Below, one piece after another: positions 1-64,000 of a stretch of 64,000 nucleotides of DNA. Position 1 is the stretch's first letter. Each line of letters starts with the position of its first letter. Location: contig CADCCW010000013.1 of assembly GCA_902800055.1 (NCBI GenBank), positions 62,001-126,000 of the forward strand, written 5' to 3'. The position numbers and the translations under genes are program-made. The notes beneath the pieces were generated by a model. The model saw only the letters and a program-made list of their open reading frames with translations, searched no databases and was not told the DNA's origin. This stretch comes from an uncultured bacterium (GTDB lineage Bacteria > Verrucomicrobiota > Kiritimatiellia > RFP12 > UBA1067).

Positions 1-453
1 GAGATGCAGGGCGGGCTCGTGAAGACGCTCGACTTCAAGATCTACCTTGGGCTCCTCTCCGAGACCTACAACGACGCGCACCAGGCGGACCTGAAGCGGC
101 TTTCGGCGCTGCCGATCGACATGGTGGTCGTGAACCTCTACCCGTTCCGCGAGACCATCGCCAAGGCCGGCGTCACGCCGGAGATGGCGCGCACGAACAT
201 CGACATCGGCGGCCCCTGCATGGTGCGCGCGTCGGCGAAGAACTACCTCCGCGTCGCGTCCGTCACCGACCCGCTCGACTACGCCGCCATCGCCCAGGAG
301 CTCGAGTCGCGCGACGGTACCGTCGGCCTCGACACCCGCTTCAGGCTGATGAAGAAGGCCTTCGCCCACACCGCCGAGTACGACACGGCCATCGCCGGGT
401 TCTTCGCCTCGCGCACGTGGGAGGAGGTAGCCGCCACCTACAACCGGCGCTGA
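1..453 (+). CDS. purH: IMP cyclohydrolase domain of PurH, 5' truncated by window edge
   Basis: The visible 150 residues match the MGS-like IMP cyclohydrolase half of PurH, which closes the ring of FAICAR to make IMP, the last step of purine synthesis. Visible signatures are VVVNLYPF, NIDIGGPCMVRASAKNY and KAFAHTAEYD. The protein ends about 15 residues after the last motif with a TGA at 451-453. In the usual bifunctional PurH an AICAR formyltransferase domain of some 300 residues would follow, so this looks like a stand-alone cyclohydrolase. The frame is open to base 1, so the start lies outside. The stop overlaps the start of the next gene (TGATG), implying translational coupling. Confidence 0.85.
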   Translation, partial: EMQGGLVKTLDFKIYLGLLSETYNDAHQADLKRLSALPIDMVVVNLYPFRETIAKAGVTPEMARTNIDIGGPCMVRASAKNYLRVASVTDPLDYAAIAQELESRDGTVGLDTRFRLMKKAFAHTAEYDTAIAGFFASRTWEEVAATYNRR

Positions 454-1928
454 TGAAGCTCTTCGACGCATTCCGGGGACACCGGGAGCAACGCCCGGAC
501 GAGCCGGCGTTCATGATCGCCTCCGGCGACCGGGCGCTGCCGATCTCGTGGCGCCAGTTCACCGACGACATCGCCGTCATCGCCTGGCTCATCGACAAGC
601 ACGAGGTGAAGACCGTCGCGCTCATCGGCGAGAACTCCTACGAGTGGATGGCGACCCATGCCGCGTGCCTGTTCACCGGTACGACGGTGGTGCCGCTGGA
701 CGTGAACCTGGATGCGGAGGAGATCTCGCGGCGCCTCAAGTTCGTCGGCGCCGACGTGCTGGTGCACTCCTCGCTCTACGCCGACAAGGCGCACGAGGTC
801 GCCGCGTTGACCCCGGGGCTCAAGACCGGCGGCTTCGGCACGCGCAAGACCGACCTCGTGCTCAACGCCGGCCACCTCGCGATCAAGGCCGGCTTCAAGA
901 CCATCTGGCAGCGTCCCTGCCGCGTCCGCGACGGCGAGACTGCGATGATCGTCTTCACCAGCGGCACCACCTCGGAGCCGCGCGGCGCGGAGCTGACCGT
1001 CGCCGGCATCGAGGCCTTCGCCGACTCCACCGCGATTTCGCTCCCGATGCAGCCGGGCGAGCGTTCGCTGATGGTGCTGCCGCTCCACCACATCTTCGGC
1101 GTCTGCGTCGCGTACTTGCTGCTCTCGCGCGGCGTGGTGCCCGGCGTCTGCCCGGACTTCCGCCGCCTCTACGACGCGGTCGAGCGCTTCGCCGCCGACT
1201 ACCTCTTCCTGGTGCCGGCGCTGGTGGATGTGCTCGCCGGCAAGATCGAGCGCCGCGGCCGCAGCGCCGAGGAGGCGCTCGGCTATCCGCTCCGGTGGAT
1301 CCTCTCCGGCGGGGCGGCGATGCCGCGCCGCGTCTACGAGCGCATGACCGCGCTCGGGGTGAAGGTGCTCTGCGGCTACGGGCTTACCGAGACCACCGCG
1401 CTCTACTCGATGGACCCGAGCGACGGCGAGATCGCCGTCGGCAGCGCTGGACGCCGCTCGCAGCTCCCGGAGTGCGAGACGACGGTCTCCGCGTCCGGCG
1501 AGCTGCTCACGCGTGGGCCCGGGGTGATGAAGGGGTATTTCAGGAATCCGGAGAAGACCGCCGCGGCAATCGACGCGGACGGCTGGCTCCATACCGGCGA
1601 CCTCGGCCGCATCGACGCGGACGGCAACGTCTGGATCACCGGGCGCGCCTCGCGCACGATCGTCCTGTCGTCCGGCAAGAAGATCGCGCCCGAGGAGCTG
1701 GAGGAGAAGCTCCACGCCATCCCCGGCGTCCTCGAGGCGGTGGTCTCCGGCGACGGCGAGTCGCGCGAGATCCGCGCCGAGGTCTACGCCAGCGTCTCGG
1801 AGGAGACGGTCCGCCGCGCCGTCGGCGAGCTCAACCTGCGCCTCCCGGTATACAAGCGCATCGGCACGGTGACGACGCGGTCCGACCCGTTCCCGCGCAC
1901 TGCCTCGGGGAAGATCAAGTACTCATGA
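453..1928 (+). CDS. AMP-dependent synthetase/ligase (acyl-CoA synthetase-like)
   Basis: A 491-residue member of the ANL adenylating superfamily, which activates a carboxylate with ATP and usually passes it to CoA or a carrier. It carries the A3 loop IVFTSGTTSEPRGAELT, the A5 motif GYGLTETTALYS, the A7/A8 region LHTGDLGRIDADGNVWITGR and the C-terminal A10 lysine in RTASGKIKYS. The length is on the short side for long-chain acyl-CoA synthetases. The ATG at 453 overlaps the upstream TGA, and its own TGA overlaps the next ATG, so it is translated as part of a coupled set with a glycosyltransferase and an aminotransferase. The substrate cannot be read from sequence; a role in acylated glycan or lipid synthesis is inferred from the neighbours. 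Confidence 0.85.
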   Translation: MKLFDAFRGHREQRPDEPAFMIASGDRALPISWRQFTDDIAVIAWLIDKHEVKTVALIGENSYEWMATHAACLFTGTTVVPLDVNLDAEEISRRLKFVGADVLVHSSLYADKAHEVAALTPGLKTGGFGTRKTDLVLNAGHLAIKAGFKTIWQRPCRVRDGETAMIVFTSGTTSEPRGAELTVAGIEAFADSTAISLPMQPGERSLMVLPLHHIFGVCVAYLLLSRGVVPGVCPDFRRLYDAVERFAADYLFLVPALVDVLAGKIERRGRSAEEALGYPLRWILSGGAAMPRRVYERMTALGVKVLCGYGLTETTALYSMDPSDGEIAVGSAGRRSQLPECETTVSASGELLTRGPGVMKGYFRNPEKTAAAIDADGWLHTGDLGRIDADGNVWITGRASRTIVLSSGKKIAPEELEEKLHAIPGVLEAVVSGDGESREIRAEVYASVSEETVRRAVGELNLRLPVYKRIGTVTTRSDPFPRTASGKIKYS

Positions 1929-2980
1929 AGGTCGTCCACCTCGTGCCCGCGATGGAGCAGGGCGGCGTCGAGAGCGTCGTCCGTGACCTCAACCGTGCGC
2001 TCGCCAGAGCCGGGCACGAGAGCGTCGTCGTCTCCGTCGGCGGCGCGCTTGCGTCCGTGCTGGAGGCGGACGGCGGCCGCCATGTCCGGCTCGACCTCAA
2101 GTCCAAGAACCCGCTCACCGCGATTCCTCGTGCGCTGGCGCTGCGCTCGCTGCTCCGCCGCGAGCGGCCGGACGTCGTCTGCGCCCACTCGCGCGTGCCG
2201 GCGTGGCTGTTTGTCCTCGCCAACCGCGCGCTAGGGCTGCGGTGGATATCCTTCGCCCACGGCGCGAACACCGTCTCGCGCTACTCCGCGGTGATGACCC
2301 GCGGCGACGTCGTCGCCGCGCCGTCGAAATTCCTGGCCGACTTTCTGCTCGCGAACTACGCGCGTCGCCCCGCGCCCGCTCCGCTCGCCGACCGGCTGCG
2401 CGTCGTCCCGCCCTGCGTGGACCTCGCGCGCTTCGACCCGGCGCGCGTCGACCCCGCCGCCGTCGCCGCGCTCCGCCGCGAATGGGGCGTCGGGGAAGGG
2501 GACTTCGTCACCATGGCCGTCGGGCGGCTTACGCCGGTGAAGGGACTCGACGCGCTGGTGCGCGACTTTGCCGCGCAGGCGTCCGGACGCCGCGACCGCC
2601 GGCTCGTGCTCGTCGGCCGCGAAGACCGCCGCCACCGTGGCTACGTCTCGTCGCTGCGGCGGCTCGCGGCGGAGCTCGGCGTCGACGGGCAGGTGGTGTT
2701 CGCCGGTGCGCAGGAGAAGGTGCCGGAATGCCTATCCATCGCGGACGAGGTGGTCTCGGCCAACACGGTGAAGCCGGAGTCGTTCGGGCTCTCCGTCGCC
2801 GAGGCGCTGGCGATGAACCGACCCGTGCGGCTGCTGAGGCATTTCGGCGGCGCGGCGGAGATCGTCGACGCGGTGGCGGCGGCGGGCGCGCCTTCGCCGC
2901 GCGAGGCGGTGCGCTCGCTCTATTCCTTCGAGGCGTTCTCCAAGCGCGCGCTGGAACTATTTCGGGAGGCATCGACATGA
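1925..2980 (+). CDS. GT4-type glycosyltransferase
   Basis: A 351-residue GT-B fold glycosyltransferase. The N-terminus MKVVHLVPAMEQGGVESVV has the glycine-rich acceptor-side loop typical of family GT4, and the C-terminal half carries the EX7E nucleotide-sugar signature in ESFGLSVAEAL, preceded by a TPVKGLDALV loop. It should transfer a sugar from an NDP-sugar to a lipid or glycan acceptor on the cytoplasmic face of the membrane. It overlaps the ligase upstream (ATGA) and the aminotransferase downstream (ATGA). The sugar and acceptor are unknown. Linkage to a WecE-like aminotransferase suggests an amino-sugar-containing surface glycan. Confidence 0.85.
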   Translation: MKVVHLVPAMEQGGVESVVRDLNRALARAGHESVVVSVGGALASVLEADGGRHVRLDLKSKNPLTAIPRALALRSLLRRERPDVVCAHSRVPAWLFVLANRALGLRWISFAHGANTVSRYSAVMTRGDVVAAPSKFLADFLLANYARRPAPAPLADRLRVVPPCVDLARFDPARVDPAAVAALRREWGVGEGDFVTMAVGRLTPVKGLDALVRDFAAQASGRRDRRLVLVGREDRRHRGYVSSLRRLAAELGVDGQVVFAGAQEKVPECLSIADEVVSANTVKPESFGLSVAEALAMNRPVRLLRHFGGAAEIVDAVAAAGAPSPREAVRSLYSFEAFSKRALELFREAST

Positions 2981-4134
2981 TCCACTTCAATCGTCCGTAC
3001 ATGACCGGCGCCGAGACGGAGTACATCCGCCAGGCCGTCGCCGGCGGCAAGATCTCCGGCAACGGGGAATTCACCCATCGCTGCCAGGAATTCTTCGAGC
3101 GGAGGTACGGCTTCGGCAAGTGCCTGCTCACCACCTCCTGCACCGACGCGCTGGAGATGGCGGCGATCCTCTCCGGGGTTGGTCCGGGCGACGAGGTGAT
3201 CGTGCCTTCCTACACCTTCGTGTCCAGCGCGCTCGCGTTCGTGCGCCAGGGCGCGACGATCGTCTTCGCCGACAGCCGCGCCGACCAGCCCAACATTGAC
3301 GAGCAGTCGCTCGAGTCGCTCGTCACCCCGCGCACCAAGGTGATCGTGCCCGTCCACTACGCCGGCTGCGCCTGCGACATGGACGCGGTCATGGCCGTCG
3401 CGGAGCGGCATGGGCTGATTGTCGTCGAGGACGCCGCGCAGGCGGTGGACTCCTTCTACACCGGCGCGGACGGACGCCGCCGCGCGCTCGGGTCGATCGG
3501 CCACCTCGCCGCCTTCTCCTTCCACGAGACGAAGAACGTGATCTCCGGCGAGGGCGGCATGCTCGTCGTCAACGACCAGCGCTTTGCGCGCCGTGCCGAG
3601 ATAATCTGGGAGAAGGGCACTAACCGCGCGGAGTTCTTTCGCGGCGAGGTGAACAAGTACGGCTGGGTGGACGTCGGCAGCTCGTTCCTGCCCACCGAGG
3701 TCGTGAGCGCGTTCCTCTGGGCGCAGCTGGAGCACCTGGACGAGATCCAGGCCGAGCGCCGTCGCCTGTGGGAACGGTACCTCGGGTTCTTCTCGGGGCT
3801 CGACCTCGCCGCGCTCGGCGTGTCGCTGCCGGTCGTGCCAGCCGGCGCCACCAACAACGCGCACATGTTCTACCTGCTCTTCCCCGACCTCGCGCGACGC
3901 AGCGGCTTCATCGCGAAGATGCGCGAGCGCGGCGTCCTCGCGGTGTTCCACTACCTGCCGCTCCATTCGTCCGAATTCTACCGGGAATACTCGAAGACCC
4001 ATCGTCCGAGCGTCCCCGAGCGCGAGCTCCCCAACTGCGACCGCTACGCCGACACCCTCGTCCGCCTGCCGCTCTACTGCGGCCTCGCGCCGGACCAGGA
4101 CGCGGTCCTCGCCGCCGCGGCGGAATCGCTGTGA
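2977..4134 (+). CDS. wecE: dTDP-4-amino-4,6-dideoxygalactose transaminase (WecE/RffA-like)
   Basis: A 385-residue PLP-dependent aminotransferase of the DegT/DnrJ/EryC1 family, closely resembling E. coli WecE/RffA along its length (GDEVIVPSYTFVSSA, VPVHYAGCACDMD, VVEDAAQAV, FSFHETKN, EKGTNRAEFFRG, NNAHMFYLL, AVFHYLPLHSSEF). WecE makes dTDP-4-amino-4,6-dideoxy-D-galactose from the 4-keto sugar for enterobacterial common antigen. The PLP-binding lysine is K186 in HETKN. Here it probably feeds an amino-deoxy sugar to the preceding glycosyltransferase; whether the nucleotide is dTDP cannot be read. It is the last gene of the coupled set, and the next gene has its own promoter just after the stop. 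Confidence 0.9.
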   Translation: MIHFNRPYMTGAETEYIRQAVAGGKISGNGEFTHRCQEFFERRYGFGKCLLTTSCTDALEMAAILSGVGPGDEVIVPSYTFVSSALAFVRQGATIVFADSRADQPNIDEQSLESLVTPRTKVIVPVHYAGCACDMDAVMAVAERHGLIVVEDAAQAVDSFYTGADGRRRALGSIGHLAAFSFHETKNVISGEGGMLVVNDQRFARRAEIIWEKGTNRAEFFRGEVNKYGWVDVGSSFLPTEVVSAFLWAQLEHLDEIQAERRRLWERYLGFFSGLDLAALGVSLPVVPAGATNNAHMFYLLFPDLARRSGFIAKMRERGVLAVFHYLPLHSSEFYREYSKTHRPSVPERELPNCDRYADTLVRLPLYCGLAPDQDAVLAAAAESL

Positions 4135-4140
4135 AGCGGC

Positions 4141-4170
4141 TTGGCAGCGAGTACCGAAATCTGCTATAAT
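4141..4170 (+). promoter_or_regulatory. argC promoter, predicted leaderless
   Basis: The -35 box TTGGCA (4141-4146) and the -10 box TATAAT (4165-4170) are separated by 18 bases. The argC ATG at 4178 begins 8 bases after the end of the -10 box, where transcription would normally start, so the mRNA should have essentially no leader. Confidence 0.75.
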
Positions 4171-4177
4171 ACTGCCA

Positions 4178-5098
4178 ATGAAACGAATATTCATCGACGG
4201 TTCGGCGGGTACGACGGGCCTCAGGATACGCGAACGGCTCGCGGGCCGCGCCGACATCGAGGTCGTGGCGCTCCCCGAGGAGCTGCGCAAGGACGCGTCC
4301 GCGCGGCGCGCGGCGCTCAACGACTGCGACGCGGCGATGCTGTGCCTGCCAGACGCGGCGGCGGTCGAGGCGGCGGCGATGGTGGAGAATCCGGCGGTGG
4401 TGGTGATCGACACCTCCACTGCGCACCGCGTCGCCGACGGCTGGGAGTATGGTTTCCCCGAGCTCGCGGGGCGGCGCGAACGCATCGCGAAGGCGAAGCG
4501 CATCGCCAACCCCGGCTGCCACGCCTCCGGCTTCATCGCGCTCGTCGAGCCGCTGGTGTGCGCCGGCGTCGTCGGGCACGACGCGCGGCTCTCTTCCTTT
4601 TCGCTCACCGGCTACTCCGGCGGCGGCAAGAAGATGATCGCCGAGTACGAGGCGGAGGGCGGCCTGCCGACGCTCTTCCTCGGCGGACGCCAATACGCGC
4701 TCGGCCAGGCGCACAAGCACCTGCCGGAGATGGCGAAGGTCTGCGGACTCGACTTCGCGCCGTGCTTTGCGCCGGTCGTGGTGCCGCACTTCAGCGGCAT
4801 GGAGGTGACGGTGTTCCTGCACGGCGTCGACCCGGCGGCTGTGCGCGAGGTCTACCGCGCGGCGTATGGTGGCGCGGGGATGGTGAAGTTTGTCGAGGAC
4901 CAGTCCGAGTCGGGCTTCCTCTCTTCCGCGGCGCTTTCGGGGCGCGACGACATGGAGGTGTCGGTCTACGGCACGGCCGAGCGCGCGGTGCTCGTCTCCC
5001 GCTTCGACAACCTCGGCAAGGGGGCGTCCGGCGCGGCGATCCAGAACCTGAACCTGGTCCTCGGCGCGCGCGAGGACGAAGGGCTGGTGCGCGGATAG
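4178..5098 (+). CDS. argC: N-acetyl-gamma-glutamyl-phosphate reductase
   Basis: A 306-residue ArgC of the shorter (type 2) class. It reduces N-acetylglutamyl-5-phosphate to the semialdehyde with NADPH in arginine synthesis. The nucleotide-binding start is FIDGSAGTTGLRIRERL, with the DTSTAHR and ANPGCHASG motifs; the catalytic cysteine is C114. The ATG at 4178 is fixed by a -10 box ending at 4170. No other arginine genes lie nearby. It sits between a sugar-modification set and a GH28 gene, each with its own promoter, so it appears monocistronic. Confidence 0.92.
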   Translation: MKRIFIDGSAGTTGLRIRERLAGRADIEVVALPEELRKDASARRAALNDCDAAMLCLPDAAAVEAAAMVENPAVVVIDTSTAHRVADGWEYGFPELAGRRERIAKAKRIANPGCHASGFIALVEPLVCAGVVGHDARLSSFSLTGYSGGGKKMIAEYEAEGGLPTLFLGGRQYALGQAHKHLPEMAKVCGLDFAPCFAPVVVPHFSGMEVTVFLHGVDPAAVREVYRAAYGGAGMVKFVEDQSESGFLSSAALSGRDDMEVSVYGTAERAVLVSRFDNLGKGASGAAIQNLNLVLGAREDEGLVRG

Positions 5099-5111
5099 GC
5101 CGCGGAAATGG

Positions 5112-5117
5112 TATAAT
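5112..5117 (+). promoter_or_regulatory. -10 box of GH28 gene, predicted leaderless
   Basis: A perfect TATAAT within GGTATAATAC lies 6 bases before the ATG at 5124. No convincing -35 box is visible at the expected distance. Confidence 0.65.
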
Positions 5118-5123
5118 ACGCGT

Positions 5124-6506
5124 ATGACGAGGATGGCGAAGACGGCAAGGTTGGCGTTCGCCGCGGCAGTGTGCGCTGCGACGGCCGCGTGCGTCTTTGC
5201 CGCGGGCGGCGGCGGGCTGGAGACGGAGAAGTGGCAGGCGGCGATCGACGCGGCGGCGTCGCGCGGCGGCGGTGTGGTCGCGGTGCCGAAGGGCGACCAT
5301 CCGATCGGGATGCTCGTCCTCAGGTCTAACGTCGAGCTGCGGCTCGAGAAGGGCGCGCGGCTCGTCGCCTCGGGGAACCCGGACGACTTCCCCGTCGAGG
5401 CGTCCGCGAAGGCATCGGGCGCGCCGCTGCGCGCGGTGGTCGTTGCGGCCGCGGCGACGAACGTGGCGGTGACCGGCGAAGGCGAGGTATTCGGCAACGG
5501 CTGGGCCTACGACTACTCGCGCAAGGATCAGCCCAAGCCGATGGGGCTCTGCTTCTACAAGTGCCGCGGAGTGCGGCTCGAGGGCTTTGTCCTGCGCGAC
5601 ACCGCGTTCTGGGGGATCAACCTCGTCAAGAGCGAGGACGTGGTGATCCGCCGGCTGAAGATCGACAGCCACGCCGGGCTCTGCACCGACGGCATCGACA
5701 TCGAGGGGCGGAACGTGCTGATCGAGGACTGCGACGTCGACTCCGGCGACGACGCGTACTGCGTGAAGTCCCACGACCCCGGCTACGAGGTGGAGAACGT
5801 CGTGGTCCGGAACTGCTCGGCGCGCTCGCACTGCAACGCCTTCAAGCTCGGCACCGCCTCCCACGGTGTCATGCGCAACATCGCCTTCGTCCACTGCCGC
5901 GCCTATGCCTCCCGCCGCGTCTACCGCGACCTCGCGCCGATGCCGAAGGACCTCCTGGACTGGAAGCCGGTCGAGGGCGCGCCGTGGTACCACTGCGGGC
6001 CGGGCTTCGGCTGCGTCAACGTGGAGTGCGTGGACGGCGGGCTGGTGGAGAACGTGGTCGCCGACGACATCGTGATGGAGGGCTTCCAGACGCCGCTCTT
6101 CGTCCGCGGCGGCGACCGCAGCGGTTTCAACGACGACTACGCCGACTCCTCGCAGGGCAAGTGGTTCGCGATCCGCAACGTCGTCTTCTCCAACGTGCGC
6201 GGGCGCGCCGACGGCCGCACGCCGTCCACCATCACCGGCGCGGGGCGGTGCCGTCCCGAGAACGTCGTCCTCAGGGACATTGACCTCGAGATCCCCGGCG
6301 AGGGCGAGAACGCGAAGCCGTTTTCCTGGCCGGGCGAGGACAAGGCCGGGGCGTATCCGCAGACCAACATGTTCGACCCGTACCACCTGCCGGCGTACGG
6401 GCTCTTCGTGGACAAGGCGGAGGTGGAGATGGAGAACGTGAAGTTCCGTCTCCGCCCCGGCACGAACGACGCGCGTCCGGCGGTGCACGTCAACAAGGAG
6501 GGCTGA
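5124..6506 (+). CDS. Secreted GH28 polygalacturonase-like glycoside hydrolase
   Basis: A 460-residue right-handed beta-helix protein of family GH28, which hydrolyses galacturonan or rhamnogalacturonan bonds in pectin by inversion. Residues 1-27 form a signal peptide (basic start, then an alanine-rich hydrophobic stretch). The catalytic aspartates lie in TDGIDIEG and DSGDDAYCVKS, followed by CNAFKLGTASHG. The AIDAAASRGGGVVAVPKG start is typical of pectate-lyase/GH28 superfamily helices. The linkage attacked cannot be assigned. It is one of several glycosidase genes scattered through the window, here followed within 3 bases by alr, so the two probably share a transcript. Confidence 0.87.
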   Translation: MTRMAKTARLAFAAAVCAATAACVFAAGGGGLETEKWQAAIDAAASRGGGVVAVPKGDHPIGMLVLRSNVELRLEKGARLVASGNPDDFPVEASAKASGAPLRAVVVAAAATNVAVTGEGEVFGNGWAYDYSRKDQPKPMGLCFYKCRGVRLEGFVLRDTAFWGINLVKSEDVVIRRLKIDSHAGLCTDGIDIEGRNVLIEDCDVDSGDDAYCVKSHDPGYEVENVVVRNCSARSHCNAFKLGTASHGVMRNIAFVHCRAYASRRVYRDLAPMPKDLLDWKPVEGAPWYHCGPGFGCVNVECVDGGLVENVVADDIVMEGFQTPLFVRGGDRSGFNDDYADSSQGKWFAIRNVVFSNVRGRADGRTPSTITGAGRCRPENVVLRDIDLEIPGEGENAKPFSWPGEDKAGAYPQTNMFDPYHLPAYGLFVDKAEVEMENVKFRLRPGTNDARPAVHVNKEG

Positions 6507-6508
6507 AG

Positions 6509-7660
6509 TTGGACCGGAGAGTCGTAGTCGAGATCGACCTCAAGGCGCTGGTGCGCAACTACCGGCGCATCGCCGCGCATGTGCGTCCGGCGAAGGTGCT
6601 GTGCGTCCTCAAGGCGAACGCGTACGGGCTCGGCGTCGCGCCGTTCGCTCGCGCGCTCGGCGCGGCGGGCTGCCGCAACTTCGGGGTGGCCGAGCCCTAT
6701 GAGGCGCTGGAGCTCGCCGCGGCGCTTAAGGCGGCCGGGGTGCGCGACGCCGAGGTGCAGATCCTCTCGAGCGTGCTGCCCGACGAAGTGGAAGGCATGG
6801 TGCGCGCCGGCGTCACGCTGCCGGTGACGGGGCTCGAGGGGGCGAAGCTGATTTCGAAGGCCGCGGCAAAGCTCAGGCGCCGCGCCCGCGTCCACTTCAA
6901 GCTCGACACCGGCATGGGCCGGCTCGGCATCCTGGCGACCGGTCCCGGCGGCGTCGAGCGCGCGCTCGGCGAGATCCGCGCGGCGGCGGCGCTGCCCTGG
7001 CTCGACTGCGAGGGGATCTTCTCACACTGCCCCGTCGCCTACGAGCCGAAGAACCCGTTCACTCCGCGGCAGATCGCGCTCTTCAAGCGCGTGGTCGCGG
7101 CGGCGGCGAAGGCGGGCCTCCGCTTCCGGATGGTGCACATGGCCGCGTCCGACGCGATCAACAACTTCCCCGAGACCGCGCGCCGCCCGTTCACCCACGT
7201 CCGCACCGGCATCAACCTGCACGGCTCCTTCGACCCCAACGGCAGGCGCGCGCTCAAGGTGGAGAGCGTACTCACGCTGAAGACTCGCGTCGCGCAGGTG
7301 CGCGAGCTGCCGGCGGGCACGACGCTCGGCTACGGTCGCACCTGGTGCCTCGCCTCGCCGTCGAGGATCGCGACGATCTCGGCGGGCTACGCCGACGGTC
7401 TGCCGCTCGCGCTCACCAACCGCGGCTTCGTGTTCATCGGCGGCAGGCGCTGCCCGATCGTCGGGCGGATCTCGATGGACTATGCGACGGTTGACGTGAC
7501 CGGAGTCGAGGGCGTGAAGGCCGGCGACGAGGTAATCTGCTTCGGGCGCTGCGGCAAGGACGCGATCACGCCCGACGACTGGGCCGCGCTCAAGGGCACC
7601 CACGCCTACGACATCATCTGCTCGCTCGGCAGCCGCGTCCAGCGCATCGCGAAGGAATGA
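6509..7660 (+). CDS. alr: Alanine racemase
   Basis: A 383-residue PLP-dependent alanine racemase that supplies D-alanine for peptidoglycan. The PLP lysine is K35 in VLKANAYGLG; GYADGLPLAL holds the catalytic-tyrosine region and GRISMDYATVDVTG the C-terminal active-site loop. The start is a TTG at 6509 with AAGGAGG at 6495-6501 giving good spacing; no ATG start fits the conserved N-terminus. It lies 2 bases after the GH28 stop and overlaps the following GT2 gene (ATGA at 7657-7660), which ties cell-wall D-Ala supply to the start of the glycan island. Confidence 0.94.
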   Translation: MDRRVVVEIDLKALVRNYRRIAAHVRPAKVLCVLKANAYGLGVAPFARALGAAGCRNFGVAEPYEALELAAALKAAGVRDAEVQILSSVLPDEVEGMVRAGVTLPVTGLEGAKLISKAAAKLRRRARVHFKLDTGMGRLGILATGPGGVERALGEIRAAAALPWLDCEGIFSHCPVAYEPKNPFTPRQIALFKRVVAAAAKAGLRFRMVHMAASDAINNFPETARRPFTHVRTGINLHGSFDPNGRRALKVESVLTLKTRVAQVRELPAGTTLGYGRTWCLASPSRIATISAGYADGLPLALTNRGFVFIGGRRCPIVGRISMDYATVDVTGVEGVKAGDEVICFGRCGKDAITPDDWAALKGTHAYDIICSLGSRVQRIAKE

Positions 7661-8655
7661 AAGTCTCCGTCGTCATCCCCGTCTACAACGCCGAGCGGTT
7701 TTTGAGGTTTCCGCTCGACTCGGTGCTGGCGCAGACCCATTCCGACTGGGAGTGCATCTGCGTCGACGACGGCTCGACCGACGGCTCCGGCGCCATCCTC
7801 GACGAATACGCGGCGAAGGACGCGCGCTTCCGCGTCGTCCATCAGGCGAACGGCGGCGAAGGCGCGGCGCGCAACGCTGGCATGGACCTCGCGGCCGGCG
7901 AAATCGTCGCGTTCCTAGACGCTGACGACCGGATGCATCCCGAGGCGTTGCGGGTCTTCTGCGCGATGAGGGAACGGACTGGCTTTGAGATGCTGCGCTA
8001 TGACGCACGGTCCGTGACCGACCCGGCAACGCCTTTCGCCCCGCTGGACGGCGAACCTGCATGCGAAAGGGTCGACTTTGCGCACTGCGGAGAGTCGCCC
8101 TTCGAATTCTGTGCGCTGGGGTGGGCAACCGTCGTTGAGCGCGGGCTCGCGAGGCGGCTACGGTGGACGGCCCTGAAGCAGGGCGCGGACATGGCCTTCG
8201 TCATGGACTGTCTGCTCAATACGAAGTCGACTTTCCGCACGCGGGTGCAGCTGGTGAACTACTATATGGACCCCAACTCCATTTCGCGCCGGCTGTCGCT
8301 GGGACTGCTTGCAGGTACATGCAGGTACCTGCCGATCATCATGTCCAAGGCGGATGAACTCGGTGTGGACGACTCCATCCGCGACGCCGGCGAGCGGCTT
8401 GCGCGCGAGATGCTGCTTCGTCGCCTGCCCGGGGCGTGGAGGCTGCTTGACGACCCCGAGGACGCAAAGGCCGCGGAACAGGCGTTCTGGGAGTCGTTGC
8501 GCACGATGTCTGCCCGCCCCTCGTTCTGCGGCGGATTTACGCGTGCCGCCATATCGTCGGCGGCAGACCGCAGGAGCCTCGTGCTTTTGCGTCTGTTTGC
8601 GGTCTACCCGTACAAAGTGCGGAAATTCCTCGGCAGAGCCGTCGGCCGCAGTTGA
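7657..8655 (+). CDS. GT2 family glycosyltransferase (island copy A)
   Basis: A 332-residue GT-A fold glycosyltransferase of family 2. The N-terminal VSVVIPVYNAERFL, CVDDGSTDGSG and the metal-binding DADD in VAFLDADDRMHP are all present. HQANGGEGAARNAG recurs almost unchanged in the second GT2 gene of the island at 11726. The C-terminal 200 residues do not match any domain I recognise. The ATG overlaps the alr stop. It opens the 7.5-kb island of putative cysteine peptidases and glycosyltransferases. Donor and acceptor sugars are unknown. Confidence 0.87.
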   Translation: MKVSVVIPVYNAERFLRFPLDSVLAQTHSDWECICVDDGSTDGSGAILDEYAAKDARFRVVHQANGGEGAARNAGMDLAAGEIVAFLDADDRMHPEALRVFCAMRERTGFEMLRYDARSVTDPATPFAPLDGEPACERVDFAHCGESPFEFCALGWATVVERGLARRLRWTALKQGADMAFVMDCLLNTKSTFRTRVQLVNYYMDPNSISRRLSLGLLAGTCRYLPIIMSKADELGVDDSIRDAGERLAREMLLRRLPGAWRLLDDPEDAKAAEQAFWESLRTMSARPSFCGGFTRAAISSAADRRSLVLLRLFAVYPYKVRKFLGRAVGRS

Positions 8656-8681
8656 CACCGGCGGCGGTTTGCGGGTATAAT
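8652..8681 (+). promoter_or_regulatory. Canonical sigma70-like promoter of the peptidase-like array
   Basis: A perfect TTGACA (8652-8657), an 18-base spacer and a perfect TATAAT (8676-8681) precede the ATG at 8690 by 8 bases. This is the strongest promoter match in the window, and the message should be leaderless for its first gene. Confidence 0.85.
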
Positions 8682-8689
8682 ACAACAAA

Positions 8690-9550
8690 ATGAAAAAAGA
8701 ACGTTTTGACTTCGTCTGCAGCATCGGCTCGTCGTGCCTGTGCGCGTCGTCTCTGCGCGACTCGGGGCTGAGACTTTCGTCGGGTCCGTTCGACTGGCTT
8801 CTCGGCCCGTCGCTCCTGGAGCGTGCTAAGTTGATAGCGGCTGACTTTTCCGGCTGGATGGAGCCTGGTGACTTTGAATTCGCAGGGAATCCCTACAACG
8901 CCATCAAGGAAAACTATCGCAATCTCAAGACAGGCTACAAGTTCTCCCACGACTTCCGCGCTGGAGCGGATTTTGCCGCGGAGTTCCCCGAGGTGAAGGG
9001 CAAGTACGACCGGCGCGTGGCACGCCTTTATGAGCGTGTGAGGGCGTCAAAGCGGGTCCTTTTCGTCTGGGTCGAGAACCCAGTCAACGACGACAGGCCG
9101 CCCGACGGCGAGATTTCCGCCGCGAGAAAGGTGCTGATGGACAAGTTCCCCGGCGTCGAAATCGAGTTGCTCGTCGTCGACCGCGCGCCGGACGGATCCA
9201 CCAGCGGGAACATCGTCCGCGGCGACGGCTACTGGCGCGCGACGTGTCCGTACCGCCGCAAGGCCGCCGCGCCCGACAAGGTGATCCGCCCGTGGGACAT
9301 CGACACGCATCCCATCGTTGCGCTGCTTTCGAACTTCGCGACCGGCGACTACCGGAGCGCAGACGAGCGCCGGCAGCACGACGATGCCAAGCGGAACGAG
9401 AAGTATGCCATGTATGGGGCCAGCGGTCCGGTTTCATACGCCATCTCGCGCATCCAGGTCAAGTTTTGCAAGAAGCTGATGAACGGCCTTCGCCGAAAGG
9501 GGGCCGACATACGTCGTCTGTTTGACGCGCAGCTCGGAGGACTCAAGTGA
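8690..9550 (+). CDS. Putative papain-like cysteine peptidase, DUF1796-like (paralogue 1)
   Basis: A 286-residue protein that I place, from memory of the family, in DUF1796 ('putative papain-like cysteine peptidase'). It shares with four other proteins of this island a SIGSSC motif (C16), a GPFDW motif near residue 36, a KFSHDF motif (H87) and a later hydrophobic strand ending in VVDR. Conservation of one Cys and one His in all copies suggests a Cys-His catalytic pair. No signal peptide or membrane segment is seen, so it probably acts in the cytoplasm. It is preceded by its own canonical promoter and overlaps the next paralogue (9547-9550). Substrate unknown; protease, transglutaminase-like and acyltransferase activities are all possible. 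Confidence 0.7.
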   Translation: MKKERFDFVCSIGSSCLCASSLRDSGLRLSSGPFDWLLGPSLLERAKLIAADFSGWMEPGDFEFAGNPYNAIKENYRNLKTGYKFSHDFRAGADFAAEFPEVKGKYDRRVARLYERVRASKRVLFVWVENPVNDDRPPDGEISAARKVLMDKFPGVEIELLVVDRAPDGSTSGNIVRGDGYWRATCPYRRKAAAPDKVIRPWDIDTHPIVALLSNFATGDYRSADERRQHDDAKRNEKYAMYGASGPVSYAISRIQVKFCKKLMNGLRRKGADIRRLFDAQLGGLK

Positions 9551-10446
9551 GCAGGGAGAGGTTCGATCTCGTGTTTTCGCTCGGGGCGGGGTGTTCCTGC
9601 TCGATGATGCTGCGCGAGAAGGGACTTCAGTTCGCGTCGTTTCCGCTGGACTGGGCCGGGACGACCAAGTTCGGCGCTGGCGGGGATATCCGCGCCAAGA
9701 CGGACATCGTGGTGGGCGGCTTCGTGAACTGGTTCAAGAAAGAGAATCTGGAGCGCGCCCCCGTGTACGACTCTGAGAAGTACACAAGCTATCTCGACCG
9801 CGGCACCCGGCTCTACTTCACCCACGACGTCCCGGTTGGCTCCGACCTCGAGCGCGAATACCCGGCGCTAAGCGAAAAGTTTGCGCGGCGCATCGACAGG
9901 TTTCTCCGGCTGCTCTCTGGCGCGAATCGCGTCCTCGCGGTGTGGGTCAACGACCCGCGAGTCCCTGGCGAGGTTGGCGAGGAGGACCTCAAATACTGTC
10001 TTGACGCTTTTCGAATGGCGTACCCGGCGGCGGAGTTCAAGATCATCGCCGTCAATTGCGCTCATGGCGTGCCTTACGAGTCCATGCGGTCGTTCCGTGG
10101 CGATGGCTACGAGTGCTATGCGTTCGACTACCGGGTCGTCACCGATGGCGAGCCGACGTGGGAGATCCGGCGCGACCTCTTCGCGCCGCTTCTGGAGCGG
10201 TTCGGATGCGCAGACTACCGCACACGCGCGGAGAGGCGGGCGAACGCGAAACGTGAGAAGTCACGTGAATGGGAGAAGTACAAGGCAACGTCTGTCCTTG
10301 ATTTCTGGCTTACGAGAATCAAGTTCAAACTCTATCGCCATCTCGAGCGAGGGCTCGGGCGCAAGGGCGTTCTGGCGGGGTTTCGTCCTGCCGCCGGGAT
10401 TGCAGGACCGCAGGACGCGAAAGGAAGCGATGGCCAAGCTGTTTGA
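9547..10446 (+). CDS. Putative papain-like cysteine peptidase, DUF1796-like (paralogue 2)
   Basis: A 299-residue paralogue of the previous protein. It keeps SLGAGC (C16), FPLDW near residue 35, NWFKKENL and a histidine at H93 in FTHDV, then RRIDRFL. The sequence between the DW and His motifs is longer than in copy 1. The start is a GTG at 9547 that overlaps the upstream stop (GTGA). Its last 17 bases overlap the ParB-like gene at 10430. The C-terminus is basic and variable. Family assignment is from memory; function unknown. Confidence 0.68.
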   Translation: MSRERFDLVFSLGAGCSCSMMLREKGLQFASFPLDWAGTTKFGAGGDIRAKTDIVVGGFVNWFKKENLERAPVYDSEKYTSYLDRGTRLYFTHDVPVGSDLEREYPALSEKFARRIDRFLRLLSGANRVLAVWVNDPRVPGEVGEEDLKYCLDAFRMAYPAAEFKIIAVNCAHGVPYESMRSFRGDGYECYAFDYRVVTDGEPTWEIRRDLFAPLLERFGCADYRTRAERRANAKREKSREWEKYKATSVLDFWLTRIKFKLYRHLERGLGRKGVLAGFRPAAGIAGPQDAKGSDGQAV

Positions 10447-10996
10447 GATTAGGAAAGGCCCCTACAGCCGCGATGTCTGCGTTCTCGGGCATCGAGTCCT
10501 TTCTTTCATCAAGAAAAGGGCGGTTGTTGACTTCATGCTCCGGCATCTTGCGTGGCAGGCGGACAGTCGCGCGCTGAAGCAGCACGGGATAGAACTGCCG
10601 GGAGAGTCGGCTTATTACTGGACGGGGTTCTACGAAGTCGTGGAGGTGCCTCTCGGCGATTTGCGCGGCTTCTGGAAAACCGGGCCGGTGCCGCTGCAGG
10701 ATTCTGATCTCTGCAAGTTCGTTCGCGGCGAAGACGAGGACGGCCTGCGCAAGTATTGCGACGGCGTTGCCAAAGGGGCGTCGCGCTCGAAGGAGAGCGC
10801 CGTCGAGGGCGTCGCCTCGTCCGAGCGGCTTTTCAAACAGCTGGAGAGCGTGGGCTACGACCCGTCGATCTGCTGCATAACAGTGCGTTCCGACAATGTG
10901 ATACTTGATGGTTTCCATCGCGCGGCGTTTCTTATTGCACGCCACGGGCCTGACTACAAGGTCAAGGTAGTGCGCGTACTGCCGGATTTGCGTTGA
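10430..10996 (+). CDS. ParB/sulfiredoxin-like domain protein in glycan island
   Basis: A 188-residue protein of unknown function. Its C-terminal NVILDGFHRAAFLIARHG closely resembles the phosphate-binding DGxHR turn of ParB-like/Srx-fold proteins, which in ParB binds CTP and in sulfiredoxin ATP. No helix-turn-helix DNA-binding domain follows, so it is not a chromosome-partition ParB. The start at 10430 is chosen because AAGGAAG precedes the ATG; it overlaps the end of the upstream paralogue by 17 bases. Its place between two peptidase-like genes suggests it works on the same glycan or protein substrate, possibly as a nucleotide-dependent kinase-like enzyme. That is inference only. Confidence 0.6.
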   Translation: MAKLFEIRKGPYSRDVCVLGHRVLSFIKKRAVVDFMLRHLAWQADSRALKQHGIELPGESAYYWTGFYEVVEVPLGDLRGFWKTGPVPLQDSDLCKFVRGEDEDGLRKYCDGVAKGASRSKESAVEGVASSERLFKQLESVGYDPSICCITVRSDNVILDGFHRAAFLIARHGPDYKVKVVRVLPDLR

Positions 10997-11006
10997 GGAG
11001 GGATAA

Positions 11007-11729
11007 GTGACTGTCTTCGAAAGGACATATGATGCCGTCTGGCCGTTTGGGCAGTGGTGTGCGGTGGCGATGGCCATGAAGAGGTGCGGCCTCCGTTCGG
11101 CGTCCGGGCCTTTCGACTGGATGGGTGGCGGGTGCCCTTTGGGCGCCTACATCAATATGCTGACAACGAACTTCGCCGGTTTCTTCCTTAAGGAGAACAT
11201 GAAGAAGCTGGGCGACATGCCGGGAGAGGGCACCGAGCGCTGGAAAGACATGGTGCATGGGTTGGAGTCCCGCCACGAGTTCAGGATCGGCGTTCCGTTT
11301 GAGGTAAACTACGCGAACTTCCATGCACTCATCGGCCGCCGGAGCAAAAGACTCATTGCATCGCTCCGCTCCGGTGGCAAGATCCTCTTCGTCCACTGGA
11401 TCGGCGAGGGCCATTGCCGGCGTGAAGATGTCGTGGCGGACATGCAGCGTCTTCGTGCGGCGTTCCCAGAGTCGACGGTCGATCTGCTCGTCATAGAGAC
11501 CGAGAAGCATGCAAAGGAGGTTTCATACGAAGAGCCTGAGTCAGGTATAGTCTTTGCCATTGGCGACTTCTATGACCAGGAGAGGTTTGATCCTGTACAG
11601 GGTAACGAGAAACTCGTAGTTTCCGTCCTTCGCCGGGTGCGTATGCGTGGGAGGTGGAGGAACATTCTACACTTGAAATTGGCGTCTTTGCGCAAGCGCC
11701 TTGGACGCGTCTTCGGGGGGCGGAAATGA
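11007..11729 (+). CDS. Putative papain-like cysteine peptidase, DUF1796-like (paralogue 3, short)
   Basis: At 240 residues this is the shortest and most divergent of the five. It keeps PFGQWC (C18), GPFDW at 34-38, FFLKEN and RHEF with H90. The start is a GTG at 11007, preceded by GAGGAGGG, and the upstream gene's TGA is just before it. The C-terminus is short and strongly basic (many Arg/Lys). It overlaps the following GT2 gene by ATGA. As with the other copies, the Cys/His pair suggests a thiol hydrolase or transferase; the substrate is unknown. Confidence 0.62.
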   Translation: MTVFERTYDAVWPFGQWCAVAMAMKRCGLRSASGPFDWMGGGCPLGAYINMLTTNFAGFFLKENMKKLGDMPGEGTERWKDMVHGLESRHEFRIGVPFEVNYANFHALIGRRSKRLIASLRSGGKILFVHWIGEGHCRREDVVADMQRLRAAFPESTVDLLVIETEKHAKEVSYEEPESGIVFAIGDFYDQERFDPVQGNEKLVVSVLRRVRMRGRWRNILHLKLASLRKRLGRVFGGRK

Positions 11730-12568
11730 CCGTGTCGACCGTCATACCGTTCTACAATCTGGAAAGGTATGTGCGACCATGCCTTGATTCGGTCGTTGCG
11801 GCGTTCAGGCGTATGGGCGACGGCGTTTCGCTTCAGCTTGTCTGCGTGGACGACGGGTCCTCAGATTCCACGCCGTCTCTACTTGACAAATTCGCTGCGT
11901 CGATGTCCTCCGTGTCCAGGCTTTCCGTGTGCGTCATCCACCAGCCGAACGGCGGTGAGGGCGCGGCGCGCAACGCCGGCGTCGCCGCCGCCACGGGCGA
12001 CTGGGTGACATTCCTGGACGGCGACGACGTGTGGCTTCCGAATCATCTCGAGGTCGCCGTGCCGCTGCTTGAGCGCCATCCGGCGGCCGACATCGTGGCG
12101 CTAAAGTACTCGGATTTCGACGACGGTGCCCCGCCGCCTGAACCGACCAGAGCGGATGAGAAGGTGTTTGATCTCGGAGAATCGGTCCCCAGCGAAGTCG
12201 TGCTTGAAGTCGGTGTTTTCGCCGGCTCGATGGCGCGGGCGGTCTGGAATGCGCGCAAGGTCGAAAGCCAGTGCGACTACGCCTTCGGCAGCCTCGAGGC
12301 GCTCGCGGCGAGCGGGCGGAGGGTTGGGCGCGAGGGGGCGGAGTACCTGGCCTCGCTCTGGCTTTCGGACGTTCCCAACCGCCTTGCGCGCCTGCCGCGG
12401 GCCGAGCGCCGCGGGGCGTGGGAGCACTGGCGCGAAACGCTCGGCTCGGACTGCGTGCATTCGCTGCCGCGCTTCGACCGGGTGCGGCGCGCGCTGCGCC
12501 GGCTGTCTTTTTCCATGTCGTTTTCGCTGGCGGCCGCGAGGCTGCTGCGGAAGGGAGGGGTATCATGA
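11726..12568 (+). CDS. GT2 family glycosyltransferase (island copy B)
   Basis: A 280-residue GT-A glycosyltransferase with STVIPFYNLERYV, CVDDGSSDSTP and the metal site DGDD in FLDGDDVWLP. It shares HQPNGGEGAARNAG with the island's first GT2, so the two are probably paralogues that arose with the duplicated peptidase genes. The ATG at 11726 overlaps the upstream TGA. The C-terminal part is GC-richer than the N-terminal part and ends in a basic, hydrophobic helix. Sugar and acceptor unknown. Confidence 0.85.
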   Translation: MTVSTVIPFYNLERYVRPCLDSVVAAFRRMGDGVSLQLVCVDDGSSDSTPSLLDKFAASMSSVSRLSVCVIHQPNGGEGAARNAGVAAATGDWVTFLDGDDVWLPNHLEVAVPLLERHPAADIVALKYSDFDDGAPPPEPTRADEKVFDLGESVPSEVVLEVGVFAGSMARAVWNARKVESQCDYAFGSLEALAASGRRVGREGAEYLASLWLSDVPNRLARLPRAERRGAWEHWRETLGSDCVHSLPRFDRVRRALRRLSFSMSFSLAAARLLRKGGVS

Positions 12569-13437
12569 GGGAATATGACCTGGCGTTCAGCCTCGGCTGG
12601 TCTTGCGGCGTCTCGCAGGCGCTCCGCGCGGCGCGGATGCAGTACGCGTCCTATCCGCTCGACTGGCTGGGGTCGCGGGATATCCGCCGCGTCGCGAAGG
12701 TGGTCGCGGGGAACTTCGAGAAGTGGTTCGAGAAGGAGGACTTCCAGCTCGTCGACGTGTGGCACAGCACTGGCTTCGACACCCGCGCGTACCTGAACAC
12801 GCGCACCGACTTCGGGTTCTCGCACGAGTTCACGGACTTCATGCCGTTCGACGAGTCGTTTCCGAAGATTCGCGAGACGTATTGCCGCCGCGTCGAGAGG
12901 TTCCTGGAAAGCGCGGACTCCGCCCGCAGGATGCTCGCTGTGTTCATGGAGGTGCCGGTGGCGCCGCGTAAGCCAGTCGAGGCGCTTGCCGAGGCGCGGC
13001 ACATTTTGAAGGAGCGTTTCCCGAAGGCGGAGATCGACTTGCTCTACGTTGGCGTGGAGCCGGGCAAGAAGGTACCGGCGCTCGCGGAGGCTGCGCCCGG
13101 GGTGTTGACCGCCGACTACGACTACCGCAAGATCGTGGGCGGCGAGACGCTCCACTACGTCGAGTGGGGCCCGCTCGCGGCGTTCCTGAAGGCGAACTTC
13201 AGGGTCCCCGATCCGCGCACCGATGAGGAGAAGAGGAAGTTCGCCAGGTTCGAGAAGGTTTCCGACGACATGCGGTGGGGGCCGGACAAGTCGCGCTTCC
13301 GGCGCTGGCTCAACAAGCACATGTACAAGACCTACCGGAGCGTCGAGCAGATGCTGATCAAGCGCGGCCTCGTCCAGAAGGAGGGTCCGTTCTGGTTCTG
13401 GGAGGACATGCGCAGCGGAAGCGAGGTGGCGAAATGA
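12565..13437 (+). CDS. Putative papain-like cysteine peptidase, DUF1796-like (paralogue 4)
   Basis: A 290-residue paralogue with SLGWSC (C14), YPLDW at 30-34, KWFEKEDF, GFSHEF (H87) and RRVERFL. It is most like paralogue 5, including the C-terminal KTYRSVEQMLIKRGLV and a terminal FWFWED block. The ATG at 12565 follows AAGGGAGGGG and overlaps the GT2 stop. Its base composition looks GC-rich like the host genes, unlike copies 1-3. Function unknown; Cys/His conservation implies catalysis. Confidence 0.68.
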   Translation: MREYDLAFSLGWSCGVSQALRAARMQYASYPLDWLGSRDIRRVAKVVAGNFEKWFEKEDFQLVDVWHSTGFDTRAYLNTRTDFGFSHEFTDFMPFDESFPKIRETYCRRVERFLESADSARRMLAVFMEVPVAPRKPVEALAEARHILKERFPKAEIDLLYVGVEPGKKVPALAEAAPGVLTADYDYRKIVGGETLHYVEWGPLAAFLKANFRVPDPRTDEEKRKFARFEKVSDDMRWGPDKSRFRRWLNKHMYKTYRSVEQMLIKRGLVQKEGPFWFWEDMRSGSEVAK

Positions 13438-14312
13438 AGGAATACGATTTCATCTTCAGCCTCGGCGCGAATTGCGCCGTCTCGATGGCGCTGCGCGACG
13501 CCGGCCTGCAGTTCGCGTCGTATCCATTCGACTGGATCGGGTCGCCCGGCCTCATGGCCGAGGTCGAGATGATCGAGAGCGGCTTTGCCCACTGGTTCGA
13601 GCGCGAAGACCTGAAGCTCTGGGACGTCCGCCACGAGGAAGGCGCCATTCAGCGCATTTACAAGAACATGCGCACGCAGTTTGGCTTCCCGCACGAGTTC
13701 ACCAACGCCTTCAGGTTTGAGAACGGCTACGAAAAGGCCCGCGAGAAATACGACCGGCGGATCGAGCGCTTTATGAAGACGCTGGCCTCGGCGAAGCGCT
13801 CGCTCGGGATATATCTCGAGGTCGCGCCCCGCCTGCGGCTACCGGACGAAACGCTAGCGGAGGCGCACCGGCGCCTTGCCACCCAGTTCCCCGGCACCGG
13901 GCTTGACCTCGTCTACATCTACGAGGACCCGTCCTGCCGCGAGCCCGAGGTCGTGTCGGAGTCCGGCCGCTTGACGGTCGTCCGCGCGCACTACGGCAAG
14001 TTCCTCGACGGCAGGCCGATGCACACGGTGGACAGGTCGGGGATCGTGCGCTTCATCCACGAGAACTACACCGTCGCGGGACACGACGTCGCCGGCGAGA
14101 AGGCGCGCTACGAGGCGGAGCAGAAGCGCAAGCGCAAGGGGCATTGGGGCAAGGGGCGCGTCGAGCAGTGGATCAACCGCAAGCTCTTCAAGACATACCG
14201 CCGTCTGCAGGACTACCTGATCGGGCAGAAGCTCGTCCCCGGCGACCGCCCCTGCTGGTTCGAGGAGAGCGACAAGGTCTGGCCGCACGGTCCGGTGCCG
14301 GAGGGTTGCTGA
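13434..14312 (+). CDS. Putative papain-like cysteine peptidase, DUF1796-like (paralogue 5)
   Basis: A 292-residue paralogue with SLGANC (C14), YPFDW at 30-34, HWFEREDL, GFPHEF (H87) and RRIERFM. It is the nearest relative of paralogue 4 and has the same C-terminal KTYRRLQDYLIGQKLV segment, so these two look like a recent tandem duplication. The ATG overlaps the upstream stop (ATGA), and its TGA overlaps the fucosyltransferase ATG (TGATG), so both are tightly coupled. Family placement from memory; substrate unknown. Confidence 0.68.
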   Translation: MKEYDFIFSLGANCAVSMALRDAGLQFASYPFDWIGSPGLMAEVEMIESGFAHWFEREDLKLWDVRHEEGAIQRIYKNMRTQFGFPHEFTNAFRFENGYEKAREKYDRRIERFMKTLASAKRSLGIYLEVAPRLRLPDETLAEAHRRLATQFPGTGLDLVYIYEDPSCREPEVVSESGRLTVVRAHYGKFLDGRPMHTVDRSGIVRFIHENYTVAGHDVAGEKARYEAEQKRKRKGHWGKGRVEQWINRKLFKTYRRLQDYLIGQKLVPGDRPCWFEESDKVWPHGPVPEGC

Positions 14313-15172
14313 TGGTCTACTTCAGGCTTTTCGGGAATCTCGGCAACCTGCTCTTCCAGTATGGGACAGCGGTCTCGCTCGGCGGCGGCACGGCGGTCGG
14401 CGTCACCGATTCGCCGAAGACGCTGGCGCAGGTTCGGGAATACGGCGAGTTGTTCGGCGACCTCAGGGTCGTGCCGGAACCTCCTGCCGCCGCGCTTAAG
14501 GTCGAGCAGGTCCGGTGCGACTACACGCAGTTCCCCGACCCCGCCGGGCGCGATATCTTCATCAGCGGCTACTTCCAGAGCGAGCGGTACTTCGACAAGG
14601 AGCTCGTCTACGGGCGGCTCAAGCCGTCCGCCGGGCGTGTCGCGCGTCTGCGGGAGAAGTATGGCGAATGGCTGTCACGCCCTGGCGTGACCGGCATTTC
14701 CGTCCGCCGCGGCGACTACCTTCGGAAGGCGGCGTGGCATCCGTTCGTTGGCGAGCAGTATTTCCGCGACTGCCTCGCGCGGTTGCCGGATGTTGGCGAC
14801 TTCGTCGTCTGCAGCGACGGGATGGCGTGGTGCAAGCGATTCTTCCCGAAGGCGTTCCCGGGCAAAAAGTTCCTCTTCGTCGAGGGCGAGAGCGTGCTCG
14901 ACCAGCTCTACGTCCACACCCTCTGCGCGAACAACGTGGTGAGCAACAGCTCGTTTTCGTGGTGGGGGGCGTGGCTGGCCGAACAGCGGCGGCGCGCGGA
15001 GGGAATCCGCGGACGCACGCTGGCGCCGTCGATGTGGCTCGGCTACATTCCCAAGCGCATGGGCGGGGACTGGAGCGACGTCTACTTCGACGGGATGGAG
15101 GTCGTCAGGAACAGGTATTCCTTCCGCCTCTGGCTTGCCGCGCACTGTCCGGCCTTCGCGGAGAAGGCGTAG
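14312..15172 (+). CDS. GT11 alpha-1,2-fucosyltransferase-like glycosyltransferase
   Basis: A 286-residue protein with the hallmarks of family GT11: N-terminal FGNLGNLLFQYGTA, FQSERYFD, the donor-binding VRRGDY and the C-terminal NSSFSWWGAWLA. Members transfer L-fucose from GDP-fucose in alpha-1,2 linkage to galactose of O-antigen or host-mimicking glycans. No GDP-fucose synthesis genes are in the window. It closes the island and is coupled by a 1-base overlap to paralogue 5, suggesting that the peptidase-like proteins and the fucosylated glycan belong to one pathway. Confidence 0.85.
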   Translation: MVYFRLFGNLGNLLFQYGTAVSLGGGTAVGVTDSPKTLAQVREYGELFGDLRVVPEPPAAALKVEQVRCDYTQFPDPAGRDIFISGYFQSERYFDKELVYGRLKPSAGRVARLREKYGEWLSRPGVTGISVRRGDYLRKAAWHPFVGEQYFRDCLARLPDVGDFVVCSDGMAWCKRFFPKAFPGKKFLFVEGESVLDQLYVHTLCANNVVSNSSFSWWGAWLAEQRRRAEGIRGRTLAPSMWLGYIPKRMGGDWSDVYFDGMEVVRNRYSFRLWLAAHCPAFAEKA

Positions 15173-15185
15173 CGACGCCATGTTC

Positions 15186-15220
15186 GGCGCCGCTACGCGT
15201 CTGCGTAAGGCCGCGGCGCC
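15186..15220. terminator. GC-rich hairpin between convergent genes
   Basis: GGCGCCGC (15186-15193) pairs with GCGGCGCC (15213-15220), and inside it TACGC pairs with GCGTA around a GTCT loop, leaving a 5-base bulge on one side. It fills the gap between the fucosyltransferase and the oppositely oriented CBM48 gene and could end transcription from both sides. There is no U-tract, so Rho-independent function is uncertain. Confidence 0.5.
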
Positions 15221-15565
15221 TTACTTGACCGTGATGACGGAGTTGTAGGTCCCCTGGTCGTTGGGGACGGCGTTCGCGTTCTCCGGGTCCGCGCACCAGG
15301 TGCCGTCGATGACGAACTTGTACTGGTAGCTGCCGGGCGCGAGCCTGAGCTTGGCGGAGTAGACGCCAGCCTTGAACGCCAGCTTCTTGGCGGTCGGGTT
15401 CCACTTGTTGAACTCGCCGGCGATGTACACCGCCTTGCCCTTGTCGGCGTGCACGGTGAAGAGCACGACCTTGCCGGCCGGCTTCCTCGCCGCCGGCTTC
15501 TTCGCCGGCGCCTTCTTCGTAACCACCTTCTTGGCGGTGCTCTTCTTTGCTGTCTTGATCTTCAT
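15221..15565 (-). CDS. CBM48/AMPK-type glycogen-binding domain protein with histone-like tail
   Basis: A 114-residue protein. Residues 1-33 are a lysine/alanine/proline tail of KKxxAKK-type repeats, like the C-terminal tails of histone H1 or AlgP. The rest is one CBM48 (AMPK glycogen-binding) domain: VYIAGEFNKWNP, then LRLAPGSYQYKFVIDGTW and a conserved C-terminal DQGTYNSVITV strand. This domain binds alpha-glucans. The start at 15565 is preferred over an in-frame ATG 39 bases upstream because CAAGGAAA lies just before it. It has its own promoter, divergent from the FtsB-like gene. No catalytic domain is attached; a role in glycogen or storage-granule organisation is inferred. Confidence 0.8.
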   Translation of the reverse strand: MKIKTAKKSTAKKVVTKKAPAKKPAARKPAGKVVLFTVHADKGKAVYIAGEFNKWNPTAKKLAFKAGVYSAKLRLAPGSYQYKFVIDGTWCADPENANAVPNDQGTYNSVITVK

Positions 15566-15652
15566 TGTTTCCTTGTTGCCTTTCCCCGCATTTTTGCGGG
15601 ACACTCCCGGATTCGCCCCCTCCAGAGCCTACTCCGGGTTTTGAGGGCGCAT

Positions 15653-15709
15653 ATTATCTCATATTTTTCTGATTTGTCAATGACAAACATCAAAAAAATT
15701 TGGTATAAT
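15653..15709. promoter_or_regulatory. Divergent promoter pair sharing a palindromic -35 region
   Basis: Rightward: ATGACA (15680-15685), 18 bases, TATAAT (15704-15709), with the FtsB-like ATG at 15719. Leftward (read on the - strand): TTGACA (15680-15675), 16 bases, GATAAT (15658-15653), upstream of the CBM48 gene. The two -35 boxes meet in the 13-base palindrome TTGTCAATGACAA (15674-15686), so two polymerases could not bind at once. The AT-rich stretch contrasts with the surrounding GC-rich DNA. Confidence 0.7.
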
Positions 15710-15718
15710 AGACCACCT

Positions 15719-16006
15719 ATGAAAGAGGGACTCTACTCAAAGTTCATGTTTTACTTCACGCTGGCGATGATCGCGGGGATTGTCGTGGGCGGGCTGATCC
15801 TTGTCTTTCCGTCCTACAGCCGCGGCCGCGAGCTGCGCCGCCAGGAGCTGCAGCTGCGCGCCCAGATCGCCGAGAAGAAGCGCGAGATCGCCCAGCTTGC
15901 CGAGAATCAGCGGCGGTTCAAGGTCGACCCCGACTTCGTGGAGTCGATCGCACGCCAGAACCGCCGCGTCTTCCCCGGCGAGCTCGTGTTCATCTTCGAG
16001 GAGTGA
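15719..16006 (+). CDS. FtsB/DivIC-like septum formation protein
   Basis: A 95-residue bitopic membrane protein: a short cytoplasmic start, one transmembrane helix at about residues 9-31, then a periplasmic coiled coil (about 38-62: RRQELQLRAQIAEKKREIAQ) and a C-terminal GELVFIFEE tail. This order and size match FtsB/DivIC, which link FtsL and FtsQ in the divisome. The match rests on architecture and the C-terminal PGE(L)VF motif. It has a leaderless-type promoter and overlaps the next gene (TGATG). Confidence 0.75.
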   Translation: MKEGLYSKFMFYFTLAMIAGIVVGGLILVFPSYSRGRELRRQELQLRAQIAEKKREIAQLAENQRRFKVDPDFVESIARQNRRVFPGELVFIFEE

Positions 16007-16707
16007 TGGCGAACTTCCTGAGAATGCTGCTGGGCCTTTGCCTGCTGCCGCTTTGCTGGGCGGCCGGCCGCTCGTTCGTCGACGCGGTCTCCGCCGTCGG
16101 CACGGGCGAGGGCATGAGCGTCGAGGCGGTCTCGCTGCTCGCCGGCATCGCCGCGTTCATCCTCTGCTGGACCGCGCTCTCGCACCCGGTCCGCGCCTAC
16201 GTGCTCGGCCACGAGCTCACCCACGCGCTCTGGGGGCTCCTGTTCGGCGCGCGCCCGAGCGACGTCCGGGTGAGCGAGACCGGCGGCAGCGTGAAGCTCA
16301 CCAAGTCCAACGTCGTCATCACCCTCGCGCCGTACTTCTTTCCCTTCTACACCTTCCTCGTCATCATCGCCGCGCTCGTCACCTACGCCTTCCTGCGCCC
16401 GCTCCCCTACCTGCCGCTCTGGATGTTCCTCATCGGCTTCACCTGGGCGTTCCACGCGCTCTTCACCCTCGAGACGCTCTGCGAGCGCCAGCCGGACGTG
16501 AAGCTCTACGGCCGCCTCTTCTCCTGGAGCGTCATCTTCCTCGTCAACGTCGCGCTCGTCCTCGTCTGGCTCGCCTGCACCACCACGCTCACCTTCAGCG
16601 AGCTGGGCGGCATCTGCGCCTCCCGCGCGATCTCGGCCTACACCGGCGTGGGCCTCGCCTTCTGGCGCCTGCTCGCCTGGATCTACGAAAAACCAAAAGG
16701 AACCTGA
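16006..16707 (+). CDS. Membrane zinc metalloprotease-like protein (HExxH, M50-like)
   Basis: A 233-residue polytopic membrane protein with about six hydrophobic segments. Residues 69-73 form HELTH in YVLGHELTHALWG, in the middle of a hydrophobic helix as in site-2-type (M50) intramembrane proteases. No clear third-ligand LDG motif is visible, so the assignment to M50 is tentative. The ATG at 16006 overlaps the FtsB-like stop; a GTG one codon earlier is possible. Coupling to a divisome-like gene suggests an envelope role. The substrate is unknown. Confidence 0.6.
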   Translation: MANFLRMLLGLCLLPLCWAAGRSFVDAVSAVGTGEGMSVEAVSLLAGIAAFILCWTALSHPVRAYVLGHELTHALWGLLFGARPSDVRVSETGGSVKLTKSNVVITLAPYFFPFYTFLVIIAALVTYAFLRPLPYLPLWMFLIGFTWAFHALFTLETLCERQPDVKLYGRLFSWSVIFLVNVALVLVWLACTTTLTFSELGGICASRAISAYTGVGLAFWRLLAWIYEKPKGT

Positions 16708-16708
16708 A

Positions 16709-19700
16709 ATGACCGCACTTGCGCTCCTGGCCGCCGCCGCGACGGCCGCGTCCGCCGCCCCGGCGTGGGAAGACCCCGCCGTCAACTCCGAGAACCGCCT
16801 CCCCGCGCGCACCTACTCGATGCCGCTCGCGGACGAAGCCGCCGCGCTCTCCGGCGAGATCGACCCCGCCACTCCCTTCCGCAAGTCGCTCAACGGCGTC
16901 TGGAAGATCTCCTGGGCCGGCGACCCCGCGCTGCGCGTCAAGGACTTCTGGCAGGCTGGCTTCGACGACGCCGACTGGCTTACGGTCGACGTGCCGAGCT
17001 GCCTTGAGCTGCGCGGCTTCGGCTCGCCAGGCTACGTGAACTGGCAGTATCCCCACGCCTGGGACCCCAAGCGCGACATTAAGTGCCCCACGATCCGCGA
17101 CCGCGACACCGACCGTCCCAACTACAACCCCGTCGCGAGCTACCGCACCCGCTTCTCCGTGCCCGCCGAGTGGAAGGGCAGGGACGTCATCCTCCGCTTC
17201 GACGGCGTCTACTCCGCCTACACCGTCTGGGTCAACGGCCAGAAGGCCGGCTACGCCGAGGACTCCAAGCTCCCGAGCGAGTTCGACGTCACCGCGCTCC
17301 TCGACCCCGACCCCGCCAAGGAGAACGTCCTCGCGGTCGAGGTCTTCAAGTGGTCCGACGGCAGCTTCCTCGAGGACCAGGATATGTTCCGCTTCCACGG
17401 CATCTTCCGCGACGTCACCCTCTGGTCGAAGCCGAAGGACGGCATCTGGGACTTCGCCGTCAGGACGAAACTTGCCGAGGACTACAAGTCGGCCACGATC
17501 GCCGTCGAGGGCTGCCCCGGCGCCGCGGCCGCGCTCTTCGACGCCGCCGGCGCGAAGGTGGGCAATTTCGCCGCGGACGGCGCGCCGCTCGAGGTGAAGG
17601 GCGTGCGCCTCTGGTCCTCGGAGGATCCGTACCTCTACACCCTCGTTCTCAGGAAGGGCGGCGACATCCGCTCGAAGAAGGTGGGCTTCAAGGAGCAGAA
17701 GGTCGTCGGCAACACCTTCTACGTCAACGGCAAGCCGGTCAAGGTCAAGGGAGTCAACCGCCACGAGTGCGACCCTGACAACGGCCGCACCCTCACGATG
17801 GAGGGCATGGTGAAGGACATCACCCTCTTCAAGCTGTACAACATCAACACCGTCCGCACCTGCCACTACCCCGACGACCACCGCTGGTACGACCTCTGCG
17901 ACCGCTACGGCGTCTACGTGATCGCCGAGGCGAACGTCGAAGCCCACGAGCCCGGCTACGACCAGGACAGCATCGGCCTCTTCCCGGAGTGGAACCTCTC
18001 GATCGTCGAGCGCAACGAGCGCAACGCGATCTTCCACCGCAATAACGTCTCGGTCACCATCTGGTCGCTCGGCAACGAGACCGGCCACGGCGACTGCTTC
18101 CGCAACGCCGCCGCCGCGGTGCGCGCGGCCGACCCGTCGCGCCCGATCCACTGGGAGCGCGGCAACTCCGACGTGGACATCGACTCGGCGATGTATCCCT
18201 CGGTCGAGTGGCTCGAGAAGCGCGGCAAGCTCGGCGACGCGAAGGAGGGCACGGTCGAGAGCGAGTCCGGCGGCGAGGGCTACGCGATCTCCGGGCACAC
18301 CGCCGGCAAGTGCTTCCTGATGTGCGAGTACGCCCACGCGATGGGCAACGCCGTCGGCAACCTGCAGGAGTACTGGGACGTCATCTACGCCCATCCGTCG
18401 CTCGTCGGCGGGTGCATCTGGGACTGGGTGGACCAGGCGCTCTGGAAGTACACCGGCCGCGTCGACCCGAAGACCGGCCGCCGCGACCGCTACTTCGCCT
18501 ACGGCGGCGACTGGGACGAGGAGCCGAACGACGGGCCGTTCTGCTGCAACGGCGTCGTCGACCCGCTCCGCCGCGTGAGCGCAAAGCTGGTGGAGGTCGG
18601 CCACGTCTACCGCAACCTCGTGGTGACGCGCTCGCAGCGGGCGTCCGACAACCCGCGCGCCGTGGTGCTGGAGCTCTGGAACCGCAACTGCTTTACCCGC
18701 GCCGACGCCTTCGACGGACTCTGGCGGCTGCGCGCCGACGGCGCCGTCGTCGAGGTGGGCGCGTTCGTGCCGCCTGCCCTGGATCCGCTTTCACGCTGCC
18801 GCTTCACGCTGCCGGGGCTCGTCGAGGCGATGTCCCGCACCGCCCCCGGCGCGGAGCTGTTCGTCGAGGTCGAATTCCTCACCAAGGAAGACACCATCTG
18901 GGCGAAGAAGGGCTGGGCGGTCGCGCGCAACCAGGTGGCGCTCTCCGGCGAGCAGGCGAAGTGCTTCGCGCCCGCCGCGCCCGAACCCGGCGCGTACCGT
19001 CCGGAGATCGTCGAGACCGCCGACGCGGTGACGGTCTCCGCCGGGCCGACCAAGGCCGTCTTCTCGCGCGCCACCGGCACCCTCTCGGAGCTGGCGATGA
19101 ACGGCAGGGTCGTCCTGAAGGACCCCGCGCCCGGCGTCGCCGCCGGCCCGCGCCTCACCTGCGCGCGCGCGTTCACCGACAACGACCGCTGGATGCGCGA
19201 CGGCAACGCTTGGCACGAGGACCGCAAGAACGGCGGGTTCTTCTCCAAGGGCCTCTCGCAGCTCTCCTGGCATGCGCGGCCGATCGTGGTCGAGGACGGC
19301 CGGGTGAAGTGCGCGGTGGAGGTGACCGGAATGAAGTCGGCCGGCTACACCCACCGCACCACCTGGTCCTTCCGCGCCGACGGCTCGGTTGACGTCGCCA
19401 ACGAGGCGGTGCCGCACGGCGAGTTCCCGCACGCGGTGCCGCGGCTCGGGCTTTCGCTCGTGCTCGACAAGGACCTGGAGTGCATCGAGTACTACGGGCG
19501 CGGCCCGCGCGAGAACTACATCGACCGCCGCACCGGCTCCTTCCTGGGGCTCTGGAAGTCGACGGTGGCGGAGGAGTTCGAGGAGTACGTGCGGCCGCAG
19601 GACTGCGGTGGCAAGGCGGACGTGAGGTACGTGGAGCTGAAGGACGGCTCCGGCCGCGGCGTTCGCTTCGCGGCGAGCGAGCCGATGTTCGTGCAGGCGC

Positions 19701-19921
19701 TGCACTACACCTGGGAGGATCTCGACTTCGCGCGCCATCGCGCGGGCCAGAAGCGCTTCCGCGCGCCGCTTGTCGCGCGGCCGGAGGTGTACCTCAACCT
19801 CGACGTCCGGCAGGTCGGCCTCGGCGGCGGCAGCTGCGGTCCCGGCCCGATGTTTAAGTACCGCTTCAACCCCAACGAGCCGGTCTCCTGGCACCTCGCC
19901 ATCTCCCCGGTTTCGAAATAA
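16709..19921 (+). CDS. lacZ: GH2 beta-galactosidase (LacZ-type), secreted
   Basis: A 1070-residue LacZ-type glycoside hydrolase. After a short alanine-rich signal peptide (about 1-16) come the sugar-binding jelly roll, Ig-like domain, TIM barrel and the C-terminal beta-galactosidase small-chain domain. The acid/base is E457 in SLGNETGHG, and the nucleophile is E540 in MCEYAHAMGNA. GVNRHECDPDNGRT and GGCIWDWVDQ are further LacZ landmarks. It removes terminal beta-galactose from oligosaccharides or galactans. It begins 1 base after the M50-like gene's stop, with no separate promoter seen, so it is probably cotranscribed. Confidence 0.93.
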   Translation: MTALALLAAAATAASAAPAWEDPAVNSENRLPARTYSMPLADEAAALSGEIDPATPFRKSLNGVWKISWAGDPALRVKDFWQAGFDDADWLTVDVPSCLELRGFGSPGYVNWQYPHAWDPKRDIKCPTIRDRDTDRPNYNPVASYRTRFSVPAEWKGRDVILRFDGVYSAYTVWVNGQKAGYAEDSKLPSEFDVTALLDPDPAKENVLAVEVFKWSDGSFLEDQDMFRFHGIFRDVTLWSKPKDGIWDFAVRTKLAEDYKSATIAVEGCPGAAAALFDAAGAKVGNFAADGAPLEVKGVRLWSSEDPYLYTLVLRKGGDIRSKKVGFKEQKVVGNTFYVNGKPVKVKGVNRHECDPDNGRTLTMEGMVKDITLFKLYNINTVRTCHYPDDHRWYDLCDRYGVYVIAEANVEAHEPGYDQDSIGLFPEWNLSIVERNERNAIFHRNNVSVTIWSLGNETGHGDCFRNAAAAVRAADPSRPIHWERGNSDVDIDSAMYPSVEWLEKRGKLGDAKEGTVESESGGEGYAISGHTAGKCFLMCEYAHAMGNAVGNLQEYWDVIYAHPSLVGGCIWDWVDQALWKYTGRVDPKTGRRDRYFAYGGDWDEEPNDGPFCCNGVVDPLRRVSAKLVEVGHVYRNLVVTRSQRASDNPRAVVLELWNRNCFTRADAFDGLWRLRADGAVVEVGAFVPPALDPLSRCRFTLPGLVEAMSRTAPGAELFVEVEFLTKEDTIWAKKGWAVARNQVALSGEQAKCFAPAAPEPGAYRPEIVETADAVTVSAGPTKAVFSRATGTLSELAMNGRVVLKDPAPGVAAGPRLTCARAFTDNDRWMRDGNAWHEDRKNGGFFSKGLSQLSWHARPIVVEDGRVKCAVEVTGMKSAGYTHRTTWSFRADGSVDVANEAVPHGEFPHAVPRLGLSLVLDKDLECIEYYGRGPRENYIDRRTGSFLGLWKSTVAEEFEEYVRPQDCGGKADVRYVELKDGSGRGVRFAASEPMFVQALHYTWEDLDFARHRAGQKRFRAPLVARPEVYLNLDVRQVGLGGGSCGPGPMFKYRFNPNEPVSWHLAISPVSK

Positions 19922-19924
19922 TGA

Positions 19925-19930
19925 TATAAT
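19925..19930 (+). promoter_or_regulatory. -10 box of tyrS, predicted leaderless
   Basis: TATAAT within GATATAATACGC lies 8 bases before the tyrS ATG at 19939 and directly after the lacZ stop. The -35 region is weak. Confidence 0.65.
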
Positions 19931-19938
19931 ACGCAGCA

Positions 19939-21180
19939 ATGAAACTGATTGAAGAACTGAAGGCCCGCGGCCTCGTGGAGGCGCTGACCGACCCCGCGAT
20001 CGAGCAGGCGCTGGAGCGCCCGACCACGGTCTACTGCGGCTTCGATCCCAGCGCCCGCTCGCTGCAGGCCGGCAACCTCGTCTCAATCGTCGTGCTGAGG
20101 CGCTTCCAGCTCGCCGGCCACAAGGTGATCGCCCTCGTCGGCGGCGCGACCGGCCTCATCGGCGACCCGTCCGGCAAGTCGGCCGAGCGCAACATGCTCA
20201 CCGTGGAGCAGGTGGAGGAGAACAAGAAGGGCATCCGCGAGAACCTCTCGCGCATCCTCGACTTCGACGGCCCCAACGCCGCGGTGATGGTCGACAACTA
20301 CGACTGGTACAAGGGCACGAGCGCCATCGAGTTCCTGCGCGACATCGCGATCAACTTCCGCGTGCCGCAGATGCTCGCGAAGGAGTCCGTGAAGAAGCGC
20401 CTCGAGGCGAGCGAGGGCGCGCTCACCTTCACCGAGTTCTCCTACCAGATCCTCCAGGGCAACGACTTCCTCCACCTCTACGACAACTACGGCTGCCGGC
20501 TGGAGGTCGGCGGCGCCGACCAGTGGGGCAACATCACCGCCGGCACCGACCTCGTCCACCGCATGCGCGGCGAGACCGCCTACGGCCTCACCTTCCCGCT
20601 GCTCCTCGACTCCTCCGGACGCAAGTTCGGCAAGTCCGAGGGCAACGCGCTCTTCCTCGATGCCACGATGACGCCGGTCTTCGACTGGTACCAGTACTTC
20701 CTCAGGACGCCGGACGCGGACGCGATCCGCTACCTCAAGGTGTTCTCGATGCGTCCGCTCGACGAAATCGCCGCGCTCGAGGCCGAGATGAAGGCGCATC
20801 CCGAGGCGCGCATCCCGCAGAAGGCGCTCGCCGAGGAGGTGACGCGCCTCGTGCACGGCGAGGAGGGGCTTAAGAAGGCGCAGGAGGCCACCGAGGCGCT
20901 GTACGCGAAGAAGTCCGCCTCCGACGTCGCCAAGGCCGAGAACGTGCCGAGCGCGGCGGTCAAGCTCGACGACTGCGTCGGCAAGCCGGTCTTCGCGGTC
21001 GCCGCGTCGGCCGGCATGTTCAAGTCCAACGGCGAGGCGCGGCGGATGGCCCAGCAGGGCGGGCTCTCGCTCAACGACGCGAAGGTTGACGCGAACCGGC
21101 TCTTCGCCGCGGACGACGTCAGGGACGGCGTGGCGGTGCTGCGCGCCGGCAAGAAGAACTACTTCGTGCTGAGGTTCTGA
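19939..21180 (+). CDS. tyrS: Tyrosyl-tRNA synthetase
   Basis: A 413-residue class I aminoacyl-tRNA synthetase charging tRNA-Tyr. Landmarks are YCGFDPSARSLQAGN (HIGH region), GGATGLIGDPSGKSAER, the tyrosine/tRNA segment GGADQWGNITAG and the KMSKS equivalent KFGKSEGN. The C-terminal 65 residues form an S4 RNA-binding domain. The ATG at 19939 follows a -10 box by 8 bases, so it is probably translated from a leaderless message. The next gene starts 14 bases after the stop. Confidence 0.96.
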   Translation: MKLIEELKARGLVEALTDPAIEQALERPTTVYCGFDPSARSLQAGNLVSIVVLRRFQLAGHKVIALVGGATGLIGDPSGKSAERNMLTVEQVEENKKGIRENLSRILDFDGPNAAVMVDNYDWYKGTSAIEFLRDIAINFRVPQMLAKESVKKRLEASEGALTFTEFSYQILQGNDFLHLYDNYGCRLEVGGADQWGNITAGTDLVHRMRGETAYGLTFPLLLDSSGRKFGKSEGNALFLDATMTPVFDWYQYFLRTPDADAIRYLKVFSMRPLDEIAALEAEMKAHPEARIPQKALAEEVTRLVHGEEGLKKAQEATEALYAKKSASDVAKAENVPSAAVKLDDCVGKPVFAVAASAGMFKSNGEARRMAQQGGLSLNDAKVDANRLFAADDVRDGVAVLRAGKKNYFVLRF

Positions 21181-21194
21181 ACGGGGGCGCGGCG

Positions 21195-22322
21195 GTGAAG
21201 ACGATCGAACGGTACGTGTTCGGCTCGTTCCTCTCGAGCTTCGTCCTGGCGTTCCTCGTCCTCTCGTTCGTGCTGACGATCGGGCTTTTGGTGCAGATCG
21301 TCGGATACATCATGGACGGCGTGCCGATGCGCCTCGTCGGCGAGTTCGCGATGGTGTCGCTACCCGAGACGCTGCAGTGGTCGGTGCCGCTCTCGCTCCT
21401 GGTGAGCGCGATCCTCGTCTTCTCCCGCCTGAGCGCGGACGGCGAGATCGCCGCGATGCGCGCCTGCGGCGTCCACCTAGCCTCCGTCGTCAGGTGGCCC
21501 GCGGCGTTCGCGGTCCTCTGCACCCTCGTCGGCTTCTACGTCAACAACGAGGTGGTGCCGCGCGGCCACGAGGTCCGGCGCACGCTCAAGACGCGCGTAT
21601 CCGTGGGCACCGGGCTGAGCGTGCTCGAGCCCGGGCGCGTCATCGACGACTTCCCGCGGGTCAAGCTCTACTTCGGCTCCAAGAACGGCAACTGGCTCCA
21701 CGACTTCGTCGCGCTCGACTACTCCAACCCCAAGGTCGACCGCATGATCACCGCCGAGAAGGCGCTCGTCACCCAGCAGGGGCGCGACGTCTCGCTCGAG
21801 CTCTACGGGATGACGGTCGACCCGCTGGACGAGAGCCACCCGACGATGGCGCGCTTCAGCCGCTTCGCCTACGTGCTGAAGGACGTCCTCAAGGAGGAGA
21901 AGTACCACCGCCGCGCCAAGGACCTCGCCTTCCGCGGCCTGCTCGGCGAGATCTCGCGGACGCGCGCGGAGATCGAGAAGGTGAAGGCGTCGCCGGACGA
22001 GAAGGGGATGAAGGCGCAGCTCGTGGAGTACCTCCGCCGGCAGCTGAGCTCGCTCAAGGTGGAGCTCGCCAAGCGCTTCGCCTTCGCGCTCGCGTCCATC
22101 TGCTTCGTGCTCGTCGGCGTCCCGCTCGGCATCCGCTCGCAGCGGAAGGAGAGCACCATTGGCATGGCGATTTCGCTCGCGGTGGCGCTCGGCTACTACA
22201 TGGTGGTGATCCTGATGCTCTCTTTCGAGGAGCGCTACCGCATCCACCCGGAGGCGCTCATTTTCCTGCCGGCGCTCGCGTGCGTCCTGCTGGGCGGGCG
22301 GCTCCTGCGCCGCCATCTGTAG
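21195..22322 (+). CDS. LptF/LptG-family permease (YjgP/YjgQ)
   Basis: A 375-residue membrane protein of the LptF/LptG family, which with LptB pulls lipopolysaccharide out of the inner membrane. The N-terminal YVFGSFLSSFVLAFLVLSFV and the ALLVSAILVFSRLSADGEI-type coupling region (here SLLVSAILVFSRLSADGE) are characteristic. A large periplasmic beta-jellyroll segment occupies about residues 120-260, and C-terminal helices follow. The start is a GTG at 21195. Whether it is LptF or LptG cannot be decided; no second copy or LptB is in the window. It implies a diderm envelope. Confidence 0.88.
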   Translation: MKTIERYVFGSFLSSFVLAFLVLSFVLTIGLLVQIVGYIMDGVPMRLVGEFAMVSLPETLQWSVPLSLLVSAILVFSRLSADGEIAAMRACGVHLASVVRWPAAFAVLCTLVGFYVNNEVVPRGHEVRRTLKTRVSVGTGLSVLEPGRVIDDFPRVKLYFGSKNGNWLHDFVALDYSNPKVDRMITAEKALVTQQGRDVSLELYGMTVDPLDESHPTMARFSRFAYVLKDVLKEEKYHRRAKDLAFRGLLGEISRTRAEIEKVKASPDEKGMKAQLVEYLRRQLSSLKVELAKRFAFALASICFVLVGVPLGIRSQRKESTIGMAISLAVALGYYMVVILMLSFEERYRIHPEALIFLPALACVLLGGRLLRRHL

Positions 22323-22332
22323 GGAGGGGGAG

Positions 22333-23388
22333 ATGAGGTTCGCGAATCCGGTCTTTCTCGTCGTCGCCGCGCTCGTCCCGCTCGCCGGGCTCCTCTGGGC
22401 GTTTCTGCGCGCGCGCCGCGAAAAGCGGCTCGAGCGCTTCGTGGCCGCGCCGCTCCGCGCGCGGCTGATGCCGAAGGGCGCCGACCTCTGGGGCGTGCAG
22501 GCGTGGTGCGTCATCGCCGGGCTCTTCCTCGCGCTCTTCGCCGCGGCGCGTCCGCAGTGGGGCCGCGCGACCGAGAAGTACGTCGAGCGCAGCCGCAACG
22601 TGGTGGTGGCGATCGACGTCTCGCGCTCGATGCTCGCCGAGGACGTGCGCCCCAACCGGCTCGAGCGCACCAAGGCGGACGTCGCCGACCTCATCGACTC
22701 GCTCGAGGGCGACCGCTGCGCGCTCGTCGCCTTCCGCCGCACCGGCGTGGTGGTCTGCCCGCTCACCACCGACCGCGGCTTCCTCAGGAGCACCCTCGAG
22801 CAGCTCGGCCCCGACTCCGCGCCGCGCGGCGAGACCGACCTCGGCTCGGCGATCCGCGCCTCGCTGGACGCGCTAGACCCGGCGGCGGACGACCACAACG
22901 CGATCATCCTCCTCTCCGACGGCGGCGACCTTCGCGGCGAGGCGCTCGCCAACGCCGCGCTCGCGAAGAAGCGCGGCATCCCGATCTTCACCGTCGGCAT
23001 CGGCGACCCGCGCGTCGGCGCGACGGTTCCGGCGCTCGACGGCCGCGGGCCGATGAAGCACAACGGCGAAGTGGTGAAGGTGAAGCTCGAGGAGGACGCG
23101 CTCAAGGCAATCGCCGCGGCGTCGAACGGGCGCTACGTGCCGCTGGCGACGGCCGGCACCGCCGAGACCACGCTCGGGGCGATCTACCGCCGCTTCCTGC
23201 GCCAGGTGGCGGCGAAGGAGCAGAACGAGGAGGCGGAGCGCGCCGCTGAGCGCTACCAGGTGTTCCTGGTGCCGGGGCTGGTCCTCCTGCTCGCCGGCGC
23301 GGCGCTCTCGAAAGGCCGCTTCTGCCGGCGTCCGCCCGCAGCGGACGTGCAAGACCAGACGGGACGTGATTCCGCGGAGGAGAAATGA
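22333..23388 (+). CDS. VWA-domain membrane protein (BatA-like)
   Basis: A 351-residue protein with two N-terminal hydrophobic helices, a von Willebrand A domain with the MIDAS motif DVSRS (D95-S99), the ETDLGSAI threonine site and LLSDGGD, and a C-terminal transmembrane helix near residues 297-312. This is the BatA/aerotolerance-operon layout. It is often found beside MoxR ATPases, but none is present here. AGGGAGGGGGAG precedes the ATG. Ligand unknown; a role in envelope complex assembly is the usual suggestion for the family. Confidence 0.82.
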   Translation: MRFANPVFLVVAALVPLAGLLWAFLRARREKRLERFVAAPLRARLMPKGADLWGVQAWCVIAGLFLALFAAARPQWGRATEKYVERSRNVVVAIDVSRSMLAEDVRPNRLERTKADVADLIDSLEGDRCALVAFRRTGVVVCPLTTDRGFLRSTLEQLGPDSAPRGETDLGSAIRASLDALDPAADDHNAIILLSDGGDLRGEALANAALAKKRGIPIFTVGIGDPRVGATVPALDGRGPMKHNGEVVKVKLEEDALKAIAAASNGRYVPLATAGTAETTLGAIYRRFLRQVAAKEQNEEAERAAERYQVFLVPGLVLLLAGAALSKGRFCRRPPAADVQDQTGRDSAEEK

Positions 23389-24437
23389 CAGGAGTGCTGG
23401 CGATGATGGTGTACATTGGCTGCTATACCGACGCGGAGCATACGAACGGGATCTTCGCGGCGGAGGTGGACGCCCGGAGCGGGGCGATGGAGGTGATGAC
23501 GGCGTATCCGGTGGATAACGCCATTTACCTCGCGTGGTCCCCCGACCGCCGCTGGCTCTACTCCTGCGAGCGCTCGGGGCTCGTCGCCTTCGCCGCCGGC
23601 GCGGACGGAAAGCTCGTCGAGACCGACCGGCTCAATCTCGGCATGCGCTGCATCTGCCACCTCTCCGTCGCTGCCGACGGCTCGCGCGTCTTCTTCGCCG
23701 AATACGTGGCGGGCAAGGCGGGCAGCGTGGCGGTGAAGGACGGCAAGTTCGGCCAGCCGACGGTGCACATCCACTCCGGCAGCGGACCCAACCTGCCGCG
23801 GCAGGGCTCCGCGCACTGCCACCAGGCGGTGCCGTCGCCGGACGGCAAGGGATATGTGGTCGTCGACCTCGGGCTCGACGAGCTCGTCGAGTACCGGCTC
23901 GCGGCCGACGGCTCCGATCCCGTCGACGCGCCGCCGCGTCGCTTCAAGACCACGCTCCCCGGCGCCGGCCCGCGCCATTTCGTCTTTCATCCCGACGGAC
24001 GCCTCGCCTTCCTCGTCTCGGAGCTCTACAGCAAGATCGAGACGCTTGCCTACGATCCGGACCGCGGCTTTACCGCGACGCTCGACCGCAAGGACCTCCT
24101 CGCCGGCGGCGGCAACGGGCGCGGGTCCGACCAGGACCTCGCCGCGGCGGTGCGGCTTGCGCCCGAGGGCGGCAAGGTGGTGGCGTCCAACCGCGGCGAG
24201 CAGTCGCTCGTCGCCTTCGGCTTTGACGCGAAGACCGGCGCACTTGACTTCAAGGCGCGCTCCGTGCTGCCGGGCAGCTGGCCGCGCGACTTCATTTTCC
24301 TCACCGACACGCTGGCGCTCGCGGCGATGGAGCGCTCGGGCGAGGTCCACTCGCTCAGGTACGATCCCGCGACCGGGTCGTTCAAGGTCCTTTCCACCCT
24401 GGGCGGACTCCACCGTCCCGTCGCGCTGCTGAAATGA
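23385..24437 (+). CDS. Lactonase family beta-propeller (6-phosphogluconolactonase-like)
   Basis: A 350-residue seven-bladed beta-propeller of the YbhE-type lactonase family. Landmarks are VYIGCYTDAEHTNGIF, LAWSPDRRWLYSCE, GSAHCHQAVPSPDGKGY and GPRHFVFHPDGRLAF. E. coli YbhE hydrolyses 6-phosphogluconolactone in the pentose phosphate pathway; other members act on carboxy-muconolactone or have unknown substrates. The ATG at 23385 overlaps the VWA stop; ATGs at 23403 and 23406, preceded by AGGAG, fit the family's usual start (MVYIGCYT) better. Function within the family is uncertain. Confidence 0.82.
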   Translation: MTGVLAMMVYIGCYTDAEHTNGIFAAEVDARSGAMEVMTAYPVDNAIYLAWSPDRRWLYSCERSGLVAFAAGADGKLVETDRLNLGMRCICHLSVAADGSRVFFAEYVAGKAGSVAVKDGKFGQPTVHIHSGSGPNLPRQGSAHCHQAVPSPDGKGYVVVDLGLDELVEYRLAADGSDPVDAPPRRFKTTLPGAGPRHFVFHPDGRLAFLVSELYSKIETLAYDPDRGFTATLDRKDLLAGGGNGRGSDQDLAAAVRLAPEGGKVVASNRGEQSLVAFGFDAKTGALDFKARSVLPGSWPRDFIFLTDTLALAAMERSGEVHSLRYDPATGSFKVLSTLGGLHRPVALLK

Positions 24438-24447
24438 CCCTGCCGCG

Positions 24448-25494
24448 ATGAACCAGCTGGGCTATCTCTGCCGGAGGCTGCTCCTCGCGGTGCCGACCTT
24501 CATCGGCATCACGCTCGTCTGCTTCGCGCTGACGCGCTTCCTGCCCGGCGGTCCGGTGGAGATGCGGCTCATCCGGATGCGCGGCGGCGACCGGCAGTCC
24601 GAGGCGGGAGCGAACGCGGCGGTGGCGCACCAGGTGACCGAGGAGTACCGCCGGGAGCTGGAGGAGCAGTTCGGTTTCCGCGACCCGATCTGGAAGCAGT
24701 ACTGGAACTGGCTGGTCGTGAACCGGATGGGGCTGAGGCTCGCGAGCTACGACTATCCCAACCGCACCGCGTGGGAGCTCATCAAATCGCGGCTGCCGGT
24801 GTCGATCTCGTTCGGGCTTGCCGCGTTTCTCCTCACCTACCTCGTCTGCATACCGCTCGGCATCGCCAAGGCGCTGCGACACCGCGGCGCCTTTGACGCG
24901 GTCTCGAGCGTGGTCGTCTTCACCGCCTACTCGGTGCCGTCCTTCGCGCTCGCGATGCTCCTGAAGACGCTTTTCTGCGGCACGGTGGAGGGGTTCTGGG
25001 ACCTTTTCCCCATCGGCGGCGTGGCGAGCGACTTCGACGTCCCGCCGTCCATCTGGACCGCCTTCCTCGACCGCCTCTGGCACATGGCGCTGCCGGTCGC
25101 GTGCTATGTGGCGGGATCCTTCGCGATGCTCACGCTGCTGATGAAGAACTCGCTCCTCGACCAGATCTCCGCCGACTACGTGCGCACGGTGATCGCCAAG
25201 GGGGCGACGCGCCGCCGCGCGATCTGGTGCCACGCCTTCCGCAATGCGCTCATCCCGGTGGCGACCGGGTTCGGGTCGATGATCTCGCTTCTCTTCGCGG
25301 GCTCGATCATCGTCGAGACGATCTTCGAGATCCCCGGCATGGGCCGGCTCGGATGGGACGCGCTCGTCGGCCGCGACTACGCGGTGTTCCTCGCGCTCCT
25401 GGCGCTCACCTCGGTCTTCCAGCTCGCCGGCAACCTGATTTCGGACTGCCTGTATATGCTCATCGACCCCAGGATAGACTTCGCGAGGAGGTAG
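24448..25494 (+). CDS. Peptide ABC transporter permease, YejB/OppB-like
   Basis: A 348-residue inner-membrane permease of the dipeptide/oligopeptide/microcin C family. The N-terminal RRLLLAVPTFIGITLVCFALTR helix, a long periplasmic insert and the coupling helix YVRTVIAKGATRRRAIWCHAF with NALIPVATGFG are typical, with six hydrophobic helices. It resembles YejB more than OppB because of the long insert after helix 1. It is followed within 5 bases by the partner permease. The binding protein and ATPase (YejA, YejF) are not in this window. Confidence 0.85.
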   Translation: MNQLGYLCRRLLLAVPTFIGITLVCFALTRFLPGGPVEMRLIRMRGGDRQSEAGANAAVAHQVTEEYRRELEEQFGFRDPIWKQYWNWLVVNRMGLRLASYDYPNRTAWELIKSRLPVSISFGLAAFLLTYLVCIPLGIAKALRHRGAFDAVSSVVVFTAYSVPSFALAMLLKTLFCGTVEGFWDLFPIGGVASDFDVPPSIWTAFLDRLWHMALPVACYVAGSFAMLTLLMKNSLLDQISADYVRTVIAKGATRRRAIWCHAFRNALIPVATGFGSMISLLFAGSIIVETIFEIPGMGRLGWDALVGRDYAVFLALLALTSVFQLAGNLISDCLYMLIDPRIDFARR

Positions 25495-25499
25495 CGGAA

Positions 25500-26636
25500 G
25501 TGGCGCTCATCTCCCCATTGACGAAGCGGCGGCTCGCCGCGTTCCGCCGCAACCGGCGGGCGTGGTGGTCGTTCCTCGCGCTCGCGGCGGTGTTCGTCTT
25601 CTGCCTGGCGGCGGAGGTCACCTGTCCGCGCGACCCGCGGGCGGTGGTGGACCCGAAGACGCTCGAGCCGTATCGCTCGCCGGCGAAGGTGCGCGTCTAT
25701 GATGCGCGCGAGGCGCGTTTTAGCGCGGCGGCGGACGGCGGGGTGTACGACTTCGAGGGTCCGGAAGAGATCCGCCGCGCCGTCGGCGCGCGCTTTGCCG
25801 GTGCGGACGCGCTCTCCGCGGCGCTTGGCGGCTACCATGTGCGTGCGACGCCGCGCGACGGATACACGCGGGTGTTCCTCGAGCCGAAGGAGCCGGCGCG
25901 GGCGGTGGAGACCGAGCTGCCGCCGCAGCCGGTCGCGTTCCCGTTCCGTCCCTGTCCCGGACATCCCTTCGGCGTCGACGCCGGCGGAAGGGATGTCTAT
26001 GCGCGGGTTGTCTACGGACTTCGCATCGCACTTCTCTTCGGACTGCTGCTTGCCGGCTCGGGGCTCGTGTTCGGCGTGGTCGTCGGCGCGGTGGAGGGGT
26101 ACTTCGGCGGCGTCGCCGACCTTGCGCTCCAGCGTTTCACCGAGATCTGGAGCGCGCTGCCGTTCCTCTACGTGATGATCTTCCTCGGCTCCACGCTCGG
26201 GCGCTCGTTCGGGGTGCTGCTTGTCTCCTACGCGGTGTTCAACTGGATCACGGTCTCGTACTACATGCGCGCGGAGTTCCTGCGCCTGAGGTCGCTGCCG
26301 TTCGTTGACGCGGCGAAGACCCTGGGGTTCTCGCACCTGAGGGTGATCTTCTCGCACGTGCTGCCTAACGCGCTCACGCCGCTCATCACGCTCTTTCCGT
26401 TCCTCCTGATGGGGGCGATCGGCTCGCTTGCGGCGCTGGACTTCCTCGGCTTCGGGCTGCCGCCGATGACGCCTTCGTGCGGCGAGCTCCTCAACCAGGC
26501 GCAGCAGTTCCGCGGCGCCTGGTGGCTGGTGGTGTTCCCGGGCGCCGCGCTGTTTGTGGTAATGCTTCTCGCGGTGCTCGTCGGCGAGGGCCTGCGCGAC
26601 GCCTTCGACCCCCGCCAGCAGTCGAAGCTGGAGTAG
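25500..26636 (+). CDS. Peptide ABC transporter permease, YejE/OppC-like
   Basis: A 378-residue partner permease. An N-terminal cytoplasmic/TM segment (RRNRRAWWSFLALAAVFVF) is followed by an unusually long periplasmic region of about 125 residues before GVDAGGRDVYARVVYGLRI. The coupling helix VDAAKTLGFSHLRVIFSHVLPNA and the LGFGLPPMTPSCGELLNQA ending are standard for YejE. The start is a GTG at 25500 with AGGAGG eight bases upstream. Together with the preceding gene it would form the membrane channel for peptides; energy and binding subunits must come from elsewhere. Confidence 0.86.
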   Translation: MALISPLTKRRLAAFRRNRRAWWSFLALAAVFVFCLAAEVTCPRDPRAVVDPKTLEPYRSPAKVRVYDAREARFSAAADGGVYDFEGPEEIRRAVGARFAGADALSAALGGYHVRATPRDGYTRVFLEPKEPARAVETELPPQPVAFPFRPCPGHPFGVDAGGRDVYARVVYGLRIALLFGLLLAGSGLVFGVVVGAVEGYFGGVADLALQRFTEIWSALPFLYVMIFLGSTLGRSFGVLLVSYAVFNWITVSYYMRAEFLRLRSLPFVDAAKTLGFSHLRVIFSHVLPNALTPLITLFPFLLMGAIGSLAALDFLGFGLPPMTPSCGELLNQAQQFRGAWWLVVFPGAALFVVMLLAVLVGEGLRDAFDPRQQSKLE

Positions 26637-26647
26637 CAGGTTCTGCG

Positions 26648-27694
26648 CTACGCGATAACGCCGCCGCAGAGGATAGAGCCGCTCTCGTCGTAGAACACGG
26701 CGGACTGGCCCGGGGCGACGCCGAAGAGCCCGTCGCCGGGCGCGCGGCAGGTCTCGCCGTCGAACTCCACCGGACCGAGCGGCGCGCCGGTGGAGCGGAT
26801 CTTCACCCGCGCGGCGAATGGGGCGCCGCCGGATTCGCGCGCCTGCCACACGATGTTCTTGACCTTGAACTCCTTCGTCATCGCCTCGGTGCGGTGCCCA
26901 AGCACCACCTGGTTGCGGCACGCGTCCAGCCGCACCACGTACATCGGCTCGGGCCCGAACGCGCCGAGCCCCTTGCGCTGGCCGACGGTGAAGTTCCAGT
27001 AGCCGGGGTGGCTGCCTAGGACTTTGCCCGACAGGTCGACGATCTCGCCTTCGCGAGGCTCGGCGCCGACGAGCTCGTTGCGGTCGCCGGAGTAGAAGTC
27101 CTGCGAGTCCGCCTTGTTGGCGGCGGCGAGCGAATGCTCCGCGGCGATGCGCCGCACCTCCGTCTTGGTCAGTTCGCCGAGTGGGAACATCGCCTCCGCG
27201 AGTTGGCGCTGCGAGAGGCGGTAGAGGAAGTAGCTCTGGTCCTTCTTCTCGTCTGCCGCGCGGCGGACGGCGAGCCTGCCGCCTGCCTGGATGATCCGCG
27301 CGTAGTGTCCGGTGGCGAAGCGGTCGAACTCGCAGCCGGCTTCGCGCACCAGCCGCGGCAGCAGGCCGAACTTGAACGCGGCATTGCAGAACACGCAGGG
27401 ATTGGGGGTTTCGCCGCGCAGCGAAGTCTCGCGGAACATCCCCACGATCACGCGCTCGTATTCGCGTGCGCAGTCAATCACCTGGTAGCCGATGCCGAGT
27501 GCGTGCGCGAGCTCATCCGCGCGGGCGATGTCCTCCGCTTCGCCGGGTCCGAAGCAAGCGTCCCGCTCGCCGCCGCGGTAGGCGCCGCTCCAGAGCTTCA
27601 TGGTGACGCCGACAACCTCGTGCCCCTGCTCCTTCAGGAGAAGCGCGGCGACACTCGAGTCGACGCCGCCGGAAAGCCCCACCGCCACTTTCAT
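26648..27694 (-). CDS. mnmA: tRNA-specific 2-thiouridylase MnmA
   Basis: A 348-residue enzyme that makes 2-thiouridine at wobble position 34 of tRNA-Lys, -Glu and -Gln. The PP-loop SGGVDSS is at residues 8-14. TPNPCVFCN holds the first active-site cysteine region, and GYWNFTVGQRKGLG and the C-terminal beta-barrel follow. Where many homologues have the second catalytic cysteine (DSQEICFI-type), this protein reads DSQDFYSGDR, so that cysteine is absent. The ATG at 27694 overlaps the hydE stop (ATGA), making a two-gene operon. Confidence 0.92.
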   Translation of the reverse strand: MKVAVGLSGGVDSSVAALLLKEQGHEVVGVTMKLWSGAYRGGERDACFGPGEAEDIARADELAHALGIGYQVIDCAREYERVIVGMFRETSLRGETPNPCVFCNAAFKFGLLPRLVREAGCEFDRFATGHYARIIQAGGRLAVRRAADEKKDQSYFLYRLSQRQLAEAMFPLGELTKTEVRRIAAEHSLAAANKADSQDFYSGDRNELVGAEPREGEIVDLSGKVLGSHPGYWNFTVGQRKGLGAFGPEPMYVVRLDACRNQVVLGHRTEAMTKEFKVKNIVWQARESGGAPFAARVKIRSTGAPLGPVEFDGETCRAPGDGLFGVAPGQSAVFYDESGSILCGGVIA

Positions 27695-28743
27695 CGCGTC
27701 TCCTTCCCGAAGTGGAGCGGATCGCACCGTTCGCCCCAGGCGATCTCTTCGCCGATCGACTTGACGCGCCGCTCAAGGCAGCCGCGGCAGAGCTCGGAGT
27801 CCTCGCCGACGCAGGGCTTGCCCGGATAGAGCAGGTATTCGCCGCGGTATTTTTGCGGGGTGATGTTGGGCATGATGACATTTGCGCCGGCGAGGAGCCC
27901 CTTTTCGCGCCCTTCGGGATCGATTGCCTGGAGTGCGGTGGTGGAAGCGATGTTGGCGTCGGGGATGGCGAGGCGGACTGCGGCGATCATGCGCAGTGAG
28001 AGCTCGAGCAGGCGCTCGCGTCCGAGGCGCGGCGCCTCGGCGGCGAGCGGGGTGTCGGGGTGGGCGATGTACGGGCCCATCCCCACCATGTCGACGCCCT
28101 CGTCACGGAAGAAGGCAATGTCGTGCGCAAGCGAGTCTTCGTCCTGCCCGGGCAGACCGATCATCACTCCGGTGCCGGTGATGTAGCCGAGGCGCTTGAG
28201 CGAGCGCAGGCATTGGCGCCGAGCCTGCCAGGAGTGGCCGGCGGGGTGGATGCGCGCGTAGATCACGGGGTCGGACGTCTCGATCCGCAGCAGATAGCGG
28301 TTGGCGCCGGCGTCGAGCCAGCGGCGGTAGACGTCGTCTGGCTGCTCGCCGAGCGAGAGGGTAATCCCCAGCGAGTCGCCCAGTTCGGCGCGCACGCGTT
28401 TGAGAATCCGCTCCACGAAAAGAGCGTTCGCCTCGTCCATCACTTCGCCAGACTGGAGGACGACGCTGCCGTAGCGGTTCTCGGCGGCCCAGGCGACGGC
28501 GGCGAAGACTTCGTCCTCGCTCATCCGGTAGCGCACCGTCTTCGTGTTGCCGCGGCGGATGCCGCAGTAGAGGCAGTTCTTGGCGCAGATGTTTGAGATC
28601 TCGACGAGCCCGCGCAGCGCCACGCGCTTTCCCCAGACTCTGGCCTTGACCGCGTAGGCACGCGACATGAGCGCGTCAAGGGGCTCCTCGCGGAGCATAG
28701 CCCGCAAGTCGTCGAAACCCGGAGATCCCGCTACTTCTGCCAT
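27691..28743 (-). CDS. hydE: [FeFe]-hydrogenase maturase HydE-like radical SAM protein
   Basis: A 350-residue radical SAM protein. The 4Fe-4S motif CAKNCLYC gives C53, C57 and C60, preceded by RGLVEISN and followed by GIRRGNTKTVRYRMSEDE. SGEVMDE, GANRYLLRIETSD, ARIHPAGHSWQAR, GTGVMIGLPGQ and DMVGMGPYIAHPDTPL match HydE closely. HydE acts in assembling the dithiolate-bridged H-cluster of [FeFe] hydrogenase. No HydF, HydG or hydrogenase gene is in the window. A lone HydE-like enzyme with another substrate (for example PylB-like) is possible but the motif match favours HydE. It has its own leaderless-type promoter. Confidence 0.85.
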   Translation of the reverse strand: MAEVAGSPGFDDLRAMLREEPLDALMSRAYAVKARVWGKRVALRGLVEISNICAKNCLYCGIRRGNTKTVRYRMSEDEVFAAVAWAAENRYGSVVLQSGEVMDEANALFVERILKRVRAELGDSLGITLSLGEQPDDVYRRWLDAGANRYLLRIETSDPVIYARIHPAGHSWQARRQCLRSLKRLGYITGTGVMIGLPGQDEDSLAHDIAFFRDEGVDMVGMGPYIAHPDTPLAAEAPRLGRERLLELSLRMIAAVRLAIPDANIASTTALQAIDPEGREKGLLAGANVIMPNITPQKYRGEYLLYPGKPCVGEDSELCRGCLERRVKSIGEEIAWGERCDPLHFGKETR

Positions 28744-28752
28744 ATGGTGAGT

Positions 28753-28781
28753 AGTATAACATCTTTGCCCCTGTCGGGCAA
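28753..28781 (-). promoter_or_regulatory. hydE-mnmA promoter, predicted leaderless
   Basis: On the - strand, TTGCCC (28781-28776), 17 bases, then TATACT (28758-28753). The hydE ATG begins at 28743, 9 bases after the -10 box. Confidence 0.65.
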
Positions 28782-28828
28782 TGCTGCAGCTAAAGTCAGG
28801 GCCGGTGGCGGCGCGGGGAAATTTTTAG

Positions 28829-28834
28829 TATAAT
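28829..28834 (+). promoter_or_regulatory. -10 box of tRNA-Ser
   Basis: TATAAT within AGTATAATACCC ends 12 bases before the first base of the tRNA, so it probably drives the tRNA and possibly the alpha-galactosidase gene behind it. Confidence 0.65.
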
Positions 28835-28846
28835 ACCCACCAATAA

Positions 28847-28936
28847 GGAAGGTTGGCGGAGTGGTCGATCGCGGCGGTCTTGAAAACCGTTGAGGGTGCA
28901 AGCCCTCCGGGGGTTCGAATCCCTCACCTTCCGCCA
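28847..28936 (+). tRNA. tRNA-Ser (UGA)
   Basis: The 90-nt cloverleaf has acceptor GGAAGGT pairing with ACCTTCC, discriminator G and an encoded CCA (28934-28936). The anticodon loop CTTGAAA gives anticodon TGA, reading UCA serine codons. A long variable arm (GAGGGTGCAAGCCCTC) is typical of class II tRNA-Ser, and the T-loop is TTCGAAT. Confidence 0.95.
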
Positions 28937-28963
28937 TCGCAACAGTCAAAACAGGAAAAACCA

Positions 28964-31039
28964 ATGCGCAACTGCATCTGTCTCGTCGTCGCCTTCGCCG
29001 CCGCCATCTCGGCTTCCGCCGAGGAAAAGGTGCTCATCACCCAGTTCGACCTCTCCGATAATGCCACCGAGTGCGGCGAGGTGAGGGTCGGCGCCAAGTA
29101 CGACGGCAGCGTCATGTGCGTCGACGACAAGGGCATCTACGGCGGCCACCTGCAGAACCTTGGCATGCACGCTAACTCCCACCTCACCGTCGACCTCGGC
29201 GAGGGCGCGCTCAGGCTCGAGGTGGACTGCGCCGTCGACGACCGGGGGCTCGACGGCAACGCCCAGTTCCAGATCCTGCTCGACGGCAAGGTCGCGGCAG
29301 ACTCCGGCGTCGTCCGCCGCAAGCAGGGCAAGAAGCACTTCACGGTCGACCTGCGCGGCGCGAAGAAGCTCACCTTCAAGGTGCTTGACGGCGGGGACGG
29401 CATCAACGGCGACCACGGCGACTGGTTCAACTTGTGCTTCTACTACGAGGACGGCAAGTTCCCGCCCGGCGACGTGCGAACCGTCTCGCCGCGGCAGCTC
29501 GGCATCCTCACCCCGAAGCCAGGTCCCGTCCCGCGCATCAACGGTCCTGCGGTCTACGGCGTCAGGCCCGGACATCCCGTCATCTACCGCCTGCCAGTCA
29601 CCGGCGAGCGGCCGATGGAGCTCGCGGCGAAGAACCTCCCCGAAGGGCTGAGTTTCGATCCGGCGACGCAGGTCCTCTCCGGTTCGGTTGCCAAGCGCGG
29701 CGACTACGAGATCGTCTTCACCGCGAAGAATGCGAAGGGCGCAGCCGAGCGCGCGCTGACACTCAAGGTGGGCGACAGGATCTGCCTCACGCCCGCGCTC
29801 GGCTGGAACTCCTGGAACGCCTTCGGCAACCAGGTCACCGCCTCGAACGTCATCGCCGCCGCGGAGGCGCTCGTCTCGAGCGGCCTTGCCGACCACGGCT
29901 GGAGCTACATCAACGTCGACGACTGCTGGCAGAACTACTGCGAAGAGTCAGACCTCCCGTGCAAGCAGGACGACTTCAAGGGGCCCAGGCGCCTCGCGGA
30001 CGGCACCATCGCCACCAACCGCCGCTTCCCGGACATGAAGGCGATGACCGACCGCATCCACGCCCTCGGGCTCAAGGCCGGCATCTACTCCTCGCCCGGG
30101 CCGTGGACCTGCGCGCGCCACACCGGCAGCTTCGGCCACGAGGCGCAGGACGCGAAGACCTTCGCCGACTGGGGCTTCGACTTCCTCAAGTACGACATGT
30201 GCTCTTACTGGATGAAGGAGTTCGGCAAGGGCGCCTGGCGGATCATGCACCCCTATCGGCTGATGGGCCACGCGCTCGCGCACCAGCGGCGCGACATCGT
30301 CTTCTCGCTCTGCGAATACGGACTTGAGACCCCGGGGATGTGGGGCAACCTCGTCTACGGGCACAGCTGGCGCACCACCGGCGACGTCTTCGACGTCTGG
30401 GCGTCGGTCGCCGAGTCGATCGATGTCCAGAAGCGGCTCTTCCCCTATTCCCGCCCCGGCGCGTTCAACGACCCCGACATGCTCTGCGTCGGCCCCGTCC
30501 GCTTCAACGACTTCAGGGGTTCGCGCCTCGCCCCCAACGAGCAGTACACCCACATCTCGCTCTGGGCGCTCGTCGCCTCGCCGCTGATGATCGGCTGCGA
30601 CATGACGAAGCTCGACGAGTTCACCCTCTCGCTCCTCACCAACGACGAGGTGCTCGACATCGACCAGGATCCGCTCGGGCTCGGCGCCGGCTGCGTGGCC
30701 GAGGGCGACGACTGGGAAATCTGGGCGCGACCGCTCGCGGACGGCTCCATCGCCGCCGGACTCTACAACAAGTCGCTCCGAGAGCAGACGGTCGTCATGG
30801 ACATGTCCGCGCTCGGCATGGAGTGCAAGTGGCGCGTGCGCGACGTCTGGCGCCAGGCCGACCTCGGCGTCTTCCTCGGCAAGTACGAGCGCTCCGTACC
30901 CGCCCACGCCACCCACCTCGTCAAGTTCACGCCGCTTGAGTGCGGACGCCTCCGCGACGGGATGGACGACATCCGCGACAACGCCTGGCGGCTGTTGATG
31001 AAGAAGGACGGCGCGCCGGCGGAAATGCTGAAGCAGTGA
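28964..31039 (+). CDS. Secreted GH27 alpha-galactosidase with NPCBM-type domain
   Basis: A 691-residue secreted enzyme. Residues 1-19 are a signal peptide, about 20-160 an NPCBM-type galactose-binding jelly roll, about 180-265 a putative Ig (He_PIG) domain, and the rest a GH27 TIM barrel. Landmarks are LGWNSWNAFG, NVDDCWQ, the nucleophile D411 in FLKYDMCSY, and FNDPDMLCVG, the region of the acid/base aspartate. GH27 enzymes release terminal alpha-galactose, for example from galactomannan or raffinose-type sugars. The ATG at 28964 is 27 bases after the tRNA-Ser CCA, with no separate promoter seen, so it may be read through from the tRNA. Confidence 0.92.
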   Translation: MRNCICLVVAFAAAISASAEEKVLITQFDLSDNATECGEVRVGAKYDGSVMCVDDKGIYGGHLQNLGMHANSHLTVDLGEGALRLEVDCAVDDRGLDGNAQFQILLDGKVAADSGVVRRKQGKKHFTVDLRGAKKLTFKVLDGGDGINGDHGDWFNLCFYYEDGKFPPGDVRTVSPRQLGILTPKPGPVPRINGPAVYGVRPGHPVIYRLPVTGERPMELAAKNLPEGLSFDPATQVLSGSVAKRGDYEIVFTAKNAKGAAERALTLKVGDRICLTPALGWNSWNAFGNQVTASNVIAAAEALVSSGLADHGWSYINVDDCWQNYCEESDLPCKQDDFKGPRRLADGTIATNRRFPDMKAMTDRIHALGLKAGIYSSPGPWTCARHTGSFGHEAQDAKTFADWGFDFLKYDMCSYWMKEFGKGAWRIMHPYRLMGHALAHQRRDIVFSLCEYGLETPGMWGNLVYGHSWRTTGDVFDVWASVAESIDVQKRLFPYSRPGAFNDPDMLCVGPVRFNDFRGSRLAPNEQYTHISLWALVASPLMIGCDMTKLDEFTLSLLTNDEVLDIDQDPLGLGAGCVAEGDDWEIWARPLADGSIAAGLYNKSLREQTVVMDMSALGMECKWRVRDVWRQADLGVFLGKYERSVPAHATHLVKFTPLECGRLRDGMDDIRDNAWRLLMKKDGAPAEMLKQ

Positions 31040-31935
31040 AGGCGAAGGGGATAGCGGCCATCGTCGCCAGCGCGCTCGGGTTCGCGCTGATGGCGGCCTT
31101 GGTGCGGCTTGCCGACGACTACGGAGAGCCGCTTTCCGCCTTCCAGAAGAGCTTCTTCCGCAACCTCGTCGCCTTTGCCGTCGCCGCCGCGGTCTACTGG
31201 CGCCGCAGATCGCGAGTCGCGAACCCCGCCCCACCCGCCTTCGCTAAGGCTACGGCGGGCAGGCGAACCACGTTTCTCTTAATAGCTCGCGCCGCCTTCG
31301 GCACCCTGGGCATCTTCGCGAACTTCTACGCGCTATCCCACATCCCGATCGCGACCGGGCAGATGCTCAACAAGACCGCGCCGTTCTTCACCGTCGCCTT
31401 TGCGTGGGCGTTCCTCGGCGAGCGGACGCTTCCCCGCCAGGCCGCCGCGCTCGCGGTGGCGTTTGCCGGCGCCGTGCTGGTGGTGAAGCCCGGCTTCGCC
31501 GGGGCGGAGGCCTTTCCGCTCGCGGTCGGGCTCCTCGGCGGCGCCGCGGCCGGCGCGGCATACGCGTGCGTGCGCGCGCTTCGCCGCCGCGGTGCGGACC
31601 CGGCGTACATCATCCTCTACTTCAGCGTCTTCTCCTGCCTTGCCGCGGTGCCGTTCATGCTTCCCGGGCTGAAGCCGATGACCTTCGCGCAGGTGGCGGT
31701 CCTCCTTGGCGCGGGCGGGGCGGCGGCGGTCGGGCAGTTCGGGGTCACGCTCGCCTATGGCTACGCGGCGCCGCGGGACATCGCGGTCTACGACTACTCG
31801 AGCGTCCTTTTCGCCGCGGCCTTCGGCTACCTCTTCTTCGCCCAGGTGCCGGACATCTTTTCGGTGCTCGGCTTCGCCGTGATCCTCGCGGCGCTGGTGT
31901 TGCTCAACTCCCGCCGCCGGCACCGCGGCAGTTAG
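31036..31935 (+). CDS. EamA/DMT-family transporter with in-frame palindromic insert
   Basis: A 299-residue, ten-helix drug/metabolite exporter with two EamA repeats (first ASALGFALMAALVRLADDYG; second starting near LAVGLLGGAAAGAAY). The start is a GTG at 31036 overlapping the GH27 stop (GTGA). Between helix 2 and helix 3 the loop reads VANPAPPAFAKATAGRRTT; the PPAFAKATAGR part is encoded by a CCCGCC...GGCGGG palindrome at 31234-31259 that looks like an inserted mobile repeat. Substrate unknown; members export amino acids, nucleosides or sugars. Confidence 0.87.
   Translation: MKAKGIAAIVASALGFALMAALVRLADDYGEPLSAFQKSFFRNLVAFAVAAAVYWRRRSRVANPAPPAFAKATAGRRTTFLLIARAAFGTLGIFANFYALSHIPIATGQMLNKTAPFFTVAFAWAFLGERTLPRQAAALAVAFAGAVLVVKPGFAGAEAFPLAVGLLGGAAAGAAYACVRALRRRGADPAYIILYFSVFSCLAAVPFMLPGLKPMTFAQVAVLLGAGGAAAVGQFGVTLAYGYAAPRDIAVYDYSSVLFAAAFGYLFFAQVPDIFSVLGFAVILAALVLLNSRRRHRGS
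31234..31259. repeat. In-frame palindromic element inside EamA gene
   Basis: CCCGCC (31234-31239) and GGCGGG (31254-31259) flank TTCGCTAAGGCTAC. The encoded AFAKATAG peptide is one I recall seeing as a repeated insertion in unrelated proteins of several uncultured phyla. It lies in a predicted cytoplasmic loop and keeps the reading frame. Confidence 0.6.
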
Positions 31936-32012
31936 CGCGGCGGAATATGTGGTGCTGCGCGATAATGCCTAGGGTTCTGCTCGGTTGGTTGCATGGTGTC
32001 TGCCGTATTTGG

Positions 32013-32018
32013 TAAAAT
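32013..32018 (+). promoter_or_regulatory. -10 box of the cysteine-rich protein gene
   Basis: TAAAAT within GGTAAAATAC ends 38 bases before the ATG at 32057. Unlike the leaderless genes, this one has a short leader with AAGGAG at 32043-32048. Confidence 0.55.
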
Positions 32019-32056
32019 ACACGCAGACGGCCTGAAGTGGCCAAGGAGACTGACCT

Positions 32057-32947
32057 ATGATCATCAAATGCCCGCATTGCGGAAAGGAATTCGAAGCCGA
32101 AGAGAGGGCTGAGCCGAGCGTGCCGGCTTCTGGGGATGCCGCGGCTATGTCGGAATTGCCGGCAGACGCCCCAAGAAAGGGACGATTCGCGGTTAGACGT
32201 AATCAAGGCGATTCGTCGCGCGCTGAACACGTCACGATCCCAAGTAGGTTTGCGCTTTCGCAGAATGATAAGGCGTCGGCGTCATCTGCCGGTGTTCTGA
32301 ACGCCAAGTCCGTCAAGAAGAAGGCGATGGTGCTTATTGGCGCAGTTGTCGCGGTCATTGTTGCTCTGTGCGCAGTGGAGGTGGTGAAGTGGTGCCTGCT
32401 TGACCGGGAGCCTTGTTCGCCATGCGGCGGGACAGGCACAATCGTGTGTGCAAGATGCAAGGGCAATGGAGAGATCGTCGTCAAGGGCAATAAGCCGTGC
32501 CCAACATGTGTTGGTGTCGGGTATGACGACAAGGAAGTCGGTGGCGGTTTGGCCACCGGTGGTTCTGGGCGCAGAGGCCAAGTCAAGAAACTGATTGTCT
32601 GCGGCACTTGTCATGGGAATGGGCAGCTAAGGCACGAGTGCAGTCAATGCGGCGGAAAAAAGAAAGTGGCGGTTAAAGAGCCTGGCCGTATTGGTAGTAC
32701 ATATGTGCGCTGCAGTGCGTGTGATGGAAGCGGATACGGCCGACCTGAAAGGTGCCCGAGGTGCAATGGTTGCAAGAAACTTGAAGAATGGCAGACATGT
32801 GGGACTTGCCAAGGGCGCGGCGAGGTCGCGAACGACGGCAAAGAGACGTGTCCAGTCTGCGGCGGCAGGGGGATGCTCAAATGCGAACGTTGTGGAGGAA
32901 AGGGCTTCACATATAGATATGGACCAAAAGACGGCGTTGCGTTATGA
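32057..32947 (+). CDS. Membrane-anchored zinc-finger protein with DnaJ-like CxxCxGxG repeats
   Basis: A 296-residue protein with three parts: an N-terminal zinc ribbon (IIKCPHCGKEFEAEE), a low-complexity linker with one transmembrane helix near residues 92-112, and a cysteine-rich tail of repeated CxxCxGxG-type knuckles (CSPCGGTG, CARCKGNG, CGTCHGNG, CSACDGSG, CGTCQGRG, CPVCGGRG, CERCGGKG) resembling the DnaJ zinc centre. No J domain is present. The gene looks less GC-rich than its neighbours, hinting at transfer or relaxed codon use. Role unknown; disulfide or unfolded-protein binding at the membrane is a guess from the repeats. Confidence 0.7.
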   Translation: MIIKCPHCGKEFEAEERAEPSVPASGDAAAMSELPADAPRKGRFAVRRNQGDSSRAEHVTIPSRFALSQNDKASASSAGVLNAKSVKKKAMVLIGAVVAVIVALCAVEVVKWCLLDREPCSPCGGTGTIVCARCKGNGEIVVKGNKPCPTCVGVGYDDKEVGGGLATGGSGRRGQVKKLIVCGTCHGNGQLRHECSQCGGKKKVAVKEPGRIGSTYVRCSACDGSGYGRPERCPRCNGCKKLEEWQTCGTCQGRGEVANDGKETCPVCGGRGMLKCERCGGKGFTYRYGPKDGVAL

Positions 32948-32972
32948 TACCTGAGCGGCGAGGCGAATTTGG

Positions 32973-32978
32973 TATAAT
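32973..32978 (+). promoter_or_regulatory. -10 box of hisH, predicted leaderless
   Basis: TATAAT within GGTATAATACAC ends 8 bases before the hisH ATG at 32987. No clear -35 box. Confidence 0.65.
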
Positions 32979-32986
32979 ACACATCT

Positions 32987-33577
32987 ATGGAACCAAATAG
33001 CCCAGACACCATCGCCATCGTCGACTACGGCGCCGGCAACCTGACGAGCGTGAAGAACGCGTTTGCCGCGCTTGGCGTCGAGACCGTGGTAACGCGCGAC
33101 CCTGCCGTGGTCACCGCCGCCGCGCGCGTCGTCTTCCCCGGCGTCGGCGCCGCCTTGAGCGCCATGGAGAGCCTGCGTTCGCTCGGCCTGGAGGACGCGG
33201 TCAAGTCCGCCGCCGCCTCGGGCCGTCCATTCCTCGGCATCTGCCTTGGCATGCAGATCCTCTTCGAGCACTCCGAGGAGGACGGCGGCGTCGACACTCT
33301 CGGCATCCTTCCTGGCCGCGTGCGCCGTTTCCCCAAGGTCCCGGGCGTCAAGGTTCCGCAGATCGGCTGGAACAGCGTCGCCCCGGGCAACGAATTCTAC
33401 TACTTCGTCCACAGCTACTACGCCGAGAAGACCGCCGACACCGCGCTCGTCGCCGAATACGCCGGCGTCGAGTTCTCAGCGATGGTCCGCCGCGGCAAAC
33501 TCTGGGCCTGCCAGTTCCACCCCGAGAAGTCCGGCCGCGTCGGGCTGAAGCTCCTTTCCGACTGGCTGTCAATCTAA
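32987..33577 (+). CDS. hisH: Imidazole glycerol phosphate synthase, glutaminase subunit HisH
   Basis: A 196-residue class I glutamine amidotransferase that feeds ammonia to HisF in histidine (and AICAR) synthesis. [16 protein letters not shown] is the N-terminal signature, the nucleophile is C86 in LGICLGMQ, and the His/Glu pair lies in CQFHPEKSG. The ATG at 32987 follows a -10 box by 8 bases. HisF follows after 16 bases, the usual partner order. No other his genes are in the window. Confidence 0.95.
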
Positions 33578-33593
33578 TCACGAACCCCGAGCC

Positions 33594-34364
33594 ATGCTGA
33601 CCAAACGAGTAATTCCCTGCCTTGACGTGCGCGCCGGCCGCGTCACCAAGGGCGTCAAGTTCAAGAACAACGTCGACCTCGGCGACCCGGTGGAGATGGC
33701 CGTCGCCTATTCCGACGGCGGCGCGGACGAGCTGGTCTTCTACGACATCACCGCGTCGGCGGAGCACCGTCCGATCGACATCGGCATGGTCGAGGCCGTC
33801 GCCAAGTCGGTGCGGATCCCGTTCGCGGTCGGCGGCGGCATCGCCTCGCTCGCGGACATGGAGCGCGTGATCCTCGCCGGCGCCGAGAAGGTGTCGGTCA
33901 ACTCGCTCGCCGTCGCCAATCCGCAGATCATCTCGGACGGCGCGCGCGCGTTCGGCGCGCAGTGCATCGTGCTCGGCATGGACCCGGTGAAGAGCGACCG
34001 CGTCCCCTCCGGCTACGAGATCACCACCCGCGGCTTCCGCGAGTTCACCGGCATGGACGCGGTGGAGTGGGCGAAGCGCGCGGCGGGTCTCGGCGCGGGC
34101 GAGATCGTGGTCAACTCCGTCAACGCGGACGGCACCCGCGAGGGCTTCGAGCTCACCCTGACGCGGCTCATCGCCGAGGCGGTCGACGTGCCGGGGGTCG
34201 CCTCCGGCGGCGCCGGGAAGCCGGCGCATCTCGTCGAGGTGTTCCGCGAGGCGAAGGCCGACGCCGCGATCGTCGCCGGCATGATCCACTTCGGCGACTA
34301 CACCATCGCCCAGATCAAGGCGGAGATGTCCGCCGCCGGCATTCCCACCCGCATGGGCTGGTAG
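33594..34364 (+). CDS. hisF: Imidazole glycerol phosphate synthase, cyclase subunit HisF
   Basis: A 256-residue beta/alpha barrel that uses ammonia from HisH to turn PRFAR into imidazole glycerol phosphate and [24 protein letters not shown] carries the first catalytic aspartate; [30 protein letters not shown] and the C-terminal [12 protein letters not shown] and [12 protein letters not shown] phosphate-binding segments are all present. The second catalytic aspartate lies near [12 protein letters not shown]. It forms an operon with hisH and is followed after 3 bases by the butyrate kinase gene. Confidence 0.96.
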
Positions 34365-34367
34365 CTT

Positions 34368-35471
34368 ATGTACCGCATCCTCGTCATCAACCCCGGGTCC
34401 ACCTCGACCAAGGTCAGCCTCTTCGAGGACGAGACCTCGCGCTTCGAGCACAGCCTCTTCCACGACGCGCCGGAGCTCCTCAAGTTCCCGCACGTCAACG
34501 ACCAGCTCGACTTCCGCCGCGGCGTCATCCTCGAGATGCTCCGCGACGAGGGGGTCGACCCCGCCTCGATCGACGCCTTCGTCGGCCGCGGCGGCAGCGC
34601 CCACACCCAGCCCGGCGGGCTCACCGCAGTCGACCGGCGGCTCTTCGACGACACCGTCGCCGGCGTCGGCGGCTCGGAGCACCCGGCCAAGCTCGGGGTG
34701 ATGCTGGCGTGGAAGTTCGCCGAGGAGTTCGCGAAGCCGGCCTTTACCATCAACCCGACGAACGTTGACGAGTACTGCGACTACGCCCGCCTCACCGGCA
34801 TCCGCGGCGTCTACCGCGTCTCGCACTCGCACGTCCTCAACCAGAAGGCCGTCGCCGAGTTCCACGCGGCGAAGCTGGGGCGCAGGTACGAGGACTGCAA
34901 CTTCGTCGTCGCGCACATCGACGGCGGCATCACCGTCTCCGCGCACGAGCGCGGCAGGATGGTGGACGGCAACATGGGCGCGGACGGCGAGGGCGCGTTC
35001 ACGCCGACGCGCATCGGCTCGGTGCCGGTGCTGCAGCTCCTGGACTACATCGAGGCGCACTCCGTCGCGGACGTGCGGCTGCGCTGCTCGCGCGCCGGCG
35101 GCTTCGTGGACCTCTTCGGCACCTCCAACTCCGACACCATCCACGCGCTGGTCGAGCAGGGCGACCGCAAGGCTACGCTTGTCTGGAACACGATGATCTA
35201 CCAGGTCTGCAAGATGGTCGGCGAGATGTCGGCTGTCCTTTGCGGCAAGGTCGACGCGATCCTGCTCACCGGCGGGCTGGTGCGCTTCCAGGACGTCGTC
35301 GACGGCGTCAGGACGCGCTGCGGCTTCATCGCCCCGGTCGAGGTCTATCCCGGCGAGATGGAGCAGGAGGCGATGGCGCTCCCCGCGCTCCGCGCGCTGC
35401 GCGGCGAGCTGAAGCCGCTCGTCTACTCTGGCCGCGACGTCTGGCAGGGCTTCGGCGACATCGGGCTGTAG
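34368..35471 (+). CDS. buk: Butyrate kinase
   Basis: A 367-residue acetokinase-family protein of the butyrate kinase type. ILVINPGSTSTKVSLFED is the N-terminal phosphate loop; FVGRGGSAHTQPGG, NPTNVDEYCDYARLTG and HIDGGITVSAHERGRMVDGN match Buk rather than AckA. It makes ATP from an acyl phosphate while releasing the carboxylate (butyrate, isobutyrate or a branched acid). A Pta-family acyltransferase follows two small genes downstream, so the two probably form an acyl-CoA-to-acid ATP-generating route. The gene begins 3 bases after hisF. Confidence 0.92.
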   Translation: MYRILVINPGSTSTKVSLFEDETSRFEHSLFHDAPELLKFPHVNDQLDFRRGVILEMLRDEGVDPASIDAFVGRGGSAHTQPGGLTAVDRRLFDDTVAGVGGSEHPAKLGVMLAWKFAEEFAKPAFTINPTNVDEYCDYARLTGIRGVYRVSHSHVLNQKAVAEFHAAKLGRRYEDCNFVVAHIDGGITVSAHERGRMVDGNMGADGEGAFTPTRIGSVPVLQLLDYIEAHSVADVRLRCSRAGGFVDLFGTSNSDTIHALVEQGDRKATLVWNTMIYQVCKMVGEMSAVLCGKVDAILLTGGLVRFQDVVDGVRTRCGFIAPVEVYPGEMEQEAMALPALRALRGELKPLVYSGRDVWQGFGDIGL

Positions 35472-35483
35472 GAGGACGGCAAG

Positions 35484-35855
35484 ATGACTTCAAGGATTGG
35501 CGTGGCGACTGCCGTGGGGATGCTGGTCTGCAGCAACCTCTTCATGACCTTTGCGTGGTACTGGCATCTCAAGCTGCAGAAGCCTGGCGAGGCAAGCTGG
35601 CCGATGTACGCGATAATCCTCGTCAGCTGGTCCATCGCCCTGGTCGAGTACATCATCCTCATTCCGGCCAACCGGCTGGGTGCGGCGAGCGGGCTCAACG
35701 TGGCGCAGCTCAAGATCGTCCAGGAAGTGGTGACCGTCTGCGTGTTCGTGCCGTTCATGCTTATCTTCATGGGCGAGAAGTGGCGCTGGGACTACCTCTG
35801 GGCCTTCATCTGCATGGTCGGGGCGGTGTATTTCGTTAACCGCGCGAGGCTGTAG
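35484..35855 (+). CDS. DUF486 family small membrane protein
   Basis: A 123-residue protein with four hydrophobic helices. The family DUF486 is suggested by FMTFAWYWHLK, SWSIALVEYIILIPANRLG, AQLKIVQEVVTVCVFVPFM and GEKWRWDYLWAFICMVGAVYF, from memory. It resembles small multidrug-resistance proteins in size and topology, but its function is unknown. AGGAGG lies 7 bases before the ATG. It is embedded between buk and pta, probably in the same transcript. Confidence 0.8.
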   Translation: MTSRIGVATAVGMLVCSNLFMTFAWYWHLKLQKPGEASWPMYAIILVSWSIALVEYIILIPANRLGAASGLNVAQLKIVQEVVTVCVFVPFMLIFMGEKWRWDYLWAFICMVGAVYFVNRARL

Positions 35856-35903
35856 ACGGCGGCCTGCGCACAAGATCCAAACCTCAGGAAAGGAGACAAG
35901 CCG

Positions 35904-36155
35904 ATGATGACGAAAAAGGAAATGCACGACGAGTTCTGGATGCTTACCAAGGGGATCCTGCAGGATTCGAAGGTCGACACGATTGAGGCCGCCGTGGTGA
36001 AGCGCTGGCTTGAGGAGCACCAGACCGGCAACGAGTTCGGGCTTCTCATCGGCAAGCTCTCGAAGATGCTGTCCGACACCTACATCGACCGCTTCGAGTC
36101 CAAGGAAATCATAGACCTCCTGGGCCACACGCTTAAGCAGCTGCGTGCCGAGTGA
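35904..36155 (+). CDS. Conserved-looking small acidic protein of unknown function
   Basis: An 83-residue, predicted all-helical soluble protein with no cysteine or signal peptide. A strong AAAGGAG precedes two consecutive ATGs, so the exact start could be 35904 or 35907. The pattern of GILQDSKVDTIEAAVVKRWLEEH followed by a second IDRFESKEIIDLL repeat resembles, from memory, a short domain found next to BRCT domains in some proteins. It lies 13 bases before the pta start and is likely cotranslated with buk, the DUF486 gene and pta. Function not recognised. Confidence 0.7.
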   Translation: MMTKKEMHDEFWMLTKGILQDSKVDTIEAAVVKRWLEEHQTGNEFGLLIGKLSKMLSDTYIDRFESKEIIDLLGHTLKQLRAE

Positions 36156-36168
36156 AAGGAGAAGCCAC

Positions 36169-37113
36169 ATGAACCTCGTGGAAAGAATCAAGGCGAAGGC
36201 GCGCGCCAACGTCAAGCGCATCGTGCTGCCCGAAGGCGACGAGCCGCGCACCATCGCCGCGGCCAAGATTGTCGCAGGCGAGGGAATCGCCGAGCCGATC
36301 CTGCTTACCAGGGAGCAGGTAGAGGCGCCGTCCAACCAGGCGAGGCTCGCCGCCTACGCTGCCGCGCTCTACGAGCTTCGCAAGGCGAAGGGCCTCACCG
36401 AGGAGGCGGCCGCCAGGCTCGCGGCGGATCCGATGTACTACGGCATGATGATGGTGAAGCAGGGCGACGCCGACGGGCTGGTCTCCGGCGCCGTCCACTC
36501 GACCGGCGACATGCTCCGCCCCGCGCTGCAGATCATCAAGACTGCGCCCGGCATGAAGCTCGTCTCGTCGAGCTTCCTCATGGAGTGCCCCGACCGCTCG
36601 CTGGGTGACGACGGGTTGCTCGTCTATGCCGACTGCGTGGTCAACCCCTGCCCGACGGCGGAGGAGCTCGCGCACATCGCGATCGCCTCCGCGGAAACGG
36701 CGCGGACGCTATGCGGCATCGCCGAGCCGCGTGTCGCGCTGCTTTCCTTTTCCACGAAGGGGAGCGCCAGCCACGCGCTTGTCGACAAGGTGCGCGAGGC
36801 GACGGAGATCGCGCATTCGCTGGCGCCGAACCTCGCGCTCGACGGCGAGCTCCAGTTCGACGCGGCCATCGTGCCTTCGGTCGGCGCGCAGAAAGCCCCG
36901 GGAAGCGCCGTCGCTGGTCGCGCCAACGTCTTCGTCTTCCCCGACCTTCAGGCCGGCAACATCGGCTACAAGATCACCCAGCGCATCGGCAAGGCATCCT
37001 GCTTCGCCGTGCTGCAGGGGTTGGCGAGCCCCTGCAACGACCTTTCCCGCGGCTGCTCGGTCGACGACATCGTCTCCACCGTCGCCGCCACCGCCGTGCA
37101 GGCCAGCAAGTAG
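36169..37113 (+). CDS. pta: Phosphate acetyl/butyryltransferase (Pta family)
   Basis: A 314-residue acyltransferase converting acyl-CoA plus phosphate to acyl phosphate plus CoA. KRIVLPEGDEPRTIAAA, DGLVSGAVHSTGDMLRPAL, LSFSTKGSASHALVDK and VFPDLQAGNIGYKITQRIG are Pta landmarks, more like phosphate acetyltransferase than the short Ptb type. AAAGGAG precedes the ATG at 36169. With Buk upstream it should form an acid-producing, ATP-making pair; the real acyl substrate (acetyl, propionyl or butyryl) is uncertain. Confidence 0.9.
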   Translation: MNLVERIKAKARANVKRIVLPEGDEPRTIAAAKIVAGEGIAEPILLTREQVEAPSNQARLAAYAAALYELRKAKGLTEEAAARLAADPMYYGMMMVKQGDADGLVSGAVHSTGDMLRPALQIIKTAPGMKLVSSSFLMECPDRSLGDDGLLVYADCVVNPCPTAEELAHIAIASAETARTLCGIAEPRVALLSFSTKGSASHALVDKVREATEIAHSLAPNLALDGELQFDAAIVPSVGAQKAPGSAVAGRANVFVFPDLQAGNIGYKITQRIGKASCFAVLQGLASPCNDLSRGCSVDDIVSTVAATAVQASK

Positions 37114-37183
37114 GCTTAAAGGCCGTTTTGGGGCGGCGGGTTGCCTTGGGGCGGCGGATTTGCGTCTTGGGGCAGATTTTTGG

Positions 37184-37189
37184 TATAAT
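37184..37189 (+). promoter_or_regulatory. -10 box of citrate synthase gene, predicted leaderless
   Basis: TATAAT within GGTATAATTC ends 9 bases before the ATG at 37199. A poor TTGCGT (37160-37165) at 18 bases is the only -35 candidate. Confidence 0.6.
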
Positions 37190-37198
37190 TCACAAGTT

Positions 37199-38557
37199 AT
37201 GGCGGATAATAAGAAATGGCTGAGGGCCCAGGCGGAGAAGGTGCGGGCGGTGGACTACATCGACCCAGCGCTCTACCGCAAGTACGGGGTCAAGCGGGGT
37301 TTGCGCGACGACAACGGCATCGGCGTGCTGGTGGGGCTTACCACCATCGGCAACGTGCACGGATACGTGATGGACGAAGGCGAGCGCCGGGCGGTGCCGG
37401 GCGAGCTCTACTATCGCGGCATCAACGTGCGCGACATCGTGCAGGCCGACCGCCGCGAACACCGTTTCGGCTACGAGGAGACGGCCTACCTGCTGCTTTT
37501 CGGCGAGCTGCCCACTGCGCGCGAACTGGTCGACTGGAAGAACCGCATCGGCGCCCACCGCAAGCTCTCCGACGGCTTCAAGGAGAACGCGATCATGAAG
37601 CATCCGCCGAAGGACCTCATGAACGCGCTCGCCCGCGCGGTGCTCTTCGCCTACGCCTACGACTCCAGCGCCTCGCCGGACGACCTCTCGCTCGAGACCT
37701 GCCTCGCGCAGTCGATGGACCTCATCGGCGCGATGCCGACCATCGCGGCCTATGCCTACCAGGCGAAGGCCCACTACCACGACGGCGGCTCGCTGATGAT
37801 CCGCAATCCGGCCCCGGACAAGTCCACGGCCGAGAACATCCTCATGCTCACGCGCGAGGACGGGCGCTACACCAGGCTCGAGGCGGAGACGCTGGACCTG
37901 GCGCTGATCCTGCACGCCGAGCACGGCGGCGGCAACAACTCGTCCTTCACCACCCACGTCGTCACCTCCGCCCACTCCGACCTCTACTCGTCGGTCGCGG
38001 CGTCGATTCTCTCTTTGAAGGGCTCGCGCCACGGCGGCGCCAACCTCAGGGTCATGCGGCAGATGGACGAGATCAAGTCCAACGTGAAGGACTGGCGCAA
38101 CGGCGACGCGGTGGCGAAGTACCTCGAGCGCATCGCCGACCGCAAGGCCGGGGACGGCTCGGGCCTCATCTACGGCCTCGGCCACGCGGTCTACACGGTG
38201 TCCGACCCGCGCGCGCAGATGCTCAAGGCGAAGGCCGAGGCGCTGGCGAAGGAGAAACGGCGGACCGACGAGATGATGCTCTTCGAATCGATCGAGGAGC
38301 TGGGACCGGCGATCGTGCGCAAGCGCCATCCGCGCGCCGAGGACGTGTGCGCCAACGTCGACCTCTACTCCGGCTTCGTCTACGACATGCTCGGCATTCC
38401 GAAGGACCTCTACACGCCGCTTTTCGCGGTCGCCCGCTGCGTTTCCTGGTGCGCGCACCGGATGGAGGAGCTGGTGAACGCCGGCCCGATCATCCGCCCG
38501 GCCTACAAGCCGATCTTCCGTCCGCGCACCTACGTTCCGCTCAAGGACCGGCGGTAG
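37199..38557 (+). CDS. gltA: Citrate synthase family protein
   Basis: A 452-residue citrate synthase that condenses acetyl-CoA and oxaloacetate. The catalytic triad is visible: H242 in LHAEHGGGNNSSF, H329 in GLGHAVY and D388 in VDLYSGFVYD. The N-terminal third (PGELYYRGINVRDIV, YEETAYLLLFGELPTA) is normal for the family. The length and the NNSSF variant are shared with the longer anaerobe-type synthases. The ATG at 37199 follows a -10 box by 9 bases, so the message is probably leaderless. No other Krebs-cycle genes lie in the window; a biosynthetic role (glutamate precursors) is plausible. Confidence 0.92.
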   Translation: MADNKKWLRAQAEKVRAVDYIDPALYRKYGVKRGLRDDNGIGVLVGLTTIGNVHGYVMDEGERRAVPGELYYRGINVRDIVQADRREHRFGYEETAYLLLFGELPTARELVDWKNRIGAHRKLSDGFKENAIMKHPPKDLMNALARAVLFAYAYDSSASPDDLSLETCLAQSMDLIGAMPTIAAYAYQAKAHYHDGGSLMIRNPAPDKSTAENILMLTREDGRYTRLEAETLDLALILHAEHGGGNNSSFTTHVVTSAHSDLYSSVAASILSLKGSRHGGANLRVMRQMDEIKSNVKDWRNGDAVAKYLERIADRKAGDGSGLIYGLGHAVYTVSDPRAQMLKAKAEALAKEKRRTDEMMLFESIEELGPAIVRKRHPRAEDVCANVDLYSGFVYDMLGIPKDLYTPLFAVARCVSWCAHRMEELVNAGPIIRPAYKPIFRPRTYVPLKDRR

Positions 38558-38568
38558 CCGGGCAAGCG

Positions 38569-38820
38569 ATGCCGATCTACGTCTACGAGGCAAGGGACGC
38601 TAAGCGCGCGTGCGGACGCTGCCGCGGCGGCTTCGAGGTCTCGCAGTCGATCCACGACGCGAAGCTGGAGAGCTGCCCGGACTGCGGCGCGCCGGTCATC
38701 AGGGTGATCCAGGCGCCGGGGCTCGGCCATTCGCAGACCGACCTCAACTACCGCGCCAAGCGCGCCGGCTTCCACTCGCTCAAGCGCGTCGGCCGCGGCG
38801 AATACGAGAAGATGTACTGA
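38569..38820 (+). CDS. FmdB-family zinc ribbon protein
   Basis: An 83-residue protein with the MPIYVYEA start of FmdB-type zinc ribbons, an altered CGRC pair (residues about 15-18) and CPDC (about 38-41), together able to bind one zinc. The tail is basic and extends beyond the ribbon. FmdB proteins are called putative regulators, but their role is unknown. The ATG at 38569 has only a weak ribosome-binding site and lies 11 bases after the citrate synthase stop. Confidence 0.82.
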   Translation: MPIYVYEARDAKRACGRCRGGFEVSQSIHDAKLESCPDCGAPVIRVIQAPGLGHSQTDLNYRAKRAGFHSLKRVGRGEYEKMY

Positions 38821-38845
38821 ACGAAAACAAGAAGGAGGAACCGAG

Positions 38846-40180
38846 ATGAACCTCGCTGAGGCGAAGAAGCGGCTCGCGGCATGCGGCCAGGAGCATGTGC
38901 TCGAATACTGGAAGGACCTCTCGAAGGCGGAGCGCTCAGCGCTGCTCGCCCAGATCGCCACGATCGACCCGAAGAGCGTCAAGGCCTGCGCGGCGGCACT
39001 CAAGGGCGGCGTCGCGGCGACGGTCGACACCTCGCGCGGGCTCGCCCCGAAGGTGGCCGAGCTGAAGGGCGCGGCGCTTGCGCGCGCGGTCGCGGCCGGT
39101 GAGCGCGAGCTCAAGGCCGGGCGCGTCGCGGCGCTGCTCGTCGCCGGCGGCCAGGGCTCGCGCCTCGGCTACGACGGCCCCAAGGGCTGCTACTCGATCG
39201 GCCCCGTCACCGGCGCGCCGCTCTTCCACTTCCACGCGCGCAAGATCCTCGCGCGCTCGCGCCGCTACGGCCGGCCGATCCCGTTCTACGTGATGACGAG
39301 CGAGGCCAACAACGCGGCGACGGTGGAGTGCTTCCGCGCGAACGGCTACTTCGGCCTCGACCCGAAGGACGTCTTCTTCTTCACCCAGGGCATGTGGCCC
39401 GGGATGACCAAGGACGGCAAGATCATCCTCGACGCGCCCGGCCACGTCTTCATGAGCCCGGACGGCCACGGCGGGCTCCTCGCCGCGCTGAAGCGCTCCG
39501 GCGCGCTCGACGACATGAAGCGCCGCGGCATCAAGTCGGTGTTCTTCTTCCAGGTCGACAACCCGCTGGTCGAGATCGCCGACCCGGCGTTCGTCGGCTA
39601 CCACGTGCTCGAGCGGAGCGAATACTCGCTCAAGCTCTGCGCCAAGCGCGACCCGTTCGAGAAGGTGGGCATGCCGATGCTCGTCGGCGGACGCTACCGC
39701 ATGGTCGAGTACACCGAGATGACGAAGGAGCAGTGCCTGCGCAAGAAGGGCGGCAAGCTCTACTACCTCTACGGCTCGCCGGCGATCCACGTCTTCGACC
39801 GCGCGTTCCTGGCGCGCGAGGCGGCGAAGGCGATGCCGCTCCACCTGGCGTTCAAGAAGATCCCGTGCGTGGTCGGCGGCAAGGTGGTGAAGCCGTCCGA
39901 GCCCAACGGCTACAAGTTCGAGAAGTTCATCTTCGACATCCTCCCCAACGCGCGCCGCGCGGCGTTCCTCGCCTTCGACCAGAAGGACGAGTTCTCACCG
40001 GTGAAGAACGCCGAGGGCAACGACTCGCCGGCGACCTGCCGCGCCGACCTGCGCGCGAAGTGGGCGAAGATGCTCGCCGCCGCCGGGGTGAAGGCGCCGG
40101 ACTCGATGCCGCTCGAGATCGACCCCGCCTACGCGCTCGACGCCGCCGACCTTGTCCGCCGCGGCCTGGTGCTGGGCTGA
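38846..40180 (+). CDS. UDP-N-acetylhexosamine/UDP-sugar pyrophosphorylase
   Basis: A 444-residue nucleotidyltransferase of the eukaryote-like UDPGP type 1 family (UAP/AGX). The UTP-binding LLVAGGQGSRLGYDGPKG, PFYVMTSEANNAAT, FFFTQGMWP, SPDGHGGLLAAL and FFFQVDNPLVEIADPAFVGY segments are clear. It makes UDP-GlcNAc or UDP-GalNAc from the sugar-1-phosphate and UTP. Most bacteria use GlmU instead, so a UAP-type enzyme is typical of Bacteroidetes/PVC-like genomes. A strong AAGGAGG precedes the ATG. It could supply UDP-sugars for cell wall or the glycan island. Confidence 0.9.
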   Translation: MNLAEAKKRLAACGQEHVLEYWKDLSKAERSALLAQIATIDPKSVKACAAALKGGVAATVDTSRGLAPKVAELKGAALARAVAAGERELKAGRVAALLVAGGQGSRLGYDGPKGCYSIGPVTGAPLFHFHARKILARSRRYGRPIPFYVMTSEANNAATVECFRANGYFGLDPKDVFFFTQGMWPGMTKDGKIILDAPGHVFMSPDGHGGLLAALKRSGALDDMKRRGIKSVFFFQVDNPLVEIADPAFVGYHVLERSEYSLKLCAKRDPFEKVGMPMLVGGRYRMVEYTEMTKEQCLRKKGGKLYYLYGSPAIHVFDRAFLAREAAKAMPLHLAFKKIPCVVGGKVVKPSEPNGYKFEKFIFDILPNARRAAFLAFDQKDEFSPVKNAEGNDSPATCRADLRAKWAKMLAAAGVKAPDSMPLEIDPAYALDAADLVRRGLVLG

Positions 40181-40211
40181 CTGGCGGCACTGCGGCAGCC
40201 GGCAATTATGC

Positions 40212-40217
40212 TATAAT
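40212..40217 (+). promoter_or_regulatory. -10 box of pheS
   Basis: TATAAT within GCTATAATACGC ends 33 bases before the pheS ATG; the short leader holds AAGGAAG (40234-40240). Confidence 0.65.
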
Positions 40218-40250
40218 ACGCAGATTAATGCGCAAGGAAGACAGGATCAT

Positions 40251-41270
40251 ATGACACTTTCGGAACTAGAGTCGGCCAAGGCCGGCAGCCTCGCGGAGAT
40301 CGCGGCGGCGGCGGACGCCGCGGCGGTCGAGGCGCTGCGCGTCAAGTACGTCGGGCGCAACGGCTCCATCCCCGCGCTCATCAAGGCGATGAAGGACGTC
40401 CCCAAGGAGGAGCGCCCCGCCTTCGGCAAGGCCGTGCAGGCCTGGCGCGCGGAGGTCGAGTCCGCGCTCGCCGCCAAGGGCGCCGGCGCGTCCGGCGCCA
40501 AGGCGTTCGACGGCGACCTCTCCCAGCCTGGGCGCTGGCGCAGCCTCGGCGTCAAGCACCCGCTCACCCGCGTGATCGAGGAGACCGCGCGCATCTTCGG
40601 CCACCTCGGCTTCACCGTCGCCGACGGTCCCGAGCTCGAGAACCGCTTCAACAACTTCACCGCGCTCAACACGCCCCCGCACCACCCGTCGCAGGACCGC
40701 ACCGACACCTTCTGGTTCGGCGACGACTGCCTGCTGCGCACCCAGACCTCGCCGGTACAGATCCGCACGATGCTCGCGAACAAGCCGCCGGTCAGGGTGA
40801 TCTGCCCCGGGCGCACCTTCCGCCGCGACACCACCGACGCCACCCACTCGGCGAACTTCCACCAGATTGAGGGGCTGTACGTGGACGAGACGGCGACGAA
40901 GCCGGTCTCGCTCGCGGACCTGAAGTCCGTGCTCGCCTACTTCGCCCGCGAGATGATGGGCGACGGCGTCACCGTGCGCTTCCGCCCCCACTTCTTCCCG
41001 TTCACCGAGCCCTCGGTCGAGGTCGACTTCTCCTGCCACGTCTGCAAGGGCAAGGGCTGCGGCGTGTGCAAGCAGTCCGGCTGGATCGAGGTCGCCGGCG
41101 CGGGGATGGTCGACCCGCGCGTCTTCCGCCACGTCGGCTACGACCCGGAGCGGTTCTCCGGCTACGCCTTCGGCTTCGGCGTCGAGCGCATCGCGATGAT
41201 CAAGTACGGCATCCCCGACATCCGCTGGCTCTACGAAAACGACCTGCGGTTCCTGCGCCAGCTCGGCTGA
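40251..41270 (+). CDS. pheS: Phenylalanyl-tRNA synthetase alpha subunit
   Basis: A 339-residue class II synthetase subunit that charges tRNA-Phe with PheT. An N-terminal helical tRNA-binding arm (about 1-80) precedes HPLTRVIEETARIFGHLGF, the motif 2 region PGRTFRRDTTDATHSANFHQIEG and the C-terminal FGFGVERIAMIKYGIPDIR. A four-cysteine CHVCKGKGCGVCK insert probably binds zinc. The start at 40251 fits AAGGAAG. The usual partner pheT does not follow; serS does, so the beta subunit must be elsewhere. Confidence 0.95.
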   Translation: MTLSELESAKAGSLAEIAAAADAAAVEALRVKYVGRNGSIPALIKAMKDVPKEERPAFGKAVQAWRAEVESALAAKGAGASGAKAFDGDLSQPGRWRSLGVKHPLTRVIEETARIFGHLGFTVADGPELENRFNNFTALNTPPHHPSQDRTDTFWFGDDCLLRTQTSPVQIRTMLANKPPVRVICPGRTFRRDTTDATHSANFHQIEGLYVDETATKPVSLADLKSVLAYFAREMMGDGVTVRFRPHFFPFTEPSVEVDFSCHVCKGKGCGVCKQSGWIEVAGAGMVDPRVFRHVGYDPERFSGYAFGFGVERIAMIKYGIPDIRWLYENDLRFLRQLG

Positions 41271-41318
41271 GGCCGCGGCACCGCTCATCATCAACTCTTT
41301 CGGAAAGGAACACCCGAC

Positions 41319-42620
41319 ATGATCGACATCAAGAAACTTAGGGACGACTTCGACGCCACCGCCGCCGCGCTCGCGCGCCGCGGGGTGGAGAAGGAAAGGC
41401 TCGCGAAGGCGCGCGACCTCGACGCGAAGCGCCGCGAGCTCATCGCCGAGACCGAGACCCTGAAGGCGAAGCGCAACGCCGCCTCGAAGGAGATCGGCAA
41501 GGTCGCCAAGGAGGGCGGCGACATCGCCGCGGCGAAGGAGGAGATGCGCAAGGTCGGCGACCGCATCGCCGAGATCGACCGCGAGCTCGCGCAGGTCGAC
41601 GTCGACCTCCGCGAGACGCTGCTGATGATCCCCAACATCCCGGCGGAGGAGATCCCCACCGGCCCCGACAGCTCCACCAACAAGGTCGTCCGCATGGTCG
41701 GCGAGTGGAAGGACCCCGACTTCAAGATCCCCACCCACATCGAGATCGGCGAGAAGCTCGGCATCTTCGACTTCCCGCGCGGCGTCAAGCTCACCGGCAC
41801 CGGCTTCCCGATCATCCTCGGCCAGGGCGCGAAGCTCCAGCGCGCGCTCATCCAGTACATGCTCGACCTCCACTGCCAGAAGCAAGGGTATACCGAGATG
41901 CTGCCGCCGTTCGTCGTGAACTCCGAGTCGATGACCGGCACCGGTCAGCTCCCGAAGTTCGCCGAGGACCTCTACCACTGCCAGATCGACGACTTCTGGC
42001 TCATCCCGACCGCCGAGGTGCCGGTCACCAACTACTACCGCGACGACATCTTCGACGGCGTGAGCCTGCCGAAGATCACGCCCGAGACACCCGTCAAGCT
42101 CACCGCCTACACGCCGTGCTTCCGCCGCGAGGCCGGGTCCGCCGGCAAGATGACCCGCGGCATGCTGCGCGTCCACCAGTTCGACAAGGTGGAGATGGTG
42201 AACTTCGTTCATCCGTCCGTCTCGTTCCAGCAGCTCGAGACGCTGGTGAAGGAGGCGGAGGAAGTGCTGACCGGGCTCGGCCTCGCGTTCCGCGTCATCA
42301 TGCTCTCCTCGGGCGACATGGGCTTCTCGGCCGCCAAGTGCTACGACCTCGAGCTCTGGGCTCCCGGCGAGCAGCAGTGGCTTGAGGTCAGCTCCTGCTC
42401 GTGCTTCACCGACTACCAGGCGCGCCGCCTCAACTGCCGCTTCAAGGACGCCGACGGCAAGACCAAGCTCGTCCACACCCTCAACGGCTCGGGCGTGGCG
42501 CTGCCCCGCCTCCTCGTGGCGCTCCTCGAGCAGCACCTCAACGCCGACGGCTCGGTGACCATCCCCGAGGCGCTCCGGCCCTACATGGGAGGCGCCGAGC
42601 GCCTCGAACCCGTGAAATGA
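41319..42620 (+). CDS. serS: Seryl-tRNA synthetase
   Basis: A 433-residue class II synthetase charging tRNA-Ser. The N-terminal coiled-coil arm spans about residues 25-100. TGTGQLPKFAEDLY, the motif 2 block TPCFRREAGSAGKMTRGMLR and the motif 3 region TLNGSGVALPRLLVALLEQH are present. AAAGGAA lies before the ATG at 41319. The TGA overlaps the start of the porin-like gene (ATGA). A matching tRNA-Ser is encoded at 28847. Confidence 0.96.
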   Translation: MIDIKKLRDDFDATAAALARRGVEKERLAKARDLDAKRRELIAETETLKAKRNAASKEIGKVAKEGGDIAAAKEEMRKVGDRIAEIDRELAQVDVDLRETLLMIPNIPAEEIPTGPDSSTNKVVRMVGEWKDPDFKIPTHIEIGEKLGIFDFPRGVKLTGTGFPIILGQGAKLQRALIQYMLDLHCQKQGYTEMLPPFVVNSESMTGTGQLPKFAEDLYHCQIDDFWLIPTAEVPVTNYYRDDIFDGVSLPKITPETPVKLTAYTPCFRREAGSAGKMTRGMLRVHQFDKVEMVNFVHPSVSFQQLETLVKEAEEVLTGLGLAFRVIMLSSGDMGFSAAKCYDLELWAPGEQQWLEVSSCSCFTDYQARRLNCRFKDADGKTKLVHTLNGSGVALPRLLVALLEQHLNADGSVTIPEALRPYMGGAERLEPVK

Positions 42621-44008
42621 AAACGCAATCCGCCCTCGCCGTCGCGGCCCTCGCCGCGGCGCTTGCCGCGCCGGCGCGCGGCGAATTCGCATTCGATGCC
42701 GGTGCCGACCTGCGCATCCGGCAGGAGATCATGGACAACGTCCCCGGCCTGCCCGGTGGCGGAGTCCTGAGCTCCAGCGTGCGCGGCGCCTACAAGAACC
42801 ACATGCGTTTCCGCCCTCGCGTCTGGGGCCAGGTCTCCTTTGGATCCGAGGACTCGGGGAAGTTTCGCCTTTACACGCGCTTTACCGACGAGATGCGCTG
42901 GTATGTAAAGCCGCATGGGGACGCATACACGTTCCCGGACGAGGTGATACTCGACAACCTCTTCTTGGAGGGCAATGGCCTTTTCGACGGATTCTTCGAC
43001 TTCGCGATAGGCCGTCAGGACATCTACGAGCTCTACGGGCTCGACCACGTGTTCGTCGACGGCACCCCCGGCGACGGCTCGCGCACCGTCTATTCCGACA
43101 TGGTGCGCTTCGGCTTCAATGTCTCGGAGGAGAGCAGACTCGACTTCTTCGCGCTCTACAACGAAGACGACAACATCCTGCGCTGGGGCACCGACCGCGG
43201 CAAGCACCGCTCCCTGACCGGCCTTGGCGGCGGGGCCGAGCCGGAGATGGACGACTGGGGCTATGGCGTCGTCTGGGGTTCGCGCCTGGCCGAATGGCTT
43301 CCCTACCAGCTTTTTGCGATGGAGAAGTTCACCCACTCGTTTTACAGGAAGAACTCCTCCGGAGTGGAGGTAAAGCATCCTCGCACCCAGCGCGGGCTGT
43401 TCGGGGCGAAACTGCTTCCGCAGATAGACGAGGAATGGTCCCTCCAGGTCGAGGCGATGGGGCAGACCGGCGAAAACGGCGACCATGCGGCGCTTTCCGG
43501 CTGGAGCTCGTACCTCGGCGTGAACTGGAAGAGCTCCCGCGAGGGCATAAGGCCGTTCGGCAAGGTCGGCTACCACTTCATGAGCGGCGACGACAATGCG
43601 GCCAGCGAGGACGGCGGCCATTCCGCCTGGGATCCCATGTGGGCGCGCGGCGTGAACGACTCCGAGCTTTTCCTCTACGGCACCCACTACGGCGCGGCAT
43701 GGTGGAGCAACCAGCACTATCTCAAGCTCACCCTGGGAGCCGACCTGGGTGCGCGCCATCGCGTGGTGGCGTCGTTGGGCCCGCTCTTTGCGGCGGCGCA
43801 GGACGGCCTCGGTGGCGGAGACGGCCACTTCAAGGGCTTCCTTTCGCAGATCCGCTACGACTTCCCCCTGTGGCCGTTCGAGAGGTCCGTGAACGAACGC
43901 TTCGAGATATTCGGCCATGTGCTCGCCGAGTTCTTCAATCCCGGCGACTACTACGAGACCGACAAGCCCAGCTACTTCGTCCGCTGGCAGGTCGACTTCA
44001 AGTTCTGA
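42617..44008 (+). CDS. Outer-membrane porin, alginate-export-like beta-barrel
   Basis: A 463-residue secreted protein with a signal peptide (about 1-22, alanine-rich, cut after PARG or nearby). The rest is made of alternating beta strands and ends in phenylalanine (VRWQVDFKF), the usual outer-membrane barrel terminus. FDAGADLRIRQEIMDN, FRLYTRFTDEMRWYV and FFDFAIGRQDIYELYG resemble the alginate_exp/AlgE family. It would pass anionic or neutral oligosaccharides or small solutes across the outer membrane; the substrate is unknown. It is coupled to serS by a 4-base overlap, an unusual partner. Less GC-rich codon use is seen in the middle. Confidence 0.78.
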   Translation: MKTQSALAVAALAAALAAPARGEFAFDAGADLRIRQEIMDNVPGLPGGGVLSSSVRGAYKNHMRFRPRVWGQVSFGSEDSGKFRLYTRFTDEMRWYVKPHGDAYTFPDEVILDNLFLEGNGLFDGFFDFAIGRQDIYELYGLDHVFVDGTPGDGSRTVYSDMVRFGFNVSEESRLDFFALYNEDDNILRWGTDRGKHRSLTGLGGGAEPEMDDWGYGVVWGSRLAEWLPYQLFAMEKFTHSFYRKNSSGVEVKHPRTQRGLFGAKLLPQIDEEWSLQVEAMGQTGENGDHAALSGWSSYLGVNWKSSREGIRPFGKVGYHFMSGDDNAASEDGGHSAWDPMWARGVNDSELFLYGTHYGAAWWSNQHYLKLTLGADLGARHRVVASLGPLFAAAQDGLGGGDGHFKGFLSQIRYDFPLWPFERSVNERFEIFGHVLAEFFNPGDYYETDKPSYFVRWQVDFKF

Positions 44009-44024
44009 TCTGCGCGTCCGTCCG

Positions 44025-46424
44025 ATGGCGTTTCCCGTCGAGGAGAAGATCGGCGAGATCGCCGCGGCCCTGGCGGCGAACCGCAGCGTCGTCCTCACCG
44101 CTCCCCCCGGTAGCGGCAAGACGACCTGCGTCGCGCCGGCCCTCCTCGACTCGCCCTGGCTCGCCGGCCGCAAGATCGTCATGCTCGAGCCGCGGCGCCT
44201 CGCCGCGCGCGGCTGCGCCGCCTACATCGCCCGCCGCCGCGGCGAGGAGCTTGGCGAGACTGTCGGCTACCAGGTGCGGCTGGAGCGCAAGGTCTCCGCG
44301 CGCACCCGGCTGGAGATCGTGACCGAGGGCCTGCTCGCGCAGCGCATCCTCTCCGACCCGGAGCTTTCCGACACCGGGCTCGTCATCTTCGACGAGTTCC
44401 ACGAGCGCTCGCTCGCCTGCGACCTCGCCTTCGCGCTCGCGCTCGAGGTGCGCCGCGCGCTTAGGCCCGACTTGCGGATCCTCGTCATGTCCGCCACGCT
44501 CGACGCGGAGTCCGTCGCCGCCCACCTCGGCGACGCGGCGACGGTGCACGCCGAAGGCCGCATGTTCCCGGTCGACGTCCGCTACCTCGGCGACGTGTCG
44601 GTGGCCGCCGCGGTCGGCCGCGCGCTCGCGGAGACCGACGGCGACGTCCTCTGCTTCCTGCCCGGCGAGGGCGAGATCCGCCGCGCCATGGAATCCGTCC
44701 GCGCCGCCGCGCCGTCCGCCGCGGTGCTGCCGCTCCACGGCTCGCTGCCGAAGGAGGAGCAGGACCGCGTGTTCGCGTGCGGCGGTCCGCGCAAGGTGGT
44801 GCTGTCGACTTCCATCGCCGAGACCTCGCTCACGCTCGAGGGCGTGACGGCGGTGGTCGACTCCGGGCTCATGCGCGTGCCGCGCTTCTCGCCCGGCACC
44901 GGCATGACCGGCCTCGTCACCCTCAACGTCACCCGTGACCGCGCCGAACAGCGCCGCGGCCGCGCCGGACGCGTCCGCGCCGGCGTCTGCTACCGGCTCT
45001 GGACCGAGGCGGAGAACCCGTCACATCCCGAGAAGGCGATGCCGGAGATCCTCGACGCCGACCTCGCGCCGCTGGCGATGGCGTCGGTTTCCTGGGGCGC
45101 GCTGCACCGCGAGGACCTGCCGTGGATGACGTCCCCGCCTGCGGCGGCGTGGGACTCTGCGATGGCGCTTTTGAGGCAGCTCGGTGCCGTCGGCGCGGAC
45201 GGCCGTCTCACCGCGAAGGGCGAGCGGATGGCGCGTCTTGCCATGCACCCGCGTCTTGCGTCGATGGCGGTGGAGTGCGGCGGGGACGACACCGCCTGCA
45301 TCCTCGCGGCGATTGTCGAGGAAGGCGCGCGCACGCGCGAGACCGATGTCCGCAAGGTAATGGACGAGGTGCGCGAGACGCCGAAGAACCCGTATTCGCG
45401 CCGCGTCCTCGAGCTGGCGCGGCGCTTTGCCTCCGCCTGCCGCGGCCGCGGCGGACGTGCCCGCGCGCTTTCCGAGGGCGCGATGCTCGCCTTCGCCTAT
45501 CCCGACCGCGTCGCGCGCGGACGCGGCAACGGCGGCTTCAGGATGGTCTCCGGCCGCGGCGCTTTCCTCGACGACGGCGACCCTCTCGCCCGCGAGCCGT
45601 TCCTCGTCTGCTGCGAGCTTGACGACCGTCCCGGCGACGCCAAGGTGTTTCTCGCCTGCCCGATTTCCGAGGGCGAGGTCGAGGAGCTGTTTGCGGACTC
45701 GATCGTCGAGGCGCCGTGTTGCGAATGGGACCGTCGCGCGGAACGGGTGCGGTGTGTGGTCCAGCGCCGCCTCGGCGCGGTCACGCTCGGCGAGCGCCAG
45801 GTGGCGGACGCCGATCCGGAAAAGGTCGCCGCCGCGCTGGTCGAGGGCGTGCGGCAGAAGGGCGTCGGCAACCTTCCGGCGTGGACACGCGAGAGCCACG
45901 CGCTCCGCGCCCGCGCCAACTTCCTCGCGCGGACGATGCCCGCGGATAACGGCTGGCCGGAAATCACCGACGCGGCGATCCTCGCCGCGCTGCCCGGGTT
46001 TGTCGGCGGAATGACGAAGTGGCAGGACCTCGAGCGGCTCGACCTCGCCGCGGTGGTGGAGTCGGTCCTCGCGGCGGCCGGACGCTCCCGGCGTGAGCTC
46101 GACCGCCTCGCACCGGCGCGGATGGAGGTTCCGAGCGGCTCTAAGGTGGCGATTGACTACGAAGGGGACGAGCCGACGGCCTCGGTGAAGCTGCAGGAGT
46201 GCTTCGGGCTCATGTCCACGCCGACGGTGGCGGACGGAAGGGTGCCGGTGGTGATGACGCTCTTGAGCCCGGCGATGCGTCCGATTCAGGTCACCAAGGA
46301 CCTCGCCGGCTTCTGGACCGGCGCCTACCAACTCGTCCGCAAGGACATGCGCGGCCGCTACCCCAAGCACAACTGGCCCGAGGATCCGCTCTCCGCCGTC
46401 GCCTCCCGCCGCACCCTCAAGTAG
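44025..46424 (+). CDS. hrpB: ATP-dependent helicase HrpB
   Basis: A 799-residue DExH-box RNA helicase. The Walker A motif is APPGSGKTT (K32), the Walker B motif is DEFHERS, and VMSATLDAE, STSIAETSLTLEG and QRRGRAGRVRAGVCYRLW are motifs III, V and VI. The C-terminal HrpB-specific domain ends with a DLAGFWTGAYQLVRKDMRGR segment and RYPKHNWPEDP. HrpB is common in bacteria, but its substrate is not established. The start ATG at 44025 has no clear ribosome-binding site. It lies 17 bases after the porin stop. Confidence 0.94.
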   Translation: MAFPVEEKIGEIAAALAANRSVVLTAPPGSGKTTCVAPALLDSPWLAGRKIVMLEPRRLAARGCAAYIARRRGEELGETVGYQVRLERKVSARTRLEIVTEGLLAQRILSDPELSDTGLVIFDEFHERSLACDLAFALALEVRRALRPDLRILVMSATLDAESVAAHLGDAATVHAEGRMFPVDVRYLGDVSVAAAVGRALAETDGDVLCFLPGEGEIRRAMESVRAAAPSAAVLPLHGSLPKEEQDRVFACGGPRKVVLSTSIAETSLTLEGVTAVVDSGLMRVPRFSPGTGMTGLVTLNVTRDRAEQRRGRAGRVRAGVCYRLWTEAENPSHPEKAMPEILDADLAPLAMASVSWGALHREDLPWMTSPPAAAWDSAMALLRQLGAVGADGRLTAKGERMARLAMHPRLASMAVECGGDDTACILAAIVEEGARTRETDVRKVMDEVRETPKNPYSRRVLELARRFASACRGRGGRARALSEGAMLAFAYPDRVARGRGNGGFRMVSGRGAFLDDGDPLAREPFLVCCELDDRPGDAKVFLACPISEGEVEELFADSIVEAPCCEWDRRAERVRCVVQRRLGAVTLGERQVADADPEKVAAALVEGVRQKGVGNLPAWTRESHALRARANFLARTMPADNGWPEITDAAILAALPGFVGGMTKWQDLERLDLAAVVESVLAAAGRSRRELDRLAPARMEVPSGSKVAIDYEGDEPTASVKLQECFGLMSTPTVADGRVPVVMTLLSPAMRPIQVTKDLAGFWTGAYQLVRKDMRGRYPKHNWPEDPLSAVASRRTLK

Positions 46425-46454
46425 TGATATGGGACGCCGAGCGGTGATTTTTGG

Positions 46455-46460
46455 TATAAT
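46455..46460 (+). promoter_or_regulatory. -10 box of tRNA-Arg and valS
   Basis: TATAAT within GGTATAATACGC ends 15 bases before the tRNA. No other promoter is seen before valS, which begins 21 bases after the tRNA. Confidence 0.65.
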
Positions 46461-46475
46461 ACGCAATTTACAGCG

Positions 46476-46552
46476 GGTCCTGTAGCTCATCTGGACAGAG
46501 CAGCTGCCTTCTAAGCAGCGGGTAGTGGGTTCGAGTCCCGCCAGGACCGCCA
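46476..46552 (+). tRNA. tRNA-Arg (UCU)
   Basis: The 77-nt cloverleaf has acceptor GGTCCTG pairing perfectly with CAGGACC, discriminator G and an encoded CCA (46550-46552). The anticodon stem GCTGC/GCAGC encloses CTTCTAA, giving anticodon TCT for AGA arginine codons. The T-loop is TTCGAGT. Confidence 0.96.
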
Positions 46553-46572
46553 GCAGAAGGAAGAGAAAGTTT

Positions 46573-49274
<2,702 letters not shown>

Positions 49275-49278
<4 letters not shown>

Positions 49279-50486
49279 AGAGAATCATGATTGCCGCGGT
49301 CTGCATTGCGGCGCTTGTCGGCTGCACGACCGGCTCGGTCCAGCGCGGTTCCGCGGTCGCGTCGAACACCACCTACGCGCGTGACGCGCTGAAGCCGTTC
49401 GCCGACAAGGGCTGGCTCCCCGGCGCCATTTCGGTGCTCTACAACAACGGCGTGGAGGAGATCGCGTGCGTAGGCTACGCCGACGTCGCCGCGAAGCGTC
49501 CGATAACCCTCGACGACCACTTCATGCAGTGCTCGCAGACGAAGGGCTTCTGCGGGGTGACGGTGGCCAAGCTCGTCGAGGAGGGCAGGGTGTCGCTCGA
49601 CGACCCGGTCTCCAAGTACCTGCCGGAGTTCGAGACGCTGTGGATCACCGACGGCTCCACCACCGACGTGAGGCGGCTCACCAAGGCGAAGAACGTGCTT
49701 ACGCTGCGGATGTGCATGAACCACACCGGCGGTTTCCCGTTCGAGCTCGGCAACTACATCTCCATGGGCGGATGGTCGCGCCGCATGCCCTTGAGGAGCG
49801 TGGCGGCGACGGCGGCGGCCGAGCCGATCCTCTTCGAGCCCGGCACGAAGGAGCAGTATTCCAATGTCGGCATCGACATCGGCGCGGCGATTGTGGAGGT
49901 GGTCACGGGGATGCGCTGGGAGGACTACCTCAAAAAGACGGTGCTGGATCCGCTGGGGATGACGTCCTCCGGTTTCGTGCCGCCGAAGGAATGGCTCAAG
50001 ACCAAGGTCGAAATGTATGACTGCCAGACGAACGCGCCGGCGGTGTGGCGCGAATTCAACCCGGCGATGGCGCGTCCCTACGGCGACGACCGCGTGTTCG
50101 CATCGGCCGGCGCGGGGCTCTGGACGACCGCGCGCGACCAGCTCAAGTTCTACAAGATGCTGATGAACCTCGGGCTCGGCGAGAACGGCGTCAGGATCCT
50201 CAAGGAGGAGACGGTGAAGGACATCCTCGCCACTTCGACCCGCCCGAAGGGGATGGGTGGCTACTCCCTCGGCCTTGCCGCCGGCGGCGACAACGGTTGG
50301 TTCGGCCATGGTGGCGCGTGGGGTACGAACTGCCAGGTCAACTGGAAGGAGCGCAAGCTCAAGCTGGTCGTGGTGCAGCTCTGCGGCCAGCCGCGTCCGT
50401 GGGACGCCGAGCTCGCCAAAGCCGAGGAGCAGTTCTTCAAGGCGACGGTCGGCGAGGGCGACGACTACGTCGGAAGGATGAAGTAA
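49275..50486 (+). CDS. Serine hydrolase lipoprotein, beta-lactamase/esterase family
   Basis: A 403-residue predicted lipoprotein (lipobox LVGC, C17). The active-site SxxK is SQTK (S87, K90), the second motif YSNVG holds the YxN tyrosine, and GHGGAWGTN lies in the third-motif position. This is the class C beta-lactamase-like family that also includes esterases and D-amino peptidases. Real beta-lactamase activity cannot be assumed. The ATG overlaps the valS stop (ATGA). It should act in the periplasm or at the outer membrane. Confidence 0.85.
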
Positions 50487-50498
50487 GGCATTTTCGTC

Positions 50499-51887
50499 AT
50501 GAACGTCGTGTCGCTGGTCGGACGCCCCAACACGGGCAAGAGCGCGCTCTTCAATCGCCTCGCCAGGAAGCGGGTGGCGATCGTGTTCGACCAGCCCGGC
50601 GTCACCCGCGACCGCGTCACCCGCGAGGTCGAGCTCAGCTCCCGGCGGGTGATGCTCGTCGACACCGGCGGCATTGCCTTCGACCGCGGCGTCACCGGCG
50701 ACCCGCTCGACGTCGAGACGCGCGGCCAGGCCGCGCTCGCGGTGGAGGATTCCGCCGTGTGCGTGGTGGTGGTCGACGCGCGCGAGGGGATCACCCCGCT
50801 TGACCAGGAGGTCGTCGAGCGCGTGCGCGACTCCGGCGTCCCCTGCATCGTCGCGGCGAACAAGTGCGACACGGCCGACGACGACTGGCGCGCGGAGGAG
50901 TTCGCGCGCTTCGGGCTCGACGTGCTGCCGGTCTCGGCCGAGCACTCCCGCGGCGTCGAGGACCTCGTCCAGGCGGTCGTCTCGCGGCTGCCGCCGGCGG
51001 AGGCGGACGAGTCCGCGGCAAAGCCGCTCAGGGTCGCCGTGGTCGGCCGGCCGAACGTCGGCAAGTCGTCGTACATCAACCGGCTTCTCAACGCGCCGCG
51101 CGTGATCGTCTCCGAAATCGCCGGTACCACCCGCGACGCGGTGGAGGTGCCGTTCGCCATCGGCTCCGGTCCTGAGGCGCGCCACTACATGCTCGTCGAC
51201 ACCGCGGGGATGAAGCCGCACACGAAGATGTCGAAGTCGAGCGTGGACAACTTCTCGCTCTTCCGCTCCGAGGAGGCGATCGAGGAGGCCGACGTGGTGG
51301 TGCTGCTCCTCGACCCGACGATGGGACCGACGATGCAGGACAAGCGCATCGCGGGGAAGATCCTGGACGCGAAGAAGGCGTGCGTCCTGATGATGAACAA
51401 GTGGGACCTCGCGAACGCGGACGGCATCACCGACGAGAAGAAGGCGGCGGAGGCGGTGCGGACGATGATGCCGTTCCTCGCCTTCGCGCCCATCGTCTTC
51501 TGCTCGAACAAGTCCGGCTACAACATCCGCCGCACCGTCGACGCGATCGACCGCGCCGCGGCGAGCGCCGGCGAGCGGCTGCCGACCGGCATGCTCAACC
51601 GCGTCATCGAGACGGCGGCGAAGCGCACGCTCTCCCCGATGGTGCGCGGCCGGCGGCTCAAGATCTACTACGCGCTCCAGGTTTCGACCAATCCCCAGAC
51701 GATCCGGCTCTTCGTCAACGACCCGAAGCTGGTGACGCCGGCCTACCTCGCCTACCTCGAGCGGATGATCCGCGCGCGGTTCGGGCTCGAGGGCGCGCCG
51801 CTGAGGATGTTCCTGAAGGCGCGGCCGCGCAACGGCCGCCAGGGCGCGAAGGGCGGCGCGGCGCCGGAAGCGGAGGCTGAGGCGTGA
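50499..51887 (+). CDS. der: Ribosome biogenesis GTPase Der (EngA)
   Basis: A 462-residue GTPase with two tandem G domains and a C-terminal KH-like domain, as expected for Der, which helps 50S subunit assembly. G1 motifs are GRPNTGKS and GRPNVGKSS; DTGG and DTAG are the G3 motifs, NKCD and NKWD the G4 motifs. The C-terminal KH-like part is followed by an alanine/glutamate-rich tail. The start ATG is 12 bases after the upstream stop, and the stop overlaps the next GTG. Confidence 0.96.
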   Translation: MNVVSLVGRPNTGKSALFNRLARKRVAIVFDQPGVTRDRVTREVELSSRRVMLVDTGGIAFDRGVTGDPLDVETRGQAALAVEDSAVCVVVVDAREGITPLDQEVVERVRDSGVPCIVAANKCDTADDDWRAEEFARFGLDVLPVSAEHSRGVEDLVQAVVSRLPPAEADESAAKPLRVAVVGRPNVGKSSYINRLLNAPRVIVSEIAGTTRDAVEVPFAIGSGPEARHYMLVDTAGMKPHTKMSKSSVDNFSLFRSEEAIEEADVVVLLLDPTMGPTMQDKRIAGKILDAKKACVLMMNKWDLANADGITDEKKAAEAVRTMMPFLAFAPIVFCSNKSGYNIRRTVDAIDRAAASAGERLPTGMLNRVIETAAKRTLSPMVRGRRLKIYYALQVSTNPQTIRLFVNDPKLVTPAYLAYLERMIRARFGLEGAPLRMFLKARPRNGRQGAKGGAAPEAEAEA

Positions 51888-52689
51888 GCGCGGCGGACAG
51901 GCGTCAGGAGCGGGCCGGCCACTTCCGCGGACCGCGCGAGGAGGTCGGCGGCGGCGAGTGGATCTACGGCCGCAACCCGGTGGAGGAGGCGCTCGCCGCC
52001 GGACGGCGCGAGGCGACGGAGATCGTGCTGCCACCGCCGGCGCACGACGACGACCAGCTTGCCCGCATCCGCGGCGAGGCGCACGCGCGGCGGATCGCGG
52101 TGAGGACGATGGACCGCGACCGGCTCGACCGGCTGGTGCGCTTCGGCCACCACCAGGGCGTGGCGCTGAAGGTCTCGGGCTATCCCTACGTTTCGCTCGA
52201 CGAGATCGTCTCCGCCGCGGCTGACGAGGAGAACGCGCTCGTCGTCCTCCTCGACCACGTCGAGGACCCGCAGAACCTGGGCTCGGTGCTGCGCACCGCC
52301 TGCGCCGCCGGCGCGGCTGGCGTGGTCATCCCCGAGGACCGCGCCTGCGGCGTCACCCCGGCCGCGGTGCGCGCCTCGGCGGGCGGCGCGGAGCACCTCC
52401 GGGTCGCCAAGGTCGTCAACCTCGTGCGCGCGATGGAGGAGCTCAAGGACGCCGGGTTCTGGATCACCGGCCTCGACATGGGCGAGGGGGCTCGCCCCTA
52501 CGACGAAGTGGACTTCAAGGGCAAGGCGGCGCTCGTCGTCGGCGCCGAGGGCGCTGGGCTCTCGCGGCTGGTGCGCACCAAGTGCGACTTCATCGCCGAG
52601 CTGCCGATGCCGGGCGGGTTCGAGTCGCTCAACGCCGGCGTCGCCGCGGGCATCGCCATCTACGAGGTGCTGCGGCAGAGGAGGCGGAA

Positions 52690-52693
<4 letters not shown>
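51884..52693 (+). CDS. rlmB: SpoU-type rRNA 2'-O-methyltransferase (RlmB/TrmH)
   Basis: A 269-residue SPOUT methyltransferase. An N-terminal substrate-binding domain ([14 protein letters not shown]) precedes the SAM-binding knot: [32 protein letters not shown] and [19 protein letters not shown] are the three SpoU motifs. RlmB methylates G2251 of 23S rRNA; a TrmH-type target cannot be excluded. The start is a GTG at 51884 overlapping the der stop, and its stop overlaps the lepA ATG. The first 20 residues are basic and not conserved. Confidence 0.9.
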
Positions 52694-54501
<1,808 letters not shown>

Positions 54502-54505
54502 CCCC

Positions 54506-55198
54506 TTGGCGGGCGAGACGGTCAAGACCGAGGCCACCTGCCTCAGGATCAGCCCCTGGTCGCGCACGAGCCACGTCGTCTCCTGGCTCACCCCGTCCGG
54601 ACGGGTCGCCACGCTCGTCAAGGGCGCGGTGCGCCCCAAGAGCGCCTTCCTCGGCCAGTACGACCTCAACTACACCTGCGAGATCGTCTACTACGCCCGC
54701 GCCCGCGGCGACGCGCACGCCCTGAGGGAGTGCTTCCCGCTCGAGCGGCGCGACGACCTGCGCGGCGACTACGCCGCGCTCGCGGTCGCCTCCTACTTCC
54801 GCGCCCTCGCCGACGAGCTCGCGCCCCAGGGCCCGGACTGCCGCGACTGGCACGACCTCGTCGTCCGCTCCCTCGACGCGCTCCCCGGCGCGGCGAACCT
54901 GGTCGGCGAGCTCCTCGCCTTCGAGCTCGAGGTCCTGGGGCTGATGGGACTGTGGTCCGGCGTCGCCCCTGAAGGCGGCTCCTTCGCGCTCCGGGGAGAG
55001 CGCAGATTCGACGTCTCGGCCGCCGCGGCGCGGTGCCTCGCCGCGCCTCGGGACGAAAAAAACTTCGCTTCCCTACTTGACGCGGCAAGGGCAATTGGTG
55101 TATTCTACACATTCCACGTCGACGTGGCGCCGGAGGCGAGGAGGCTCGCCCTGCAGTTCGCCGCGAAAACCACACAGGAAAGACTGAGGACTACATGA
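54506..55198 (+). CDS. recO: DNA repair protein RecO
   Basis: A 230-residue RecO with an N-terminal OB fold (EATCLRISPWSRTSHVVSWL, VKGAVRPKSAFLG) and a C-terminal helical domain. RecO with RecR loads RecA on single-stranded gaps. The zinc-finger cysteines seen in some RecO are not evident. The start is a TTG at 54506 with the lepA stop just before it; no better start matches the domain boundary. The 3' end holds a promoter for the next gene, whose ATG overlaps the recO stop. Confidence 0.82.
   Translation: MAGETVKTEATCLRISPWSRTSHVVSWLTPSGRVATLVKGAVRPKSAFLGQYDLNYTCEIVYYARARGDAHALRECFPLERRDDLRGDYAALAVASYFRALADELAPQGPDCRDWHDLVVRSLDALPGAANLVGELLAFELEVLGLMGLWSGVAPEGGSFALRGERRFDVSAAAARCLAAPRDEKNFASLLDAARAIGVFYTFHVDVAPEARRLALQFAAKTTQERLRTT
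55077..55106 (+). promoter_or_regulatory. Promoter within recO for the parvulin gene
   Basis: TTGACG (55077-55082), an 18-base spacer and TATTCT (55101-55106) precede the parvulin ATG by 88 bases. The local AT-rich dip in an otherwise GC-rich gene supports it. Confidence 0.5.
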
Positions 55199-56466
55199 AC
55201 ATCAAGACCATAGGGGCGGCGCTCGCCCTCGGCGCGGTAGTCGCCGGGTGCAGCAAGGAGGAGGAGGAGCCCGTCGAGGCCCCCAAGGCGGAGCAGACTG
55301 AGAAGGCGGACGCGGTGGTGCTGACCGTCGCCGGCGAGAAGCTGATGCGCTCGCAGCTCGACGCCGACGTCGACGCGCTCATCAAGGCGCAGGGCGACAA
55401 GATTCCCGCCGAGCAGCTCGAATACGCGCGGCAGATGTTCCGCTCCCAGCTGGCTCAGGGCTTCCTGGTGCAGCGCGCCCTGCTCGCCAAGGCGAAGGCA
55501 GCCGGATATGTTGTGACCGACGCCGAGCGCACCAAGCGCTCCGAGGAGGTGATGAAGCTCCTCGCCAAGCAGCCGGACGCCCCCAAGACGATCGACGAGT
55601 ATTTCGCCAAGTTCCCGCTGGGCGCGAAGCGCGCGCGCGAGGAGTTCGACGCGGGCCTCCTGATCGACAAGCTGATCAAGGACGAGCAGCTCAAGGCCCC
55701 GGCCGTGGACTACCAGGCCAAGGCCGAGGAGATCGTGGCGAACGTCGTCTCCAACAACGCCAAGGCGGCCACGGCCGACGCCGACGCGCTCAAGAAGATC
55801 CAGGACCTCAAGGCCCAGATCGACCAGGCTCCCGAAGCCGAGCGCGCGGCGAAGTTCGCCGAGCTCGCCAAGGCCAACTCCAGCTGCCCGTCTTCCGCCA
55901 AGGGCGGCGACCTCGGTCCGTTCACCCACGGCCAGATGGTCAAGGAGTTCGACGAAGTCGCCTTTGCGCTCCCCGAGGGCAAGGTCTCCGACCCGGTCAA
56001 GACCCAGTTCGGCTACCACCTCGTGCTGGTGACGAAGAAGTTCCCCGCGGTCGAGGCCAAGGACGGCAAGCCCGCCGAGCCAGAGAAGGTCCAGGCGAGC
56101 CACATCCTGATCAAGGTCGACGGCAAGCGTCCGGTGCCGAAGGTGGAGGACCTCGTCGAGCGGCTGAAGAAGGACGGCGAGCAGAGTTTCGCCCGCGAGT
56201 ACATTCTCCGCGCGGTCCGCGAGGGGAATGCCGAGGCATTCGACGAGGAGTTCAAGCAGTTCATCCCGCCGCCGGAAAAACCCGCCGCGAAGCCCGAGGT
56301 GAAGCCGGTTGAGAAGCTCGAATCGAAGCCCGTCGAGGTTAAGCCTGCCGAGGCCAAGCCTGCCGAGGCCAAGCCCGCCGAAGCGAAGCCCGCCGAAGCG
56401 AAGCCTGAGGAGGCCAAGCCGGCTGAGAAGCCAGCCGAGTCGGTTGAAAAGCCGGCCGCGAAATGA
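55195..56466 (+). CDS. Periplasmic peptidyl-prolyl isomerase lipoprotein (PrsA/SurA-like)
   Basis: A 423-residue predicted lipoprotein (lipobox VAGC, C19). A helical SurA/PrsA N domain (about 40-190) is followed by one parvulin domain (about 200-290): SSCPSSAKGGDLGPFTHGQMVKE-like core, split here as SAKGGDLGPF and FGYHLVLVTKK. A second, truncated start at QASHILIKVDGKRP suggests a decayed second parvulin repeat. The C-terminal 55 residues are a repeated KPAEA-type tail. It should fold outer-membrane or secreted proteins. It overlaps recO by 4 bases. Confidence 0.85.
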   Translation: MNIKTIGAALALGAVVAGCSKEEEEPVEAPKAEQTEKADAVVLTVAGEKLMRSQLDADVDALIKAQGDKIPAEQLEYARQMFRSQLAQGFLVQRALLAKAKAAGYVVTDAERTKRSEEVMKLLAKQPDAPKTIDEYFAKFPLGAKRAREEFDAGLLIDKLIKDEQLKAPAVDYQAKAEEIVANVVSNNAKAATADADALKKIQDLKAQIDQAPEAERAAKFAELAKANSSCPSSAKGGDLGPFTHGQMVKEFDEVAFALPEGKVSDPVKTQFGYHLVLVTKKFPAVEAKDGKPAEPEKVQASHILIKVDGKRPVPKVEDLVERLKKDGEQSFAREYILRAVREGNAEAFDEEFKQFIPPPEKPAAKPEVKPVEKLESKPVEVKPAEAKPAEAKPAEAKPAEAKPEEAKPAEKPAESVEKPAAK

Positions 56467-56472
56467 TATACT
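56467..56472 (+). promoter_or_regulatory. -10 box of small basic protein gene
   Basis: TATACT just after the parvulin stop; a 30-base AT-rich leader with AAGGAAAAAAG follows before the ATG at 56503. Confidence 0.55.
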
Positions 56473-56502
56473 ACGCGAAATTTTAATAAGGAAAAAAGAA
56501 TT

Positions 56503-56658
56503 ATGAGCCAGCATGCATCTCTCAAGGGTAAGGGCAAAATCGCCTCCAAGCGTAACGTTCTGAAGCGCTTCGAGCGCGTTGATCTGCTTCAGAAGCGCGG
56601 CGAGTGGAAGGAAGGCTCCCGCGGGCTCGGTCTCAAGAAGACCAAGCCAGAGGCCTAA
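56503..56658 (+). CDS. PVC-type small basic protein
   Basis: A 51-residue, very basic protein starting MSQHASLKGKGKIASKRNVL and containing KRFERVDLLQKRGEWKEG and a GLKKTKPEA end. It matches, from memory, the 'Chlam_Verruc_Plancto small basic protein' family (TIGR04137), which is restricted to PVC bacteria and has no known function; a ribosome- or RNA-associated role is suspected from charge. AAGGAAAAAAG gives the ribosome-binding site. It lies just before ychF, whose product also binds ribosomes. Confidence 0.85.
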   Translation: MSQHASLKGKGKIASKRNVLKRFERVDLLQKRGEWKEGSRGLGLKKTKPEA

Positions 56659-56667
56659 TTTCCCGCT

Positions 56668-57786
56668 ATGGGCCTCTCCGTCGGCATCGTAGGGCTGCCC
56701 AACGTCGGCAAGTCCACGCTCTTCAACGCCCTCACCAAGCGCCAACAGGCCGCGGCGGAGAACTATCCGTTCTGCACCATCGAGCCCAACTCGGCCGTGG
56801 TCGAGTTGGCCGATCCGCGGGTGGACAAGCTCGCCGAGATGGCGAAGAGCGCCCAGGTGATCCGCGCCACGGTCGAGTTCACCGACATCGCCGGGCTCGT
56901 CAAGGGCGCGTCGAAGGGCGAGGGGTTGGGCAACAAGTTCCTCGCCAACATCCGCGAGTGCGACGCGATCCTCCACGTGGTCAGGTGCTTCGAGAACGAC
57001 GACATCATCCATGTTCGCGAGGGCGGCTCCAAGAGCGCGCCGATTGACCCGGTGGGCGACGCCGAGGTGATCGAGACCGAGCTTGCGCTCGCCGACCTCG
57101 AGCAGCTCCAGCGCCGCTACGAGCGTATCCGTAAGGAGGCCCAGGCGAAGCCGGCGCTGCGCCCCGAGGCCGAGGCCTGCGCGGCGCTGGTGAAGCACCT
57201 CGAGGAGGGCAAGCCCGTGCGCTCGTTCCCGCGCGCCGACGGCGACCCGATCCTCCCGGTCCTCCGCGAGCTCAACTTCCTCACTGACAAGAAGGTGATC
57301 TTCTGCGCCAACGTGGCGGACGACAACGTGACCGGCGAGGGCAACCCCCACGTCGAGGCGCTTCGGTCCTACGCCGCGGCGCAGGGCTGCGCGCTGACCG
57401 TCGTCTGTGCCCAGATGGAGGCCGACCTCGCCGGGCTCTCCGACGCCGAGGCGAAGGAGTTCCTCGAGAGCTACGGCCTCAAGGAGAGCTCGCTCGAGCG
57501 CACCATCGCGCTCGCCTACGAGACGCTGGGGCTGGCGAGCTTCCTCACCGCCGGGCCGAAGGAGGCGCGTGCCTGGACCTTCCGCCGCGGCTGGAAGGCG
57601 CCGAAGTGCGCGGGGGTCATCCACACCGACTTCGAGAAGGGCTTTATCCGGGCCCAGGTGGTTTCCTACGACGACTACGTGAAGTACGGCGGCGAGGCCG
57701 GCGCGCGCGAACACGGCGTGCTGCGCCCCGAGGGCAAGGAATATGAAATGCGCGACGGCGACGTCGTCGAGTTCATGTTCAACTAA
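56668..57786 (+). CDS. ychF: Redox-regulated ATPase YchF (Obg family)
   Basis: A 372-residue Obg-family P-loop protein. GLPNVGKST (residues 8-16) is G1, DIAGLVKGASKGEGLGNKFL G3 and the NxxE-type G4 (CANVADDN) explains its preference for ATP over GTP. The C-terminal TGS-like domain contains TFRRGWKAPKCAGVIHTDFE and the family-typical GVLRPEGKEYEMRDGDVVEF. YchF binds ribosomes and takes part in stress responses. It begins 9 bases after the small basic protein gene. Confidence 0.96.
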   Translation: MGLSVGIVGLPNVGKSTLFNALTKRQQAAAENYPFCTIEPNSAVVELADPRVDKLAEMAKSAQVIRATVEFTDIAGLVKGASKGEGLGNKFLANIRECDAILHVVRCFENDDIIHVREGGSKSAPIDPVGDAEVIETELALADLEQLQRRYERIRKEAQAKPALRPEAEACAALVKHLEEGKPVRSFPRADGDPILPVLRELNFLTDKKVIFCANVADDNVTGEGNPHVEALRSYAAAQGCALTVVCAQMEADLAGLSDAEAKEFLESYGLKESSLERTIALAYETLGLASFLTAGPKEARAWTFRRGWKAPKCAGVIHTDFEKGFIRAQVVSYDDYVKYGGEAGAREHGVLRPEGKEYEMRDGDVVEFMFN

Positions 57787-57855
57787 CCTTGCCCGCCTAA
57801 GCGTCTTGCCCGGCGGCGTCCCTGCCGCCGCTCCCACCACGAACCACGAAAAACC

Positions 57856-58947
57856 ATGACCAGAAGGAACTTCATCGGACATGCCGCCGCGGCGGCGATG
57901 CTGGCGGCGCACGGCTCGCTGCGCGCCGAGGGCGCGGCCGCCGACTGGAAGCCGGCGGTGCGCTGGCGCGGCTTCAACCTGCTGGGGATGTTCCGCTGCC
58001 CGACGGCTGGCCTCGCGCCCGATCCGCGGGTGGACGGCTTCTTCCCTGAGTGGGAGTTCCAGGCGCTCCACGACTGGGGCTTCAACTTCGCACGGCTGCC
58101 GATCGACTACCGCATCCTCGTCAAGGGCGACAGCTGGACCAACCTCGACGAAGGGCAGCTCGCGAAGATCGACGCGGCGATCGCGTTTGGGCGCAAATAC
58201 GGAATCCACGTCCAGGTGGCGCTCCATCGCATCCCCGGCTACTGCATCCTCGACGAGACCGAGGCGTTCCCGCTCGGCACCAGCCCGCTGGCGCAGGCCG
58301 CCGCGTGCGAGATGTGGGCGGCGCTCGCGAAACGCTGGAAGGGGGTGCCGAACGAGGTCCTCTCCTTCAACCTCCTCAACGAGCCGACGCGCCACACGGC
58401 CGGAGCCAACTACCTGCCGCTCTGCCGCAAGCTCATCAAGGCTATCCGCGACGTCGACCCCGCCCGCTTCATCATGGTGGACGGCAACGCGTGCGCGGCC
58501 GAGCCGGTGCCGGGGCTCTACGACGTGCCGTCGCTCGGCCAGGCCTTCCGCGGCTACACCCCGCATGTCGTCACCCACTTCGGGGCGGACTTCATCAAGG
58601 GTCTCCCGAAGGAGCCGCCCACCTGGCCGCTTGCGGACGGCTACGGCCCCGCCTGGGCGTGCAGCTCGCCCGAGGCCACCGTCGCCAAGTACCAGAGCGC
58701 GCTCGACGCAGGCGAGTTCTGCATGGTCGGCGAATTCGGCTGCCGCGCCTCCACGCCGCACGCCGTCGCCCTCGCCTGGATGGAGCACTGCCTCCGGCTC
58801 TGGCAGTCGAAGAACCTCGGCTGGGCGCTCTGGAACCTGAAGGGAGTCTTCGGCGTCCTCGACTCCGGCCGCGCCGACGTCGCCTACGAGGACTTCAACG
58901 GCCACCAGCTCGACCGCAAGATGCTCGACCTCCTCCAGCGGTACTAA
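57856..58947 (+). CDS. GH5 family endoglucanase/cellulase, secreted
   Basis: A 363-residue GH5 TIM-barrel glycosidase. The start MTRRNFIGHAAAAAMLAA has a Tat-like twin-arginine signal (RRNF). The acid/base is E176 in LLNEPTRH and the nucleophile E293 in MVGEFGCRA; RWRGFNLLGMF, NFARLPIDYRI and HVQVALHRIPGY are typical of the family. GH5 enzymes cut beta-1,4-glucans, mannans or related polymers; the subfamily was not assigned. It ends before a long repeat-rich gap and is separated by 69 bases from ychF. Confidence 0.9.
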   Translation: MTRRNFIGHAAAAAMLAAHGSLRAEGAAADWKPAVRWRGFNLLGMFRCPTAGLAPDPRVDGFFPEWEFQALHDWGFNFARLPIDYRILVKGDSWTNLDEGQLAKIDAAIAFGRKYGIHVQVALHRIPGYCILDETEAFPLGTSPLAQAAACEMWAALAKRWKGVPNEVLSFNLLNEPTRHTAGANYLPLCRKLIKAIRDVDPARFIMVDGNACAAEPVPGLYDVPSLGQAFRGYTPHVVTHFGADFIKGLPKEPPTWPLADGYGPAWACSSPEATVAKYQSALDAGEFCMVGEFGCRASTPHAVALAWMEHCLRLWQSKNLGWALWNLKGVFGVLDSGRADVAYEDFNGHQLDRKMLDLLQRY

Positions 58948-58989
58948 TCCGCCGCCGCCCCTTGTTGTCGTACGCTTGCTGTCTCCTCT

Positions 58990-59155
58990 CCCCAACCTCC
59001 GCTGACGCGTCGGAAGTGTTCCAGTGTCCAGCAGCCAACAACCAGCAATCACTGACAGCTGACCGCTGGCTGCTGATCATTGAAACACTTCCAACGCCAC
59101 GCGTTGCTGAACACTGGCTGCTGATCATTGAATTACTTCCAACGCCACGCGTTGC
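58990..59155. repeat. Palindromic unit, copy 1 (rearranged)
   Basis: Begins CCCCAACCTCCGCTGACGCG and holds GGAAGTGTTCCAGTGTCCAGC, then a shortened centre and two right arms in tandem (each CTGGCTGCTGATCATTGAA... ending ACTTCCAACGCCACGCGTTG). The centre with AGGATG/CATCCT is missing. Confidence 0.75.
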
Positions 59156-59262
59156 CCACCCCGTTTCCCGTTCCCCGTCCCCCGTCCCCCGTCCCTTCCG
59201 TCCCTTCTGTCCTTTTCGTCCCTTTCCCTTCTCGGGGTGGCGGGGCCCCGCCCCCGCCTCAT

Positions 59263-59321
59263 ACTGTTCGCTGACCGCTGGCTGCTGATCACTGAATTAC
59301 TTCCAACGCGGCACGCGTTGG
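59263..59321. repeat. Palindromic unit, right-arm fragment
   Basis: ACTGTTCGCTGACCGCTGGC through ACGCGTTGG, matching the right third of copies 2 and 3, without a left arm. Confidence 0.7.
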
Positions 59322-59330
59322 CCCCCCTCT

Positions 59331-59500
59331 CCCCAACCTCCGCTGACGCGTCGAAAGTGTTCCAGTGTTCAGCAGCCAGTAACCAACAACCAGCAGCCAG
59401 TGTCCAGCAGCCAGTAATGAGGATGAACCATCCTTATTCCACTGTTCGCTGAACACTGGCTGCTGATAGTTGAAACACTTCCAACGCGGCACGCGTTGGC
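59331..59500. repeat. Palindromic unit, copy 2
   Basis: Left arm GAAAGTGTTCCAGTGTTCAGC, centre AGGATGAACCATCCT, right arm GCTGCTGATAGTTGAAACAC then TTCC. Arms are inverted repeats, so the unit can fold into one long imperfect hairpin. Copy 3 begins 176 bases later. Confidence 0.8.
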
Positions 59501-59506
59501 CCCCGC

Positions 59507-59678
59507 CCCCAACCTCCGCTGACGCGTCGGAAGTGTTCCAGTGTCCAGCAGCCAGTAACCAACAACCAGCAGCCAGTGTCCAGCAGCCAGTAATGAGGAT
59601 GAACCATCCTTATTCCACTGTTCGCTGACCGCTGGCTGCTGATCACTGAATTACTTCCAACGCGCCACGCGTTGGCCC
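59507..59678. repeat. Palindromic unit, copy 3
   Basis: Nearly identical to copy 2 through the left arm and the AGGATGAACCATCCT centre; the right arm differs at a few bases (GACCGCTGGCTGCTGATCAC). Confidence 0.8.
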
Positions 59679-59757
59679 CTGTTCCCTCTTCCCTGTTCCC
59701 TGTTCCCTGTTCCCTGTTCCCCGTTCCCTGTTCCCTCTTCCCTCTTCCCCATTCCCC
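59679..59757. repeat. Heptamer microsatellite (TTCCCTG-type)
   Basis: About eleven tandem copies of TTCCCTG with TTCCCTC and TTCCCCG variants, 25 bases upstream of the GH43 -10 box. Confidence 0.85.
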
Positions 59758-59781
59758 TTGCCAGCAGCTGGCGCAATATGG

Positions 59782-59787
59782 TAAAAT
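59782..59787 (+). promoter_or_regulatory. -10 box of GH43 gene, predicted leaderless
   Basis: TAAAAT within GGTAAAATAC ends 7 bases before the ATG at 59795; the heptamer repeat occupies the region upstream of the -35. Confidence 0.6.
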
Positions 59788-59794
59788 ACAAGGC

Positions 59795-61282
59795 ATGAGA
59801 ACGAGAGCCGCCTTTTCCGCCGTCCTTGCCGCCATGATTGCGTCCGCCGCGTACGCCGAGATGCGCACGTTCTGCAACCCGGTCGCGATCGAGGACTATC
59901 CCGTGGGTCTGTTCTGCCGCGGACTCGCGAACGGCTCCAAGCCGTCGCGCGAGCCCGAGACCTGGTTGACGCCGGACGGGCGCACCGTCCAGTTCCGCGA
60001 ACTCGCCGACCCCTCGATCATCTGCGAGAAGGGCGTCTGGTACCTCTACCCCTCGGGCGACCTCTGCTACAAGTCGACGGACATGGGCGCGACCTGGTCG
60101 CACGTCCCGCTCCGCCTCAGCGGCGCCGAGGGCGGCAAGGACCAGATCGGCTACGCGCCGACGATCTGCAAACACCGCGGCAAGTTCCTCCTCGTCGGCG
60201 GCACCGGCCACGTCTTCCAGTCCGACTCGCCCGAGGGCCCGTTCACCGACCTCGGTCCCCTGGAGCTGCCGAAGTGGAAGAACTGGAACTTCAACGGCGA
60301 CCCGCCCGGGCTCTGGGACCCGAACTACTTCTCCGACGACGACGGCCGGCTCTACTTCTACTGGGGCTGCACGCCCACGAATGGCATCTGGGGCATCGAG
60401 ATCGACCCCGCAAACCCGCTCAGAACCATTTCCGAGGCGAAGCGGCTCGTGCCGTTCGAGCCGCGCACGCAGCCGTGGGAGATCGCGCCGGGCAAGCATC
60501 CGGAGATGGGATACCTCGAGGGCGCCTGGATGGTGAAGCACGACGGCCGCTACATCCTCACCTACGCCGCGGCCGGCACCGAGAACAAGGAGTACGCGAT
60601 GGGCCAGGCGGTGTCGTCCAGCCCGCTGGGCCCGTTCACGAAGCCGAAGAACAACCCGTTCTTCCGCAAGACCGAAGGCTTCATCACCGGTACCTCCCAC
60701 GGCTCGATCGCCCAGGGTCCTGACGGCGCCTGGTACGTCGCCTACACCATCAACGCCAACTGCGTGCACTGGTTCGAGCGCCGGATCGGCTTCGACCGCA
60801 TCTCCTTCGCGGCGGACGGCACCATCGCGCCGTCGTCGGCGACCGACGAGCCGCAGTGGCTGCCGGGGCGCGGCGCAGGCGCCACGGGCTGGAAGCGTCT
60901 CGTCGCGCTCACCGAGCCAGGACGCGAGGCGGCGACAGACCTCAAGTTCGGGACGTTCTGGCGGACGGAGCGCCTGCCTGCGTCGGTGCGGGTCGACTTC
61001 GCCGGCGAGAAGACCCTGCGCGCCTGCCGCGTCATCTGGCGCGACTGCGGCATGGACGTCGAGCGCGGCGCGAGGCCGGGCGCGTTCCAGTACCGGGTGG
61101 AGGCGTTCTGTGCCGACGGCAAGTGGAAGACGGTCGTCGACGCCTCTCAGAACCGGCGCGACCTCCTCGTCGACTACCGCGAGACCGAGCCCGTTAAGGC
61201 CTCCGCCGCGCGGCTCGTTGTCCTCGGCGCGCCGAAGGGCATCGTCCCCGGCGTCGTGGACTTCTCCCCGTTCGGCGACTGA
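59795..61282 (+). CDS. GH43-like glycoside hydrolase, secreted
   Basis: A 495-residue five-bladed beta-propeller enzyme of the GH43 type. Residues 1-21 are a signal peptide. The catalytic base is D72 in LADPSIICEKGVWYLYP, followed by the pKa-modulating aspartate in GLWDPNYFSDDDGRLYFYWG and the acid in YLEGAWMVKHDGRYILTYA. GH43 enzymes act on arabinose- or xylose-containing side chains and galactans. The C-terminal 120 residues form a beta-rich accessory domain. With GH28, GH2, GH27 and GH5 it adds to a plant-polysaccharide-degrading repertoire. The next gene has its own promoter. Confidence 0.88.
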   Translation: MRTRAAFSAVLAAMIASAAYAEMRTFCNPVAIEDYPVGLFCRGLANGSKPSREPETWLTPDGRTVQFRELADPSIICEKGVWYLYPSGDLCYKSTDMGATWSHVPLRLSGAEGGKDQIGYAPTICKHRGKFLLVGGTGHVFQSDSPEGPFTDLGPLELPKWKNWNFNGDPPGLWDPNYFSDDDGRLYFYWGCTPTNGIWGIEIDPANPLRTISEAKRLVPFEPRTQPWEIAPGKHPEMGYLEGAWMVKHDGRYILTYAAAGTENKEYAMGQAVSSSPLGPFTKPKNNPFFRKTEGFITGTSHGSIAQGPDGAWYVAYTINANCVHWFERRIGFDRISFAADGTIAPSSATDEPQWLPGRGAGATGWKRLVALTEPGREAATDLKFGTFWRTERLPASVRVDFAGEKTLRACRVIWRDCGMDVERGARPGAFQYRVEAFCADGKWKTVVDASQNRRDLLVDYRETEPVKASAARLVVLGAPKGIVPGVVDFSPFGD

Positions 61283-61288
61283 ATTTGC

Positions 61289-61294
61289 TATAAT
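61289..61294 (+). promoter_or_regulatory. -10 box of amino-acid ABC operon
   Basis: TATAAT within GCTATAATACAC; a 35-base leader with AAGGAAAGG follows before the ATG at 61330. Confidence 0.65.
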
Positions 61295-61329
61295 ACACAA
61301 CCAAAGGACAAACCAAGGAAAGGATGACT

Positions 61330-62067
61330 ATGAAGAAACTGGCATTTGCCGCGCTTGCGGCGGCGGTCCTCTGCGGCTGCTCAGATAGCGGCGCGGACAA
61401 GGTAAAGATGATCACGGAGGCCACGTTCCCCCCGTATGAGTTCCTGCGCGGACATGAGATCGTCGGCATCGACGTGGAGATCTGCCGCGCCATCGCCCAG
61501 AAGCTCGGTCGCGAGTTCTCGTGCGAGACGGTCGACTTCGACTCGGTCATCCCCGCGGTCATCTCCGGCAAGGCGGACCTCGCCGCGGCCGGCATCACCA
61601 TCACCGAGGACCGCAAGAAGAACGTCGACTTCTCCGTCCCCTACGTGAAGACGGGCATCGTGGTCATCTACAAGAAGGCGGGCGGCTTCACCGGCCCGGA
61701 GCAGCTCAAGGGCAAGAAGATCGGCGTTCAGGGCGGCACCACGAGCGAGACCTACGTCCTCGAAGAGCTTAAGCAGGAGCCCGAGCGCAGCCGCTCGCCG
61801 GCGGAGTCCGTCGCGGCGCTCAAGTCCGGCCGCGTCGAGTTCGTCATCGCCGACATCGACCCCGCGAAGAACTGCGTGAAGGGCGAGCCCGACCTCGCCA
61901 TCTCGGACTTCATCACCTCCGAGGAGTACGCGATCGCGATCAAGAAGGGCCAGCCGGAGCTCCTGAAGACCATCAACGAGACGATCGCCGAGATCAAGGC
62001 CGACGGCCGCCTCGCGAAGTGGATCGCCGACTACACGGCCGAGGCCGACAAGCTGAAGGACAAGTAG
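61330..62067 (+). CDS. Amino-acid ABC transporter substrate-binding lipoprotein
   Basis: A 245-residue family 3 solute-binding lipoprotein (lipobox LCGC, C17). Landmarks are ITEATFPPYEFL, GIDVEICRAIAQKLG, DFDSVIPAVISGKADLAAAG, ITEDRKKNVDFSVPYV and the C-terminal SDFITSEEYAIAIKKGQ. It binds a polar amino acid in the periplasm. The ATG at 61330 is chosen over the one at 61324 because AAGGAAAGG ends directly before the latter. The permease follows immediately; no ATPase gene is present in the window. Confidence 0.93.
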   Translation: MKKLAFAALAAAVLCGCSDSGADKVKMITEATFPPYEFLRGHEIVGIDVEICRAIAQKLGREFSCETVDFDSVIPAVISGKADLAAAGITITEDRKKNVDFSVPYVKTGIVVIYKKAGGFTGPEQLKGKKIGVQGGTTSETYVLEELKQEPERSRSPAESVAALKSGRVEFVIADIDPAKNCVKGEPDLAISDFITSEEYAIAIKKGQPELLKTINETIAEIKADGRLAKWIADYTAEADKLKDK

Positions 62068-62068
62068 T

Positions 62069-62779
62069 TTGCTGCAGGGTCTCATCGACGACTTCCAGCT
62101 CTGCTTCGTCAAGAACGGGCGCTGGGAGTATCTCCTGAGCGGGCTCGGCGTCACGCTCGAGGTCGCGCTCGCCGCCATCGTGCTCGGCCTCGCGGTCGGG
62201 TTCCTGGTGGCGGTGGTGCGCTCGACCCACGACAAGTACGGCCACTTCCCGTTCCTGAACTTCGCGGCCAAGGCGTACCTCACGATCATCCGCGGCACCC
62301 CGATGGTCGTGCAGCTGCTCATCACCTATTATATCATCCTCCGCTCGGTCGACTCGAAGGTGCTGATCGCGATCCTCGCCTTCGGCATCAACTCCGGCGC
62401 GTACCAGGCCGAGATCATCCGCGCCGGCATCGTCTCGATCGACCCCGGCCAGATGGAGGCCGGTCGCGCGCTGGGGCTTTCGTACTGGCGCACGATGCTG
62501 AGGGTGATCCTGCCGCAGGCGGTGAGGAACGTCCTGCCCGCGCTCGGCAACGAGTTCATCGTGCTGATGAAGGACACGTCGATTGTCGGCTACATCGCGC
62601 TGATCGACCTCGCCAAGGGCGGCGACATCATCCGCTCGCAGACATATTCGGTCTATCTCCCGTACCTGACGGTCGCGGCCATCTACTTGGCGCTGGTGAT
62701 GACCTTCACCTGGATTCTGGGCAAGGTCGAGCGCTACCTGCGCAGCACCGGCGCCGACCCGGTCCACAACGACTCGTAG
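62069..62779 (+). CDS. Amino-acid ABC transporter permease
   Basis: A 236-residue permease of the HisM/GlnP type with about five helices. LLSGLGVTLEVALAAIVLGLAVG, TIIRGTPMVVQLL and the EAA coupling loop MEAGRALGLSYWRTMLRVILPQA are typical. The start is a TTG at 62069, one base after the binding-protein stop. It would form the membrane channel with a partner ATPase (GlnQ-like) that is not found here; downstream lies a V-ATPase gene on the other strand. Confidence 0.9.
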   Translation: MLQGLIDDFQLCFVKNGRWEYLLSGLGVTLEVALAAIVLGLAVGFLVAVVRSTHDKYGHFPFLNFAAKAYLTIIRGTPMVVQLLITYYIILRSVDSKVLIAILAFGINSGAYQAEIIRAGIVSIDPGQMEAGRALGLSYWRTMLRVILPQAVRNVLPALGNEFIVLMKDTSIVGYIALIDLAKGGDIIRSQTYSVYLPYLTVAAIYLALVMTFTWILGKVERYLRSTGADPVHNDS

Positions 62780-62810
62780 GCGCCGCGGCAGCTGCCGCGC
62801 GCCCTGCGCC

Positions 62811-64000
62811 CTACGCCTCGCGCTTGGCGGCGGCGGCGATCTTCTCCGAGATCGCCTTGCCGCCGGCCTTGAACTCCTCGGACTCGAACGGCTTGTCGTT
62901 CCAGTCGATGAAGGCCTGCTGCAGCTCCATGAAGAAGCGGCGCGCGGCGGCCTTGTCCGTGAAGCCAAATTCGGCGTCGAGCGCCTGCTCGAGCAGGTCG
63001 AACATCACCTTCTGGCGGGCGACCGGGGTGGAGGCGTCGGAGTCGGAGAACGCGTTCTGCTGCAGGTACACCGCGTCCATGAACTCCGACTTCAGGTAGA
63101 GCGTGAAGTCCGCGAGGCTCGTGCCTTCCTCGCCGACGACCTTCATCATCTGGCTGACCTCGTTGCCGCGGCGCAGGATTGCGCGCGCACTCTCCACGCG
63201 CTTCTGCTCGATCACCGACGGATAGTGGCTCCAGGAGTCGAGCGGGTCGATGGCTGGATAGCGCCGCGCGTCGGAGCGGGCGCGCGAGAGGCCGTGGAAG
63301 CCGCCCACCACCTTGAGCGTCGCCTGGGTGACGGGCTCGTCGAAGTTGCCGCCGGCTGGCGAGACAGTGCCGCCGATCGTGACCGAGCCGGTCGAGCCGT
63401 CGCGCAGGCGCACGCGCCCGGCGCGTTCGTAGAACGCGGCGATGCGGCTCTCGAGGTAGGCGGGGAACGCCTCCTCGCCCGGAATCTCCTCCAACCGTCC
63501 GGAAAGCTCGCGCATCGCCTGCGCCCAGCGGCTTGTCGAGTCCGCGAGCACCAGGACGTTGAGCCCCTGCTGGCGGAAGTACTCGGCCAGCGTCACCGCG
63601 GTGTAGACCGACGCCTCGCGCGACGCCACCGGCATCGACGAGGTGTTGCAGATGATGATCGTGCGCTTCATCAGCGACTGGCCGGTCTTCGGGTCGATGA
63701 TCTCCGGGAACTCCTTGAGCGTCTCCACCACCTCGCCCGCTCGCTCGCCGCACGCGGCGGAGATGACGATGTCGACCTTGGCGTAGCGCGCTGTGGTCTG
63801 CTGGAGTACTGTCTTGCCGGCGCCGAAGGGGCCGGGGATGCAGTAGGTGCCGCCGACGGCCACGGGGAAGAAGGTGTCGATGGTGCGGACGGTCGTTTCG
63901 AGCGTCTCCTCAGGGGCGAGGCGTTCGACGAAGCACGAGATCGGCACCTTGACCGGCCAGCGCTGGAGCATCTGCACCTCGACCCTGTTGCCAGACTCGT
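62811..64000 (-). CDS. atpA: V/A-type ATPase catalytic subunit A, N-terminus outside window
   Basis: The visible 396 residues are the nucleotide-binding and C-terminal parts of a V/A-type ATPase A subunit (about 590 residues when whole). The P-loop is GPFGAGKTVLQQ, followed by ACGERAGEVVETLKEFP, STSRWAQAMRELSGRLEEIPGEE-like switch (split here as DSTSRWAQAMRELS and LEEIPGEEAFPAYL) and DPLDSWSHYPS. It couples ATP to H+ or Na+ pumping. The frame stays open to base 64000 (upstream reading ESGNRVEVQ), so the gene is cut by the window edge. Other V-ATPase genes should lie beyond. Confidence 0.93.
   Translation of the reverse strand, partial: ESGNRVEVQMLQRWPVKVPISCFVERLAPEETLETTVRTIDTFFPVAVGGTYCIPGPFGAGKTVLQQTTARYAKVDIVISAACGERAGEVVETLKEFPEIIDPKTGQSLMKRTIIICNTSSMPVASREASVYTAVTLAEYFRQQGLNVLVLADSTSRWAQAMRELSGRLEEIPGEEAFPAYLESRIAAFYERAGRVRLRDGSTGSVTIGGTVSPAGGNFDEPVTQATLKVVGGFHGLSRARSDARRYPAIDPLDSWSHYPSVIEQKRVESARAILRRGNEVSQMMKVVGEEGTSLADFTLYLKSEFMDAVYLQQNAFSDSDASTPVARQKVMFDLLEQALDAEFGFTDKAAARRFFMELQQAFIDWNDKPFESEEFKAGGKAISEKIAAAAKREA

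Follow-up and report, generated by a model that had tools for sequence, protein, structure and literature searches.

The question raised by this locus is what the long palindromic units between two genes of the window are, and how they came to lie there in tandem; by the window we mean the whole stretch of 64,000 nucleotides that was analyzed. A preliminary description had named a non-autonomous mobile element, a structured RNA and a recombination site as candidates. By direct reading and repeat finders, palindromic units with a period of 176 bp occupy positions 58985-59679, and the features in and around them are the following:

57856-58947, + strand: upstream ORF of 363 aa, first read as GH5; about 40 bp separate its stop codon from unit 1
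58985-59110, + strand: unit 1, the rearranged copy, with a decayed left hairpin CCTCCGCTGACGCGTCGG, GGAAGTG, short heptad arms and a right end of ACTTCC plus hairpin; tip lost; ends at 59005 (+) and 59097 (-)
59104-59158, - strand: orphan right arm, a duplicate of the right arm of unit 1 (period 48, 2.0 copies); end at 59145 (-)
about 59147-59224, no strand assigned: C-rich degenerate 7/9-nt arrays (CCCCGTC, CCGTCCCTT), from repeat finders
59263-59325, - strand: orphan right arm with an intact 8-bp hairpin CCAACGCG-GCA-CGCGTTGG; end at 59309 (-)
about 59324-59499, + strand: unit 2, with left end, CAG heptads, tip TAATGAGGATGAACCATCCTTATT, CTG heptads, right end and 8-bp hairpin; ends at 59346 (+) and 59487 (-)
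59500 to about 59679, + strand: unit 3, the second 176-bp copy; ends at 59522 (+) and 59663 (-)
59677-59749, no strand assigned: 7-nt array (TTCCCTG)n adjoining unit 3; this class of array also flanks the IVP gene on contig C35 of the same genome
59795-61282, + strand: downstream ORF, first read as GH43, from the ORF list

All units are built on one plan: a hairpin is followed by GGAAGTG and 7-nt steps rich in CAG, then come the tip TAATGAGGATGAACCATCCTTATT (absent from unit 1), 7-nt steps rich in CTG, ACTTCC and a final hairpin, CCAACGCGNCACGCGTTGG. The near-identical tandem copies described earlier are indeed present at 59324-59499 and 59500-59675 and are 93% alike; the difference of about 7% excludes a simple assembly duplication. 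The rearranged copy (about 58985-59145) and the right-arm fragment (59263-59325) were also found, and both palindrome arms and the tip AGGATGAACCATCCT read as first given. What that reading had missed is that (i) 7-nt steps run through each unit from GGAAGTG to ACTTCC, (ii) the units are separated and followed by C-rich 7-nt arrays (at 59147-59224 and 59677-59749) and (iii) a second tandem pair with the same spacer lies 6 kb past the window array, at the contig end (L009 8228-8545; G000:C13:127728-128044). By profile, the array holds three left ends (59005, 59346, 59522) and five right ends (59097, 59145, 59309, 59487, 59663), which resolves it into two full units, one unit without a center and two orphan right arms. 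From the end positions, copy 1 lacks its center and there is an additional 48-bp right-arm duplication; the earlier suggestion that this center was lost through deletion between repeats would fit the layout. The units are short, have terminal inverted repeats and contain no ORF, and the ORFs listed across them read as chance frames. An NCBIfam search of the upstream ORF returned no family and hence no confirmation of GH5; named relatives of the flanking gene are mostly from rumen MAGs, several of them labelled Kiritimatiellae. An integron attC reading of the units was dropped by eye.

The palindromes fold better than chance. Folded as DNA, the unit at 59345-59498 has a z-score of -7.45, and the unit at 59521-59674, folded as RNA, one of -7.37; in each case 0 of 200 shuffles were as good. 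All 35 distinct units from the genome that carries the window (G000) and its two closest relatives (G012 and G035) fold at z < -4. We chose a fold score per unit over alignment-based covariation because the units differ by whole heptads, which made us distrust the alignment. In this set, unit length equals 6 modulo 7 in 18 of 35 (9 of the 11 from G000), and of all lags from 3 to 14 it is lag 7 that gives the greatest identity (0.487), from which we conclude that unit length shifts largely by 7-nt steps.

Copies are not confined to this locus. The own genome (2.29 Mb in 61 contigs, 90% complete) gives 53 matches to the window region, some of them to heptad or C-rich arrays only, so that a single-locus feature, named earlier as a refutation, is not what is seen. 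The better matches keep the plan hairpin-GGAAGTG-heptads-tip-heptads-CACTTCC-hairpin, on either strand and in unrelated intergenic places, with both-ended units on several contigs. At genus level, 8 of 39 genomes contain matches to the window region, and at family level 15 of 96; the end pattern CGTYGGAAGTGTYYCAG is present in 12 of 61 genomes of the genus, the reversed control giving 0. Across the class, no more than 8 of 288 genomes have a stricter, exact ISAs1-type end pattern. Counts of the end pattern reach 46 ends in G071 and 37 in G016, many at contig ends, as expected for a high-copy element. With the window units as query, plasmids gave 0 matches. Between two units of locus L012, the gap (1390-1550) is filled by another short repeat, TCCCCGCACGGGGGGTTTG.

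Comparison with the two closest relatives places units at changes of gene order. In G012 the same upstream gene precedes a unit, but the next gene is the one that in G000 comes after a unit on contig C48; in G035 a unit stands directly behind the neighbor YchF. The two flanks of the unit on contig C3 of G000 are found at separate locations in G012 and in G035; a search for an empty site of this copy thus revealed a breakpoint instead, at a rearrangement in G000. In the examined cases the units are thus located at gene-order breakpoints, an association in which cause and effect are not separated, and it is only to this extent that the earlier idea of a recombination site is supported.

A full-length relative links these ends to a transposase. 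Locus L171 (G033:C100; 2.3 kb) has three intact genes: those for an IVP protein (125 aa) and a 106-aa protein share a strand, and a transposase of 388 aa is encoded on the opposite one. The transposase belongs to the ISAs1 family (NF033564, 352 bits against a cut-off of 70); the IVP protein is a PF05635 four-helix bundle (TIGR02436, 70 bits against a cut-off of 24); the 106-aa ORF is a protein of no known family, and PADLOC returned nothing for either small protein. The closest solved relative of the IVP protein is XCC0516 (PDB 2gsc), which we take to be the Xanthomonas campestris S23p structure named in PMC4990558. The element is bounded by large hairpins CCAACGCATT..AATGCGTTGG and a 10-bp duplication, GAACCCCTCC. 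At its ends, a hairpin CCAACGC..GCGTTGG stands flush with GGAAGTG and is followed by CAG-rich 7-nt steps, mirrored at the other end. Locus L053/L094 of G062 encodes an ISAs1-family transposase at 353 bits against a cut-off of 70, with a 9-bp duplication at L094. In L060 (G027) the shared ends flank what is left of a transposase gene, together with a small ORF and a gene for a PF05635 IVP protein. A transposase with matching ends, proposed earlier as a check, therefore exists in other genomes, one of them (G033) of the same genus; no ISAs1 transposase was found in the assemblies of G000 (90% complete), G012 and G035, the three genomes richest in window-type units.

ISAs1 family members make target duplications of 8-10 bp and have ends that begin CAGGG-like. 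The present elements resemble ISAs1 insertion sequences and their MITEs in a transposase well above the NF033564 cut-off, in inverted ends and in target duplications of 9-10 bp in the family. They differ in that the ends of the full element begin with TACGG (reading TACGGCC, not CAGGG-like) and in that it has large terminal hairpins, 7-nt arms, an additional IVP gene and the 106-aa ORF, and in that the window copies lack an ORF.

The connection of the window units to these ends was assessed with a profile to which G000, G012 and G035 contributed nothing: it was built from 27 distinct ends of other genomes. The search covered the window, the loci of the own genome and reversed versions of all of them. 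In the 64-kb window the profile matches the eight unit ends (E 1.5e-8 to 6.3e-4); two further matches are weak, consist of heptads only and lie inside units (E 0.014-0.015), and the best match in reversed sequence has E 0.14. The window-type left hairpin CCGCTGACGCGTCGG is unlike that of the full element and, by eye, appears to be derived from the tip of the large hairpin. A strict element finder paired 19 elements from 85 loci, all of which entered the duplication counts. Target duplications are seen in 7 of these 19: six are exact, 9-11 nt long and positioned at the TACGG/CCGTA boundary, and one, at the own-genome copy C3:30503, agrees at 9 of 10; among mismatched flank pairs 0 of 342 reached 8. 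The remaining 12 show no clear duplication, including the GC-rich window-type units L010, L012, L106 and L151. At the window array none is visible by eye, so the duplications looked for on the earlier suggestion belong to the family and not to the array itself, and it is the shared ends, and no duplication in the window, that place its units putatively in the ISAs1-linked family.

We consider it likely that the units form a small cluster of tandem copies of a transposable element that is MITE-like, has no ORF and is related to the ISAs1/IVP transposon. The units resemble MITEs in being short, ORF-less and dispersed, with autonomous relatives that have the same ends (L171 in G033 and L094 in G062). 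Of the three original candidates, the non-autonomous mobile element is the one that gains support, from the dispersed copies, the transposase-bearing element with shared ends and the target duplications of the family. The ISAs1 transposase would act in trans on ORF-less copies, and the window units probably move in this way. Their arms would lengthen and shorten by slippage in 7-nt units; the 176-bp tandem copies and orphan right arms may have arisen by unequal exchange after insertion, and neighboring genes may have been relocated through recombination between units. Most likely the element renders no service to its host, which tolerates it as selfish DNA in the space that separates a stop codon from the following promoter.

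The IVP gene of the full-length relative points to a wider association. In the own genome, the IVP gene on contig C35 is flanked by inverted AGGGAAG/TTCCCTA 7-nt arrays of a sequence other than that of the window units. We analyzed IVP loci that are mostly top-scoring and therefore a non-random sample: 71 among the matches listed for the family, 28 for the phylum and 16 of 37 plasmid records, the last mostly from Cyanobacteria, plus Gemmatirosa and Azospirillum. A 7- or 8-nt array lies within 330 nt of the IVP match in 41 of the 71 family loci, and a further 14 have one elsewhere in the locus; a near array is present at 12 of 28 phylum loci, against 0 of 30 Y1_Tnp loci. Arrays stand on both sides of the gene in 13 family loci, and in 12 of these they are inverted. 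Inverted complementary flanks were found at 62/70 family, 17/28 phylum and 11/16 plasmid loci, compared with 5/26 Y1_Tnp loci, 4/48 non-IVP plasmid genes and 18/414, 2/162 and 7/90 mismatched pairs. The scoring covered 70 of the 71 family loci and 26 of 30 Y1 loci, the rest having a flank of less than 100 nt, with Y1 gene bounds fixed at 1501-1840. With one IVP locus per genome the count is 25/29, from 29 of 30 loci (L195 was too short).

Some arrays lie inside coding genes. In the window, inverted 8-nt arrays AAGTTGAA.. and CCTTTCAA.. at 48392-48482 are in frame within a 917-aa ORF (46525-49278) that by eye reads like valyl-tRNA synthetase. Arrays of the 7-nt GGGAAGA/GGGAACA type are seemingly within coding genes in L025 (G000:C21; about 440-540 and 1295-1375) and L057 (G000:C35; 1314-1379); by eye, one of these genes is carA-like and one resembles the LexA/UmuD type.

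Filled and empty IVP sites can be compared on plasmids. In the gap behind a TraM-like gene of Nostoc plasmids, L320 carries IVP between AGGGAAC and TGTTCCC arrays, L344 is empty and L348 has heptad arrays without IVP; in this case some 40 nt of the empty site have given way to other sequence. At a second site L329 is the filled form, and L346 and L349 are empty. The nrd genes of L318 enclose an IVP gene that L347 lacks, and one stands between cas6 and cas4 in L325 and not in L345 or L350. No clean target duplication was seen at the compared plasmid sites. The IVP units at these sites appear to be gained and lost as blocks. In three loci (L321, L322 and L325) IVP stands within CRISPR operons (cas6-[IVP]-cas4, cas10-[IVP]-cmr3), with clear flanking heptad arrays in two of the three, and the Dolichospermum cas6-cas4 gap of L345 (980-1270) holds a different palindromic element, TAGGTTGGGTTGACG..CCCAACCTA.

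Several known systems share parts of this picture. In PMC4990558 the Coxiella IVS is described as lying within 23S rRNA, with inverted repeats that enclose an S23 ORF, and older ideas of IVS mobility are cited. The 23S rRNA IVS resembles the full-length relative, and IVP loci generally, in having a PF05635 protein between inverted repeats that can form a long stem; the present elements differ in lying outside 23S rRNA, between genes or inside a DDE transposon, in their tandem-heptad arms and, for the window units, in the absence of an IVP ORF. Heptameric repeats are treated by PMC4679880 (TAACTGA in Beggiatoaceae and Cyanobacteria, with no evident transfer mechanism) and PMC4692102 (GGGAATC in Xanthomonas, also Nostoc, with 70 and 75 convergent pairs). 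They share with our loci intergenic, degenerate 7-nt arrays, often as inverted pairs, and the Cyanobacteria are common to them and to the IVP loci. Term counts return neither four-helix nor transposase in these two papers, and no S23 in PMC4679880. PMC10053308 notes PF05635 as Avd-like (Avd of diversity-generating retroelements), and in PMC10910872 the family appears in the legend of a CRISPR-association figure. Our literature search, largely without preprints and subscription journals, found nothing tying IVP genes to heptamer arrays, and as far as searched the link is new.

The most serious alternative is that IVP genes with inverted 7-8-nt arrays are mobile units which resemble IVSs but lie outside rRNA and whose spread is aided by the IVP protein, that the window units are remnants which lost IVP, and that ISAs1 is merely one carrier. 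The inverted flanks, more frequent than in the controls and seen in 25 of 29 cases with one locus per genome, the Nostoc intercistronic site found filled, empty and with arrays but no IVP, and the arrays around the IVP gene on contig C35 all speak for it. Yet such units have no known enzyme, the plasmid sites show no target duplication and have about 40 nt of the empty site replaced, and the window units possess the hairpin ends of the ISAs1 element, which plain IVP units lack; we regard this explanation as a real but not the favored possibility. If the host used the units as a structured RNA, a terminator or an attenuator in the gap separating the two genes, the very stable folds would be accounted for, and so would the placement of units, by eye, after a stop codon and ahead of promoter-like sequence at several loci. 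Folding is the evidence in favor of such use; an Rfam scan of the window at gathering thresholds gave two tRNAs only and nothing at the units, the hairpins are by eye not followed by a T-run, the neighboring genes differ in relatives and unit lengths differ largely by whole 7-nt steps, which makes such a role very unlikely.

It is still less probable that the units are REP/BIME- or REPIN-like repeats mobilized by a Y1 (RAYT) transposase, although they too are small, dispersed intergenic hairpins in inverted pairs and G000 has five Y1_Tnp matches. Y1 enzymes are not known to make target duplications, and the 9-10-bp ones of the family weaken this explanation, as does the DDE transposase of the full-length relative; in addition, arrays of 7 or 8 nt were found at 0 of 30 Y1_Tnp loci of the family, none of them from G000. 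At the foot of the hairpin stands GGAAGTG, and neither the GTAG nor the CGTC tag of REP-type repeats, as in the title of PMC3733652, was seen. Least credible of all is that simple repeats grew by slippage, became palindromic by local inversion and were never mobile: the 7-nt steps and arrays are present throughout, but complex ends common to several genomes, target duplications and copies at many unrelated intergenic sites largely refute this for the family, and it is possible for single arrays.

For the PF05635 family as a whole, we tentatively suggest, short of an even chance, that its proteins are mobility or maintenance factors of widespread IVS-like elements, in which IVP lies between inverted, fast-changing heptamer arrays and which insert between operon genes across phyla. 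Remnants without IVP would then be a main source of unexplained heptameric repeats in bacteria, and in Kiritimatiellae one lineage would have joined an ISAs1 transposase, with the window units as its ORF-less offspring. Cyanobacteria, Xanthomonas and other bacteria commonly carry degenerate heptamer arrays for which no origin is known, and no function is known for the S23/IVP family; joining the two makes each testable. The IVP genes within CRISPR operons may likewise be insertions, not CRISPR components.
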